In this document: piece after piece, positions 1 through 64,000 of the stretch
Layout of the letters: each line of letters begins with the position of its first letter
How positions within the stretch are numbered: position 1 is the first letter of the stretch
Assembly (NCBI GenBank): GCA_012514185.1
Contig: JAAZAT010000081.1
Location: 1 to 64,000 of the forward strand
DNA from: Spirochaetales bacterium
GTDB lineage: Bacteria > Spirochaetota > Spirochaetia > Sphaerochaetales > Sphaerochaetaceae
DNA: 64,000 nucleotides
Direction: 5' to 3'
The notes under the pieces: generated by a model
The model's input: only the letters and a program-made list of their open reading frames with translations
Told to the model about the DNA's origin: nothing
Databases searched by the model: none
Position numbers and translations under genes: made by a program

Positions 1-109
1 ATACTGTCAAACAGGTATGCATACTGCTGTGTATCAGGTATAGTCATACCAACGCTTATTGTAACGGAACAAACACACCAGTTGTTCTCTACGTACATTG
101 AGGTACCGA

Positions 110-700
110 ATGAAAAAATTCCTGCTGCTTGGCTTATTGATGTGCATCATCGCTACCACGGCTTTTGCTGTTCCCTACTATGATAAGGGAAGTCAAATGT
201 TCTCCTTCACGCTGGGAACATCCTTTCCAACCTTCACCTATTTTTTTAATGACAAGGATTTTCGTGTTGGTTTCGGCGAAAACAATACCGGTGCAAAAGT
301 TGGCGGGTATGGAGCAATCAGCTACCAGGTCTTCAATTCTCCTACTTCAGCAATCGGGGGTGAGATAGGCTATGACTTCAACTTCTCTGCATCCAACATG
401 CTCTTCACCGCTGTTCCCTTCTATGCAAAGTACTCATTCTTCCCTGTCCAAGGGCAGTGGGACCTTCCGATTTCCTTCGGCCTCGGAGGGGCGTATATCA
501 AGTACAACGATGCCTCGTTGATGACTTTGTTCGGCAATATGCAGGTAGGATTGACGTGGTATCCGGGCGATCATTGGGGCTTTGGTTTGACCACCGGGCT
601 TTGGTTGATTCCCGAGTTCAACTATGACGGCGCGCTGAAACAGGATAACGCCCTTGCCGGCTTCATCCCCCTCATCCTCTCTATTACGTATAGACAATAG
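110..700 (+). CDS. Putative outer-membrane beta-barrel-like protein with signal peptide
   Basis: ORF 98..700 opens at TTG; ATG at 110 gives MKKFLLLGLLMCIIATTAFA signal peptide followed by alternating aromatic/Gly-rich strands. Confidence 0.6.
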   Translation: MKKFLLLGLLMCIIATTAFAVPYYDKGSQMFSFTLGTSFPTFTYFFNDKDFRVGFGENNTGAKVGGYGAISYQVFNSPTSAIGGEIGYDFNFSASNMLFTAVPFYAKYSFFPVQGQWDLPISFGLGGAYIKYNDASLMTLFGNMQVGLTWYPGDHWGFGLTTGLWLIPEFNYDGALKQDNALAGFIPLILSITYRQ

Positions 701-711
701 GAGCAGCAATC

Positions 712-1914
712 ATGCAGACAAACCATAGAACTTTCATCTTAATCTCCCTTCTGATAGCAATTCTAGTAATTACCGGCTGTAATGCAGACGCCTCTGCTGG
801 ATTGTTCAGGCAGATCAGCGAGTCCACTACTCCTGTGGGGATTCAATATAGACAACTTTTAGATAAACAAGCCTCTGATCTTTATTTCACTACTACGCAA
901 GGTATTTATGCAACTGATGGGAATACTTCCACTCGAATTAAAGCAAATTCAAAGCGTAGCCGCAATTTGGCAGCTTATTTGGATAGTTCAAAAAATAGAG
1001 TCTTGTTTCTCATCAATGAGCTAGAATCCAACACTAATAGTGCAATAGTAAGGAGTGTGTCTACTGCTTCTCCTTACATTGAATCTGCAAATCTGTCACC
1101 GACGTATTCAGCTTTAACATCTGTTGTAACCCAAAACCTTTATGCGAATGGGCTATTTCGTATTCAAGGGAATGATTCCATAAACGGAAAAACGTTTGTC
1201 TTAGCCACCTACGACGATACCACCCCTGCTTCTCCGGTGTACACCAAGGTTATCGATTTTAGCGAAGTTGGAGATTCACTGACAGGTTATAGTATAGATT
1301 CAGTTTTACAGATGACGGGAAAAGACGCCAATTCTTTGTCATCTACTGATCCAATTATCGTCTCTTTTGCTACGGATGCTGGAGATTATTTGCATTATTA
1401 TACGAATGGTACCTTTAAACACTCTCTTGTCTTAAATACCCGCTTGGCAAACTTTACTATAATCAACGGTAAGCTCTATATCCTAACCACCGATGGAAAG
1501 CTCTATTCTGCTGGCGCCATTCCTACAGCTGCAGGAACAACGACACTTACAAATACCAATGTGTTGGCCTCTTCCAACAAGGTGTATGATCCAAATGCTT
1601 TCATGTATGGTGTCCGTGATGCCGCTGGTTCGATCAATCACATAATCACGAAATCAAAAAGCTTAAACGATCCATTGTATGTGCTTTCATTTTCAGATTC
1701 AGCAACTACGGCAACCGCTGAATCCATTCGCTACGGTTATGGCGAGTATCTTGATTCAGCAGAAATCGTGAGTACTTATGAGAAATCAGCCAATAATCTT
1801 TTAGTTGCTACTGCTGAGAATGGTATGTTTGAAATAACGATTATTCCTTCTTCAGCAAATAGTAATTCAGCTAGTAATGGTACATCCAGCGAATCAGAAG
1901 ATTACACTCTTTAG
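712..1914 (+). CDS. Putative lipoprotein of unknown function
   Basis: N-terminus LISLLIAILVITGC resembles a lipobox; 400 aa ORF ends just before a terminator hairpin. Confidence 0.6.
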   Translation: MQTNHRTFILISLLIAILVITGCNADASAGLFRQISESTTPVGIQYRQLLDKQASDLYFTTTQGIYATDGNTSTRIKANSKRSRNLAAYLDSSKNRVLFLINELESNTNSAIVRSVSTASPYIESANLSPTYSALTSVVTQNLYANGLFRIQGNDSINGKTFVLATYDDTTPASPVYTKVIDFSEVGDSLTGYSIDSVLQMTGKDANSLSSTDPIIVSFATDAGDYLHYYTNGTFKHSLVLNTRLANFTIINGKLYILTTDGKLYSAGAIPTAAGTTTLTNTNVLASSNKVYDPNAFMYGVRDAAGSINHIITKSKSLNDPLYVLSFSDSATTATAESIRYGYGEYLDSAEIVSTYEKSANNLLVATAENGMFEITIIPSSANSNSASNGTSSESEDYTL

Positions 1915-1916
1915 GA

Positions 1917-1952
1917 AATAACACCCCAAGGATTCTTCCCTGGGGTGTTATT
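1917..1952 (+). terminator. Rho-independent (possibly bidirectional) terminator
   Basis: AATAACACCCCAAGG-attctt-CCCTGGGGTGTTATT inverted repeat between convergent genes, followed by CTCTCTT. Confidence 0.75.
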
Positions 1953-1957
1953 CTCTC

Positions 1958-2866
1958 TTAGTTCATCCAGCTGTCTTTGGTATCGAATACCTGGTAATTC
2001 TTCTTGTCATCCATCACTACCTTCACCAAACCATCATTGAGGGTGAGGTGATACTCGGCACCATAGCGCTTGTAGTTGGTGTACACCGTCATACTGTCCA
2101 GCTGATCATGCATGGCGACCACAATCTTTGCGTTCAGGTTCTTGATCCACCTGAGACTGTTTGAGGTATCACCGCCATGGTGGTTGGCCTTCGCTACATC
2201 GGCTTGCAGCTGTTCGCCGTACTTGGTGATAAGGGCACGCTCCTGAACCATATACAGGTCGCCGGAGAACCATGCAGTGGACTGTCCGTACGTCAGCTTC
2301 ATCGCGATCGACTGGTTGTTGATGAACTGGGTAGAATTATCCGGGTAGTTGGGTGGATAGGTGATTTCTTTTGGAGGGTTGTAGACATCCACCTTGATGA
2401 AATCGCCGAACATGAAAGAATCGCCTTCACTGAGAGTGGCAACCGGGAGATTATACTGCTCAAACGCCTGAAGGGCCGCCTGATTCACGTTGGTTCCGTA
2501 GTCGAGATTCGAGCGATACACCTGCTTGATCGGAAAGGCTGCCGCCACCTGGGGGACTCCCCCGATATGGTCGATATGCGGGTGTGAAGCAACAAAGATG
2601 TCGATCGCCTGAACCTTGAGGGCTTTCAGTGCATCGATTACGAGATGGGAACTCTCAGGGTGACCGCTGTCCAGAAGCATGACCTTCCCTTCCGGGCTTA
2701 TCAGGATGGTGGCATCACCGCTCTTGTCGACGGCCTCCGGGCTTACTTCCAAGTCAAGAAAGTAGATGGCAAGCTTGCCGGGCTCCCTGCTCAAATGCGG
2801 AGAAGCAACCAACGAGAGAGCGATGAATACTATGAAAACCAGAGAAAGGAAACGCTTCTTATGCAT
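1958..2866 (-). CDS. MBL-fold metallo-hydrolase (ComEC/Rec2-type extracellular domain-like), exported
   Basis: Start MHKKRFLSLVFIVFIALSLVAS signal peptide; SHPHIDHIGG and NHHGGDTSN motifs. Confidence 0.75.
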   Translation of the reverse strand: MHKKRFLSLVFIVFIALSLVASPHLSREPGKLAIYFLDLEVSPEAVDKSGDATILISPEGKVMLLDSGHPESSHLVIDALKALKVQAIDIFVASHPHIDHIGGVPQVAAAFPIKQVYRSNLDYGTNVNQAALQAFEQYNLPVATLSEGDSFMFGDFIKVDVYNPPKEITYPPNYPDNSTQFINNQSIAMKLTYGQSTAWFSGDLYMVQERALITKYGEQLQADVAKANHHGGDTSNSLRWIKNLNAKIVVAMHDQLDSMTVYTNYKRYGAEYHLTLNDGLVKVVMDDKKNYQVFDTKDSWMN

Positions 2867-3578
2867 GCTTAGCTCCCAACAAGGCAAGAACCGGCTCACA
2901 ATGGTTGGTGAACACACCATCGACCTGCCAGGTGCGCATCCTATGCAAAAGTCCCAGGTCGTCAATGGTCCACACGTTGATTCCGACGCCGTGAGCCTTG
3001 CACTCCTCCACTGCCGCCTTGGTTAAAAAAGCACCATCGGGATGGTAGTACTCAACCTTGAAATTCTTGGCATAGCTGCCGACATTTGCCAAACCCCGAC
3101 CACCGACCAGAAAGGCGCATTGAATTTCTGGTCTCAATTGACGCATCCTGATAACGGACCCATGATTGAAAGAACTGATCAGGGTTTGTTCAACCAAACC
3201 ATACTTCTCGAGCAAGGCCAACACCTTTTCTTCAATGCCAGGATAGTATATCAAATTGGTCTTAATCTCTACATTGGTGAAAATCCCATGTTGCTTCGCC
3301 CACCGGCAATACGTATCAAGACTGGGAATGGCTTGAAATTGTTCCTCCGTGCCGGCATTGAAAGCCTGTAATTCAGCCAAAGTATGGGAGCAGACCAAAC
3401 CTTTTGCATTGGTTGTCCGGTCTAGCATCTCATCATGGATGATGACCAGCTCCCCGTCCTTGGAGAGATGCACATCGAGTTCCATTGCCTTGCATCCAGC
3501 TTCACGTGCCTTATCGAACGCCAACATTGTGTTTTCAGGATACAACCCGCTGTATCCCCGATGTGCGAAGACTCTCAT
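2859..3578 (-). CDS. Glycerophosphodiester phosphodiesterase family protein
   Basis: AHRGYSGLYPENTMLAFDKA, ELDVHLSKDGELVIIHDEMLDRTT, NVEIKT, NVWTIDD motifs. Confidence 0.9.
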   Translation of the reverse strand: MRVFAHRGYSGLYPENTMLAFDKAREAGCKAMELDVHLSKDGELVIIHDEMLDRTTNAKGLVCSHTLAELQAFNAGTEEQFQAIPSLDTYCRWAKQHGIFTNVEIKTNLIYYPGIEEKVLALLEKYGLVEQTLISSFNHGSVIRMRQLRPEIQCAFLVGGRGLANVGSYAKNFKVEYYHPDGAFLTKAAVEECKAHGVGINVWTIDDLGLLHRMRTWQVDGVFTNHCEPVLALLGAKHA

Positions 3579-3589
3579 ATAAACCTTCC

Positions 3590-3715
3590 TTATTTCATTG
3601 CGGTTTTTTCATAACCGGTAAGCATATACTTTTGGAAAATGAAGAACAGGACAATTACGGGAAGAACTGCGAGCAAAGTAAAAATCTTTTCATCTAACGT
3701 TCTCCTTGTGTGGGG
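3590..3715 (-). pseudogene. 3' remnant of a sugar ABC transporter permease (MalG/UgpE-like C-terminus)
   Basis: Hand translation of minus strand: PHTRRTLDEKIFTLLAVLPVIVLFFIFQKYMLTGYEKTAMK*; in-frame stop just upstream; C-terminal pattern LPVIxLFxIFQKY typical of COG0395 permeases. Confidence 0.6.
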
Positions 3716-3874
3716 TTATCCCATGAGACAGTCTACGTTGGACCTGTTCATATGTCAAAGTAAATTTGTGAATTACCATGTTAAAATGTGTTAAATTTTT
3801 ATGTATAATTTTATATATATTAAGCTTATTTAAACATATGCCTTACTGTAAAACAGATAATTGCTTGTATAGTT

Positions 3875-4549
3875 TTAATTTATTACATAAGCGCCAATCC
3901 GTTTATACAACAATCTGAGGAACATGGAAACCACAATACAAGCGGGTCCTGCTGAAAAGATAATTGTTGCAGGAAGAGCGTATATGCTTAAAAACCAAAG
4001 GACTATCACTACAAGCACAGTAATGGTTGTGGCGATATGGGTGATCGAAAGGATGAACGCTCGTGTACAATGCTCCTTTATCGTTTTCTCCTGCACACTC
4101 ATGAGGGCGAAAATATGTAGACTCGGAAACAACAACAATACGTAAAGAGCAACTGCAGCAAAAAAGAGAAATGGGATCGTATTAAGAAAGAACCACGCAT
4201 CAAAGGCTAAAAATACCGTTGCGGCCAGCACTATGATGGTAACGACAATCCCTTGCTTGAAAGACGAAGCAAACGTTGAGAAGAATGTCCGTAACAGATA
4301 TGATTCGCGACCATCCAAGAGTGCAAAACAATACGTAAATAGAGCTATTGTTGCAGGTCCCAGGGTGATGATGGGGAGACTGCAGATAAACCAGAGCAAC
4401 CCGGCCAGAGCGAGGGAATAGAGTTTCATCAGAAAGGACCACACTGCGTTATCAGGGTCGAAGATTGTCTGGATGTCCACCGATATACCTCGCTTTTCAT
4501 TGATGAAGATAGATAGTATCATACGTGGAATGGAAAAGTGAGGCAACAT
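3875..4549 (-). CDS. YesL/DUF624 family membrane protein (true start probably internal)
   Basis: DPDNAVWSFLMKLYSLALAGLLWFICSLPIITLGPATIALFTYCF is characteristic of YesL; multiple TM segments. Confidence 0.75.
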   Translation of the reverse strand: MLPHFSIPRMILSIFINEKRGISVDIQTIFDPDNAVWSFLMKLYSLALAGLLWFICSLPIITLGPATIALFTYCFALLDGRESYLLRTFFSTFASSFKQGIVVTIIVLAATVFLAFDAWFFLNTIPFLFFAAVALYVLLLFPSLHIFALMSVQEKTIKEHCTRAFILSITHIATTITVLVVIVLWFLSIYALPATIIFSAGPACIVVSMFLRLLYKRIGAYVIN

Positions 4550-4553
4550 ACGC

Positions 4554-5147
4554 GTGAAACGGTTTCAGAGACCCAGTATCATCCAAATACTACTACTACT
4601 TGTTGGTTTGCTTGTTGCTGTCTATGTGGCTGACTTGCTTATCCAACGGACAAAAACAATCGTGCTCCAGTTGTTTGTTGCAAACGACGACCAGGATGTG
4701 TTTGAGGCAAAACGCATCGAATCGGAGCTGGCTTCAGTATTCTCCATTCAATCTGATGAACGCATCATCGTCGGTGATTCTCTGTATGTGGTACTTGGCA
4801 GCAGCGACCATTATGTGGAGTCGAGCCTTTCTAAAATCTATGCTTATATGGCTGCAAAGGAACTCGACGCCCTGATAGCTCCTCTGAACGTAGTCGAGCA
4901 CTATGTAAAAGGGCTGCCGATGCTCGACTTTCCCACCCTGCTTTCCCAAAGACCCGGGCTGCTGGAGCGTCTTGCCCCATTTCTTAAAGTTGCTGAATCA
5001 ATTGATGGCCAAGAAAAAGAATACCTGCTTGATTTGACTCAAAGCAGGTATGAACCTTCTACGCCATTTTATATGGCAATACCTCAAAGCGTACCACATA
5101 CTCAGGCGCTCATCACATTTCTACAGTACCTGTTTCCTCTCTACTGA
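4554..5147 (+). CDS. Hypothetical membrane-anchored protein
   Basis: Single N-terminal TM helix (IIQILLLLVGLLVAVYVADLL), no recognised domain. Confidence 0.55.
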   Translation: MKRFQRPSIIQILLLLVGLLVAVYVADLLIQRTKTIVLQLFVANDDQDVFEAKRIESELASVFSIQSDERIIVGDSLYVVLGSSDHYVESSLSKIYAYMAAKELDALIAPLNVVEHYVKGLPMLDFPTLLSQRPGLLERLAPFLKVAESIDGQEKEYLLDLTQSRYEPSTPFYMAIPQSVPHTQALITFLQYLFPLY

Positions 5148-5761
5148 TCGCCCCGGACTTCGTGGAGAATTTCCCTGACCTCCGGATCGGTGAACTGCTC
5201 ATCGACTTCCTGCGAGCTCAAGCCAAGGAACTCGTGGCAGTTGTAATGAATCCATCGTTCATCGTCAGGACTGTTGAGAATATGTTTTCTGCAGTAGTAA
5301 TCCGGCTGGATTGGAAGCGGTTCTTCCTTTTTATAGAGCGGCACCTTGTAGTCGAACACGACAATCTTGATATCCTCACGGGGAATGCCTTTCTGCATAA
5401 TGATCTGTGCAAGGGCATTCACCGTTTTACCGGTATCAAAAATATCGTCTACAAGCAGAATCTTGTCACCGGTGCGCAAATGTTCGGGAGAATAGGTCCA
5501 ACCATCGACCATGACATTTGTCTGGCTTCTTAAAAAACCATAGGAACGGGCAACAACCGCAGCATAAAAGACAGGTCTTCCCTGCTCACGGATACGAACC
5601 ATTTTGTAGTATTCACTGAACACGTTGGCCATGTATGCACCGCCGCGTAAGGAAGCGTAGATAATATCGGGCACAAAGCGGTCTTGTTTGTACATCTGAT
5701 GCGCAAGCTTCAATGCACTGTCGCGAATTGTGTCACAACTGATGAATTCCTTGATTACCAT
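5141..5761 (-). CDS. Phosphoribosyltransferase (hypoxanthine/xanthine PRTase-like)
   Basis: PRPP-binding motif ILLVDDIFDTGKTVNAL. Confidence 0.8.
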   Translation of the reverse strand: MVIKEFISCDTIRDSALKLAHQMYKQDRFVPDIIYASLRGGAYMANVFSEYYKMVRIREQGRPVFYAAVVARSYGFLRSQTNVMVDGWTYSPEHLRTGDKILLVDDIFDTGKTVNALAQIIMQKGIPREDIKIVVFDYKVPLYKKEEPLPIQPDYYCRKHILNSPDDERWIHYNCHEFLGLSSQEVDEQFTDPEVREILHEVRGDQ

Positions 5762-5777
5762 AGCTTCTCCTCGGCTC

Positions 5778-6533
5778 TCAGACTACTGTTAAGATTTCCA
5801 GCCCATTTTGTGTACACGCAACAGTATCCTCAAAATGTGCAGATGGCAACCCATCAAGGGTGACTACCGTCCAATCATTGGCCAGCACCTTCACCTTGTG
5901 GGTACCCAGATTGATCATAGGCTCGATCGCTAAAACCATTCCTTCACGAAGGCGGGGGTTTGGTAGATACGATGATGTGTAGTTGGGTATCTCGGGCTCC
6001 TCATGCACATCCAACCCTACACCGTGACCGCAATAGTCGCGAACGACACCATAGCCGTGCTTGGTGGCGTGCTTGTACACAGCAGCGCCGATATCCTGGA
6101 TTCTTGCATTTTTTGCAGAGGCCGCTTCTATTCCAAGTACCAGGCATTGTTCGGTGACTTCACATAGTTTTCTGTACTCGTCCTTGGTTTTCCCGATAAT
6201 GAAGGTCCGTGCCATATCGGAATAGTGACCATCAAGGTTGATCCCCAGATCGACGTCAACCAAATCTCCTTCCTTGACTATGGTTTTTTTGGACGGAATA
6301 CCATGAATCACCTCTTCATTGACTGAAATGCAGGCGGTTGCCGGAAATCCTTCATAATGGAGAAACGCTGGAACACCTTTGTGCCTGGTTATGAAATCAT
6401 AGCAATACTGATCAATATCCCATGTGGACATTCCCGGCTCGATGAAACTTGAAAGTTGCTGCATCAAACGTGCGGTCAGATGACACGATTCGCGAATCCT
6501 TTTGATCTGTTCTTCAGTCTTCAAACGTATCAT
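5778..6533 (-). CDS. map: Type I methionine aminopeptidase
   Basis: EEVIHGIPS, DVDLGINLDGHYSDMARTF, YCGHGVG, IEPM motifs. Confidence 0.95.
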   Translation of the reverse strand: MIRLKTEEQIKRIRESCHLTARLMQQLSSFIEPGMSTWDIDQYCYDFITRHKGVPAFLHYEGFPATACISVNEEVIHGIPSKKTIVKEGDLVDVDLGINLDGHYSDMARTFIIGKTKDEYRKLCEVTEQCLVLGIEAASAKNARIQDIGAAVYKHATKHGYGVVRDYCGHGVGLDVHEEPEIPNYTSSYLPNPRLREGMVLAIEPMINLGTHKVKVLANDWTVVTLDGLPSAHFEDTVACTQNGLEILTVV

Positions 6534-6972
6534 GCCTGATATGCTCCTTCACGGGAAACAGCTGTTTTTGCATTGTATCAAGAATTCCGTTGATGAACTT
6601 ATAATTCACTTCTGTTGAAAAATCCTGGCTGAGCTTTACAGCTTCATCGATGATGATGTGTGGATGGACATCCCCGTAACGCAGGCAGAATACACTCATC
6701 CGCAACACATTGCGATCGACGATGTCGATACGCTCCAGAGGCCTGTTCAGAGAGTATTTACTGATGAGTTCATCTATCTCGACGAGGTTCTCCAGTGTCC
6801 CACGAACCAGGTACATGCCGTACAGCTTAACCTCTTCCTCAAGCTGCTCATACTCTTCCTCCGTATTCCCGCTGAATATGGCGGGAATGTGGAGAATGTC
6901 GAGTTCCTTGTTGAAATCCATGGCGTACAGTGTCTGCAGTGCCAATTCTCGTGCTTTATGTCTCGTTTTCAT
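6514..6972 (-). CDS. nusB: Transcription antitermination factor NusB
   Basis: RHKARELALQTLYAMDF; RNVLRMSVFCLRY; IIIDEAVKLSQDFS..YKFINGILD. Confidence 0.92.
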   Translation of the reverse strand: MKTRHKARELALQTLYAMDFNKELDILHIPAIFSGNTEEEYEQLEEEVKLYGMYLVRGTLENLVEIDELISKYSLNRPLERIDIVDRNVLRMSVFCLRYGDVHPHIIIDEAVKLSQDFSTEVNYKFINGILDTMQKQLFPVKEHIRHDTFED

Positions 6973-6973
6973 A

Positions 6974-8020
6974 TTACTTCTTGTAAAGGATGTTCACCGT
7001 GGCGCTCTTACGCAAATCATCAACCAAACCATTGATGGCCTGATAATATGTCTCCTGTTGTTTTACGGAAGTAAGTTCGCTTCTGATGTAATCACGAATC
7101 GTACTGGTGGTATTGGGACTGATCGGTTCATCAAGTCCAAGAATCTTGGTCTCATTGTACGCCAGCACCTTGAGGATGTGATAGCCTGTCAGGGAAGTGA
7201 CTACCGGGCTCGTGGTCCCTACATCGGTTGTGAAGGCAACATCGAAGAATGCATCGCCGAGCCCGGCCTGGGCATCGGTGTTGTCCATGGTGAGCCAGCC
7301 GATATCACCGGCTTTATTCTTACTCTGTGCATCCTGCGAATAATCGACGACAGCCTTTTCGAATGTCATCGTTCCAGCCTTGATTTTTGCCGCCACCTCA
7401 TCCAACGTCGCCTTATTCTTGTCATTGGTTGCCTGGTCGGCGGAAAAGGGAATATAGATGTGGCTGAGCTTTACAGTCTCAGGACTTACGAACTGAGTCC
7501 TGTTCTTCCGATAAAAACTATTGATTTCAGTGTCGGTTATTGAAACAGGCTTGTTCAATACATCGGCCTTCTTCAGCCTGACATACGAATCCACCATCAA
7601 TTGCTCACCTACCATCTTGCGATATGCTTCCACCGATCCGAAGTTGTTCTTGATTACCTCGGAGAACTGTTCATCGCTGATGTTCTGCCCGTAGGATGCT
7701 TCCAAATTTGCTTTCTGGGAAGCATACGCGCTATCGATCATACTGTCGGTAATCTTGACTCCATCACGGGCTGCGCCTTGACGGAAGAGTTCATTGTTTA
7801 TAAGAAGGTTTAAAACCTGCAGGGGATCGATGGTGGAGGGATCCTGTCCTGCCGTCTTTGCACTCTGTTGATATTCAGCAACTTCGGCATCAAGCTCAGC
7901 CATGCTGATCGGGGTGGTTTTTGTAAGTCTGACGGTTGCAGCAGGTGCTCCGATAGTGGCGGCAACAAGGTGAAAACCGACAAGCAGCATGACTGCGATA
8001 ACAATTGCTCTACGTTTCAT
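6974..8020 (-). CDS. Exported parvulin-type peptidyl-prolyl isomerase (SurA/PrsA-like)
   Basis: Signal peptide MKRRAIVIAVMLLVGFHLVAA; SHIYIPF..VDYSQDAQSKNKAGDIGWL..VTSLTGYHILKV. Confidence 0.85.
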   Translation of the reverse strand: MKRRAIVIAVMLLVGFHLVAATIGAPAATVRLTKTTPISMAELDAEVAEYQQSAKTAGQDPSTIDPLQVLNLLINNELFRQGAARDGVKITDSMIDSAYASQKANLEASYGQNISDEQFSEVIKNNFGSVEAYRKMVGEQLMVDSYVRLKKADVLNKPVSITDTEINSFYRKNRTQFVSPETVKLSHIYIPFSADQATNDKNKATLDEVAAKIKAGTMTFEKAVVDYSQDAQSKNKAGDIGWLTMDNTDAQAGLGDAFFDVAFTTDVGTTSPVVTSLTGYHILKVLAYNETKILGLDEPISPNTTSTIRDYIRSELTSVKQQETYYQAINGLVDDLRKSATVNILYKK

Positions 8021-8079
8021 ATACGATACTCCTAGGGTCTTCATGCTCACAAGGTACTCTTTTACAGGAAGAGAATCAA

Positions 8080-8493
8080 TCAAATCTGTAGATGTTTGCC
8101 AACAGCCTTGGCAAAATCAACTTTGGAAATCAGTTCGCTCTTTTTGAGGAACATTCCCTCTTTCTCCATGGCTTTCATCAGTGTCTGCAAGGTTTTCATC
8201 GATCGTACTCCACCCTTGGTAATAAATGCCATGCACCGTTTACCGGAAATACTGCCTGCAGTTTTCAGGAAGCCGGATACCGAGTTTGGGATTTTTCCAC
8301 CAAAGAAGGTCGGGCTTTCCGTACCGATAATCAGATAATCGTAAAAGGAGACGATTTTGCCCGTCTCAAGGGTCATATCAAGCACGTCCACTTGGTGCCC
8401 CTGGGCTGAAATCCCCTCACTGAGCGCTTTGGCTATCGCCTTCATCTTCTCATTGCCTTTCGCAGCTGGTGCATACAGGACACAAACTCGCAT
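8080..8493 (-). CDS. Flavodoxin-family protein
   Basis: MRVCVLYAPAAKGNEKMKAIAKAL; YDYLIIGTESPTFFGGKIP; flavodoxin-like fold pattern. Confidence 0.65.
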   Translation of the reverse strand: MRVCVLYAPAAKGNEKMKAIAKALSEGISAQGHQVDVLDMTLETGKIVSFYDYLIIGTESPTFFGGKIPNSVSGFLKTAGSISGKRCMAFITKGGVRSMKTLQTLMKAMEKEGMFLKKSELISKVDFAKAVGKHLQI

Positions 8494-8566
8494 GATACCT
8501 CCCTTGAAACAGCTACCGACCGCAATTACGCGGCCGGTAGTCACTAGTTAGAACGTTGCTACCGTC

Positions 8567-8911
8567 CTAGTTGGTACTGGGTACTTCACCAGCGGCTGCA
8601 GCTTCACTGGCATTCCACCAGTCGGTTGTCTGCTGTACCTGTTCAGTGGTTACGGAGTTGAGCAGTTTGTCTTGAGACGGAGTCTTGTTGACAAAGGCTA
8701 CTACGAGAGCCAGTACCAAAAAGAGTACGGCAAGCGTCCCCGTGGCCTTCGTTACAACACTGCTTGCGTGTGAACCAAAGGCGGTATTGCTTCCACCACC
8801 AAAAATGCCACCCAAGCCTTCACTCTGCTCATCTTGTACTGCAACAAGGAAGATCAAAAGCAGGCTGACAATCACGAATAAGACCAACAGAATAATGCTC
8901 AAAACACCCAT
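8567..8911 (-). CDS. secG: Preprotein translocase subunit SecG
   Basis: Two TMs, VQDEQSEGLGGIFGGGSNTAFGSHASSVVTKATGTLAVLFLVLALV. Confidence 0.9.
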   Translation of the reverse strand: MGVLSIILLVLFVIVSLLLIFLVAVQDEQSEGLGGIFGGGSNTAFGSHASSVVTKATGTLAVLFLVLALVVAFVNKTPSQDKLLNSVTTEQVQQTTDWWNASEAAAAGEVPSTN

Positions 8912-8928
8912 TTCTCTACTCCGGTTAC

Positions 8929-9681
8929 TTACTTATCGAAGTTGACAATCGGAAGAAATTGCTCCACAGAAAGTGAAGCCCCACCCACCAATGCACCATC
9001 GATATGTTCCTTGGACATCAAGGCTTTCGCATTCGAAGCCTTCACTGAACCACCATACTGTATAATGAGCTCTTCTGCAACACCCTTTGTATAGAGTTTT
9101 GCAATAAGAGAACGGATGAAAGCATGTGCGGCATCAGCATCTTCGGGGGTTGCAGTCTTGCCGGTACCGATGGCCCAAACCGGCTCATACGCCAACGTGA
9201 TGCTTTTCATCTGCTCGGCTTTCACTCCCTTGAGGCCTTCCGTCACCTGTCTGGTCAACACTTCTTCCAACTTGCCGCTCTCGCGTTCAGAGAGGGTCTC
9301 GCCGATGCACAAATCAACATCCATTCCCTGCGAAAGGGCCAACAGCACTTTCTTGTTGATGAACTGGTCGGTCTCACCATAGAGGGCCCGTCTTTCACTA
9401 TGGCCGAGGATCACCGTATTGACGCCAAGGTCCTTGAGCATCAGGGCACTGACCTCTCCGGTGAAGGCACCGCTGAGATTGTCGCTCATATTCTGGGCTG
9501 CAACAATGATCGAGGAGCCTTTGACGGCCTCGACTACACTGGGAATAGTGACAAACGGCGGGGCGATCATCACCTTCACATTTGAGCCCTTCAAGGCTTC
9601 AACCAACTCCTTGGCGAACGCTGCGCCTTCGCTGGGAGTCATATTCATTTTCCAGTTGCCTGCGATATAGGGTTTTCTCAT
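8929..9681 (-). CDS. tpiA: Triosephosphate isomerase
   Basis: MRKPYIAGNWKMN; ILGHSERR; AYEPVWAIGTGKTA; IQYGGSV. Confidence 0.97.
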   Translation of the reverse strand: MRKPYIAGNWKMNMTPSEGAAFAKELVEALKGSNVKVMIAPPFVTIPSVVEAVKGSSIIVAAQNMSDNLSGAFTGEVSALMLKDLGVNTVILGHSERRALYGETDQFINKKVLLALSQGMDVDLCIGETLSERESGKLEEVLTRQVTEGLKGVKAEQMKSITLAYEPVWAIGTGKTATPEDADAAHAFIRSLIAKLYTKGVAEELIIQYGGSVKASNAKALMSKEHIDGALVGGASLSVEQFLPIVNFDK

Positions 9682-9682
9682 C

Positions 9683-10861
9683 TTATTTCTCCAATGCCTT
9701 GATGCCGGGAAGCACTTGTCCTTCGAGGAACTCGAGGGAGGCGCCGCCTCCGGTACTAACGTGACTGATCTTATCTGCAAGATTGAACTTGTTGATGGCG
9801 GCAACGGAATCCCCGCCACCTACAACCGTTGTTGCGCTGCTTTGAGCCAGGGCTTTTGCAACGGTAAGGGTTCCGTTTGCAAACGAATTGAATTCAAAAA
9901 CACCCATCGGGCCATTCCAGACAACACTTTTGGCCTTCTCAACTGCTTCAACAATGAGCTTTACTGTCTTATGTCCGATATCCATTCCAATCAGATTTTC
10001 GGGAATATCCGCTGAATCGACTTGGATTACGGCGGCATCCTCCTTGAATTCTGCACCACAAAGGTGATCTACCGGAAGGATTACCTGTACACCCTTCTCC
10101 TTAGCCTTAGCCAGGAAGGAAGCGGCTGTCTCCTTGTAATCTTCCTCAACCAGGCTCTTGCCGATGCTGTGGCCCTGCACAGCAAGGAATGTGTAAGCCA
10201 TGCCGCCGCCGATTACAATGGTATTGCAGGTGCGCACCAGACTTTCGAGCACGCTGATCTTGCTGGAAACCTTTGAACCGCCGATGATGGCAACAAACGG
10301 CTTATCAGGATTCTCAAGAAGCGGAGCCATGAATTTCACTTCCTTCTCGATCAAGAAACCGGCATAGGAAGGAAGATAGTGTGCAACACCCTCGGTGGAG
10401 GCATGTGCACGGTGGGCCGTACCAAAAGCATCGTTGACATACACGTCACCGAAAGCAGCCAGACTCTTTGCAAATCCAGGATCATTCGCCTCTTCTTCAG
10501 CATAGAAACGTACGTTCTCAAGCAACAATACGTCACCTTTTTTCAAATCGGCAACCTGGGCGGCAACTTCACTGCCAATAACATCCTTGGCCAATGTCAC
10601 AGGCCTTCCGAGCAACTCGGAAAAGCGCTTGGCGATCGGGGCCATGGAGAATTCCGGGTTTTTCTTTCCCTTGGGTCTTCCGAAATGGCTCATCACCACC
10701 ACTGATGCCCCATGCTCGAGCAGATAGTTGATCGTAGGAAGAGCTGCCTCGATACGGGTATCATCGGTTACCACGCCATCCTTCAACGGTACGTTGAAAT
10801 CAACACGGACCAAAGCTTTCTTATTGGAGAAGTCACACTCCCGAATGGTATTCAGAATCAT
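9683..10861 (-). CDS. pgk: Phosphoglycerate kinase
   Basis: [59 protein letters not shown]. Confidence 0.97.
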
Positions 10862-10917
10862 AGGTTTCCTCTTTTGATACGTAGGATAAATTTGGTTCTA
10901 CAGCCTTAATGAGCGAA

Positions 10918-10943
10918 TCAGGCCTGCTCTACAACAGGCCTGA
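10918..10943. promoter_or_regulatory. Perfect 9-bp inverted repeat hairpin in the gap-pgk intergenic region
   Basis: TCAGGCCTG-ctctacaa-CAGGCCTGA; no strong T-run on the minus strand. Confidence 0.5.
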
Positions 10944-10962
10944 CCCACATGGTGCACAAAGA

Positions 10963-12006
<1,044 letters not shown>

Positions 12007-12047
12007 TTAATATACTGTTTTCCGTCTCTCAGGGTCAACGCATATAC

Positions 12048-12818
12048 TTATGATTTAACAACCAATTTCAGTTGGTTGATCTTGTGTCCATCGATATCCT
12101 CGACGGTAAAAATAGCTTCATCGTCCTCGACCGACTCATCCTTGAGGGGAATTCTTCCGAACAACTCGAACACATACCCACCGATCGTTTCGAAATCTTC
12201 CTCAGAGAGATGCAGGCCGACCGATTCATTGACTTCTTCAATGGAAGTACGTGCCTCGACGACAAAGGTATTGTCATCAAGTTTGCAAATACCATCGTCC
12301 TCATCCTCATCAAACTCATCCTGGATGTCTCCGACGATGACCTCAAGGATGTCTTCCATGCAGACAATACCGCTTACGCCTCCGTACTCATCGATGGCGA
12401 TGGCGATATGAACCTTGCGTAATTTGAACTCCCTGAGCAGGTCATCCAGATGCTTGCTCTCGGGTATGAAATAGGGCTTGCGCATCAATGCTTTTGCATT
12501 GAAGGCGTTGGATATGCCGTGCCTGAGGATATCCTTGGCATACAGCACCCCGACAATATTGTCGATGGTCTGTTCATAGACCGGATATCGGGAATATCCT
12601 TGTTCCTGGATGATTGTGTATAAATCATCCAAACTGATATCACTGCTGATGAACTGGACATCGACACGAGGAACCATGATCTCCTTGACCGTCTTATCCT
12701 TCAGTTCACGAATACCCTCGATCATGGTCTGTCTTTCTTCCAAATCCACCTTGGACTGCAATTCACGATCTTTGCCTTCCAAATGTTTCCTAAACAGACC
12801 TCTCCATGGCAAGCTCAA
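12048..12818 (-). CDS. CBS-domain protein, HlyC/CorC family
   Basis: VKEIMVPRVDVQFI; YSRYPVYEQTIDNIVGVLYAKDIL; IAIDEYGGVSGIVCMEDILEVIVGDIQDE; CorC_HlyC C-terminus. Confidence 0.92.
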   Translation of the reverse strand: MSLPWRGLFRKHLEGKDRELQSKVDLEERQTMIEGIRELKDKTVKEIMVPRVDVQFISSDISLDDLYTIIQEQGYSRYPVYEQTIDNIVGVLYAKDILRHGISNAFNAKALMRKPYFIPESKHLDDLLREFKLRKVHIAIAIDEYGGVSGIVCMEDILEVIVGDIQDEFDEDEDDGICKLDDNTFVVEARTSIEEVNESVGLHLSEEDFETIGGYVFELFGRIPLKDESVEDDEAIFTVEDIDGHKINQLKLVVKS

Positions 12819-13315
12819 CGTTTGCTCCCCCTAACTTGCTGCAGCAGTTGCTCCTGTTTCACCAACATCGGCTCATCAGCGTCGTTTGTTTCATGGTCCT
12901 CGCCCAACAGGTGCAAAAGACCGTGAATCAGCAGACGATGCAACTCCTCATCTGGTTCTACACTAAAGGATAGTGCATTTCTTTTCAAGGTATCGAGAGA
13001 AATAACCATGTCGCCGAGGACCTGGATTTCCTGAGGAAGCGAGCCCGATTCCTCAAACACGACCTCGGGCCAGGTGAAATCCTCAACATCGTCATCCTGG
13101 ACGAAAGAAAGAATATCGGTCGGCTCGTCCTTGTCCCGATACCTCTTGTTCAACTGTTGCATGGCCTCATCGCTGACAAAACTGACAGAGAATTCACAAC
13201 TGCCCTCTTCCAGCAAAAGAAGGACTTCTTCCAATCGCTTGATGACGAGCATCTGGTCGGCAAACTGCTGATACGCCTCTCTCTCATAGCTCACATCGAT
13301 ATAGTATGTTTCCAA
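12815..13315 (-). CDS. ybeY: Endoribonuclease YbeY / rRNA maturation factor
   Basis: NKRYRDKDEPTDILSF; GDMVISLDT; HRLLIHGLLHLLGEDHE zinc site. Confidence 0.93.
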   Translation of the reverse strand: METYYIDVSYEREAYQQFADQMLVIKRLEEVLLLLEEGSCEFSVSFVSDEAMQQLNKRYRDKDEPTDILSFVQDDDVEDFTWPEVVFEESGSLPQEIQVLGDMVISLDTLKRNALSFSVEPDEELHRLLIHGLLHLLGEDHETNDADEPMLVKQEQLLQQVRGSKR

Positions 13316-13319
13316 TGTT

Positions 13320-15536
13320 TCATTCTCCCCTGGATTTTGGATCTTGTTCTTCAGGATACTCGATTCTATGGTGGTCCCTGCCGATCAAGGTTTGAACAAA
13401 AGCATCCTCAATATGGTCAAGGTCCGTCAAAGAAAGTTGAGAGTCCTTCAGTTGGTCCCGTTCAAACTTACCCATGATGATTGCATGAACCAATTTCTGG
13501 TATTTTGAATGGTTTGGTTTCTTGATGGTTCGGCTTGCAGCCTCCACACAGTCTGCAAGCATGACAATAGCAGACTCAGGGAAGGTGGGAGGGCTTCCGG
13601 TATAGGAGTAATCATCCTCCTTGACCTCTACTCCGGCAAGCTGTGCTTGTTCTTTTGCTTCATTGTAGAAGAATTGGATGACATCGTTGCCGTGGTGCTG
13701 GGCGATGATGTCGAGCACCTCCTGAGGCAGTCCTGCCTCCCTGCCCTTCTCAAGGCCGAGCTTCACATGACTTTTGATGATCGCTACAGACAAGCTGGGC
13801 TTGATGTCATCATGCTTGTTTTCAGTCCCTTGGTTTTCAATAAAATATTCGGGGTGGTCAGATTTTCCGATATCGTGATAAATACCACCGACACGGGCAA
13901 GCATGGCGTTGGCACCAATAGCCTTTGCAGCCTGATACGCGAGATCGGAAACATACCGCGAATGGTTGTAGGTGCCTTGTGCGACAGTGCTCAAGCGATC
14001 GAGTACGGGGCTGTCTGAAAAGGCGAGTTCACTGAGTCGATAGGTGGTGGGAATATTGAATACCCGTTCACACAAGGGCACCAAGGCCTCAACCAACACC
14101 AAGCTGATGGTGATATTCAATATCATGCCGCCGATGAGGGGAAGCACCGACTGCAAAGGCAGTCCAACCAACAGGTTCAATGCAAGCGCAGCAAAGCTGC
14201 AGATGACACTGGCATAGAACCAGTTGAACAAGTCTTCAAGACGCTTGAACGTGTATCTGAAGAAATACAAGCAGATGCCGCCGGCTGTCAGGCTGAAGAA
14301 AAACGTCATTGCGGATGCCTGGGGCATCAGCGAAGCATAACAGGAGAGCAGGAACGCAGCAACCAAACCGAGACGTTTCTTGCTGGTGATGTGGGCGGTG
14401 AACATGGGGGCGAACAAGGTCGGCAGAAAGGAATCGAGGAACAGGATCGATTGTATTTGCAGAAGGTGGGATACCGCATACATGGCGAATAGGGAGAGGA
14501 CCACCGAAGCAAGCATGAGATTCAAATAGAGATAGAGCCGTTTCTCTGCATAAAGGAATTGGATGAATACATACACCGAAACACTGGTGGAGAGCAAAAT
14601 GAAAACAGCCCTTCCGATCAGTTCGAGAATGGTGTATTGGAAGGCTTCATTTCCCATCGTTTCCAGCAATGCCAGCTGCTGTTCGGTGATAACAGTATCC
14701 TTGGTGATGATTTTCTCGCCCCTTTCGACCAACACCTCGATATTTTGTACAGAATCAGCGGCTTTCTGCCGTTCAGTGAGCGTTTGAATCTCTTCATACA
14801 CCACATTTTCTTCCAATAGCCAGGTAAGGGCATCCAGAAGCAGATACGGCTGGAACATCGGATGAACCTTTCGATACCCATCAAGCCAGGCTGTCAAGCT
14901 GGTTTGCAGCGTCTCCTTGGTAAGGACTGCTGCAAGGCTCCTGCTCTCCATCTGCTCCGCTTTCTGCATGGATACAGTGTTCTGAAGTACATAGGATTCA
15001 TATCCCTCAGCCATGAGGGCAGCGACATCTTCTGCTGCAAAGAGGCCCTGCTTGAGAATCATTTCCGTTGTTTCTTCTAGTGCCTGGAGGAAGAAAGGCC
15101 GATCTTCTTCGGACATGGAACGAACTCGGTTTATCACATTGCCGGTATCGATCAAGGATAATGAGTCAGCTTCTCCTTCCGGTGCTTTGCTTGCCAATGC
15201 AATAAATGAATCAATGCGTTGGCTGCTCTGCATGGTGGCCTTCAGGGAGAAGGAAAACAGAGGAGGAACAGCCTTCTGTTTCTCCTCCATCAAGGCTCTG
15301 GTACGCTTCTCATCAATATAGCTGAAATTTTTCGATGCATAGACATCATCCTCGGCAAGCTCTCCGACTAGATACATCCTGCCTCTGGGCTGCAGAAGGC
15401 TTTCACCTGATTGGCTGCTGAAAAGAGGGACGAGCATGGCAAGGACAACAATAACGATAATGAAGGCAATGGAAAGCTGACGCTCAAATTTATTTGGTCT
15501 TTGTTTCTCGCCCAATCGTAAACGCTGGCTTTTCAT
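13320..15536 (-). CDS. 7TM-HD family phosphohydrolase (PgpH-like)
   Basis: N-terminal extracytoplasmic region, 7 TMs, HD motif ARVGGIYHDIGKSDHPEYF; placed between phoH and ybeY. Confidence 0.88.
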   Translation of the reverse strand: MKSQRLRLGEKQRPNKFERQLSIAFIIVIVVLAMLVPLFSSQSGESLLQPRGRMYLVGELAEDDVYASKNFSYIDEKRTRALMEEKQKAVPPLFSFSLKATMQSSQRIDSFIALASKAPEGEADSLSLIDTGNVINRVRSMSEEDRPFFLQALEETTEMILKQGLFAAEDVAALMAEGYESYVLQNTVSMQKAEQMESRSLAAVLTKETLQTSLTAWLDGYRKVHPMFQPYLLLDALTWLLEENVVYEEIQTLTERQKAADSVQNIEVLVERGEKIITKDTVITEQQLALLETMGNEAFQYTILELIGRAVFILLSTSVSVYVFIQFLYAEKRLYLYLNLMLASVVLSLFAMYAVSHLLQIQSILFLDSFLPTLFAPMFTAHITSKKRLGLVAAFLLSCYASLMPQASAMTFFFSLTAGGICLYFFRYTFKRLEDLFNWFYASVICSFAALALNLLVGLPLQSVLPLIGGMILNITISLVLVEALVPLCERVFNIPTTYRLSELAFSDSPVLDRLSTVAQGTYNHSRYVSDLAYQAAKAIGANAMLARVGGIYHDIGKSDHPEYFIENQGTENKHDDIKPSLSVAIIKSHVKLGLEKGREAGLPQEVLDIIAQHHGNDVIQFFYNEAKEQAQLAGVEVKEDDYSYTGSPPTFPESAIVMLADCVEAASRTIKKPNHSKYQKLVHAIIMGKFERDQLKDSQLSLTDLDHIEDAFVQTLIGRDHHRIEYPEEQDPKSRGE

Positions 15537-16513
15537 AGACTGCCCCGCTTCTGTTTGTTCACGTCCTGTGCATAGGCATCTATGATGTGGCTGACAATAC
15601 GGGAACGAACAACATCGCGTGAATCAAACAGGATAAAATCGAGTCCTTCGATGCCAGTGAGAATGTGCATGGCATGCACCAGTCCGCTGTCCTTGTTGCG
15701 CGGCAGGTCGACTTGGCTGATATCGCCTGTGATGATTGCATTTGAGTTTTCCCCGAGGCGGGTTAAAAACATCTGCATTTGTTCCTTGGTGGTGTTTTGT
15801 GCTTCGTCAAGGATGATGATTGCATTTTGCAGCGACCGCCCACGCATATAGGCCAGAGGCGCAATCTCTATACTGCCGTTCTCTTCAAGACGGCGGATGT
15901 TCTGAACGCTGATCATCGATTCCATTGCATCGTACAAAGGCCTGAGATACGGATTGATCTTTTGCGCCAAATCTCCGGGAAGGAAGCCCAGGTTCTCTCC
16001 CGCCTCCACAATGGGCCTGGTGAGAATCAACTTATGGCGCTTGCCCGATAGAAGCAGGCTCAAGGCATACGCAACAGCCAGAAAGGTTTTTCCGGTACCT
16101 GCGGGGCCGATGCCGAATACTATCTGGTTCTCTTCCATGCTCTTGATATATGCTTCCTGACGGGGATTCTTCGGGTATGCAAACCTGTTGTGGACAAGAA
16201 TGAACGGTTTCTCATTCACCTTGTTTGACAAGGCTTCGTCAATCGTCAAGGAAGCATGCTTCAAACTTTGGAACTCCATGAAAATTTCAGCTTCACTGAA
16301 ATAGTGTTGATGCTCGGAAACACGTTTCAAACGTGCAATCAATTGCTGAAATCGGTTGACAACCTCCTCATCCTTGCTCAAGCAAGTGACGGTATTGCCT
16401 TTTACATACATATCGCATCCAAGCAAAGCCTCAAGATACGGCAGGTTCCGGTCATTGATTCCCAGAACTCGCTGCATCTGCTCTTCACTGGAGAATTCCA
16501 CACTTCTATCCAT
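15533..16513 (-). CDS. phoH: PhoH-family ATPase
   Basis: GIGPAGTGKTFLAVAYAL; LTRPIVEAGENLGFLPGDL; ILDEAQNTT; TGDISQVDLP. Confidence 0.93.
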   Translation of the reverse strand: MDRSVEFSSEEQMQRVLGINDRNLPYLEALLGCDMYVKGNTVTCLSKDEEVVNRFQQLIARLKRVSEHQHYFSEAEIFMEFQSLKHASLTIDEALSNKVNEKPFILVHNRFAYPKNPRQEAYIKSMEENQIVFGIGPAGTGKTFLAVAYALSLLLSGKRHKLILTRPIVEAGENLGFLPGDLAQKINPYLRPLYDAMESMISVQNIRRLEENGSIEIAPLAYMRGRSLQNAIIILDEAQNTTKEQMQMFLTRLGENSNAIITGDISQVDLPRNKDSGLVHAMHILTGIEGLDFILFDSRDVVRSRIVSHIIDAYAQDVNKQKRGSL

Positions 16514-16521
16514 TCACAATC

Positions 16522-19500
16522 CTATGTTGCCGGTGTACGTATCCATTGTTGATTGGATTGCGTCCACTTCTCTGCTACATTCAACTCCGGGATGGTATTC
16601 CATGTAAGGAACACCGATACGGTAGGAACCCAGGTGTATTGATTGTTCGATAATACAACACTTCCGGTGTATTTACAATTCAGCGACCAATCACCCAGAT
16701 AATGGACCAAATCGAAGGTGATCGAACTGAGGTTGAATTGGGTCTTGAAGCGTCCGTCGCCGGTCAAATCAAAACTCCTGAGCAGGTCTTCCCAGAGAAG
16801 CGGGAAGGAAAAAGCTCCCTGGTTGTCATAATACCTGAAGAAACCGGTATTCGAACTCTTGACCGATAGGTTGCAATCCAAAAACTCTGCAATGCTGAAT
16901 CCGACGCTGCCGACTACATCCAGACTGCTGGCATACCGGTCTTGGAAGTGGAAATTGAAGGAAGCATCCAAGCCGAGCCTGAACTCAATGCGTCGTTTCC
17001 ACATTCTGAAGGAGAGCTGCTTGGCGCTGACGGTTGCAATCAGCTTTTGGCTTTCGAGCGTGTTGATCCGGCCTTGCATCACGTAGCTGACCGCAAAGGA
17101 CGGAATTTCCGCCTTGAAGGTTATCTGTTCAAACCAGTCCTGGACGCTTTTGGAGGTGAGGCCCTGGTAAGCAAGGTTCTGCGACAGTTTCAAGGTTTTG
17201 GAGAACAAGGATGCAGACATGCTTTGGGTCAGCGATAGAGGATCCTGGATGCGTTGGTTGTCTCGTTTCAAGTCGTAGGTGCCATCGAATTGAAAGCTGA
17301 AAGCAGAAGAGTTATAAGAAAAATGTCCGAACAGTGCATCCTTCTTCAGTCCTCCGTTCTGCTCGCTCCACCGTAAGGACGCCGAAACCAGAGCCGGTCC
17401 ACTCTTGTACGAGAGCTTGGGCAGCAAAGATTGGGTGACCGGGTACAGACTTGCTGTAACCGATGGTGTGAGCGTACCACTTCCCAGTGACACAGCCTTT
17501 TCGAATTGTATCTGGTGAATGGTTACCGTATCCTTGGTGAAGGCATACTCCTCTTCTTTGGTTTCAGGTAGGAGAATCCCTTTTTTCTGCGTCTCCTGCA
17601 AGCGGTACAAGCGCTGGCTGAGCGTATAGGAGAGGCCTGCAAAAGGAAGCGTTGCCTTGGTTACGCTGAACAATTGCATCTCTTGGTTGTAATACACTTG
17701 CTTGCTCTGGTCTTCAACGACACTGACCTGGGGTATGATCTCCTGGCTCAGCTTGAGCATGTGCGAGTGCGGTGTAGCTGACAGGACGAAAGAACCTTTG
17801 GTAAAACTGTACAAATAAGCATCGTCCTCCCAATCGAGGGCGGCAGTGGTCGCTGTGAGGGAGTGGGTAAGCTTCTGGTCGATAGAATAGGTGAAGGAGA
17901 GGTTTCGGTTTGCATCAACCTTTGTTTTTTGTGCATCGGACAGGGCTGTCTCATACGCTTTGGGAACCAACGGGGGAAGCTCAAGAGAGGCGGTTGGAAC
18001 CTTCTCTGCTTTCTTGGTTTCAATCGATGAAGTGAGAGAGAGCAGCGAACCGGAAATGTTCGCCTGAAGCTCGGGGATGACTACGTTCTTCAGTACATAG
18101 GTGTATTCGTTGTTCTCCTTCTGCCAATCCCACTTTGCCTGTGCACTGAGATTAGTAATGGCAAGGGATGTCACATAGGGCGATAATGCTGTCTTGGGAA
18201 GCTGGAAGGATCCGGTAAGCTTCCAGGTATAGCTGCTGATGTCACTGGTGAAAGCTGTGGGGAACTCCTGCTCTTTTCCCAGGGGGGCGTCGAACGAGAA
18301 CAGGGTCAGACGATTGGCATAGAGCCTCTTGACCTTGGGATCGGAATAATAGGGAACATCCAAGCGTATATCTGCATGGGTTGTATCCAGTTTGAGCATG
18401 TGCTCGCCGTAATACCGGTGGATCGGTACATCAGAGTAAGCTGCAAGGAAATCCTTGCCGTCGGGGTACAGAGCCGTCGAGCCATGAATATCGATGACCA
18501 GTTTCTTATCCAAGAACGAGAGATGCCCGGTCAGTGCTGCATGGAGTCCTGCCAGTTCGTAGGCATCTGCGAGAAACGTCAGGTAGGAGCCACTGACCCT
18601 GGCCCAGTTCTGAAATCCCGACTCAGACTCCCTGGCGGTATAGAGAATTCCATCTGCATGCAGAGCCTGGCTGTTTGATGATGAGAGCAGACTTGCAAAA
18701 CTGGATTTATTGCTCTCTGCAAGCTTTGGATTGGTTCCAAACAGTTCAAAACTCGTGGAAACGAACATTCCCCGCTCACTGGCAAAACCCATTGCAGGAT
18801 TACCAGCCATCCTGTTCCCCGGAAACAGGAAAAAGGGTGTCCAAAACACCGGAACCCTTCCAATATGCAAGGATGCATGCTGTACCATCAAATCCCCGCC
18901 GTTGAGAAACATGAGCTGTTTCGCCCTGATGGAAGAGAGCGGATCTTCCCTCTTGGTACCGATCCACCCATCGCTGTAGACAAGACTTGACGCCTTATTG
19001 GCATACGTTATCTGTTCTCCCGAGGTGTAGAGAGTTACTTTCTGGTCTTCAATGTTGGTTTTCTCGCTTTGGGTGGTTGCTCCCTTGATGAACAAGAGGG
19101 AATTTGACCAATCAAGGGTGATGATGGTGCCTTCAACCTGTTGCAAGGCACTATCGATGTGCGGGTCAGCATAGGTCACGGAGCCTTGCGCACTGAGGAT
19201 GGAATGCTCCAGATCGATGAGCATGCTTTGGGCGGACAATTTCTTTTCCTGCTCCTCCCCTTCCAACGTAAAGGAAACCACCACATTGCCGTCAAGCTGA
19301 ACAAGAGAGGATGCACTGTTTGTAGTCAAGCGGTCGGCAGAGATGATGCTCATCTCATAGTTCCGGTCGGTTTGTTCCTGCAACGTGAAGGAAGCAACTT
19401 CCAAGTGGTGATAGGCAAGCAGCTGCCGGCGCAACACCTCAGGCTCATCAAGAGGTATGTCCCTCATGCGAGCCATTTCCCCGAGGATTCTTTCATCCGC

Positions 19501-19620
19501 CTGCTGGATGCTGAGAGCAAGCATCAATTTGTCGGCTTGTGCATACAAAACAGAACCCATGATGCATATCAGGGCAAAAAGGCAGATAATCCTGTTTGGC
19601 GCTCGTTCAACCTTTCTCAT
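16522..19620 (-). CDS. LptD/OstA-like outer-membrane assembly protein
   Basis: Signal peptide [21 protein letters not shown]; OstA-like N-terminal region; pattern [39 protein letters not shown] typical of LptD; long beta-rich C-terminus. Confidence 0.75.
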
Positions 19621-22447
19621 GGAACATCTGAGCAAGATAATACCCTGTGTGGGAGTCCTTGCATAGGGCAAGTTGCTCAGGAGTTCCGATTGCCACGACC
19701 ATGCCGCCACCGTCACCGCCTTCGGGACCGAGATCGATAAGGTGGTCGGCTTGCATGATCACATCGAGGTTGTGCTCGATCAAAAGGACGGTGTTGCCTT
19801 GATCAACCAGCCGGTTGAGGACCTCCATCAACTTCTTCACGTCGGCAAAGTGTAGGCCGGTCGTAGGTTCGTCAAGTACATACAAGGTTTTTCCTGTTCC
19901 ATACTTGGAGAGTTCAAGGCTCAATTTCACCCGTTGCGCCTCTCCCCCGCTCAAGGTCAGGGCGCTTTGGCCCAGCTTGATGTATTCGAGTCCTACCGAG
20001 ATGAGCGTATCGATTTTGCGCTTGATTTTGGGTATTGCGGCAAAAAATTCACTTGCCTCCTCCATGGTCATCTCCAGGACCTCATGGATGTTCTTGCCCT
20101 TGTACCTGACAGCAAGGGTTTCCTTGTTGAACCGTTTGCCGTGGCAGACATCACAAGTGACATACACATCAGGAAGAAAATTCATCTCGATCTTCAAGGT
20201 GCCGTCGCCCTGACAGTTCTCGCATCGACCGCCCTGCACATTGAACGAGAAACGACCGCTCTTGTAACCCCTTGCCTTGCTGTCAGGCAAGGAGGCGAAA
20301 AGTTCGCGGATCGCAGTAAATACGCCGACATAGGTCGCAGGATTGCTCCTGGGCGTCCTTCCGATCGGGCTTTGGTCGATGTTGATCACCTTGTCGAGGT
20401 GCTCAACCCCCGAGATGGCGGAAAACCCATCGTAGTTCGGATGTTTTCGCGAGAGCTGTCTGCGCACGGCAGGCAGCAACACCTCGTTGAGCAGAGAACT
20501 CTTACCGCTTCCCGAGACTCCGGTGAACACAATTAATTTTCCCAAGGGAATATCTACGTCGATGTGTTTGAGATTATTCTTGTTGGCGCCTTCAATGCGG
20601 ATGGCATGGGAGTTGCCTGCCCTTCGGGTGGAAGGAATTTCCATGCTCAGCTCACCGCTGAGGTACCTGCCTGTGATGCTGTCGGGATTGAGGGCGACCT
20701 CCTCCGGCTTTCCTTGTGCAGTGATATAGCCGCCGTGTACACCGGCTCCCGGCCCTAAATCAACGAGATAGTCAGCCTCGCGAATGGTGGCTTCGTCGTG
20801 TTCAACAACCAAGACCGTATTGCCCAGGTCCCTGAGGTGTTTCAACGTGTCGATCAATTTTTGATTGTCCCGCTGATGCAGTCCTATGGAGGGTTCATCC
20901 AACACATACAACACGCCGCTCAAGGCGGAACCGATCTGCGTAGCAAGACGGATGCGTTGGGCCTCGCCTCCGCTGAGGGTGGCGCTGCTGCGGTCAAGGG
21001 TCAGGTAATTCAAGCCGACATCGCGCAGAAACGAAAGTCGGCTGCGAATCTCTTTCAGGATTTGGTAGGAGATTTGCTGCTGGCTCTCAGTCAAGATCAG
21101 CTTCTGGAAGAAGATGTTCGCTTCCTTGACCGACAACCTGGTTGCTTGCATGATGTTCAGGTCGTTGATCGTTACCGCCAAGGCTTCCTCCCGGAGGCGG
21201 TCGCCATGACAGACCGGACAGACTTTCGAGGTCTGGAAGCTGTTCATCCACATCTTGATCTGCATGCTGTTCGTCTCATAGTACCGACGTTGCAAATCGA
21301 CAATGATTCCGGGAAACGGCTTTTCAACCCGATAGGTTTGGCTCGATTTCTCCTTGGTATACTCAACGAAAATATGCTCTTTCGTCCCATAGAGAATTGC
21401 CTGAATCGTCTCTTCGCTCAAATCAGCAAAGGGAGTATCCAAAGTGAACTTAAAATGCTTTGCCAGAGCCTCGAATTGTGAACGGGACCATTGGGCCTCG
21501 GGATTCATGGTTGCAATGGCGCCTTCGTTGAAACTTTTCGAGTAGTCGGGAATCACCAGGTCGGGATCGAATTCCGTCTTGACCCCCAAGCCGTTGCACT
21601 CAGGACATGCACCAAAAGGATTGTTGAAACTAAAAAGCCTTGGCTCCAGTTCCGGCATGGTGATTCCGCAATGGGCGCAGCTGTTGCGCTCACTGTAGAT
21701 TTCTTCATGTTCCTCATCCCCGTCACCCAGAAAAGTAATCTTTACCAAGCCTTGGGTCATCTCGATGCAGGTCTCAATGCTCGAAACAAGACGAGTGCGG
21801 ATTTCATTCTTCAGAATCAGTCGGTCGACTACGACATCGATGGAGTGCTTGTACTGTTTATCCAGCTTGATGGGGTCTTCAAGGTTATACATCTGGCCAT
21901 CGACCTTGACCCTGACAAAACCCGAGGCTTTTGCATCGTCAAATACTTTCTTGAACTCCCCCTTCTTGCCGATTGCAACCGGTGCGCTGACAATGATTTT
22001 TGTGCCTTCCTGCGCCTTGAAAATGGCATCGATGATCTGGTCGATGCTCATCTCGCTGATAGGACGGCCGCACACATGACAATGGGGAGAGCCAACCCTC
22101 GCCCACAAAAGACGGAAATAGTCATAAATCTCGGTGACTGTGCCAACGGTCGAGCGAGGATTGCGATGGGTTGATTTTTGTTCGATCGCGATGGCAGGAC
22201 TCAAACCTTCCATGTAATCGACATCGGGCTTGTCCATCTTATCCAAGAACATCCGCGCATAGGAGCTGAGGCTCTCAACATAGCGTCGCTGTCCTTCGGC
22301 GAATATGGTATCAAAGGCAAGCGAGCTTTTGCCGCTTCCCGAAATCCCGCTGATGACAATCAGCTGGTCCTTGGTCAATTCGAGGTCAAGGTTCTTCAGA
22401 TTGTGTTCTCTCGCACCTTTGATGATCAATCTATTCAGCATGTTCAA
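19607..22447 (-). CDS. uvrA: Excinuclease ABC subunit A
   Basis: [37 protein letters not shown]; CxxC zinc fingers; two ABC signatures. Confidence 0.97.
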
Positions 22448-23474
22448 TGGCTTCCAACAAAGCAGCTCTGGCGTCCTGCTGCGTGACTTTCTTTACCAAC
22501 ACACCCTTCTCATAGAGAAAAATGCTGTTGCCGATGCCTGTAATAGCCAAATCAGCTGCCTTGGCTTCTCCAGGCCCATTTACCTGGCATCCCATGATGG
22601 CTACCGTCAAATCCTTGTCGATAGTCAGCAAGTCCGCCTCGATGGACTGTAAAAATCCCTGTGAATCAAAACTATGACGGCCGCAACGAGGGCAGCTGAC
22701 AATGCGTATCCCCTTCTTGCGCAACCCGAGGGTTCGCAGCAGCTCCACTCCGGCCTGTACTTCGGTCTCGATCTCACCGGTGATGCTGATTCTCAGTGTA
22801 TTGCCGATACCTTCGCTCAGAAGCTGGCCCAATGCCCAGGTTGAACGGGTGATTGCACTGACAGGCGACCCTGCTTCGGTGACACCCAGATGCAAAGGAT
22901 AGTCGCTGAGCTTTGCAAAGAGACGGTTCGCCGCCAAGGTTACCTCAGTGTCGCTGGCCTTCAATGATACTACGGTATTGGTGAAGTTCGCCTGTTCAAA
23001 CCATGAGAGATACTCCAATGCAGAATTGCACATGAGATTCGGTACAGGATCATTGCCTTTGGGAAGCGATCCGCTGTTCAATCCTATGCGTATGGCGATA
23101 TTATGATCCTTTGCACTCTTGACCACCTCATCGACTTTCCATCTTGCTCCGATATTGCCTGGATTGATCCGGATTTTCTGGCATCCGCATGCAATTGCAT
23201 CCAAGGCAAGCTCATAATCGAAATGAATATCGGCAACCACGGGAATGGGACTGTGCTTGCAAATGTAGGAAAACGATGCATGGTCGTCCTTGGAAGGATA
23301 GGAGAATCGTATGATGTCACAGCCCATGGCATTGAGCTTTCCTATCCGTCTGATCAGGTCATCGAGGGCCCCATTGTCTTTAGGGAGGGCGCTGTCATAC
23401 ATTGTTTGTATGAGAATCGGGAAACCCTTGCCCACTAGTGTATTTCCAATCATTACCTGATGGTCACCTGTCAT
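22431..23474 (-). CDS. ispG: 4-hydroxy-3-methylbut-2-en-1-yl diphosphate synthase
   Basis: [44 protein letters not shown]. Confidence 0.96.
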
Positions 23475-23503
23475 TGTGCATCTCCTCGTCCATCGTACAC
23501 ACT

Positions 23504-23523
23504 TACTTTACAATTGTAAAGTA
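23504..23523. promoter_or_regulatory. Perfect 20-bp palindrome upstream of ispG
   Basis: TACTTTACAATTGTAAAGTA equals its own reverse complement. Confidence 0.6.
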
Positions 23524-23528
23524 TATAT

Positions 23529-23966
23529 CTACGGCTTCAAAACAATCGTCATTCGTTTCACCAACGCATCCGACCCATTGGCGACAATGCCTAAGGCATA
23601 CGGTTCCCTGGGCATGAAAAGGGTGAACATGCCGCTTTGGGCTGTGATGACAGTCTTGATCGGACTGTCGCTTATCTGTATCCAACCACATGCGTCCTTT
23701 GCTGCTCCCTTGCATCGTTCGCTGTAGGTCAAACCGAACAACTCTTCTCCCTGGAGCATCACTACCAGCGTTGCAGCCGAGTCATGGGCTCTGAACGTAC
23801 CGGTAAAAGCGGTCGGAACATACGATTCAACGGTTACGGAAAGTGTCCCGATTTGGTGTGTTCCCTCCTCATACGATGAGGCCAGGACCTCTTCGATCCG
23901 ATCAAAGCTCTCAAGAATGGGAGCGTAGTGAATAAGATTTGCGAGACTGTCGTGAATCATTGCCAC
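23529..23966 (-). CDS. YhcH/YjgK/YiaL (DUF386) family protein
   Basis: MIHDSLANLIHY start; GEELFGLTYSE; GMFTLFMPREPYALGI. Confidence 0.8.
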   Translation of the reverse strand: MAMIHDSLANLIHYAPILESFDRIEEVLASSYEEGTHQIGTLSVTVESYVPTAFTGTFRAHDSAATLVVMLQGEELFGLTYSERCKGAAKDACGWIQISDSPIKTVITAQSGMFTLFMPREPYALGIVANGSDALVKRMTIVLKP

Positions 23967-24068
23967 CTCACCTGAATGCTAGGATATACCAAAAGGGAAA
24001 GTTCTTACAAGAAGCGCCAAGACCATGGTCTTCTTGCCAAGCTTGCGAAGGTGCCGTACAGTATCGTC

Positions 24069-24527
24069 ATGTACTATACAAGAACATATCAGAGTCCGAT
24101 AGGACCCTTGTACCTGACCTCTTGTGAGAAAGCCATCACCATGCTCTCCTTTCATGGCTCACAAACAGAACAGGACGCCGTTCATCCTTTGCTCGATGTG
24201 GCTTTTCAGCAATTGGATGAGTATTTTGCCGGTACCAGGAAAGTATTCACCCTGCCCTTGGCAATCGAGGGAACCCGGTTTCAAAAACAAGTATATGCGG
24301 CCTTGCTGGATATCGGCTACGCCAAGACTGCAAGCTATGCAGAGATTGCCAGTGCCATCGGCAATCCGAAGGCCTATAGGGCGGTCGGAATGGCCAACAA
24401 TCGCAATAAGATTGCCCTGCTCATCCCTTGCCACCGGGTTATCGGATCAAATGGTTCCTTGACCGGCTATGAAGGAGGGCTGGAGAAAAAAGCGTGGTTG
24501 CTGGATTTTGAACGAAGTCATGGCTGA
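24069..24527 (+). CDS. Methylated-DNA--[protein]-cysteine S-methyltransferase
   Basis: MYYTRTYQSPIGPLYLTS start; active-site PCHRVIGSNGSLTGYEGGLEKKAWLL. Confidence 0.95.
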   Translation: MYYTRTYQSPIGPLYLTSCEKAITMLSFHGSQTEQDAVHPLLDVAFQQLDEYFAGTRKVFTLPLAIEGTRFQKQVYAALLDIGYAKTASYAEIASAIGNPKAYRAVGMANNRNKIALLIPCHRVIGSNGSLTGYEGGLEKKAWLLDFERSHG

Positions 24528-24536
24528 ACACACAAG

Positions 24537-24570
24537 AAAGAGCATCCCTGTGAAGGAATGCCCTTTTTGA
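24537..24570. terminator. Probable bidirectional terminator between ogt-like gene and V-ATPase operon end
   Basis: AAAGAGCATCC-ctgtgaa-GGAATGCCCTTTTT imperfect stem with A-run and T-run. Confidence 0.55.
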
Positions 24571-24593
24571 TGAACCGTTGCTTGGTAAGCTGC

Positions 24594-25031
24594 TTATTGC
24601 AGGGCGAGCAGGCTGAAGACGAGGGTGAAAAGCGCCACGGTTTCAACGATACCGATGACGATGAAATAGTTGGCGGTTCCCTTTCCGGTCTCAGCAAGAG
24701 CGTCACAGGCTGTCGCCGAAACTTTTCCCTGCATCCATGCAGAGAGTCCGATGGCAAGACCTCCAAAGACACCAACACCAAGAGCAAGGGTTGATGCTGC
24801 ACCGGCGGCAACGGCAGCGGAGATGAAGTTCATCAACAAGAAGCCATAAATGGTCTGGGTAAGCGGGGCACCAGCGAAAGCAACCATGATGAAGGGAGCG
24901 GGCTTGCCATTGGCATAGCACTTTTTCCAACCGCCGACGGCTGCCTGAGCAGCAGCACCTGCACCCAGTCCCGATCCGAGAGCTGAAAGAGCCAAGGCAC
25001 AAGCCATTCCGATAAATTCCAAATTTGCCAT
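24594..25031 (-). CDS. V-type ATP synthase subunit K
   Basis: MANLEFIGMACALALSALGSGLGAGAAAQAAVG; two-hairpin proteolipid topology. Confidence 0.92.
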   Translation of the reverse strand: MANLEFIGMACALALSALGSGLGAGAAAQAAVGGWKKCYANGKPAPFIMVAFAGAPLTQTIYGFLLMNFISAAVAAGAASTLALGVGVFGGLAIGLSAWMQGKVSATACDALAETGKGTANYFIVIGIVETVALFTLVFSLLALQ

Positions 25032-25062
25032 GATTTTCTCCTTAGTTGTTACCAAACAACGA

Positions 25063-26889
25063 TTAGTTTTCTTCCACCGTTTGTGCAAACGGTTCATATG
25101 CGATCCCGGTCCACTCCATTCCAAGCTGGCCGGAGAACTCCAAGAGATTGAGACGCACCCCATGTACGACCACACTGAGCAGCCCCATCACCAAGTTCAG
25201 GGAGTGCCCGATGACCAAAATCAGAATGCCGGCCGGCAAAGCCCATCCGTTGAGCATGCCGCTCGCCATGCTGTTGAAACTCTGGGCGATGGCCACCGAC
25301 GCCATGCCGACTGCAAACAATCTGATGTAGCTCATGATGTTCGAGAAGGCGCTGATGGTATTGAGGAAAGTGGTGAAAAAACCACCCAATCCGCTGACCA
25401 ATCCTTTCACAAATGGTACACCGGGTGCTTGATTTCCAAATCCTACAACCAGTAAAAATCCTACCCCCACGATGCTGAAAACCATCATGACGTTGGCAGG
25501 CTCTCCCACTACCAGCTGGAGAACGATGAAATACAGGGCCAGGATATCGATCAACCATCCGATGTCAGCAACAAAACTCAGATTCTTCTGGGGAATCTTG
25601 TGGATGATATTCATGATGCAGGCCAGGGAAAGCTGGACCGTACCGATGATGAAGCAGAACTTCATCACTTGGTTCTGGGCCTCGACTGCACTCAGGCCGA
25701 AAAGATCGGGATAATTGGAAATGGAAGGAATCACCAACTTCTGCAGGAAAGGAAGAGCAATCAAAATCTCTTTCGACCCGAACCACGTACCTGTCAGGCT
25801 TCCCCATACCAAGGTTGCGATACTTAAGACATAGATGAGCATCACCAAGGTTGTCGCCTTCTTCTGTTTTGCATGCAAACCTATTGCGGTTGCCAGAAAA
25901 ATCAGGCCGTAACCGGCATCTCCGATGATCATGGCAAAGAAGAGGGTGAAGAAGAGCAGGAACCATGTACTGATGTCATTCTCGCGATACCCGGGAACGG
26001 TTCCAAGGATGTCGAATACCGGCTTGATGATGCCCACCCCTTTTGCATACTTGATCAGGGTTGGTGGAGTATCCTCCTCTGATACATCTTCGAGCAGATA
26101 GGCCCATTGATGAGTCTTGGCAAGGCTCTCAAATGTTGAAACTTCCGGTTCAGGGAGATAACCGCATATCCAGGTCAGCTCATCGCTTGTCTCAAGCGTC
26201 TCCCCAACCCGCTCAAAACGCATGGCCATCTCGACTTTCTTCATCTGCAGGGAAAGAGCGGCAAGGTAGGCTCCCCCACGCTTCAAATCCTGCAGAACCT
26301 GCGCATGGTGCTTTTCATCGGAAGCGTAACGCTTCTTTAGGAATCCAAGACCGTGCTCAGGAAGAAAGAATCGAGTGGCAGACACTTCGGGGGGAAGCTC
26401 TTTGCCAACCGTGGCAATCGCTTCAAGACTGCCCACCGGAGCCAATCTCAGGTATTCGAGAGAAGAATCAAGCCTTTCCAAGTCTTTCTTTGAAAGTGTA
26501 TAGAAGTACAGCTTGATTCCTTCATGTGCAAGTGAACGGACCTGGTCTGGATCGAAATCACCCCAGGCGCTCAAAGCCTCGATCTGGATCATGTCCTGAG
26601 CCATCTCTTCCTCAAGGTTCTTCTTGCTGTCCAAGAGGCCTTGATAGCGTTCCAACACTTCAATGAAGGCTTCATCAGAGAGGGAAATCTGCTCGACCTT
26701 GGTCTTCTTGTCCTGCAAATCCTCGATGGAGGCACGTATCTGGCTGATCTGGTCGAATGATTTTTCAAGATTTTCAATCCGGTCATTGCGTATTTGTTGG
26801 GTGTCGATATGCAGAAGACCTGCTTTTCTCAGGTCCCTGAGCATCGAACGGCCATTATGCGCCTGTACAATGATATAGGCTTTTTTCAT
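25063..26889 (-). CDS. V-type ATP synthase subunit I
   Basis: MKKAYIIVQAHN start; long coiled N-terminus, GDAGYGLIF, SYIRLFAVGMASVAIAQSFN, LNLVMGLLSVVVHGVRLNLLEF. Confidence 0.93.
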   Translation of the reverse strand: MKKAYIIVQAHNGRSMLRDLRKAGLLHIDTQQIRNDRIENLEKSFDQISQIRASIEDLQDKKTKVEQISLSDEAFIEVLERYQGLLDSKKNLEEEMAQDMIQIEALSAWGDFDPDQVRSLAHEGIKLYFYTLSKKDLERLDSSLEYLRLAPVGSLEAIATVGKELPPEVSATRFFLPEHGLGFLKKRYASDEKHHAQVLQDLKRGGAYLAALSLQMKKVEMAMRFERVGETLETSDELTWICGYLPEPEVSTFESLAKTHQWAYLLEDVSEEDTPPTLIKYAKGVGIIKPVFDILGTVPGYRENDISTWFLLFFTLFFAMIIGDAGYGLIFLATAIGLHAKQKKATTLVMLIYVLSIATLVWGSLTGTWFGSKEILIALPFLQKLVIPSISNYPDLFGLSAVEAQNQVMKFCFIIGTVQLSLACIMNIIHKIPQKNLSFVADIGWLIDILALYFIVLQLVVGEPANVMMVFSIVGVGFLLVVGFGNQAPGVPFVKGLVSGLGGFFTTFLNTISAFSNIMSYIRLFAVGMASVAIAQSFNSMASGMLNGWALPAGILILVIGHSLNLVMGLLSVVVHGVRLNLLEFSGQLGMEWTGIAYEPFAQTVEEN

Positions 26890-26902
26890 TGGTACTATCA
26901 CA

Positions 26903-27514
26903 TCAGGCCCCCTGCACCAGTTTCTTCTTTGCAATCTTACCTCGTACGACGGCAGCGGTCTGCTGGTCGCCAAGGTAAATCCCGATGCGTCTGATATTTT
27001 CTTTCGCTTCAGGAATCTTCACTTTCTCAAAGAGGTTCACCCTCTGGCTGGTGGTTCTCAACTCTCTTCCAAGCAGTTTGATCTGCTGTTCCAAAGTTGC
27101 AATCAGGGCATCGTAGCGCGCACAATCACGAAGGCTCTCCAATCCCTTGTCGACCCACAGCGGATAGTCCCGCAAATCATAGTTGATGGGGATGAAGGTC
27201 AATTCCTTGAAAACAGGAATGGTCACACCCGCTATATTGCCTTTGGTCCGAACAACCCGGTCGACTTTCACCAGCTGCTCAACCTTCTTGACATCACCGA
27301 AGGCCGTATTTTCATGGTATACGGCGATCCAGCTCTGCATATCCTGAACCAGCTTTGCCTGCTTCACCCTCAAAGAAGCAACCTCAGCCTCGATCTGCCT
27401 GATGACCATTTGCAGCTGTTGCTTTTTCAGCTGCAAGGTCGGCAGATACCTTTGGTATTGCTTCAATCGGTCTTTCTGCAGTTTCTGCTCGTTCTTCGTC
27501 AGTTTGACGGCCAT
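26903..27514 (-). CDS. V-type ATP synthase subunit D
   Basis: VKLTKNEQKLQKDRLKQYQRYLPTLQLKKQQLQ coiled coil; position in operon. Confidence 0.9.
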   Translation of the reverse strand: MAVKLTKNEQKLQKDRLKQYQRYLPTLQLKKQQLQMVIRQIEAEVASLRVKQAKLVQDMQSWIAVYHENTAFGDVKKVEQLVKVDRVVRTKGNIAGVTIPVFKELTFIPINYDLRDYPLWVDKGLESLRDCARYDALIATLEQQIKLLGRELRTTSQRVNLFEKVKIPEAKENIRRIGIYLGDQQTAAVVRGKIAKKKLVQGA

Positions 27515-27523
27515 GCCAGCTCC

Positions 27524-28834
27524 TTAGTCGTTCAACTTCTTCGGCCAGCGGCTGAGGATAAGGTCACTCTTCAAACCGGTTTCATTCGGTTCGAAACACT
27601 GGGAGAGAATCTCCCAGCCCAGGTCCAGAGCCTGCTCGAGAGGAATATTCACACTCAAATCCATCAACTTGGTTTCAAACAAGTGCCCGTACTTGAGCAG
27701 CTTTTCATCCCATTCAGTCATCATGAAACCCATGGATTTCTTTTCCACCGACTCCTTGTAGGAGGCATAGAGCTTTATCATACCGTCCATCAGGGCGCGG
27801 TGGTCGTCACGGGTATCCTTGTTAACTTGCTGCTTGAGACGGCTCAAGGAACCAAACGGTTCGATGCGGCCTCCCTTGAGGTAGTACTGACCTTCGGTGA
27901 TGTAGCCGGTATTGTCTGGAACCGGGTGCGTTACGTCATCACCGGGCATCGTCGTTACCGCTAAAATGGTGACGGAACCCGCACCTTCAAAGTCAACAGC
28001 CTTCTCATAGCGGGATGCCAACGAGCTGTACAAATCTCCCGGATATCCTCGGTTGGAAGGAACCTGATCCATGGTAATGGCCATTTCCTTCATGGAATCG
28101 GCAAAGTTGGTCATATCGGTAAGCAGGACAAGCACTTTCTTTCCATCAAGGGCGAACCGTTCAGCAACAGCAAGAGCCATATCAGGCACCAGCATGCATT
28201 CAACAGTCGGGTCGCTTGCCGTATGGATGAACATGATCGTCCGGCTCATGGCACCGCTGGCTTCAAGCGTATCCTTGAAGAACAAGTAGTCATCGAATTT
28301 CAAACCCATGCCGCCCAGAACGATAAGGTCGACTTCGGCCTGCATGGCAATCCTGGCAAGCAACTCATTGTATGGTTCACCGCTTACCGAGAAAATCGGA
28401 AGTTTCTGGCTCTCAACCAGCGTATTGAACACATCAATCATGGGAATACCGGTTCTGATCATGTTCCTGGGAATGATGCGCTTGGCAGGATTGACCGCAG
28501 GACCGCCGATATCGATCATATTGTCGGTCAGGCTCGGTCCATTGTCACGCGGCGACCCTGTTCCGTCAAATACACGACCCAAGAGGTTTTCGGTGTAGGA
28601 AACGCGCATTGGAACTCCCAGGAAACGCACCTGATCACCGGTGGAGATTCCCTGGGCACCACTGAAAACCTGCAGGGAAACCAGATCATTGTCGAGTTTG
28701 ATTACATTGGCATAACTCTGATCAGTTCCAGTAGTTACAATAGCTAGTTCACTGTTTCGCACACCTTTGGCACGAACGGTGATGACGTTTCCGACAATGG
28801 ATTCAATTTTTGAATATACCTTTTGCATCTGCAA
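27524..28834 (-). CDS. V-type ATP synthase subunit B
   Basis: [57 protein letters not shown]. Confidence 0.95.
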
Positions 28835-28838
28835 CCCC

Positions 28839-30596
28839 TTAGATCAGCTTCTCGGCATCAGGATCAATGGCAGCCTGCTTGCCCTTGTAGAGCGTCACAA
28901 TCTCATTCTCGATCTGCTTGAAGCGCTCGCCTTGGAACGGAACGTTGTTCCAGTCAAGGAAGTGCTGCCTGATCGTATTGAAGAATGAACGAACTTGTTT
29001 TTTATCATCAAAGGCAAATTCGCTTGCCAATACCTTGAACAACAGATCAAATAAATAGCACTGTCGTTCAACGGGAACAGAGGAGTCGACCGGATCGAAG
29101 GAGTTCTGTTGGAGGTAGCAGGCGTCGAGGAGCTCACTCTTCTGATAGGTGGCGTAGTCTGCAATGGAAGTACCTTCCTCACCCACCACCTTCATCATCT
29201 GGTTGATCTCACTCCCCCTGAAAAGAATGCTTCGGGCATACTCCACCTTTTGCTTCTTGATGACACCCTCATACTTCGACCATGAGGAAAGCGGTTCGAT
29301 GGCAGGATACTTGCGGGCGTCGCTTCTCTCCCGGCTCAAGCCGTGGAATGCACCGACTACTTTCAAGGTGGCCTGAGTTACAGGCTCCTCAAAGTTGCCT
29401 CCTGCAGGGCTGACTGTACCACCAATGGTGATGGAGCCAATTCTGCCGTCCTTCAAGCGTACTTTACCAGCACGTTCATAGAACTCGGCTATTCTGCTCT
29501 CCAAATATGCAGGGAACGCTTCTTCGCCGGGAATTTCCTCAAGCCTTCCGCTCATCTCACGCATGGCCTGGGCCCAGCGGCTGGTGGAATCGGCAAGCAG
29601 CAGAATGTTCAGGCCCATCTGCCGGTAATACTCTGCAATTGTTACAGCGGTATAGACGGAAGCCTCTCGGCTGGCTACGGGCATGGAGGAAGTATTGCAA
29701 ATGATAATGGTTCGCTCGATCAGCGATCTGCCTGTCTTCGGGTCGGTGAGTTCAGGGAACTCCTTCAACACCTCTACAACCTCACCGGCGCGTTCACCGC
29801 AGGCGGCGATGATGACGATATCAACATCGGCATTGCGGCTGGTCATGTGCTGCAAGACCGTCTTGCCCGCACCAAAAGGACCGGGGGTGCAATAGGTGCC
29901 GCCCTTGGCGACAGGCAGGAATGTGTCGATGATCCTGATCTTGGTGACCAACGTCTCATCGGGACGAAGCCTCTCTTCATACACCTTGATGGCCTTCTTT
30001 ACCGGCCAGGTGAAGACCATGGAAAGTTCTTTCTTGTTTGCCTTATCGTCTTCAATGATGCAGACGATGTCGCGCACCCCGTAGGTTCCCTGTTTCTTGA
30101 TGGATACCACCTTGTACGGGATGTCTGCAAGGGTGAACGGCACCATGATCTGGTGGGTGAACAATCCTTCAGGAACCGTGGCGAAGGTGTCGCCGGGGTA
30201 GAGCGTATCGCCGACCTTGACGGTGGGGGTGAAATCCCAGCTCTTATTCGGAATGGCATCAAGGTATACGCCGCGTTGGAGGAAGAATCCGCACTGCTCG
30301 GCAAGCTGGGGAAGCGGATTTTGCAGGCCGTCATAGATCTGTTGCAGAAGGCCGGGCCCCAAGGACACGCTCAACATCTCATCAGTGAATTCAACCCGGT
30401 CGCCTACACTGATGCCGTTGGTCATTTCGAAAACCTGAAGGGCGGCGGTATTTCCATTGATGCGGATAACCTCGCCCTTGAGGCGGTCGGTCCCGACCTG
30501 GATAAACCCTACCTCATTCTTGGAAATGGCACTGTGAAACTCGACCGTTACCATGTTTCCATTGACGCCCAGAACACGTCCACTTGTATTTGCCAT
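28839..30596 (-). CDS. V-type ATP synthase subunit A
   Basis: [14 protein letters not shown] start; Walker [46 protein letters not shown]. Confidence 0.96.
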
Positions 30597-30607
30597 ATCA
30601 AACTCCA

Positions 30608-31141
30608 CTAATTGTTCGCTATTTCAGTTTGAATATTGGAGAAGAGACGCTTGAACTCGGCATTTCCCTCCTCACGGGTAAAGAGACTCTTTCGCTGAAG
30701 CAGTTTCAGCTTGAGTGCAAAACTCAAGAGAGCCTCGATGTCAAAGGTATGCAAGGTAGCAAGCTCGTCCAAGAACTTCCAATGCAACGCAAGCAAGAGC
30801 ATTTCTGCTTCCAACACATTGTCCTGGGCAAGGGCCTGACGCACGGTATCGCTGATTCTTCCTTCCTTGTCGCCATCATTGCGATACGCAGGATCGGAAA
30901 GCGACAATTTACGACTTCGTTGTTCCACCAACTCCTTGTTCACCATCGCTGAAAAGTGCTGATATGCCTTCAAAAACGGATGGGTGGCAGGTTCACCGCT
31001 CAAAGCCTTGCAGATCAGGTTGTAGTGATGATCACTGACCTGCGTCTTGCAAAGCGCTAGAAAGGTTTCGGTTGAAAATGGAAGCGGTCCGTCCAAGCGC
31101 AACGTCGGCAAGGTCGCAACCAGATAATAGTAGGAAGCCAC
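30608..31141 (-). CDS. DUF2764-like V-ATPase-operon protein
   Basis: MASYYYLVATLPTLRLDGPLPFSTETFLALC; located between subunits E and A. Confidence 0.75.
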   Translation of the reverse strand: MASYYYLVATLPTLRLDGPLPFSTETFLALCKTQVSDHHYNLICKALSGEPATHPFLKAYQHFSAMVNKELVEQRSRKLSLSDPAYRNDGDKEGRISDTVRQALAQDNVLEAEMLLLALHWKFLDELATLHTFDIEALLSFALKLKLLQRKSLFTREEGNAEFKRLFSNIQTEIANN

Positions 31142-31150
31142 GTTGTCTCC

Positions 31151-31753
31151 TTACTTCGCCGGACTGAAGACGATCTGTGCGATTGCAGGAGAGAGGAATG
31201 GCTTGAGCATCTCTGCCGTCTCCTCTGCACTGAAATCATAGAATGAAGCACCGTTCTTTTCAGCAATCCTGAAGCCGGACGTAATCGACGAGACAGCCTT
31301 GATCTCAAGACCGTCCTTTATTGCAGAACTCAATGCTCCGGCAAGATTCTTGGCAAGTGCATCGAAGTCCTTCTGGCTGAGCTGTACCACCTGGTCCTTC
31401 GCATCACCGAGGGAAGCGACAACCTTTGCTATCAGGCCGACCAATTCACTTGACGAATAGGCCTTCTCCACCTGTGTTACCAGAAGTCTGTCCAATTGGG
31501 CGCTGATGGCTTTCTTGAGGGAGAGCTGGACATCCCGGCTGGCCTGCTCCAGGCTCGATCGTGCACTCTGGTCGCGGGTGTCGATTTCTCTCCGGGCTTT
31601 TTCCAGTAAGGAAGCAGCTTCCTTTTTTGCCTCCCTGATTACATCTTCAGCCTGAGCCTTCGCATCAGCGATAATCTGGGCAGCCTCTTTTTGGGCAACC
31701 TCAATCCCATCCTTGCGGATGGAAGCAACCAAATCTTGAATTTGTTGAGCCAT
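31151..31753 (-). CDS. V-type ATP synthase subunit E
   Basis: Ala/Glu-rich coiled N-terminus (AAQIIADAKAQAEDVIREAKKEAASLLEKA); first gene of the operon. Confidence 0.85.
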   Translation of the reverse strand: MAQQIQDLVASIRKDGIEVAQKEAAQIIADAKAQAEDVIREAKKEAASLLEKARREIDTRDQSARSSLEQASRDVQLSLKKAISAQLDRLLVTQVEKAYSSSELVGLIAKVVASLGDAKDQVVQLSQKDFDALAKNLAGALSSAIKDGLEIKAVSSITSGFRIAEKNGASFYDFSAEETAEMLKPFLSPAIAQIVFSPAK

Positions 31754-32016
31754 CTGATTTCCTACCTTCTACTGTGTGCATAATGATACGGGATAACGTC
31801 GACTTGTGCAATCAAACGGGAAACCGTACCATCTGGACAAACTCTGCCAATTATCCAGCAATGGTACAGAAAATTCAACCTGTTTCTGCAGATTTTGCTG
31901 AAGTAATGCTTGGTAATGTGACAACTCTCGACAATCATCTAATGCATGTCACACAAATAGGCAAGCAGATGCGCAGATGGTTTGCACACATGACCTTCAT
32001 TTGCTACCATGCATGC

Positions 32017-32331
32017 ATGCTTGTGAATGAACGATACTCCCACTTGTTTACCAACCAGAAAGTACGCGGCTTGATTCGGATCAAGAACCTTCAAAACAAC
32101 CGAATCCTGCTTGTAGGAAGCGAAGACATTGCCGCCGATATCCAGCGCATCCGTTTCTCACTCGATCTAGGGACCTACGAAAACGACGTATTGCAGCAGG
32201 AATATGAGACGATCGGCCTCGAGCTTTTCAGCATTGATGCCTACCTTCAGGCATCGGAAGATGAGGATCTCCAGACACTGCTTGCTGAACACACCAAACA
32301 CTTGCTTGCACAATCTCTGTTGATGTATTGA
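32017..32331 (+). CDS. Degenerate GIY-YIG-like domain protein
   Basis: Internal ATG gives MLVNERYSHLFTNQKVRGLIRIKNLQNNRILLVGSEDIAADIQRIRFSLDLGTYENDVLQQEYE; layout resembles GIY-YIG family with the tyrosines substituted. Confidence 0.5.
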   Translation: MLVNERYSHLFTNQKVRGLIRIKNLQNNRILLVGSEDIAADIQRIRFSLDLGTYENDVLQQEYETIGLELFSIDAYLQASEDEDLQTLLAEHTKHLLAQSLLMY

Positions 32332-32375
32332 AGCAAAAGAGGGTGCCTTGCATCTGTCTCTCCAGGAGGAGGCGG

Positions 32376-32804
32376 ATGTATTACTCACTTACCTATCAAT
32401 CGCAACAAAAATTGTTCACCACAGCAGAAGAAGCATGGCATCGACTGCGTGCCGGTCAGGTATGGTTGCAGATGCACGATTGCATCCTGATCGATTACCT
32501 GCTTGTACCGCACAGCATGCAATGCATCGTCCAAGGCAGACTCAGGATGGGAGCAAGCAAGTTCTTGCATATAAGCCCGCTTACGAACGAACAGTTGTTG
32601 ATTGTCTTCGGAGAGCTCGGAAAACTCGGGAAAGAGTATCCATTTTGCGGAACCTATGAACTGTATCACGCAAGCAAGTGTTTTGCAGAATTGGGAAAGG
32701 CAGGGTATTACTCCCTGCCCTACCCACTTTCCGTTATTTTACAAGCCAAGCATAAACGATCAGGTGCCGGCCTGCCTGCGGTCAGAGTCGATGAGATTGC
32801 GTAA
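32376..32804 (+). CDS. Hypothetical protein
   Basis: ORF 32328..32804, plausible start [14 protein letters not shown]; no recognised domain. Confidence 0.45.
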
Positions 32805-33554
32805 CGCCTGTACGGTCACCCGGATGGCGTCCTCGGTGTCGTGAAGCTTGGGGTTGTCCATTCCCAGCATCTCACGTTCCTGGTTGCCTACAACCGAGAA
32901 GGCGCTGCCGCATCGTGCTCCCAAACGGGCGGCAACGACAAACAAGGCGGCACTCTCCATCTCGCTTGCAAGCACACCCAGGCGTTTCCAGGCCTCCCAC
33001 TTGTTGATCAGCTCATAGCTGACCGGCATGACGGCCGGATCGTGTTGGCCGTAGAAGGAGTCCTTGCACTGCACCACCCCTACATGGCTTCGCTTTCCCA
33101 GGTGTTTTGCAGCCTCGACCAAGGCCTGCACGACCTCGAAGCTTGCGACCGCAGGGAACTCGATCGGGGCATACTCCCGGCTGGTTCCTTCCATGCGTAC
33201 CGCTGCGGTGGCAATAACCACATCACCTCCCATCACCGGAAGGGCGATCCCGCCGCAGGTTCCCATGCGGATGAAGGTGTCGCTGCCGCATTTGAACAGC
33301 TCTTCCATTGCAATGGAAGCCGAAGGCCCCCCGATTCCGGTGGAGGTTACCGAGACCTTCTCACCATCCAGGAATCCCGTGTAGGTCACGTACTCACGGC
33401 TGTCAGCCACCAGAGCAGCATCATCGAAATACTTGGCGATGAGCGGCACCCGCTTGGGATCGCCGGGAAGGATGACATAGCGGCCTACATCGCCTTGCTT
33501 GATATGCAGATGGTATTGAATACCCGTTCCATTCATATAATCGGACATACACAT
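32760..33554 (-). CDS. Nucleoside phosphorylase (uridine phosphorylase-like)
   Basis: [63 protein letters not shown]. Confidence 0.9.
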
Positions 33555-33628
33555 TGTCTCCTCTGTTGCTTTGCATCGTACCATTGTACAAACAGAAGTG
33601 CAAGAAAGCTCACTGTACAGCTGCTGAA

Positions 33629-35978
33629 TCAAAGCATGACGTAGGTCTTGCCCATCCCCCCATCCTCAGGCAGGGCGAAACGATAATCCTGCACCGAGCG
33701 ATGCTTTTTTAAATAACTTCCGATTCCTTTGCTCAAGATTCCGTCGCCATAGCCGTGGATGATGGAAAACATGCTCATGCCATGCACCAATGCACTCTCA
33801 ATCTGTTGGTCCAGAAGTCGCAATGCCTCTTCGAGGATCAAGCCCCTGACATCGAGCACCAACTTGGGTTCGGGTGCACTGCTCTGAAAAAGTACCGATA
33901 CCTTCTGCTCAACCCGTTTGGGCAGGAAGAGCTGGGAAGCGGGGAGGGTCATACGCATGGTGCCGATAGCGACGACAAAGCTGTTCTTGCCTTTCTTCTC
34001 CAGGATTTTCCCTTCCCGTTTGGCACTGCCGCACAGTACATCCATTCCCACTTCCAACTGTTCAGCGGTTTCAGGTTTCAAGTATTCGATTTCATCCTCA
34101 AATTGCTTCAGCTGCTCCTGCTGTTCCTCCAACTTCTCAGACAAGCTTTCCATATAGGTTTTCACCTGTTTGGTTTTTTCTTTGGTCAGTTCCCCTGTTC
34201 GAAGTTCGGCAACAAGATTTTCCAACTCCTTGCGTTTCTTCTGCATGAACCGGGCCAGCTCGGTGGATTGCTCTTCTTTGAGTTGGGCTTCCCGCTGCTT
34301 GAGCCTGAGCTCCTTCAACTGCATTGCCTTCACTTCACTTTGCAGAGCCAGGTACCGCGTATGCATGGCGTTTTCCTGGTGTTCAAGATCGCGCCTCTTC
34401 GCTTCCAGGTCCTTGATAATCGTTCCAATCTGAACAGCCTCGCTTCCCAGGTACTGTTCAGCCATGGACACTACCTGTTGCGGAAGTCTCATCTTTCGGG
34501 CGGTATCGAGGGCATGGCTTTCCCCGGGAAGCCCCTGGATGATCCTGAAGGTGGGAACATGCGAGTTCTCGTTGAACTCCATGGAAGCATTGATCACTTC
34601 TTTCTTGGCGTAGGCGAACTGCTTGAGCACCCCATGGTGGCTGGTGACCAACGTCAATGCTGCTTTTTGCAGGCAGTACTCCAACGTTGCCCTCGCTATT
34701 GCAGAACCTTCAACCGGATCGGTGCCGCTTCCCAGCTCATCCATGATCACCAACGAACGATCGGTCATATGGGAGAGCACGTACGCAATCTGTTTCATGT
34801 GGCCGCTGAAGGTGGAGAGCTCCTGCTCGATGGACTGCTCATCGCCGATATCGGTGAACACATCATCGAAAATCGGCAGGGCGCTGCCCTCCTGCGCAGG
34901 AATATAGCCGCAAAATTGATTGATCAATGCAAACAGGCCGACCGTCTTGATGGTTACGGTCTTTCCTCCGGCATTCGGCCCGCTGATCACCACCGCCTTG
35001 ATCTGTGGATCCAACTGCATGGTGATGGGGACCACTTTCTTTCCAAGCAACGGATGACGCGCCTTGAGCAAGGTGCAGTGGGACTTGGTCAAATCAGTAC
35101 GGCAGCACTGTCTCTGCATCGCCCACTCGGCGATGGATAGCCGGGCATCGGTTTGGCCTACCCGCTGTGCAAGCTCTGCAAGTTCCTTCCTGCAGGAAGC
35201 AACTTCGTCATTGAGCTGTTTCATGATCTTGGCAATCTCAATGAGGATCTGGTTCTGTGCCATGACCACCGAGTTATTCAATTCCACCAAGGGATAGGGT
35301 TCCATGAAGACGGTGTTGCCGGTTGCCGAGCTGCTGGTGACAAAGCCTTGCACACCGGCCCTGCGGTCGCTGCGTACCGGTATCACCAGCCGTCCGTCCC
35401 GAAGGGCCTCCTGGTCTGTCTGCACCACTTCCTTGTTGCTGTGGATGAATTGGCTGCAATATCGTGAACGTTCATTCTTACGGACTTCAACTTCCTTTCG
35501 CAGCTGCCTCAATGCCGGATGGGACTCCTTTACCTGTCCCGATTCGTCGAGCACCTCAAGAATATGGACGCCGACCCGGCTCAATGTCGGATCGAATGAA
35601 TCTCCCATCAAGGCCTTCAGGCAAGCAAACGTTGTTCCATCCTCAAGAGCCTGATTGCAAAACTCCTGCAAGCGTCGGGCATTGGCAACATAGTGGGCGA
35701 TATCCACCAAATCATTGCCTTCCAGCGCCTTGATCGGATTGTTGATGATCTGGAGGGAAGCCTTGACAGAGGGAAATGTTTGAAGCGAACTTCCCAAAGC
35801 TGCACCAAGCAACTTGATGAAGCCTGCAATTTCTTCCTGTCGGCCGGCAAGCGCTTCGTGCTCGGTCAAAAATGAAAGTTGGAGCAAAAAATCCCGTCCT
35901 TCCTCGGAACGTGCATGCGCCGCCATCTGTGCAACCACCTGGTGAAAACCCAGTTCTTCAATACTCTTCTGATTCATC
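33629..35978 (-). CDS. mutS2: Endonuclease MutS2
   Basis: [53 protein letters not shown]-terminal Smr domain ([22 protein letters not shown]). Confidence 0.95.
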
Positions 35979-36932
35979 CTTATCCATTCTCGTACGCCAG
36001 GAATTCGACCGGTCACTCTTGCCCGCCCATACGGGAGCCTTGTCATCAAGAGAGGCAAGCATCCTCAAGTAACTCTCATACCGGTCGTAGTGGATTGCAT
36101 CCTCTTCAACCGCCTCTTTCACCTTGCACCCTGGTTCATCCTGATGCAGGCACATCTCATACTCGCAATGATCGGCATACCGTGCAAACTCAATGAATGC
36201 CTTTTGCAAGGCAGCCTTATCCCTATGAGGTACTTGTATTTCACGAACACCGGGAGTATCGACCACCGTAAACGTAGGGCCGCTTATCAAGAGCGAATGG
36301 TTCGTGGTATGCCTTCCGCGGTTATACTTCTCACACACTTCGCTGGTACGCTGATCGCTGCCGAGCAAGGTGTTGATCAAGGTCGACTTGCCTACCCCGC
36401 TCTGACCGACGAAAGCGACGGTTTTCCCTTCCAGTTCCTGGTACAGCTTCTCGATGTTCTCACCCGTCTTGGCGCTCACCCCGAGTACCTTGTACCCCAG
36501 AGTCTTGTAGAGCTTGAACCGCTCGAACTCATCCTCGGTAAGCAGGAAATCACATTTGTTCATGACAATCATGACATCGACATCCTGGCAGCAGGCGATG
36601 ACACGATCGATGAACCGGGGCCTGAACGGAGGGGTGTCGGCACTGGTTACACAGACAATCAAATCCATATTGGCGACTACGGTCTGGTTGGAGCCGCCCT
36701 TTGCATTCCACCGTTGAAAACTGTTGCGCCTCACAAGACGGTCGAGAATCAACCCTTCATTGGCATTGGTAGGAACAAAGCTGACCAAGTCCCCCACTGC
36801 AAGCGGGTTGTATTCGCCGGTGATTTGGGAAAGCTGCTTGCCCTTGATGCGGCACAAATAGGAAACACCGCTCTCCTCAACCGTATAGATGTTGTTGATG
36901 CCCCTGCAAACCAGGCCGGTATGTTGCTCCAT
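35958..36932 (-). CDS. rsgA: Ribosome small subunit-dependent GTPase A
   Basis: FVGQSGVGKSTLINTLLG; VVDTPGVREIQV; circularly permuted G-motifs; Cys/His C-terminal zinc region. Confidence 0.94.
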   Translation of the reverse strand: MEQHTGLVCRGINNIYTVEESGVSYLCRIKGKQLSQITGEYNPLAVGDLVSFVPTNANEGLILDRLVRRNSFQRWNAKGGSNQTVVANMDLIVCVTSADTPPFRPRFIDRVIACCQDVDVMIVMNKCDFLLTEDEFERFKLYKTLGYKVLGVSAKTGENIEKLYQELEGKTVAFVGQSGVGKSTLINTLLGSDQRTSEVCEKYNRGRHTTNHSLLISGPTFTVVDTPGVREIQVPHRDKAALQKAFIEFARYADHCEYEMCLHQDEPGCKVKEAVEEDAIHYDRYESYLRMLASLDDKAPVWAGKSDRSNSWRTRMDKDESEEY

Positions 36933-37005
36933 GTATTCTCCCCGAATGTACTGTATCTGCAAAACCTTCTCTTGACAACCTAAGCGTATTTGGTACTGTT
37001 AAGCT

Positions 37006-37584
37006 ATGTTCAATTTTATGACCTGTGCACACCCAGGATGCCGCACCTATATCTGTGAGGACGGACCGTTTTGTTTTCGACACTCACCCAATCAAGAGGA
37101 ACTCCGATCACGGTGCATCCAGTTGCTGCAAAGTGAATCAGCCATGGTTGATTATTCTCTTACAGGCAGTGAATTCGAGGACTTGAAACTCCCCAAGAAA
37201 GAGATCATCGCCTCCAACCTGGCGTGGTGCACCTTTCGCAACATAGATTTTTCCCATACCACGCTGATCAACACGTTTTTTGATTTCTGCTTGTTCGATC
37301 GGTGTACCTTCAACGGCATTTTGAGTCGATATGCTGTCTTTTCCGGCAGCAAGATGATCGATTGCGACTTCTCGGGCTCGATCATCATCCATACCAACTT
37401 TTGCGGGGTGGATACCTATCGATGCAATTTCAACGACTGCGACCTGTATTTTTCCACCTTCAACTCAAGTTACCTCAGGGATACCTCTTTTGAGGATTGC
37501 AACCTGAAAAAAGCCGATTTCGTGCACACCGACCAGAGGCGTGTCTCACTCCGTTATTCCAACTATGAGGAGACCCGCCATTGA
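37006..37584 (+). CDS. Pentapeptide-repeat protein with N-terminal Cys/His cluster
   Basis: CAHPGCRTYICEDGPFCFRH then repeats of A/C-x-F-x-x type (CTFRNIDFSHTTLINTFFDFCLFDRCTF). Confidence 0.75.
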   Translation: MFNFMTCAHPGCRTYICEDGPFCFRHSPNQEELRSRCIQLLQSESAMVDYSLTGSEFEDLKLPKKEIIASNLAWCTFRNIDFSHTTLINTFFDFCLFDRCTFNGILSRYAVFSGSKMIDCDFSGSIIIHTNFCGVDTYRCNFNDCDLYFSTFNSSYLRDTSFEDCNLKKADFVHTDQRRVSLRYSNYEETRH

Positions 37585-38189
37585 ACATCTATCAGCACTT
37601 TTCCGTCGTCGGCTTCTGCAACACCTATCTGGTAGCCTCCAAGAAGCATGGCGAAGCGTTGCTGATCGATCCCGGTCATGTCGACCTGGAACTGATCAAC
37701 CTCATTGAATCGAACAACTACAAACTCAAGCACGTCCTTCTCACCCACCGCCATCTCTCCCATCGGGAAGGGTTGGGAACCTTGCAAAAAATTTATGGGC
37801 TCAGCGTGCATGGATCATCCTTCAGCTCCTACGATTTCCCCTACCAGCCGGTGGATGACCGCCAGATCCTGAACCTCTGCGACATGGAAATCGAAGTCAT
37901 TCATGTTCCCGGCCACTCACTTGACAGCATGGTCTATAAAATCGACCACGCATTGTTCACCGGAGACACCTTGATGTGTGGAAGAATCGGATCTACACCC
38001 GGCTACCGGGAGCAAACACTGCTGATCAATTCAATCAACCAGCGGCTGATGGGCTTGGATGAGAACTCCCTTATTTTTCCCGGTCATGGGACTGCAACAA
38101 AAATCCGCATCGAGCGGATGTTCAATCACGACCTGTTGCAGTTGGGAACGATCCAGACCGAACGCGAGCACTGGCGGGACGAGGAGTAG
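37581..38189 (+). CDS. MBL-fold metallo-hydrolase (glyoxalase II-like)
   Basis: NTYLVASKKHGEALLIDPG; LTHRHLSHREG; VPGHSLDSMVYKI; ALFTGDTL; FPGHGTATKI. Confidence 0.8.
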   Translation: MNIYQHFSVVGFCNTYLVASKKHGEALLIDPGHVDLELINLIESNNYKLKHVLLTHRHLSHREGLGTLQKIYGLSVHGSSFSSYDFPYQPVDDRQILNLCDMEIEVIHVPGHSLDSMVYKIDHALFTGDTLMCGRIGSTPGYREQTLLINSINQRLMGLDENSLIFPGHGTATKIRIERMFNHDLLQLGTIQTEREHWRDEE

Positions 38190-39114
38190 AGGCAAGCAAG
38201 GTCCTGAACCGCTGGGGCATCGGTGCGACAGAGCGAATGCGCTTGCCGCTTGAAGGACTGGAAACCTCAAGAATGAGTGCATGCAGCATCAGCGTCAAGC
38301 CTTCCGGCTTCCCATACAGCGGATCGCCGAGCAGCGGGTGGCCGATGGACTTGAAATGAACCCGGATTTGATGGGTTCGTCCTGTAAACAATTCAATGCG
38401 GACCAGAGCGAAATTACGATACTGCCTGAGTACGGTAAAGTCGGTCCGAGCCTCCCTGCCCTCATCACAGCTGCAGGTGGTGTATTTTTTCCGGTCATTG
38501 GGATCGCGCTTGAGATTCGCCCTGATTGATCCAGTTTTTTCCTTGAACACACCCTTGGCAAGCGCAATATAGATTTTGCGTGTCGTACGGTCCTTGAATT
38601 GCAGGCTCAGATTCCTATGGCTCTGGCGATTGCGGGCAATCACCAAAACCCCGCTGGTATCCCTGTCCAGACGATGGACGATGCCCGGCCGCATCGCAAG
38701 TTCGAAATCCTCCTCATCATCCTCAAACGATGGGGAGAAATCTTGGCCGTACCGGAATAAAAGCGCATTGACCAGGGTGTGCTCATGGTTGCCGGCTGCC
38801 GGATGCACAACCATGCCCTGCTCCTTGTTGATGACCAGCATATCCTGGTCCTCATACAATACATCCAACGGGATGTCCTCTGCGACGATTCCCTCAAAGA
38901 AATCCTCTTGATAGTGTACTGTTATGTGATCGCCTTCCTTGACCAATCGACTTTTTTTCACCGGTTTTCCATTGAGGAAAAATTGGGTTCGTTCGTCGGA
39001 TAACTGCGAACGGGAAACGCTTTCTTGCTGTGAGGCTGTATACGCATCGATTCGTTTCGGCTCCTGAATTGCACCAACAACCAAGGTAAACGTTTTTTCT
39101 TGGGTCGCCATCAC
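38122..39114 (-). CDS. RluA/RluD-family pseudouridine synthase
   Basis: S4-like N-terminus; VHPAAGNHEHTLVNALL; GIVHRLDRDTSGVLVIARN; GRTHQIRVHFKSIGHPLLGDPLYG. Confidence 0.93.
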   Translation of the reverse strand: MMATQEKTFTLVVGAIQEPKRIDAYTASQQESVSRSQLSDERTQFFLNGKPVKKSRLVKEGDHITVHYQEDFFEGIVAEDIPLDVLYEDQDMLVINKEQGMVVHPAAGNHEHTLVNALLFRYGQDFSPSFEDDEEDFELAMRPGIVHRLDRDTSGVLVIARNRQSHRNLSLQFKDRTTRKIYIALAKGVFKEKTGSIRANLKRDPNDRKKYTTCSCDEGREARTDFTVLRQYRNFALVRIELFTGRTHQIRVHFKSIGHPLLGDPLYGKPEGLTLMLHALILEVSSPSSGKRIRSVAPMPQRFRTLLASTPRPASARVRSGSFPTATGRD

Positions 39115-39446
39115 TTCTCCCCCAGCTCACCGATGATGAAATCAGCCAAGCTGATGCCCAAGGAAAGCGATGCTGCTATTCCTCCCTGCACCAGAAACGA
39201 TTGCAACTCACTGTCGGGAGGAGGAAGCACATTGGCTTTCCGGGCGGCCGAATACACCAGCATTGCAACAGGCAAGGTAATCACCAGCGATCCCAGAAAC
39301 AGGGTCTCAGCGCGGCGAAGCTTGTACGTAAAGAGAGGAAACTCATCCTTCTCATACGGAACATAGTCCTTCAGCGGCTCGGCGGCCAGCGGCAGCGAGG
39401 CACACAGGACAACCAAGCACAGGGTGAGCATGAATTTTCGCATCAT
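39111..39446 (-). CDS. Hypothetical exported/membrane protein
   Basis: Signal peptide FMLTLCLVVLCASLPLAA plus additional hydrophobic segments; overlaps flanking genes by 4 bp. Confidence 0.55.
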   Translation of the reverse strand: MMRKFMLTLCLVVLCASLPLAAEPLKDYVPYEKDEFPLFTYKLRRAETLFLGSLVITLPVAMLVYSAARKANVLPPPDSELQSFLVQGGIAASLSLGISLADFIIGELGEK

Positions 39447-40138
39447 CCCTCCCTTTGGCCGAAGAGGCGGGTGCCAACCCGTATGAGCGTGGAACCTTCA
39501 GCGATGGCATATCTGAAATCAGAGCTCATTCCCATGCTCAGTACGGAGAAATCCAACTGGGGGAACCGCTGGTGTGCGCGAATGGAGGTTGTGCGGAGCA
39601 ACGAGAAGGACCGGCGTATCTCCCTCTCATTTCCCAAGAGGGGGCCGATGGTCATCAGGCCTTGCACCTTGAGCTTGGAAAAGCAGGCTATCTCATCCAA
39701 CGCATAAAACAATGCATCCTCGTTTTCAAAGCCACTCTTGCTCTCCTCGGGGGCGGTTTTCAACTCCAGGAGGATGGGAACAGGCTTGGAAGCGAGCGTT
39801 TCGAGTTTCTGTGCCAGCTTGAGCGAATCCACACTATCGATCCCATCGAAAAGTTCAAGAGCTTTCTTCGCCTTGTTTGATTGCAGATGACCGATCAGAT
39901 GTATGTTCATGCCATCCGGGCGTACAAGCGGGAGTTTCTGCTGTGCTTCCTGTACGCGATTCTCACCGAACACCATCTGCCCGAACGAATAGAGCTCTTT
40001 CATCGCCTCAAACGGATGAGTCTTGCTCACCGCCATCAAGGTGATTTCTGAGGGATTTCTTCCTGCGTCGAGTGCTGCGCTTTCCAGTTCCGATAGCAAT
40101 TCTTGGTAGTTCCTCTGTAGTTCAGTCACGTTTTGCAT
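39443..40138 (-). CDS. YggS-family pyridoxal phosphate homeostasis protein
   Basis: LMAVSKTHPFEAMKELYSFGQMVFGENRVQEA; HLIGHLQSNKAK; LSMGMSSDFRYAIAEGSTLIRVGTRLFG. Confidence 0.95.
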   Translation of the reverse strand: MQNVTELQRNYQELLSELESAALDAGRNPSEITLMAVSKTHPFEAMKELYSFGQMVFGENRVQEAQQKLPLVRPDGMNIHLIGHLQSNKAKKALELFDGIDSVDSLKLAQKLETLASKPVPILLELKTAPEESKSGFENEDALFYALDEIACFSKLKVQGLMTIGPLLGNEREIRRSFSLLRTTSIRAHQRFPQLDFSVLSMGMSSDFRYAIAEGSTLIRVGTRLFGQREG

Positions 40139-40928
40139 GTCTCCTCATAGACTCTTTGCGTCGCTTTCTCCACTCTTTTGCCTGCTGTCTCAGATTCTCA
40201 AACTGAAGACGTTTTTCCTCATTGGAACTGGTGATCGAGGGGAATGCATCCAATATTCTTCGTGAGGCTGCATCAAGACGCTGCTTCAGCTCCTCTCGTT
40301 CTGCATCCAACCGGAGGGCAAGCTGTTCCAGATGCTTGTTGCCGGAAAGCTTGGAGAGCAGGCCGAGCCGCTCTTCAATTTCCTTTGCTTTCTGCCTGAA
40401 GTCGCCAAACTGTTTTTGGAAAGCCGCCATCCGGAAAACGGAACTGGTGGCATCGATGCTGACAACCACTACGATTGCGGTGGACAACCAATTGAGCAGT
40501 TGAGGCTCAATGCTTTGCATCATGTTTGATACATAGGGATGTATGCCGTAGATTACGACCAAGCCCAACAGGCCGAACAAGGTTGAGTTGCGCAGGCAAA
40601 CCCTGCCGTGAAGATTGAACCGATAGGTGCTGTAATCCCACAATTTCGCATTAAACAGGCGTTCAAGCACATAGCTAGTCACATATTCGAGCATGCTGGT
40701 GAAAATGAAGGTAAGGACAAAAACAAGAAGCGGATGGGGGCTCTTGTATTGGAAGAGCAAGAGGATGATCAGTGATCCAAAACCATAGATCGGCAGATAC
40801 GGACCATGCAGGAATCCACGGTTGACCAGCCGCTTCTCAAAGAAAGAGCAGTAGAGGACCTCTACAATATACCCAATGACAGCATAGCAAAAGAAATAAC
40901 TGATGAGCAAATCCAATTGCATTGCCAA
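40122..40928 (-). CDS. Putative ABC transporter permease (CmpB/DUF1113-like) membrane protein
   Basis: YFFCYAVIGYIVEVLYCSFFEKRLVNRGFLHGPYLPIYGFG; LWDYSTYRFNLHGRVCLRNSTLFGLLGLVVIY. Confidence 0.8.
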   Translation of the reverse strand: MAMQLDLLISYFFCYAVIGYIVEVLYCSFFEKRLVNRGFLHGPYLPIYGFGSLIILLLFQYKSPHPLLVFVLTFIFTSMLEYVTSYVLERLFNAKLWDYSTYRFNLHGRVCLRNSTLFGLLGLVVIYGIHPYVSNMMQSIEPQLLNWLSTAIVVVVSIDATSSVFRMAAFQKQFGDFRQKAKEIEERLGLLSKLSGNKHLEQLALRLDAEREELKQRLDAASRRILDAFPSITSSNEEKRLQFENLRQQAKEWRKRRKESMRRHAKRD

Positions 40929-40980
40929 ACCTCGCTAGGTCACTATACCCCAATCTCAATCAGAGAGGCAACGTCATACA

Positions 40981-41007
40981 ACAAAAAAACGTACCCGAAG
41001 GTACGTT
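40981..41007 (-). terminator. Rho-independent terminator downstream of tRNA-Val
   Basis: Minus strand AACGTACC-TTCG-GGTACGTT followed by TTTTT; perfect 8-bp stem with UUCG tetraloop. Confidence 0.85.
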
Positions 41008-41009
41008 GA

Positions 41010-41081
41010 TGACCGGAGAGGGATTTGAACCCCCGACCAGTTGCGTGTAAGGCAACCGCTCTCCCGCTGAGCTATCCGGCC
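41010..41081 (-). tRNA. tRNA-Val (anticodon TAC)
   Basis: Minus strand GGCCGGATAGCTCAGCGGGAGAGCGGTTGCCTTACACGCAACTGGTCGGGGGTTCAAATCCCTCTCCGGTCA folds as a cloverleaf; anticodon loop CTTACAC. Confidence 0.95.
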
Positions 41082-41173
41082 GACGAAAGTGAACGTATCA
41101 CAAAGATTGAAGAGATGTCAACCGCCTGCAGTCAATTGTCTGAAATGGTTCCGAAAAAGGAGAGACAGGTGAA

Positions 41174-43249
41174 TTAGTCACCTGCCGGAGAGCATTGAGG
41201 CTTGCCGCCCTTCTCTTGTTCGGAAGCTGGTACCTGTGTTTGCGCCATCAAGGCGACCAAGACAATCAATTTTGCAGGACGGTCATGGAACCGAACAAAT
41301 TTTTCCTTATGCAGGATGCTCTTTCCCTCGTCATCGGTTGAGACCCATAGTTGATAGTCGTCAGGGCCCAAGGGGGTGTTCCTGCACTCTGGACACACAC
41401 TTTGCCTGTCATTGAGCACCTCGCAGCATCTTTTTCCGAGGTAGTCGCCGAACGGGGCATACCGCTGCCTCCCTGCCTTGTTGAGAAACAGCAATTCATG
41501 CGTGGATGCATCGCTCAGCGCAATCGTGTCGGGCAGGTTGTCAAGAATCCACTCATGGTTGGTCCAGGTTGGAGACTTTGCTGCATCCATCGAAACATCA
41601 TACAACACACACTGATTCCTTCCCTGTTCCTTAGCCCGATAGAGTGCAAGATCTACATTTTGGTAGAGTTGGTCAAATCGAAGGGCAGGTTTCTCCTGAT
41701 GGCAGACCCCCACCGAGCAGGTACAGTGCAACTCCATCAGCTTGTTGCGCGCGATGGTGTTGCACAACGATGCACCCAGAAGGTAGCCATGGGATGCAGT
41801 ATCGCAATCGGGGACATAGACTACAAACTCATCGCCGCCGAGCCTGCCGATTATCGCTTCAGGGGGAAAGTGTGCAAGCAGGGTATCGGCAACCTGCTTG
41901 AGGATCTTGTCACCCCGGTCATGACCATAGCTGTCATTGATTTGCTTGAACAAATCGATATCGATGAGATAGAACGCACCCGATTTTTCTTGGCTTTCCA
42001 GCCTGTCGGCAATCATCTCTTCAAGAGAACTGCGATTGAACAAGCCGGTCAAGGAATCGCGCTGCGATCGTTCAACCAACAATTGCTGACGCATTTTTTC
42101 ATCATTGATATCCTGGATGGCAATGTAGCCGATGGTCTGCGCCGTAGAGGAGGCGATGCTGAGATTGAACCTGACCCAGGGATACCCTTTTTCTACATAC
42201 TGGGGATGCTGCATTCGAGCTTCGATGGAAAGCTCCTTTCGGCCAGACCTGAAAAATTCCCTCAGTTTTTTAGCGTCAGAAATCTCATCGAACAGAGGGA
42301 AAAACGAGCTTTCCACACTCGTGCGCAATACTTGTTCAAAAACTTCATACAAGTTGTTTTTGCCCTGCATGACTTTCCTGGTGGCTGCATCAGCAAGCAC
42401 GGGACGACCGCTCTCCAAGTTGAATGCTGCAAAAAACGCCTTATTATTGCCCAATACCTTCAGCCGGGTCTCTATCTCATCATGTACGTCCTGAAAGACC
42501 CCGATTGCACTGATGCTCCTTCCTTCCGTATCCTCCAAAAAGGAATAACTGGAGCGTACATATCGATAGAGTCCGTCCCTGTTCTTGACGCGAAGAATGG
42601 AGTCGGGGGCGACGCCGCCCCTCAAGTCCTCAAAATCTTGTGTGAGCGTCTGTTCGAATGAAGGATGGACCAATTCCTGCTCTATCAGGTATGTTGCAGG
42701 ATCAGTGGTGTTGATCGGTGGATGACCGCCTAAAATGGAGCGTGAGAGTGTTGTCACCCGATCTTCAGCAAGATGGTACTCCCACATCTCCAAGGTTGAA
42801 TGGGAGAAAGCGAACTGCAGGCGGGCATTCTGCTGCTGAAGCAACACACTGCTTTGATGTGCTTCGGTGGTATCGCTGGCAACGAAGTAATAGACCGGAA
42901 ATTGGCCGTGAAAGCGTGCAAAACGGCCAAGCAGACGAATCCAATGCTCCCCTTCGGCTTTGATGCGGAACTCAATATCAATGTCCCGATGACTTTTTTT
43001 CAACCTTGAGAACATCGAGCTGATGCGTTTTCTATCCTGCTGATGGACTGCATCGAGCAGGTGCAACTCGGTATAGTTGTGATACTCGGCACTGCTGTAG
43101 CCGAGCAGCTTTGCCAAATTGCGGCTGAGGTAGGTCGCCTTGATGGTATCACCCAATTCATATACGCCCACCCCGCCGGGCAGATTGTTGATCGAGAGGA
43201 AAGCCGCCGACTCATTGACCTTCCTCTGCACTTCTTTCATACCTCTCAC
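41174..43249 (-). CDS. PAS-domain diguanylate cyclase with additional C-terminal PAS-like domain
   Basis: RDSLTGLFNRSSLEE; IIGRLGGDEFVVYVPD intact GGDEF; N-terminal PAS regions; C-terminal ILDNLPDTIALSDASTHELLFLNKAG. Confidence 0.9.
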   Translation of the reverse strand: MRGMKEVQRKVNESAAFLSINNLPGGVGVYELGDTIKATYLSRNLAKLLGYSSAEYHNYTELHLLDAVHQQDRKRISSMFSRLKKSHRDIDIEFRIKAEGEHWIRLLGRFARFHGQFPVYYFVASDTTEAHQSSVLLQQQNARLQFAFSHSTLEMWEYHLAEDRVTTLSRSILGGHPPINTTDPATYLIEQELVHPSFEQTLTQDFEDLRGGVAPDSILRVKNRDGLYRYVRSSYSFLEDTEGRSISAIGVFQDVHDEIETRLKVLGNNKAFFAAFNLESGRPVLADAATRKVMQGKNNLYEVFEQVLRTSVESSFFPLFDEISDAKKLREFFRSGRKELSIEARMQHPQYVEKGYPWVRFNLSIASSTAQTIGYIAIQDINDEKMRQQLLVERSQRDSLTGLFNRSSLEEMIADRLESQEKSGAFYLIDIDLFKQINDSYGHDRGDKILKQVADTLLAHFPPEAIIGRLGGDEFVVYVPDCDTASHGYLLGASLCNTIARNKLMELHCTCSVGVCHQEKPALRFDQLYQNVDLALYRAKEQGRNQCVLYDVSMDAAKSPTWTNHEWILDNLPDTIALSDASTHELLFLNKAGRQRYAPFGDYLGKRCCEVLNDRQSVCPECRNTPLGPDDYQLWVSTDDEGKSILHKEKFVRFHDRPAKLIVLVALMAQTQVPASEQEKGGKPQCSPAGD

Positions 43250-43273
43250 ACCCCTGCAGGTTAAAATTGTCCA

Positions 43274-43304
43274 ATTATACCATATCAGGGGCGAAGGGTT
43301 GCAA
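43274..43304 (-). promoter_or_regulatory. Candidate sigma70-type promoter for the GGDEF gene
   Basis: Minus strand TTGCAA-N19-TATAAT, about 25 bp upstream of the 43249 start; spacer longer than ideal. Confidence 0.4.
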
Positions 43305-43309
43305 GAATC

Positions 43310-44818
43310 TTACTTTTTGGGAATATCGTTGGAATCCTTGAGCATGACATCGTGTGCACCGCCTTCGATGATCGAGGTGGATGAAACCAGTGTCAACTTG
43401 GCCTTGTGTTGCAGCTCATCGATGCTCAAAGCCCCACAGTTGCACATGGTTGAGGTGATTTTGCTCAGCGAGAGCTGCACATTGTCCTTCAGCGGTCCTG
43501 CATAGGGAACATAGGAATCAACTCCCTCGACAAAACTCAGCTTTCCGTCCCCACCCAGGTCGTATCGTTGCCAATTCCTTGCCCTTGCAGATCCTTCTCC
43601 CCAATATTCTTTCATATAGGAGCCCTTGACATTCACTTTTTCAGTCGGACTCTCATCAAAACGTGCGAAATACCTGCCAAGCATCAAGAAGTCTGCTCCC
43701 ATGGCAAGGGCGAGCGTCATATGGTAGTCGTGCACGATGCCTCCGTCGCTGCAAATCGGCACGTACACCCCGGTTCTTTCAAAATACTCGTCCCTGGCCT
43801 TGGCGACCTCAATGAGGGCGGTCGCCTGTCCCCGGCCGATTCCCTTGGTTTCACGGGTGATGCAGATCGAGCCGCCGCCGATCCCGACCTTCACAAAGTC
43901 AGCCCCGCTCTCTGCCAGAAACAGAAATCCTTCGCGATCAACCACATTGCCCGCTCCGACCTTCACCGATTCGCCGTACTTGTCCCTGATCCAGGTGAGG
44001 GTGCGCTTCTGCCACTCTGAAAAACCTTCAGAAGAGTCGATGCACAGCACGTCGGCCCCACTTTTCACCAGCGCCGGAACCCGCTTTTCGTAATCGCGGG
44101 TGTTGATGCCGGCTCCGACAATATAGCGCTTCTGCCTGTCCAGCAGTTCATTCGGGTTTTCCTTGTGGCTCTCATAGTCCTTGCGGAATACAAAGAAGCG
44201 AAGGCGGTTTGACTCATCGACTATCGGCAGACTGTTCAGCTTATGTTCCCAGATGATGTCATTCGCCTCAGAGAGAGTCACCCCCTCACGGGCATAGACC
44301 AAGCGTTCAAAGCCGGTCATGAATGAGGAAACCGGTGTGTCGTCGCTCATCCTGCTCGGCCGCCAGTCCCTTGATGAGACTACGCCCAACAGAATGCCGT
44401 TAGGACTGCCGTCATCGGTTACGGCGATGGTTGAATGGCCTTTCGCTTGTTTGAGGGCGATCAGGTCCTTGAGCGTCTGTTCGGGCCGGAGATTGGAATC
44501 GGAGGGAACAAAACCAGCCTTGAATGATTTGACTTTTGCCACCATCGCACTCTGGTCCTCGATGCTCTGGCTGCAGTAGATGAAACTCAAGCCCCCTTCC
44601 CGCGCCAGCGCCTTGGCCATCTGTTCCCCGCTGACTGATTGCATGATGGCGCTCACCAGGGGAATGTTCAGGTGCAAAGAAGGCTGTTCGCCCTTGGTGT
44701 ATTTGACCAGCGGGGTTCTCAACGAAACGTTTTGAGGTATACAATTGGTATCCGAATATCCCGGGACGAGCAGGTATTCACTGAATGTTCTGGATGGTTC
44801 GTCAAAAAAGTAGGCCAT
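43310..44818 (-). CDS. guaB: IMP dehydrogenase family protein
   Basis: [33 protein letters not shown] region; [23 protein letters not shown] catalytic Cys loop; [13 protein letters not shown]. Confidence 0.88.
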
Positions 44819-44881
44819 TACGCAACTCCTGAGAGGGTTTTGGCAATCTATTGTGACCAGAATAGGGAAAGAAAGCAAGCA

Positions 44882-44915
44882 GGATGCAACACATTTTCAT
44901 GTATTTGTTGCATCC
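44882..44915 (-). terminator. Hairpin immediately downstream of amylase stop, probable terminator
   Basis: GGATGCAACA...TGTTGCATCC perfect 10-bp inverted repeat just past the stop at 44928; trailing sequence only moderately T-rich. Confidence 0.5.
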
Positions 44916-44927
44916 CGCAGATGAAGG

Positions 44928-46790
44928 TTATCGTTTTGCGACAAACAGCATGGATTCAAAAGGACCAAGGTCGACCTGCACGTGATCGGCCTCGATAACA
45001 ACATCCCCGCCCATGCTCTCCTCCAGTGCAGAGAGGCAGAGCATGGAATTGGAAATGCTCACCGTAGTGGAGGTTTCCGAGCGGCTGAGTACACACACAA
45101 GGGCAAGCTTGCTGTCATACCTTGCAAAAGCCAGATAGTGGTCGTCGCTGGCAAGAATCGACCAGCTTCCCTCTTTCAATGTCCGCCCATACCGCTTGCG
45201 CAAGTTTCCCAGTTGGATATAAAGGTCGAGAAAATCATGATTCCACGCCTCTTCATTCCACTGCATGGGGTACCGGGCTCGCTCGACCGTTCCGTAGGGT
45301 CCTTTGAGTGCGATCTCATCCCCATAATAGATGTTGGGCATGCCAGGCAGAATGTACAGCAGACGCACAAGGCCTCGGTAAAGCGGCCAATTGAACAGTT
45401 CAGTGTTGTTGTAGAGCCTGGGGGTGTCGTGGCTGTTGATGAGATTCATCTGCATGCCAAGCATCTGGGGCGGCATGGATTTCAAATGGCTTTGCAGGGC
45501 CTGTGCAAACTCGGTTCCGGTAAAGGGACGGGTTTTTGCGGGTTGATGACCCCATCCGTTCGTCAGATATCGGTCGGTTTCCCCCATCCACGACCGCATG
45601 GGACGGCTGCTTCCCAGATAGTTCATGGTTGCATCCCACATGTCGCCCTGTAAAAATGGTGTGGAATCAACCCAATCCTCGCCTACCAGATACGCCTGCG
45701 GATTCTCAGTCTTCACCGCCTTGCGCACCTCTCTCCAGATCTCTTCACACATTTGGTCCTTGCCCCTTCTGCCCACTTCACTGGCGACATCCAGCCGCCA
45801 GCCGTCCTGCAGGTAGGGAGGCTTCAAGAACGACCTCATCACCGAGTCGGGTGATCGATAGATGATGTCACGCAGCGTTTCACTGGTGTAGTTGAGCTGC
45901 GGCAAGGTGGGGACATCCTGCCAACATGCAACCGATCCATCCTCATTGAAGTAGTAAAAACCCGCTTCCCTGCTGTTCGGATCAGCTAGGGCCTGCTTGT
46001 ACCAGGGATGCTCGGTCCCCGTGTGATTTATGGAGATGTCGATGATGATTTTCATGCCCTGGTCATGCAGGGCATTGCACAGGTGTGCAAACGCCTCATC
46101 ACCTCCGAGCTTCTCATCGACATGGAAAAAGTCAATGCAGTCATAGCGGTGGGTCGTGCGGGACCTGCCGATCGGGTTCAGGTACAAGGTATCGACGCCA
46201 AGCCTCTTGAAATAGTCGATGCTCGTTTCAATGCCAAGCAGATCGCCGTTGAAGAAATCGAGGCATCGCCCCTCTTCATACTCAAGCGGCTCTTCATCGA
46301 AGGAGTGCACACTCACAGTCCCGCCGTCGAAGGAGTATTCGTTCGGCTTCGCGCCGGCCTGCCGACCCCCTTTCTTGAACCTGTCAGGGAAAATTTGATA
46401 ACAGGTGGCACCGCCCACCCAGGAAACCTCCTGCAGGTCGGCCCGCAGGGAAAAGCACTCCCTTAGGGGAGGCACCGAGGCTTTCAAACCTGCAGCACTA
46501 TAGGAGTACGCACGGTCTTCGGCTTCCAGGAAGAAGTACCAATACACCAGTTCATCCACCACCTGAAACGAGCCCTCATAGAGACAATACCCAGATGTCT
46601 GCACGTTTTGCATGACAACCTGCTTCTCCCTGCCAAGCTGAAAACTGACCAAGCGCACGCCAAGCACTTGATCGGTCTCCCCGGTTTGTATTCGTATGGT
46701 TACCTGCTCCCCTTTCTTGGGGAACAGCGGCTGTACATAGACGGAGGAGACGTTGCTGTCCACTCCATTTTTCCAAGCATTCTGATCCAT
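44928..46790 (-). CDS. GH13 alpha-amylase family glycosidase (neopullulanase/cyclomaltodextrinase-like)
   Basis: GVDTLYLNPIGRS; KIIIDISINHTG; GWRLDVASEVG; INSHDTPRL; no signal peptide. Confidence 0.92.
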   Translation of the reverse strand: MDQNAWKNGVDSNVSSVYVQPLFPKKGEQVTIRIQTGETDQVLGVRLVSFQLGREKQVVMQNVQTSGYCLYEGSFQVVDELVYWYFFLEAEDRAYSYSAAGLKASVPPLRECFSLRADLQEVSWVGGATCYQIFPDRFKKGGRQAGAKPNEYSFDGGTVSVHSFDEEPLEYEEGRCLDFFNGDLLGIETSIDYFKRLGVDTLYLNPIGRSRTTHRYDCIDFFHVDEKLGGDEAFAHLCNALHDQGMKIIIDISINHTGTEHPWYKQALADPNSREAGFYYFNEDGSVACWQDVPTLPQLNYTSETLRDIIYRSPDSVMRSFLKPPYLQDGWRLDVASEVGRRGKDQMCEEIWREVRKAVKTENPQAYLVGEDWVDSTPFLQGDMWDATMNYLGSSRPMRSWMGETDRYLTNGWGHQPAKTRPFTGTEFAQALQSHLKSMPPQMLGMQMNLINSHDTPRLYNNTELFNWPLYRGLVRLLYILPGMPNIYYGDEIALKGPYGTVERARYPMQWNEEAWNHDFLDLYIQLGNLRKRYGRTLKEGSWSILASDDHYLAFARYDSKLALVCVLSRSETSTTVSISNSMLCLSALEESMGGDVVIEADHVQVDLGPFESMLFVAKR

Positions 46791-46823
46791 AGGCTGCCTC
46801 TCTTAACCGTTGACTCATGAGGA

Positions 46824-46833
46824 AAACCGGTTT
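46824..46833. promoter_or_regulatory. Candidate LacI-family operator
   Basis: AAACCGGTTT perfect palindrome with central CG pair in the divergent amylase/LacI intergenic region. Confidence 0.5.
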
Positions 46834-46927
46834 AGTATGAGTGTATACAATCTTGTTCCCGGATGCAACCGCTACGGTTTCCTTGGTGTGCAGATTGTGT
46901 TAGGATACATGAATCCAAAAGGGCGGA

Positions 46928-47980
46928 ATGAAGATGGAAGAAAACTCGACACCAGCAAAGCGACCGACGATCAAGGATATAGCCCGTGAAAGCGGGTACT
47001 CAAAGACAGCGGTCTCCTTTGCATTCAACGATCCTTCCCGAATCAGTGAGAAAGCATGCCGCCAGATTCTCGAAACCGCCGAAAGACTTGGCTACATCCC
47101 CGACCCCATGGCCAGAAACTTCTCGCTGCGCCGTCATTTGAGCATCGGGTTCCTCCTGCCCCAGGTGGTACAGTTCTCGCTGCAGAACCCCTATACGCTG
47201 CAGGTGGTTTTGGGTATCGGCAACGTCTGTGAAAAGTACGGCTATACCCTCACCCTCATTCCCCCGCTGCACAAGAGCATCACCGAGGCGGTGCGCAGCG
47301 CCGCTGTAGACGGACTGATCACCATGGGCATGCAGGTTGAAATGGAAATCGTTTCGGTCATGCAGACGCGCCTGCTGCCCTATGTGACCATCGATGGGAC
47401 GCCCGATGCGCAGATGCCCAGCGTGAATATCGATGACGAGCAGGCTAGTTATGAGATCATGCGCCTGGTTTTGGAAGCAGGTCATCGTAATATCGTCCTT
47501 GTCAGTCTTTCTGAGGATGCCTTCGCCTCGCCGACCAAGGCGGAAAGCGTTCCGAACAAACGCATGCGAGGTTACATCAGGGCTCTATCTGAAGCCGGGC
47601 TTGCCCTTGATCCATCACAGGTCTTGGTCAGTGAGTGCACGATGGAGGACGGGATCACTATCGGAAAAACCATCCTTGCATTGGAGAACAGGCCGACATG
47701 CGTAGTAACCATGAGTGACATTGTGGCGATCGGTTGCATCCTTGCTTGCAAACAGGCTGGTCTGAGTGTTCCCGATGACATTTCCATTGTCGGGTTCGAC
47801 AACATTGATGAGAGTTCGTGCATCATACCGCAGCTGACCACCGTCGACCAGCCTGCAAAAGAAAAAGGACGCCTCGCCGCAGAAGCCTTGTTTAAGATGA
47901 TCAACAAGGAGACTTTGGAGAGCGTCCATATGGAAATTCCCTACCGAATCATCAGGCGGGAATCACTGAAAAAGCTGTAA
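46928..47980 (+). CDS. LacI-family transcriptional regulator
   Basis: RPTIKDIARESGYSKTAVSFAFNDPSRISEKACRQILETAERLGYIPDPMARN; periplasmic-binding-like effector domain. Confidence 0.95.
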   Translation: MKMEENSTPAKRPTIKDIARESGYSKTAVSFAFNDPSRISEKACRQILETAERLGYIPDPMARNFSLRRHLSIGFLLPQVVQFSLQNPYTLQVVLGIGNVCEKYGYTLTLIPPLHKSITEAVRSAAVDGLITMGMQVEMEIVSVMQTRLLPYVTIDGTPDAQMPSVNIDDEQASYEIMRLVLEAGHRNIVLVSLSEDAFASPTKAESVPNKRMRGYIRALSEAGLALDPSQVLVSECTMEDGITIGKTILALENRPTCVVTMSDIVAIGCILACKQAGLSVPDDISIVGFDNIDESSCIIPQLTTVDQPAKEKGRLAAEALFKMINKETLESVHMEIPYRIIRRESLKKL

Positions 47981-47981
47981 C

Positions 47982-48611
47982 CTACCTGCCCAAAGCCTCG
48001 ATCAGGGAAGCCAGCACCTCTTGTGGTGAGGGAGATGCATCAATGTCTAGCAGAAGATTGCGCGAGCGGTAGTACTCGATGAGAGGGGCTGTCTGAGCCT
48101 CATAGACTGCAAGCCTGTTGAGAATCGCCTCGGGTTTGTCGTCATCACGCTGGATCAACGATTCACCGGTCTCATCGTCGACTCCCTCAACCTTGGGAGG
48201 ATTGTACAGGATATGGTAGGTCCTTCCTGTCGACTTGCACACACGCCTTCCGCTGAGGCGTGCAACAATCTGCTGCCGGTCGAGCACGAAATTCACCACT
48301 TTATCCACGTTCTTCATCTTCGCAAGGGCATCGGCCTGGGCGATGGTCCGGGGAAAACCGTCAAGAATGAAACCCTTTCGGGCGTCTTCCTGCTTGAAAC
48401 GATCCTCCACCATGGCGATGGTGACGGAGTCGGGAACGAGTTCACCGCTTGCAAGGATGGCTTGCACCTGTTTTCCCAACTCGGTGCCGCCCTTGATGTG
48501 GCTGCGGAACAAATCCCCGGTGGAGATATGGGGGATGTCAAAGTGATTCTTTGCTTCGGACGCTATGGTCCCTTTTCCGGCACCCGGAGGGCCGAGAAAT
48601 ACTAGATTCAT
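47982..48611 (-). CDS. adk: Adenylate kinase
   Basis: MNLVFLGPPGAGKGTIA; HISTGDLFR; GFILDGFPRTIAQADAL; CKSTGRTYH. Confidence 0.96.
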   Translation of the reverse strand: MNLVFLGPPGAGKGTIASEAKNHFDIPHISTGDLFRSHIKGGTELGKQVQAILASGELVPDSVTIAMVEDRFKQEDARKGFILDGFPRTIAQADALAKMKNVDKVVNFVLDRQQIVARLSGRRVCKSTGRTYHILYNPPKVEGVDDETGESLIQRDDDKPEAILNRLAVYEAQTAPLIEYYRSRNLLLDIDASPSPQEVLASLIEALGR

Positions 48612-48658
48612 GGTTCACCTCACAACAGAAGATGCAGCCATGCTAGCATAATCGAACC

Positions 48659-48683
48659 AATTTTGCACCACTGTTGCAAAATT
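48659..48683. promoter_or_regulatory. 9-bp inverted repeat upstream of adk
   Basis: AATTTTGCA-ccactgt-TGCAAAATT. Confidence 0.45.
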
Positions 48684-49050
48684 TGAAGAGAGTTTTTATC
48701 TGTATTCAAGTATTAAAGTTTTCCCTAAGTGAGACTATTCGCGCCTGCTTTTTGCGTCTGCACTCCTTTTTTATAGGCTGTAGGGTGGAAGTCCAGTCGA
48801 TTGGGAATCCATACAGATGAGGATTCTTTGAACCTTATCAGCCACCATTCACAGTCCAAGCCGCTGGAAAGCGCGTACATATAAAATCCTCCCGACCTAT
48901 TCAACAGCTCCCTTATGAGTGTTTGCAGGAAAGAGATTGACCGGAGCCTAAGCTGCGATTATAAAAGTAATATAAGTTGCAACCCTACGCCCATCCTTCT
49001 CTTTTGCAGGAAAAACTGAGTGTGATAAAACCGATGGAGGACGTGTTCTG

Positions 49051-49482
49051 ATGGCTGAATTGAAAACTAAACAGCATGACGGCGATGTGTTCGATTTTAT
49101 CAATACCTTTGCGAATACCGATCAGAAGCGCTCGGACAGCATTGAGCTGGTGAAGTTGATGCAAAAGGTTAGCGGCTATCCGCCCAAGATGTGGGGGCCC
49201 ACGATTATCGGTTTCGGCAGCTATCATTATGCGTCGGAACGCAGCGCACAGGAAGGAGATTGGCCTCTGGTGGGCTTTTCCCCACGCAAGGCGGCAATCT
49301 CTCTTTATGTATACACAGGGAGTCCCGATCACGAATATCTGCTCAAAGACTTGGGCAAATTCACGATGGGAAAGGCATGTATCTATGTGAAACGGTTGTC
49401 GGACATCAACCTGGATGCCTTGGAGCAGCTTATGCACGCCACAATCGAATTTCTTCAAGATAAATACAGGCATTTTTCATAG
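49051..49482 (+). CDS. DUF1801 domain protein
   Basis: SGYPPKMWGPTIIGFGSYHY; KAAISLYVYTG; GKACIYVKRLSDIN. Confidence 0.85.
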   Translation: MAELKTKQHDGDVFDFINTFANTDQKRSDSIELVKLMQKVSGYPPKMWGPTIIGFGSYHYASERSAQEGDWPLVGFSPRKAAISLYVYTGSPDHEYLLKDLGKFTMGKACIYVKRLSDINLDALEQLMHATIEFLQDKYRHFS

Positions 49483-49855
49483 TATCGACAACGTAGGAAA
49501 AGACGAATAGGGGTAGGATGCACAACTTCATCCATCAAAAGTACTCCCCTGTCATGTAATCTGCTGCAGGTTGGGATGTTTTTATACTGAGCAAGTATAC
49601 AGATTTCAATCAAGATACAAATATCTACAGTAATACCTCGGGAAATCCAAGGAAAAATATACTCTTTTTGTCTTGTTGTACCTGTAAAACCAAAACATGC
49701 CAGAGAGACAATATCGGACTGAGACGCTGTCTTGAAAAGTCTGAATTCTGTATATCTGCTTTCAGCAGCAACAGCTTTCATGAAGGAGTGAATCCTTCCT
49801 TGTATAAAGCGCACGCATCGGGTAGAATCCCTATCGATACAGGAGAAAAGCACTG

Positions 49856-50920
49856 ATGAATAAAATTGTCCTTCATGCCACAGACCTTGATGGATACCTC
49901 AAGGAAACAGATAAAGAGAAAATCGCCCATGCCGATGCACTGTACAAGAAGTCCGTTCACTACTGTTCCATTTTAGAGACAGCCAGCGATGTGATGCAGC
50001 TGGAGGAAGCGCGGAAAGGATTGGTTGAAAGCGCCGGCGAGATTGGTCGCTTCTTGAAGAACATCTGCGCAGACGAGCCGAACATCCACGTCTACTCGTT
50101 TGAGACTCCTCGGCAGCAGCATGGTCAGGCCAGCCGGCTCATCTCCAAGCTGCGCGATCCATCAACCGAACATGAAGAGTTCCTGTACTACATCCAGCGT
50201 GCCTACGAGATGCTCTTCTCCCATGTGTATGCCGATGCCGCCCTGCCCACCAAACGATCGATCATCACCAAGACGCCGGTGACCGATCCGGTGCGCAACT
50301 ATGCAGTACACAGGATTCCCGATGTTGACTCGTTCATTCACAACAGTGTCATGTGCGTGATGCTCAGAGGCGCCTTGCTGCCGAGCATGATTCTCAGCAA
50401 GGAGATTCAGGAGTACTCTTCGAATGACTTCGTCACCCCGTTTGCTTTGTTCAAGATCAAGCGTGATGATTCCAAGAAGGAGTCGAACATGGATTACATC
50501 CTCGATTTGGACAAATCCTACTTCGATCTCGCTTCTCTGGACGGCAAGGACTTGATTTTCGCCGATCCAATGAATGCCACCGGCGGCTCCCTGGTGACGA
50601 TTGTCAAATATTTGAAGGACAACAAGGTGCAGCCCAAATCGGTGAAATTCATCAACGTCATCAGCGCACTCAAGGGGTCCTTGCGCATTGCACGGTCCAT
50701 CGAGGGAGCCGAAGTCTACACCTTGTGGATGGACCCTGTCCTCAATGATGCCGCCTATATTCTTCCAGGTCTCGGGGATGCCGGAGACCGTCTCAACGGC
50801 AAGGATGAGCATGACAACCCCCGCAACATCATCCAGCTCATCGCCGACTATGGCAGCTCCATCACCAACCTCTACCGTTCACAGGTGAGGGAAATTGAGA
50901 AGACTGTACTGGAAAACTGA
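49856..50920 (+). CDS. Phosphoribosyltransferase, uracil PRTase-like C-terminal domain with about 130 aa N-terminal region
   Basis: MLRGALLPSMILSKEIQE; LIFADPMNATGGSLVTIVKYL PRPP loop; YTLWMDPVLNDAAYILPGLGDAGDRLNG. Confidence 0.8.
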   Translation: MNKIVLHATDLDGYLKETDKEKIAHADALYKKSVHYCSILETASDVMQLEEARKGLVESAGEIGRFLKNICADEPNIHVYSFETPRQQHGQASRLISKLRDPSTEHEEFLYYIQRAYEMLFSHVYADAALPTKRSIITKTPVTDPVRNYAVHRIPDVDSFIHNSVMCVMLRGALLPSMILSKEIQEYSSNDFVTPFALFKIKRDDSKKESNMDYILDLDKSYFDLASLDGKDLIFADPMNATGGSLVTIVKYLKDNKVQPKSVKFINVISALKGSLRIARSIEGAEVYTLWMDPVLNDAAYILPGLGDAGDRLNGKDEHDNPRNIIQLIADYGSSITNLYRSQVREIEKTVLEN

Positions 50921-51498
50921 TGAGAAAGCTGTTGCTGCTGATACTCAGTACTTCACTGCTGCTCGTCTCCTGCCGGTCCTACCAGGCACAGAGGCTTGCT
51001 TCCGAGGGGTATGAGCAGCTGATGGCCCGTGATTTTTCCTCAGCCGGTGCCTCGTTTGCGAAGGCAAGCGAGAAAGATGTCGATAACCATACGTATCGAT
51101 ACAACTATCTCTTGTCCCTCTTTTTGGAGGGGGACTATGAGAGGGTGGTCAAACTCAGCGAAGAAGCCTTTGGCGAGTTTGACTTCAACCTCTCCTTTTT
51201 GCTTCTCAAGGCTCAAGCATACCGTGAACAATCACAGTACAAGCAAGCATTGGAAACCTATGAACGCCTGTTTGCCATCGACCCGGGCTCCTACGAAACA
51301 CAGGCCGAGGTGATGGAGGCATCACTAAGCTGGAACGAGAAAGCGATAGCGCAGCGTCTCGCCCTCGGCTTGCTCACTGTCAAAGGGTATGAGAAGCGCT
51401 CCCTTACGGTACTCAGCCAGCTTGCAGGCGAGGAAAGCTGGTATGCACATGCTCTCGCGTTTGTCATGAAGGAAGGGCAAACAGAAGGCCGGCAATAG
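50920..51498 (+). CDS. TPR-like lipoprotein
   Basis: MRKLLLLILSTSLLLVSC lipobox; TPR-like repeats (AQAYREQSQYKQALETYERLFAIDP). Confidence 0.75.
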   Translation: MRKLLLLILSTSLLLVSCRSYQAQRLASEGYEQLMARDFSSAGASFAKASEKDVDNHTYRYNYLLSLFLEGDYERVVKLSEEAFGEFDFNLSFLLLKAQAYREQSQYKQALETYERLFAIDPGSYETQAEVMEASLSWNEKAIAQRLALGLLTVKGYEKRSLTVLSQLAGEESWYAHALAFVMKEGQTEGRQ

Positions 51499-52009
51499 CT
51501 CCAAGGACAATCCAAAGCAAGGGATGCGCCTTTTTGAACCGCAACACCAGAACAACAAGAACTGCATACAGTACGGCTTCCTTCAGCTTGAACTGTTGTT
51601 CGGGAAAAACCGTTACCGACAACAACATCAGGCCGGCGTACGAGATCAGGCCGACCACTGCAGGCCTGAGAGCGTAGAACGCATCCTTGACATGCTGGTT
51701 CTTGTCAAACCGCCCCAAAAAACGGGCAATGAAAATAATGATGATGACACTGGGGGTGATTTCACCCAAGGTGGCGATCAAACCACCGGCCAACCCGGCT
51801 GCCTGATATCCTGCAAAGGTCGCCATGTTGATGCCGATCGGCCCGGGGGTGGACTCGCTGACGGCGATCATGTCGGCAATCTGCTTGGCAGTCAGCCAAT
51901 GGGGATGGGTTTCTGCAAGCGCGTAGAGAAACGGCAGGGTTGCCAGGCCTCCACCGATGGAAAAAAGCCCGATTTTGAAGAACTCCCAAAACAACTGAAG
52001 GTATATCAT
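51464..52009 (-). CDS. Chromate transporter family protein (short ChrA half)
   Basis: LFWEFFKIGLFSIGGGLATLPFL; VSESTPGPIGINMATFAGYQAAG. Confidence 0.9.
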   Translation of the reverse strand: MIYLQLFWEFFKIGLFSIGGGLATLPFLYALAETHPHWLTAKQIADMIAVSESTPGPIGINMATFAGYQAAGLAGGLIATLGEITPSVIIIIFIARFLGRFDKNQHVKDAFYALRPAVVGLISYAGLMLLSVTVFPEQQFKLKEAVLYAVLVVLVLRFKKAHPLLWIVLGAIAGLLFALPS

Positions 52010-52560
52010 GAAGCCCTCCGTTTCACCGCCTGCACGCAAAGGCCGAAAACGATGGCGAAAAGGACTACCAGAATCGGGGAAAGAGCAAAGAAGAACGTAG
52101 CAAGCACGACTGCCAGATAGAGCAGGATGGTGGGGATGTCGATCAGGCTTTTCTTGGCGAGGGTGATGACCGATTGGGTTATGAGGACGCATACGGCGAC
52201 CCTGATCCCTCCAAACGCCCGTTGGACCCACATTACATCCTGTACATGAAACAGGACTGTCGCCAGCAACGTGATAATGATCAGCGAAGGACTCACCTCC
52301 CCCAAGGTCGCAACAATTGCGCCCAAGATGCCTCGCTTGCGGTAACCGATCATCGTAGCGGTATTTACTGCAATGATGCCCGGTGTGCACTGGCCGATGG
52401 CATAGATGTCCAGCACCTCCTCCTCGGTCACCCATCCATGTTTGGTGATGACCTCCCGCTGAAGCATGGGAAGCATTGCATAGCCGCCGCCGAAGGTGAG
52501 ACCGCCGATCTTGAAGAACGAGATGTACAAGTCCCAAAGCCCCACATCACGGTGTTTCAT
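52006..52560 (-). CDS. Chromate transporter family protein (short ChrA half)
   Basis: LYISFFKIGGLTFGGGYAMLPMLQREV; YAIGQCTPGIIAVNTATMIGYR. Confidence 0.9.
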   Translation of the reverse strand: MKHRDVGLWDLYISFFKIGGLTFGGGYAMLPMLQREVITKHGWVTEEEVLDIYAIGQCTPGIIAVNTATMIGYRKRGILGAIVATLGEVSPSLIIITLLATVLFHVQDVMWVQRAFGGIRVAVCVLITQSVITLAKKSLIDIPTILLYLAVVLATFFFALSPILVVLFAIVFGLCVQAVKRRAS

Positions 52561-53006
52561 ACCAATGCTTCCATTGCTTGGCGGACCAGCTGGTCGCACC
52601 GTTCATTGCCCTCAATGCCGGCATGGCCTTTCACCCAGTTCCACTGGACGGGAAGACTTGCATTCAGACGATCGAGTTCCACCCAATACTCCTTGTTCTT
52701 CACCGGATCCTTTGCTGCAGTCCTCCAACCGTTGACCTTCCATTTCTTGATCCAACTGGTGATGCCGTTCTTCACATACTGGCTGTCCGTGTTGATTACA
52801 ATGGCCGCAGCATCGAGTGCCTGGCACGCTTTCAAAGCCTCGATCACCGCGGTAAGTTCCATGCGATTGTTCGTGGTGTTGCGTTCATTGCCGCTGGCCT
52901 CTTTCTCAAAAACACCATCAGCCTTCAATACATACGCCCAGCCGCCGGGACCTGGATTGCCAAGGCACCCACCATCGGTATAGATCTCAATTTGGTTGTA
53001 CTTCAT
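52557..53006 (-). CDS. rnhA: Ribonuclease HI
   Basis: MKYNQIEIYTDGGCLGNPGPGGWAYVL; TTNNRMELTAVIEAL; NTDSQYVKNGI; NWVKGHAGIEGNERCDQL. Confidence 0.95.
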   Translation of the reverse strand: MKYNQIEIYTDGGCLGNPGPGGWAYVLKADGVFEKEASGNERNTTNNRMELTAVIEALKACQALDAAAIVINTDSQYVKNGITSWIKKWKVNGWRTAAKDPVKNKEYWVELDRLNASLPVQWNWVKGHAGIEGNERCDQLVRQAMEALV

Positions 53007-53074
53007 AGGCCGGATAGTAATATAGAGACCGGTCGTGGTCAACCACGGCAACTCTTGACAGATGGATGAACAAC

Positions 53075-53230
53075 TCCGTAGGATAGGCTTGTCCATGCCA
53101 AGGGAAAGGGGTTCAAGCCCCTGCGGTCCCGCCACTGTAGAGGATGGGAATCTGCTGTAACAGACACTGCATTGCACGGTGCGGGAAGTCGCAGATTCTG
53201 GGTATGCCTGAGCCAGGAGACCTGACATGG
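53075..53230 (+). ncRNA. Cobalamin (AdoCbl-type) riboswitch
   Basis: aagGGAAaggggttcaagCCCCtgcggtccCGCCACTGTA...gcGGGAAGtcgc...GCCAGGAGACCTGAC matches the ordered conserved core, upstream of btuF-like gene. Confidence 0.88.
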
Positions 53231-53296
53231 ATAATTTCCGACGGCCTACGGAGTATAGGTCAGGGTATGTTCCATGCCCGTGTTACAAGGGGCGTT

Positions 53297-54169
53297 ATGC
53301 GCAGCAATTCATCCAAGCACCTGCTTCTCGTTTTCTCACTGTTTCTCTGTCTTATGCTTCCCCGTTTGGCAGCGAGAGGAAATGAGGAACAACCCATACA
53401 ACAAGAGCGTGTGAGGATTGTCAGCCTTTCACCCAATGTAACGGAAACCTTGTACGCCCTTGGGGCCGGATCATTGCTGGTCGGTCGCTCTGATTACTGC
53501 AATTACCCTGATGAGGCGACAGCGCTTCCATCAGTGGGAACCTTGTACAATCCCTCCCTCGAAATGCTTCTTTCACTGGAACCCACTCTTGTCATCAGCA
53601 GCGCCTTTGTTCCCGACCAATTTCTTGGGGCAGTGCAGAAAGCAGGCATTGAAGTTTTGGCCCTGCAAACCCAACAGGATTTTCAAGGGACCTATACGCT
53701 TATTCGTGAGATAGCAAACCGGGTGAACAAGCAAGCCGAAGCTGAATTGATGATTCTCTCCATGCAAAACGATGTTCGTACCACTGTACAGAAAGCAGAG
53801 CTTTTGCCGAAACCCACAGTCTATGTCGTTCTCGACTTTGGCTCCTTCGACTCAAGTGCCACCAAGGATACCTTTCTCAGCGAGATGGTCGGCCTTGCAG
53901 GAGGTATCAACATTGCTGATGACGCCCAAAACTGGACCTACAGCAAGGAACTGTTGATGGCCCACGATCCCGAGGTTTTACTTCTCAGCCCCAGGTGGGG
54001 GGAAACCGGAGAACAGACGCTCAAGGAATTCACCACTGCCAAGCCGTATGCAGACCTCAGTGGTTCCATCAGGCTCTTCGATGCAGACCTGATCAGCAGG
54101 CAGGGCCCCCGCAGTGCCAAGGCGCTTGCTGAGCTCTTTGAGCTCATCCATCAGGAGATGGCGCAATGA
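53297..54169 (+). CDS. btuF: Cobalamin ABC transporter substrate-binding protein (BtuF-like)
   Basis: Signal peptide; RIVSLSPNVTETLYALGAGSLLVGRSDYCNYPDEA; downstream of B12 riboswitch. Confidence 0.88.
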   Translation: MRSNSSKHLLLVFSLFLCLMLPRLAARGNEEQPIQQERVRIVSLSPNVTETLYALGAGSLLVGRSDYCNYPDEATALPSVGTLYNPSLEMLLSLEPTLVISSAFVPDQFLGAVQKAGIEVLALQTQQDFQGTYTLIREIANRVNKQAEAELMILSMQNDVRTTVQKAELLPKPTVYVVLDFGSFDSSATKDTFLSEMVGLAGGINIADDAQNWTYSKELLMAHDPEVLLLSPRWGETGEQTLKEFTTAKPYADLSGSIRLFDADLISRQGPRSAKALAELFELIHQEMAQ

Positions 54170-55146
54170 AGCGGATGCTGGTCCCCGTCCTGGCAGGTGC
54201 AGCCTTGGTTCTCATGCTCCTCTCTTTGACGTTGGGACCTTCAAACATCAAGCTCTCGGACACCGTGGCCATCCTGCTGGGAAAAGGTGCATCGGCTAAT
54301 AAAGCCTACATCATTCTTCAGCTCAGGCTTCCCAGAATTCTCTCATCCTTTCTTACTGGTGCAATCCTGGGACTCAGCGGAGCGGTTTTCCAGGCGGCAC
54401 TGCGCAATCCCATGGCTGATCCCTTCATCTTAGGCATCAGTTCGGGAGCTTCCTTCGGTGTGGCGGTCGCCCTCTTCATCGGTTTTGCACCGTTGTTCGG
54501 CCTACCGGTGAGTGCTTTGGTTGGAGCTCTTGGAACCACGCTGTGCATCGTAGCACTGGCCTCCAGGCGCAAGAGCAGCAGCACCACCTTGCTGCTCACC
54601 GGAGTTGCGGTGAACTACATCCTCTCTGCAGCTATGACGCTGCTCATGTTCCTCCACAAGGAACAATACCAAAGAATCCTCTTCTGGACCCTGGGAAGTT
54701 TTTCATCAAGCACCTATGGGCAGGTTGTTGTTGTTCTTCTTGCCTGGATCATCTTGTTCATCCCACTCTCCTTGCATCACCAAAGCATGGACATGCTCCT
54801 GCTTGACGAGCTTTCAGCACGGGCGGGTGGACTTTCCGTGAGAAGGACCCGCCTACTTTTTTTGCTGCTTGCTTCCTTTGCCACCGCCTTATGCGTCTCC
54901 TACTATGGAGTCATCGGCTTCATCGGCCTGATGGCACCCCATGCCACCCGCCTGATGATCGGCCCCAAGCATCAGAAGCTGTTGCTGCCATCGAGCTTGT
55001 TCGGGGGTCTGCTCCTGCTTGCCAGCGATACCATTTCCCGGATCCTGCTTCCCTCGGGAGAACTTCCGGTGGGAATCATCACCAGCCTGCTGGGTGTTCC
55101 TCTCTTCCTCTACCTGCTACGCCGCGGGAGGTACTTCTATGGATAG
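54166..55146 (+). CDS. btuC: FecCD/BtuC-family ABC permease
   Basis: LQLRLPRILSSFLTGAILGLSGAVFQAALRNPMADPFILGISSGASFG; GVIGFIGLMAPHATR. Confidence 0.93.
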   Translation: MKRMLVPVLAGAALVLMLLSLTLGPSNIKLSDTVAILLGKGASANKAYIILQLRLPRILSSFLTGAILGLSGAVFQAALRNPMADPFILGISSGASFGVAVALFIGFAPLFGLPVSALVGALGTTLCIVALASRRKSSSTTLLLTGVAVNYILSAAMTLLMFLHKEQYQRILFWTLGSFSSSTYGQVVVVLLAWIILFIPLSLHHQSMDMLLLDELSARAGGLSVRRTRLLFLLLASFATALCVSYYGVIGFIGLMAPHATRLMIGPKHQKLLLPSSLFGGLLLLASDTISRILLPSGELPVGIITSLLGVPLFLYLLRRGRYFYG

Positions 55147-55909
55147 CCTTGAGTTTTCGCACCTGTACGGAGGCTATGACACCCATTCGGTCTTTGAGGA
55201 TTTAAACCTGAAGCTGCCTAGTGGCACGTTCATCGCCCTGACAGGTCCCAACGGCAGCGGCAAATCGACGCTGCTCAAGTTCATCTACAAACAATTGAAG
55301 CCTGCAGCAGGAAACGTCTTGGTCGAAGGTCGCAATGTTGCTTCCCTCAGCCAAAAGGAATTGGCAAAACGGCTGGGGTTTGTCGCCCAGAACGGCAAGC
55401 TCGACTATGCTTTCACCGTCACCGAGGCAGTAAGCATGGGGCGGTATGCCTACGGGGGCGAGGATGCCGGCCACAGTGTAGAGCAAGCCCTGTCGGAGTG
55501 CGATATCGTGCACCTGAGGGACAAGCTGGTCACCGAACTCAGCGGCGGGGAGCTTCAGCGCGTGCTGCTTGCCCGCGCCCTCTGCCAGCAGGGCAGGATC
55601 TTGCTGCTCGACGAGCCGGTCAACCATCTGGATGTCAAGCATCAGCGTTCGATCATGGAGCTACTTGGCCGCTTGGTGGAGAAAGGGTATACGGTGGTAT
55701 GCGTTCTGCACGATTTGCTACTGGTTCAAATCTACAGCCAAACGGCTTTGGTGCTGCAACAAGGAAAGGTCGTGGCATACGGTCCCACCGAGACGGTGTT
55801 TACTGAAAGCCTGCTTCAAACCGTCTATGGCATCAAGGCCCACCAGGTTTATGACCCCACCCTCGAGAGGATGCTCTGGCTTCCAACCTACAAGGTTTCA
55901 TCACCATGA
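55139..55909 (+). CDS. btuD: ABC transporter ATP-binding protein (BtuD-like)
   Basis: LTGPNGSGKSTLLKFIYKQLKP; LSGGELQRVLLARAL; ILLLDEPVNHLD. Confidence 0.93.
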   Translation: MDSLEFSHLYGGYDTHSVFEDLNLKLPSGTFIALTGPNGSGKSTLLKFIYKQLKPAAGNVLVEGRNVASLSQKELAKRLGFVAQNGKLDYAFTVTEAVSMGRYAYGGEDAGHSVEQALSECDIVHLRDKLVTELSGGELQRVLLARALCQQGRILLLDEPVNHLDVKHQRSIMELLGRLVEKGYTVVCVLHDLLLVQIYSQTALVLQQGKVVAYGPTETVFTESLLQTVYGIKAHQVYDPTLERMLWLPTYKVSSP

Positions 55910-56577
55910 ATGCATTCCGCCTCTTTCTGCATCGCACCTACCGCAAGGTGGTGCGCATCATCCTCTCGCTGTCCTACGATTTCCAGACCTGGCAGGAGTG
56001 CGAGCTTCCAAGCGGTGCAAAGATTTTTTGTTCCAACCATTTCAGCAGCAGCGATGTGCATTTTGTAACCACGTTGATGACTGATGTACTGCATATCGTC
56101 ATCGGACCCGGTTTCGGGATTCCGGTAGTCGGCTCCTTTCTTGGTTGGACCGAGCAGATTCCCGCCCTTACCAAGGAAGACCGCGAAGAGGTGGTTGCTA
56201 AGGCTGTGTCCTATCTGAAAAAGGGGGAAAGCGTGTACATCTTCCCAGAAGGCGGATTGAATACCCAGGAGACCTTGATGGCTTTCAAACGGGGCGTCGC
56301 TGAGATCTACCTTTCCCATCCCTGCCCTGTCATTCCGATCGGCCTGATCGCCCCCAAACGACGGGTAAGAAACAAGATGAGCAGGACCGCCGGCAGAACC
56401 ATGACGGTGGTAAGCCGCAATTACTATGCAAATATCGGAAAACCGATGGAGTTCGAAGCGGCCCTTTCGGTGGCCGAGTTGGACAGGGACAAGGCTTGTC
56501 AGAACATTCTTGATGAGCTTGGCATACGAATCGAAGCTTTGATCGACGAGATCAAGACCGACAAATTCTGGAGTTGA
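55906..56577 (+). CDS. 1-acyl-sn-glycerol-3-phosphate acyltransferase family (PlsC-like)
   Basis: SNHFSSSDVHF (HX4D), YIFPEGGLN (FPEG), CPVIPIGLI. Confidence 0.82.
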   Translation: MNAFRLFLHRTYRKVVRIILSLSYDFQTWQECELPSGAKIFCSNHFSSSDVHFVTTLMTDVLHIVIGPGFGIPVVGSFLGWTEQIPALTKEDREEVVAKAVSYLKKGESVYIFPEGGLNTQETLMAFKRGVAEIYLSHPCPVIPIGLIAPKRRVRNKMSRTAGRTMTVVSRNYYANIGKPMEFEAALSVAELDRDKACQNILDELGIRIEALIDEIKTDKFWS

Positions 56578-57323
56578 CCATGGAAGACCTACAACGTGCA
56601 TTTTCCGAATTCAAGAACCAGGTAGAAGAGATTGCCGAGCATGCTGATTCGGTGCAGAAGCTGAGCTTCAAGGCAGAGCTGAAGAACGGCACTGCATTCC
56701 GGTTCAACTACAACGCCGATTCTTTCGGTCCCAAGCAAGCCTACCACCCGAATTCCGTGTTCAACGGCATAGTCGACTGTGTCTCCGCCTTGATCGCCAT
56801 ATGGCTGCTTTCCCTCTTCACGGTGCGGATGATGAAGGCCGGCAGCTATGAGCTCACCTTGGTCCTTGCTTTCTCGTTCATGGTTGCCGTCTTCATATTC
56901 TCAGCCCTCTATCACTTCATGCACCGACAGAAAAAAAGCTGCCTGGTTTTCTCCAATCTCAAGGAAATTGCCAAAATCCTGGCATTGGCACTTATCAACC
57001 TCACCATCGCCACCTTCTTCGATGCCGGGAACCTGCAAATCACCCAATCGCTCTCCTTGGCCCTGGTAGCTTTAAGCCTCTTGTTCCTCGTAGGAAGAAC
57101 CCAGCTTTCCCTGCAGGTAAGTCTTGTTCTTGCAGCCCTGCTTCCCCTGCTCTCTCTCATCGCATCCCTGTCGCTTGAGAGTGCGATCCGCACCCTGCTC
57201 TTCAGCCTCTGGTCGCTGGTTGCCTTGGTAAGCAAACCACAATCGCGCATGCGGACCACTTCGATTTTTGCCTTGGCCGGCCTGCTCTCCCTCGCATCTC
57301 AACTGAATGCAGTGATGATTTGA
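56574..57323 (+). CDS. Membrane protein, divergent hemolysin III/PAQR-like
   Basis: NSVFNGIVDCVSALIAIWLLSLF...FIFSALYHFMHR resembles HlyIII N-S-x3-G and S-x-L-Y-H motifs; about 7 hydrophobic segments. Confidence 0.5.
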   Translation: MTMEDLQRAFSEFKNQVEEIAEHADSVQKLSFKAELKNGTAFRFNYNADSFGPKQAYHPNSVFNGIVDCVSALIAIWLLSLFTVRMMKAGSYELTLVLAFSFMVAVFIFSALYHFMHRQKKSCLVFSNLKEIAKILALALINLTIATFFDAGNLQITQSLSLALVALSLLFLVGRTQLSLQVSLVLAALLPLLSLIASLSLESAIRTLLFSLWSLVALVSKPQSRMRTTSIFALAGLLSLASQLNAVMI

Positions 57324-57372
57324 CTTTTCAAGACCCTCTGTTGCCCCTATACTGGAACGCAGGAGGAGCCAT

Positions 57373-58341
57373 ATGAAACTAGGAATACTGGGAGCAGGCA
57401 ATATTGCTCGCAAGATGGCCGCTACAGTCAATGAAATGGAACATGTCGAGGCGCATGCGGTTGCATCCCGCGATTTGCAAAAGGCACGAGACTTCGCGCA
57501 AAAGTGGAATGTGCGCAAGGCGTATGGATCCTACGAGGAGATGCTCGGCGACCCGGAGATTGATTTGGTGTATGTCTGCACTCCCCATTCCCTGCATTTT
57601 GAGCATATGATGATGTGCCTTGACAAGGGCAAGCATGTTTTATGCGAAAAGTCTTTCACCATGAATGCCGACCAAGCAAGGAAGGTTCTGGCCTACGGCA
57701 GGGAAAAGAAGCTACTGGTCGCTGAAGCAATTTGGACACGGTATCTGCCCATGCGCTTGGTGCTCGATCAAATTTTAGAGCGGAGGGTCATCGGAGAGCC
57801 GCATGCCCTGACGGCCAATTTGTGTTATCCGGTCAAGGGAGTCAAGCGCCTGACCGATCCCGCCCTCGCCGGCGGAGCACTGCTGGATGTAGGCGTTTAT
57901 CCGATCAACTTTGCAATGATGGTATTCGGCAACAACATCGAGAGCATTGAATCGAGTTGCGTCAAGACCGACAGCGGAGTGGATGAATCCAACTCCATCA
58001 CCCTCACCTTCAAGGGGGACAAGATGGCGGTATTGCACTCCTCCATGGTGAGCACCTCGGACCGTCGCGGAGCCATCTTCGGCACCAGGGGATTCATCGA
58101 GTTCTTGAATATCAACAACTGCGAAGGAATCAACGTATACGATAGGGATTACAACCTGGTGGAGACCTACAAACCGTTCAAGTTCATCACCGGTTTCGAG
58201 CACCAGGTTGAAGCGTGCCGCAAGGCGATCGAGGAAGGAGCGCTTGAGTGCAAACAAATGCCTCACAGCGAAATCATCAAAGTCATGGAAGTGATGGATA
58301 CACTGCGCTCACAGTGGGGTATCCGCTTCCCAGGAGAGTAA
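57373..58341 (+). CDS. Gfo/Idh/MocA-family oxidoreductase
   Basis: MKLGILGAGNIARKMAATV; VYVCTPHSLHFEHMMMCLDKGKHVLCEKSF; GGALLDVGVYPINFA. Confidence 0.93.
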   Translation: MKLGILGAGNIARKMAATVNEMEHVEAHAVASRDLQKARDFAQKWNVRKAYGSYEEMLGDPEIDLVYVCTPHSLHFEHMMMCLDKGKHVLCEKSFTMNADQARKVLAYGREKKLLVAEAIWTRYLPMRLVLDQILERRVIGEPHALTANLCYPVKGVKRLTDPALAGGALLDVGVYPINFAMMVFGNNIESIESSCVKTDSGVDESNSITLTFKGDKMAVLHSSMVSTSDRRGAIFGTRGFIEFLNINNCEGINVYDRDYNLVETYKPFKFITGFEHQVEACRKAIEEGALECKQMPHSEIIKVMEVMDTLRSQWGIRFPGE

Positions 58342-58344
58342 GAG

Positions 58345-58839
58345 ATGGAATTGGAAGAGAGAATGGCGATCGTGGTGGCACAGGAAGAATTGCTCACATT
58401 CGAGACATTCACCTGCGAGGATGCATGGGAACTGGGAAAAATCTTTGTTGCCGATGCAATGGATAATGATTTGAAGATTGCCATCTCCATCAAGGCACTG
58501 AGTGGAAAGACCCTGTTCCATTATGCCCTTGAGGGAACCAATCTGGGCAACGACGGGTGGATCGACCGCAAGTTCCGTACCGTGCAGCATTTTGAGATGA
58601 GCACCCTTCGCTACTCGCTGTTTCTCAAGAAGCGTGGGGCAACCCTTGCCGAACGCGGCTTGGACCCCACCCAATTTGTAGCATGCGGCGGAGGATTTCC
58701 GATTTTCGTCGAAGGTGTCGGCTGTGTTGCAGCCGCCATGGTCTCCGGCCTCAGGGACGTCGAGGACCATGAAGTTTTGATTCGTTGCATCAGCAAGTAT
58801 TTGCTGGTCGATGATGTTCCGCGCTATCCGGTCGACTGA
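58345..58839 (+). CDS. Heme-degrading domain / UPF0303-HbpS-like protein
   Basis: WELGKIFVADAMDNDLKIAISIKALSGKTLFHYALEGTNLGNDGWIDRKFRTVQHFEMST; GGGFPIFVEGVGCVAAAMVSGL. Confidence 0.85.
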   Translation: MELEERMAIVVAQEELLTFETFTCEDAWELGKIFVADAMDNDLKIAISIKALSGKTLFHYALEGTNLGNDGWIDRKFRTVQHFEMSTLRYSLFLKKRGATLAERGLDPTQFVACGGGFPIFVEGVGCVAAAMVSGLRDVEDHEVLIRCISKYLLVDDVPRYPVD

Positions 58840-59405
58840 GCCTTGAGCAGGTGCATGTAGTACCTGCTTTCAATGTCGGCTTGGCCAAGCCCAAGCCTGT
58901 ACAGCATTTCCATCAGGAAGGTCCTCGCTTCGGGGACCTTCTTTTCTTCTTCAAGGACGAACTCCATTTCCAAGAACCAACCAAGCGGAGGGACTTCGAC
59001 CAGCTCGATGTGCAGAAACGGCAGGTCGGTTGAAACGGGACAGGAGTATGCATAGCCTCTCTTGGTCTTTCGGATATAGACCTCGTATCCGAGGGCCAGG
59101 CAGAACGCATGGGCCTGGTCGAACTGGCTGTCACTTGCTGTGAACTCCAGCTCTTGGTTCACCTCGATGCCGTCCTTGAGAGTCTTCAATTTTTTGGTAA
59201 ACACAATCTGTCCATCCAAGGCGGAAAAAGAGGGGCCGATGCTCTCTCTTCTGAGCCTGAAAAGAGCATCCTCGCCGGGAACGCAGTAGTAGACATCCTC
59301 CTTGATCTCGCAAAGAGGTGCAGAGATGCCGTTCAGTGCATCAAGCCTGCATTTCAGCTTTGCTTGGTCATGCACATGGGCTTTCAGCTCAACCTCATAG
59401 GCCAT
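58824..59405 (-). CDS. CYTH-domain protein (class IV adenylate cyclase-like)
   Basis: MAYEVELKAHVHDQAKLKCRLDAL; EDVYYCVPGEDALFRLRRES; TKKLKTLKDGIEVNQELEF; LEMEFVLEEEKKVPEA. Confidence 0.85.
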   Translation of the reverse strand: MAYEVELKAHVHDQAKLKCRLDALNGISAPLCEIKEDVYYCVPGEDALFRLRRESIGPSFSALDGQIVFTKKLKTLKDGIEVNQELEFTASDSQFDQAHAFCLALGYEVYIRKTKRGYAYSCPVSTDLPFLHIELVEVPPLGWFLEMEFVLEEEKKVPEARTFLMEMLYRLGLGQADIESRYYMHLLKAQSTG

Positions 59406-59406
59406 G

Positions 59407-60204
59407 TCAGTCCTTCCAGGGGAAAATCATGTTTTTCAATGAACGGTGTCCGACGCATTCGCGTTCCTCATACAACAGCTCATCCCACGGCAAGTGCTTT
59501 CTATCAGCGTCCTTGTGCTCCTCAAGGTAGTCATACTTGAGCATCAAGAGCTTGACTGCATCGCTGGATGCAAGGTGCATGCCGGTAATACCGGGGGCCA
59601 ACCCTGCAAGCAGTGCAGAGAATACCAGGTTTATCAGCTGGTAGACGGCAAAAAACAAGGTAAAGAAGAGATTGTCCAGCACAATGATGAAGCTTTTTTT
59701 CAGGGTTTTCAGCGGCCTGTCGCCTTGCATGAGAAAGAACAAGGGAAAGTAGTAGAACAGGGCAAACGTCAAGCCCATGAAGAGCCAGAACAAGAGGACA
59801 CTGAGCAGCATGCCGATTGCATTGCCGTAGCTGAGGTAGAATGGAATGACAAACAGGATGAGTGTTGCATCGAGGACGATCAACAGCCAGTACAACAGGG
59901 CATGGCGCCACGACTCCCTGATCCCCCGCTTGAAGCCCTCCCAGCCAGGTCGTTCATACTTGGCATAGGCATGCGTCGAAGCTGCGGCTCCGGCACTGTA
60001 GAAGGAGAACAATCCTGCACTTGCCAACAGCACTATCAAGGCAAGAGCTCCATTGGTGCCCAACAGCGACATGCCGCCCATGAAGGCAAGCAGAATCAAA
60101 AGAAATCCCAAGTTAAGGACAACCATCGAAATGAGGTTGTCCCAGCCATCGAAAAACGCTTTTTTTAGAAAGAATCCAGTCATGTTGTAAGAGTACTCAT
60201 ACAC
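59407..60204 (-). CDS. Hypothetical multi-TM membrane protein
   Basis: Multiple hydrophobic segments; 1 bp from the CYTH gene. Confidence 0.6.
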   Translation of the reverse strand: MYEYSYNMTGFFLKKAFFDGWDNLISMVVLNLGFLLILLAFMGGMSLLGTNGALALIVLLASAGLFSFYSAGAAASTHAYAKYERPGWEGFKRGIRESWRHALLYWLLIVLDATLILFVIPFYLSYGNAIGMLLSVLLFWLFMGLTFALFYYFPLFFLMQGDRPLKTLKKSFIIVLDNLFFTLFFAVYQLINLVFSALLAGLAPGITGMHLASSDAVKLLMLKYDYLEEHKDADRKHLPWDELLYEERECVGHRSLKNMIFPWKD

Positions 60205-60244
60205 GAGCTTGAAAGCAAGAGGGATTGGAAACGAGCTTTCCTAT

Positions 60245-60454
60245 TCAGTTGGTCAAAAAATCAAGGATGTTCCAGCCGGGCTGTTCACTCTGCTTGAACA
60301 GTTCGGTATACCCGCACTGTTTGCAACTGATGGTAACAAACCGTTTGTTCTGCACATCGAAAATCTTGGCGAAATTGCCCCCGGTAGCCTGGAAGCGGTC
60401 GCTTTCATACTGGGTGCAACCGCATTTGGGACACACATACTGTTGTTTTTCCAT
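60245..60454 (-). CDS. Small zinc-ribbon protein (COG3478-like)
   Basis: YVCPKCGCTQYESDRFQATGGNFAKIFDVQNKRFVTISCKQCGYTELF. Confidence 0.85.
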   Translation of the reverse strand: MEKQQYVCPKCGCTQYESDRFQATGGNFAKIFDVQNKRFVTISCKQCGYTELFKQSEQPGWNILDFLTN

Positions 60455-60549
60455 GGACTCTACTCTATCATGGAACAGCCGCAGAAAAAAGGGGTAAAAA
60501 CCCTCTTGACTAAACCAAAGGCCATTGGCTATAGTGCAAGAGTTGTTAC

Positions 60550-60622
60550 GGCGGCATAGCTCAGTTGGTAGAGCAAACGGCTCATATCCGTTCGGTCAGG
60601 GGTCCGAGTCCCTTTGCCGCTA
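60550..60622 (+). tRNA. tRNA-Met (anticodon CAT)
   Basis: GGCGGCATAGCTCAGTTGGTAGAGCAAACGGCTCATATCCGTTCGGTCAGGGGTCCGAGTCCCTTTGCCGCTA; anticodon loop CTCATAT; could alternatively be the Ile (lysidine) isoacceptor. Confidence 0.92.
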
Positions 60623-60627
60623 ATCAG

Positions 60628-60657
60628 AAGGCCTTCTTGGAATTCCAAGGAGGCTTT
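60628..60657 (+). terminator. Terminator after tRNA-Met
   Basis: AAGGCCTTCTTGG-aatt-CCAAGGAGGCTTT followed by CCCTTTCTC; convergent to the GH4 gene, whose stop codon is at 60665. Confidence 0.7.
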
Positions 60658-60664
60658 CCCTTTC

Positions 60665-62023
60665 TCAAGCCAGATATCCGAGCCAGCGGTTCTGCCTTTG
60701 GATCATCACATCGACCAGTTCAGCCAGATTCCTGACAGAATGCACCATCGGGCATGCGTGGAGTGCCTGGATGACGTACTCCTTTTTCTTGTGGAGGACG
60801 GCTTCTGCAGTCAGGTCGTACACACCACAGTAGGAGCGGAGCAGGGAAGCAAAGCCCTTGGGATAGGAATCGAATGTAATACCCTTCAAGCCCTTGGCAT
60901 AGACGCGTGCAGGTACTTCTACGGCGACCCATGGGGGCAGCTCCTTGATGAGGTTGTTGTTCATGATATTGACGGCTATCTCCTCATAGCCGCTGTTCTC
61001 CAAAATGCCTTCCAGGATATAAACCAGACGCTCGTGCACCTTCAATTCGATGGAGACCTTTGTCCGGGCTAGCATCATCCGATACAGAGTGTAGAAATCC
61101 TTGATCCCCTTGTGCTCTGCAAGGTCGGACGCCCAGCCGATGTATTCACCCAAATGGCTGTCCACCGTAATCGGCAGCAGCTTGTAGGTTTTGAGGATGT
61201 GGGCGAACAGCGTCCGGTCGGCCCAGGCCTTTTTGCTTGTCAGGCCCAAAGGCAATGCGCGCGAAGTGGAACCTTCGGTTTCAAACTCAGCTTGATGCTC
61301 CACAATATACGCGAGGATGTCGGAGTAACCCGGCTCCTTCTCAAAGAACGCCGGGGCTTTTGCAAGAATATCGGGATAGGCGTTCTTTCCTGAATCACGG
61401 TAGTGCGCCTCAAGCAGGACGCTGAAGTGGTTCAGCCCTGCACTGCGCAGCTCAAGATTGGAGAAGGGGGTGTTGAGAATCGACGGCAGATATCGTTCAA
61501 GACTTGCGATTTCATGACACATGCCGACGAACTTCAACTGCGGATGCTTTCTGAGGACAGTCGTGGTAATGGCGGTCATGGGATTTGAATAGTTGAAGAC
61601 CCAGGCGTCAGGACACAGGTTGACGACATCGTCGCAAATATCCATGATCGGAGGAATTATTCTCAGCGAGTGAAAGATTCCGCCCGGACCTCCGTTCTCC
61701 CCATACACCTGATTGATCCCGTACTGCTGGGGAAGCGTCCAATCCTCATCCCAGAGAACAAAGCGATTCCCCACCTCGATGGATATCACCACGACATCAC
61801 AACCCTGCAACGCCTGCTTGCGGTCGGTGGTGGCTTTTACGCTGAAGGGAAGCTGGTGCTCCTTGATAAAAACAGACGCAGCAGCATATACATCCGAGAG
61901 TGCTTTCTCATTGATGTCCACAAGCCAGATCTTGCTGCCGTAGAGCTTTTTACTCTGCATGAGATCACCGAGCGTACCCAAGCCAAACTGAGCGCTTCCA
62001 GCTCCAATGAGTACAATGTGCAT
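60665..62023 (-). CDS. GH4 family glycosidase (alpha-galactosidase/alpha-glucosidase-like)
   Basis: MHIVLIGAGSAQFGLGTLGDL; VNLCPDAWVFNYSNPMTAITTTVLRKHPQLKFVGMCHE; GLNHFS. Confidence 0.93.
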   Translation of the reverse strand: MHIVLIGAGSAQFGLGTLGDLMQSKKLYGSKIWLVDINEKALSDVYAAASVFIKEHQLPFSVKATTDRKQALQGCDVVVISIEVGNRFVLWDEDWTLPQQYGINQVYGENGGPGGIFHSLRIIPPIMDICDDVVNLCPDAWVFNYSNPMTAITTTVLRKHPQLKFVGMCHEIASLERYLPSILNTPFSNLELRSAGLNHFSVLLEAHYRDSGKNAYPDILAKAPAFFEKEPGYSDILAYIVEHQAEFETEGSTSRALPLGLTSKKAWADRTLFAHILKTYKLLPITVDSHLGEYIGWASDLAEHKGIKDFYTLYRMMLARTKVSIELKVHERLVYILEGILENSGYEEIAVNIMNNNLIKELPPWVAVEVPARVYAKGLKGITFDSYPKGFASLLRSYCGVYDLTAEAVLHKKKEYVIQALHACPMVHSVRNLAELVDVMIQRQNRWLGYLA

Positions 62024-62090
62024 ACTGTTTTGTCTCCTCTTGTACTACTATAGTATGGTTTTCCAGATCACGAAAGCCTATACTGGGACC

Positions 62091-62612
62091 ATGAGAATCT
62101 TCTATGCCCTCACTTTTGATGAGAAGACGCTGGACACAATTCAGGCCATCCAGGACAGCTTCGAAGAGCTGCTTGAAAAGGGCCGAAGAACGGCATCTTC
62201 CAATCTGCACCTTACCTTGAGTTTCCTCGGTGAGCAGGATCCTCGCTTGCTGCCTCTTTTCAAGGAAATAACATACAGGCTTCCCAGCAATCCGATCTGC
62301 CTGCAGTTCACGCATCTTGGACGCTTCGACAAGGCTGGAGGAAGCATCCTGTGGCTGGGAATGAACCACAATCCCGATATAGAGACAATCCAGGCGATGC
62401 TCGTCAAGGAGCTCAAGGCCAGCGGCATCAGGTTCTCCGATACTCCGTTCAATGCTCATGTAACCTTGTTTCGCAACGTCCGCCTGGCCAAGCTTCCACC
62501 TCTGTCGAGCTTTTGGGGCAACGCGCAGGCATTGCACCTGATGCACTCCCACCAAGTCCATTCAGTTCTCACCTATACGCCTCTGGCTTCTAACTTTTTA
62601 TTAGAAAAATAG
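62091..62612 (+). CDS. thpR: RNA 2',3'-cyclic phosphodiesterase
   Basis: MRIFYALTFDE; SNLHLTLSFLGEQ (HxT) and FNAHVTLFRNV (HxT). Confidence 0.92.
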   Translation: MRIFYALTFDEKTLDTIQAIQDSFEELLEKGRRTASSNLHLTLSFLGEQDPRLLPLFKEITYRLPSNPICLQFTHLGRFDKAGGSILWLGMNHNPDIETIQAMLVKELKASGIRFSDTPFNAHVTLFRNVRLAKLPPLSSFWGNAQALHLMHSHQVHSVLTYTPLASNFLLEK

Positions 62613-62662
62613 TTGGATTTTGCTTCATTGCATCGATCTTGTTTGTATGCTATGGTCAGGCC

Positions 62663-63436
62663 ATGGACACCTATGTAGAGCAGAATGCACAAGCCTGGGA
62701 TTGGGAGGTCGGTCGCCGCAATATCTGGACCGATGGTTGCACACAAGAGCAAATCGAGAAGGCCCATAAGGGAGAGCTCGACATGGTCCTCTCCCCATTC
62801 AAGAAAGTGCCCTCATCATGGGTCGCCGGCATACAGGGAAAACGTGTCTTGGCATTGGCATCGGGAGGCGGGCAGCAGGGTGTATTGATGAGCCTTGCAG
62901 GAGCAGAGGTGACTGTATTCGATGTTTCCAAGAAGCAGCTTGCCCAGGATGCCTCCTATGCAGAAAAACTCGGCCTGTCACTTGCGCTGGTGCGTGGAGA
63001 CATGAGGGACCTTTCTTGTTTCGAGGATGCAGCATTCGACATGATTTTCAATCCAACCTCCTCCTGTTTCATTGACGATGTGAAGGCCATGTACCGACAC
63101 TGCTATCGGATTCTGAGAAAAGGAGGCAGTTTTCTCACCTCGATAACCAATCCTGTACTCTATATGTTTGATGAGAAGCGAGCCATGAAGAACAAGCTTC
63201 GCGTCAAATACACCATTCCCTACTCCGACTTGAACAGTCTCAGCAGCAAAGAGTTGCAAAAACGGATGAAACAACACGATACGGTTGAATTCAGCCATAC
63301 CTTGGAGGATCTTTTGGGTGGAGTGACCGATTGCGGGTTCTGTATCACCGATCTCTATACCGACACCGCTGGGTCTTTGATGATGGACAGCTTCATCCAT
63401 GACTGCTACATCGCCCTTCGGGCACGGAAAGCCTGA
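62663..63436 (+). CDS. Class I SAM-dependent methyltransferase
   Basis: GKRVLALASGGGQQGVLMSLAGAEVTVFDVSKKQLAQD; VRGDMRDLSCFEDAAFDMIFNPTSSCFIDD; YRILRKGGSFL. Confidence 0.9.
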   Translation: MDTYVEQNAQAWDWEVGRRNIWTDGCTQEQIEKAHKGELDMVLSPFKKVPSSWVAGIQGKRVLALASGGGQQGVLMSLAGAEVTVFDVSKKQLAQDASYAEKLGLSLALVRGDMRDLSCFEDAAFDMIFNPTSSCFIDDVKAMYRHCYRILRKGGSFLTSITNPVLYMFDEKRAMKNKLRVKYTIPYSDLNSLSSKELQKRMKQHDTVEFSHTLEDLLGGVTDCGFCITDLYTDTAGSLMMDSFIHDCYIALRARKA

Positions 63437-63479
63437 GAAAAGCTTGTTGCTCGGAGGCCAAGCTGTGTATACTGGTTGT

Positions 63480-64000
63480 ATGGAAAACTATTTCGCACGA
63501 CTCCTATTGACCAGCGAGCTTGATGACCCGATCTACTTTGCCAAGATCCATCAACAGATTGCCGATCTCGAGAAGCAGCGCATCGCCCATTTCAATGTCC
63601 ATGGGCCGATGAATGCCGAGTATGTCGTGCTGATGGGTGAGTTGAATATGGCGTATCTGCAAGCCCGTGACACCTCCAGCGAGTTGGAGATCGCCCAACA
63701 GATTTATCAGACCAACCAAAACCTCTATGGTGATGAAGACGAAAGAACCGTGGAGGCCTTGATCGCCTTGGGACTCTCCTACCTTGACGACGGGCAGAGC
63801 GAGATGGCACAGGGCATTGCCACCTCCCTGCTCTCCCTGAACTGGTCCGAGGAGAATGCTCCTGCGTATGACCTGTATATTGATGTACTCTGTTTCCAAG
63901 CGGATATCCAGCATGTCAAAGAGCTGTATCCGCAGGAATTGGTCATCAGGAAGCATGTCCTCTCCCTGCTTGAGGAGTTGACAGGATCTGTCTCCAGCCA
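63480..64000 (+). CDS. Partial hypothetical protein (TPR-like), truncated by window end
   Basis: ATG at 63480 opens an uninterrupted frame to the window edge (MENYFARLLLTSELDDPIYFAKIHQQIADLEKQRIAHFNVHGPMNAEYVVLMGELNMAYLQ...); absent from the ORF track because no stop is reached. Confidence 0.75.
   Translation, partial: MENYFARLLLTSELDDPIYFAKIHQQIADLEKQRIAHFNVHGPMNAEYVVLMGELNMAYLQARDTSSELEIAQQIYQTNQNLYGDEDERTVEALIALGLSYLDDGQSEMAQGIATSLLSLNWSEENAPAYDLYIDVLCFQADIQHVKELYPQELVIRKHVLSLLEELTGSVSS

Follow-up and report, generated by a model that had tools for sequence, protein, structure and literature searches.

In Escherichia coli, the ugpBAECQ operon encodes an ABC importer for glycerol-3-phosphate and glycerophosphodiesters together with the cytosolic GDPD UgpQ (PMC5438359). 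A related arrangement is found in the genus from which the DNA described here originates. In 10 of the 10 relatives compared (G005, G018, G001, G019, G017, G012, G016, G041, G006, and G020), tblastn recovered the gene order YesL, binding protein, UgpA-like permease, UgpE-like permease, GDPD, and metallo-beta-lactamase-fold (MBL) protein. It resembles the E. coli system in the best NCBIfam matches of its products: UgpB for the binding protein, UgpA and UgpE for the permeases, and the E. coli type for the GDPD. Unlike in the E. coli system, these matches remain well below the curated equivalog cut-offs, an ATPase gene is missing from the operon, and a YesL-type gene lies upstream and an MBL-fold gene downstream.

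The intact operon in congeneric genomes

An orthologue of the UgpE-like permease (83-100% identity) was present in 10 of the 25 other genomes of the genus that were searched, and in all 10 the GDPD gene adjoins ugpE. The binding protein is of the SBP_bac_8 type and the two permeases are of the BPD_transp_1 type, each above the Pfam gathering score, and the operon thus composed has the make-up of a CUT1-type ABC importer. Of the NCBIfam models, UgpB, UgpA, UgpE, and the UgpQ-type GDPD come closest, all of them below cut-off (best scores: UgpB, 58/411 bits; UgpA, 114/335; UgpE, 129/297). Since the equivalog scores of UgpB, UgpA, and UgpE are not reached, the operon is here called Ugp-like only. 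Between the YesL and MBL genes of G005, no other ORF in the orientation of the operon has the size of an ATPase gene such as ugpC. Among the PDB relatives of the binding protein are several UgpB proteins and also sugar-binding proteins. A Ugp-like role of the importer is plausible.

In the window (the whole stretch of 64,000 nucleotides that was analyzed, part of an 82-kb contig, C119), the outer genes of this arrangement are in place, and only the two ends of its central portion are left:

1958..2866, minus strand: metallo-beta-lactamase-fold protein, downstream neighbor (Pfam Lactamase_B; same order in all relatives)
2859..3578, minus strand: GDPD (UgpQ-like), intact (Pfam GDPD, E = 1.5e-41; 94% identical to G005)
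3590..3676, minus strand: ugpE-like permease remnant, last 27 codons and stop (tblastn and DNA match to G005)
3655..3693, minus strand: retained binding-protein gene start, ATG and about 6 codons (translation and comparison with G005)
3675..3676: probable deletion junction (both blastn segments include window position 3675; junction comparison)
3730..3758, minus strand: predicted sigma-70-like promoter of the operon, TTGACA-N17-TAGACT (scan and conservation in relatives)
3875..4549, minus strand: YesL/DUF624 (MusI-like) membrane protein, upstream neighbor (Pfam DUF624, E = 3.2e-14; NCBIfam MusI family, below cut-off)
about 3217..9111: mosaic block, about 99% identical to G005 (identity profiles; the exact run ends at 9111)

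Several further observations concern the neighboring genes. A scan of contigs with the GDPD protein returned distant genomes only, none of them useful. On the plus strand, window 712-1914 encodes a predicted lipoprotein of 400 aa for which a Pfam search gave no match; most of the gene is without a DNA match to G005, though a counterpart of 398 aa occupies the same place there, which suggests that it evolves fast. One or two internal stops were reported in several of the YesL matches from G001, G041, G017, G019, and G012, possibly reflecting decay or merely the ends of genes.

Remnants at the junction

The minus-strand frame 3718-3590 reads PHTRRTLDEKIFTLLAVLPVIVLFFIFQKYMLTGYEKTAMK between two stops, comprises 41 residues, and ends C-terminally in LAVLPVIVLFFIFQKYMLTGYEKTAMK. 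A preliminary description of this DNA had interpreted the whole frame as the C-terminal fragment of a permease, noting an in-frame stop just upstream, which lies at 3718-3716, and the omission of the frame from the ORF track, which is explained by the absence of a usable in-frame start. The permease assignment holds for the last 27 aa (LAVLPV...TAMK) only: residues 268-295 of the intact G005 permease match window 3676-3593 with 96.4% identity (tblastn, E = 5e-12), and the underlying DNA is near-identical to the 3' end of the G005 ugpE gene. As a sequence match this is far above chance, and the UgpE/MalG-type C-terminus that had been proposed equals the end of the complete permease (295 aa) that G005 has at this site. 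For the preceding residues the assignment fails, as PHTRRTLDEKIFTL, N-terminal to the permease part, is an out-of-frame reading of the binding-protein gene, covering its leader and first codons. A Pfam search with the 27-aa tail alone gave no match, as expected at such a length. With a stop upstream in frame and no start, the remnant is predicted to yield no permease.

It had further been proposed that the permease end was fused to AT-rich sequence. This turned out otherwise: upstream of the remnant lie the operon's own promoter, Shine-Dalgarno sequence, and binding-protein start codon. The G005 binding protein begins ATGAAAAGATTTGTACTT, and the retained start now forms a frame of 12 codons, MKRFLLCSQFFP followed by a stop, that enters the ugpE remnant out of frame. 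A bare promoter scan of the region finds TTGACA-N17-TAGACT, but the count of hits is not above shuffled or chance expectation, so the evidence for the promoter is its conservation: the window and nine of the ten relatives have TTGAC[A/T]-N17-TAGACT, equally far from the start codon in each, G018 being the one that differs. By this prediction, the conserved operon promoter now has GDPD as its first full gene. With promoter, Shine-Dalgarno sequence, and first codons kept, transcription would run through the 12-codon frame and on into GDPD and MBL, both of them intact and both likely transcribed straight from the retained promoter.

Window positions 1-3675 and 3675-9000 match G005 at two sites 3,076 bp apart, so that G005 position 1711315 is joined to 1714391. 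In G005, the intervening piece encodes a binding protein (438 aa) and two permeases (301 and 295 aa). The join links binding-protein codon 6 to ugpE codon 269, contains no Ns, and has 1 bp common to both sides. The junction reads ...AAGGAGAACGTTAG ATG AAAAGATTTTTACTT T GCTCGCAGTTCTTCCC..., where the first part equals the G005 binding-protein start with one mismatch and the second equals ugpE from codon 269. The mismatch in the binding-protein stretch sits 5 bp from the junction and could hint at a faulty join. Both end remnants of the missing segment flank the junction in their original order and strand. A search of limited breadth did not recover this deletion in any other genome.

The mosaic block and a second allele

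The whole scar lies inside a 5.9-kb block with about 99% identity to G005; elsewhere on the contig, identity to G005 is about 80%. The same assembly holds a second copy of window 3868-9067 on contig C58 (5,183 bp), which is 81% identical to the window, 81.5% to G005, and 79% to G018, values similar to those of the backbone. C58 ends in an exact 60-bp word common to window 9008-9067, G005, and G018. At its left end, C119 (window 1-127) shares an exact overlap of 127 bp with the end of contig C300, likely the k-mer overlap of the assembler, with C300 as the neighboring contig. Given its fragmentation, the assembly (86% complete, 315 contigs, alleles mixed) appears to be a metagenome bin, and the bin is a strain mixture because genes that are normally single-copy, such as map and nusB, have two alleles. 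According to the GUNC authors, misassembly and mis-binning are the main sources of error in metagenome-assembled genomes, misassembly being the rarer (PMC8201837).

Other G005-like blocks were sampled by comparing five further 20-kb segments of G005 with the genome under study. Four of these gave identities of roughly 75-91% without long near-identical blocks, with short pieces at contig ends reaching 94-98%. For the fifth, contig C236 carries about 6.5 kb at about 97-98% identity to G005 in a backbone of 76-80%; no second copy of this block was found in the genome, which is consistent with repeated import. By eye, the ORFs of the C236 block (about 751-7300) resemble a TRAP-transporter operon that includes a regulator of the GntR type and a short-chain dehydrogenase. 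The C236 block favors real exchange with a G005-like relative on at least one occasion, and C58 favors a strain mixture at the scar locus. Two routes could have brought the scar block onto the contig: homologous import, with a G005-like relative as the donor, or the co-assembly of a second strain. A more specific scenario, tentative and rather doubtful, has a congeneric species (genome-wide identity about 80%) as the donor of a block of about 6 kb. Homologous recombination would have exchanged this block for the native locus, and a ready-made operon deletion would have come with it, so that transporter loss would have passed between species.

Origin of the scar

Taken together, the feature is very probably a scar left by one deletion of 3,076 bp in a Ugp-like ABC-import operon, located in G005-like DNA that was imported or co-assembled. 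The deletion would have taken out nearly all of the binding-protein, UgpA-like, and UgpE-like genes between YesL and GDPD, starting after binding-protein codon 6 and ending before ugpE codon 269. As only 1 bp is common to both break ends, it would have arisen by end-joining or replication slippage and not by long-repeat recombination; a deletion via long direct repeats is ruled out by the same feature of the join. A deletion at the border between donor and recipient DNA is likewise ruled out, G005-like sequence being present on both flanks. Because both flanks are about 99% identical to G005 and their surroundings about 80%, sequence comparison assigns the deletion best to G005-like DNA; this lineage would be the one that lost the operon, and the loss may not apply to the host species. 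The earlier proposal that an ABC operon had lost its binding-protein and permease genes here is borne out by the intact operon at this site, with a complete permease gene just upstream of GDPD, in ten congeneric genomes. Neither an absence of permease homology nor a genus-wide scar arrangement without an intact ancestor was found. A search for a relocated operon within the assembly (86% complete, strain-mixed) found no orthologue: the best match to the permease was 34% identical, and for the binding protein nothing exceeded 33%, the best-scoring match being 27%.

It is unlikely, though the most serious alternative, that the junction is an assembly artefact in which a contig tip with the start of the binding-protein gene was misjoined to one with the end of ugpE, the deletion existing in no cell. 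The contig is mosaic, the bin holds two alleles of the neighboring region, one contig terminates precisely on sequence that is shared, and the mismatch lies close to the join. However, k-mer misjoins require long shared words, whereas the two sides of this join share a single base pair; the exact overlap with the neighboring contig points to a long final k-mer, and the join is free of Ns. The hydrophobic character of the small frame and its 41 open codons might recall a functional short membrane peptide, a reading that can be given almost no weight: its in-frame start codon lies only deep inside, the ribosome-binding site serves another frame, and the sequence corresponds to the last part of a full-length gene and occurs as a separate gene in no relative. 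Equally improbable is that the operon was inserted in the relatives and that the window represents the ancestral empty site, for which the size difference alone would speak; the window retains both operon ends in correct orientation and order, and the operon occupies the same place in ten relatives.

On the preferred reading, a single deletion in G005-like DNA, a conserved Ugp-like importer was lost, and the phosphodiesterase that partners it was kept along with the promoter. The locus further illustrates that claims of gene loss from draft bins need an allele check, as the loss here sits in DNA near-identical to another species. If the block was truly imported, it would be an example of gene loss spreading between species via homologous replacement. 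The scar itself is an ordinary deletion scar. Like other bacterial gene-loss scars left by short-homology deletions, it retains both gene ends and lacks the interior, with the neighboring genes intact here and intact orthologues in relatives. From such scars it does not differ in kind; the one here lies inside a mosaic block.
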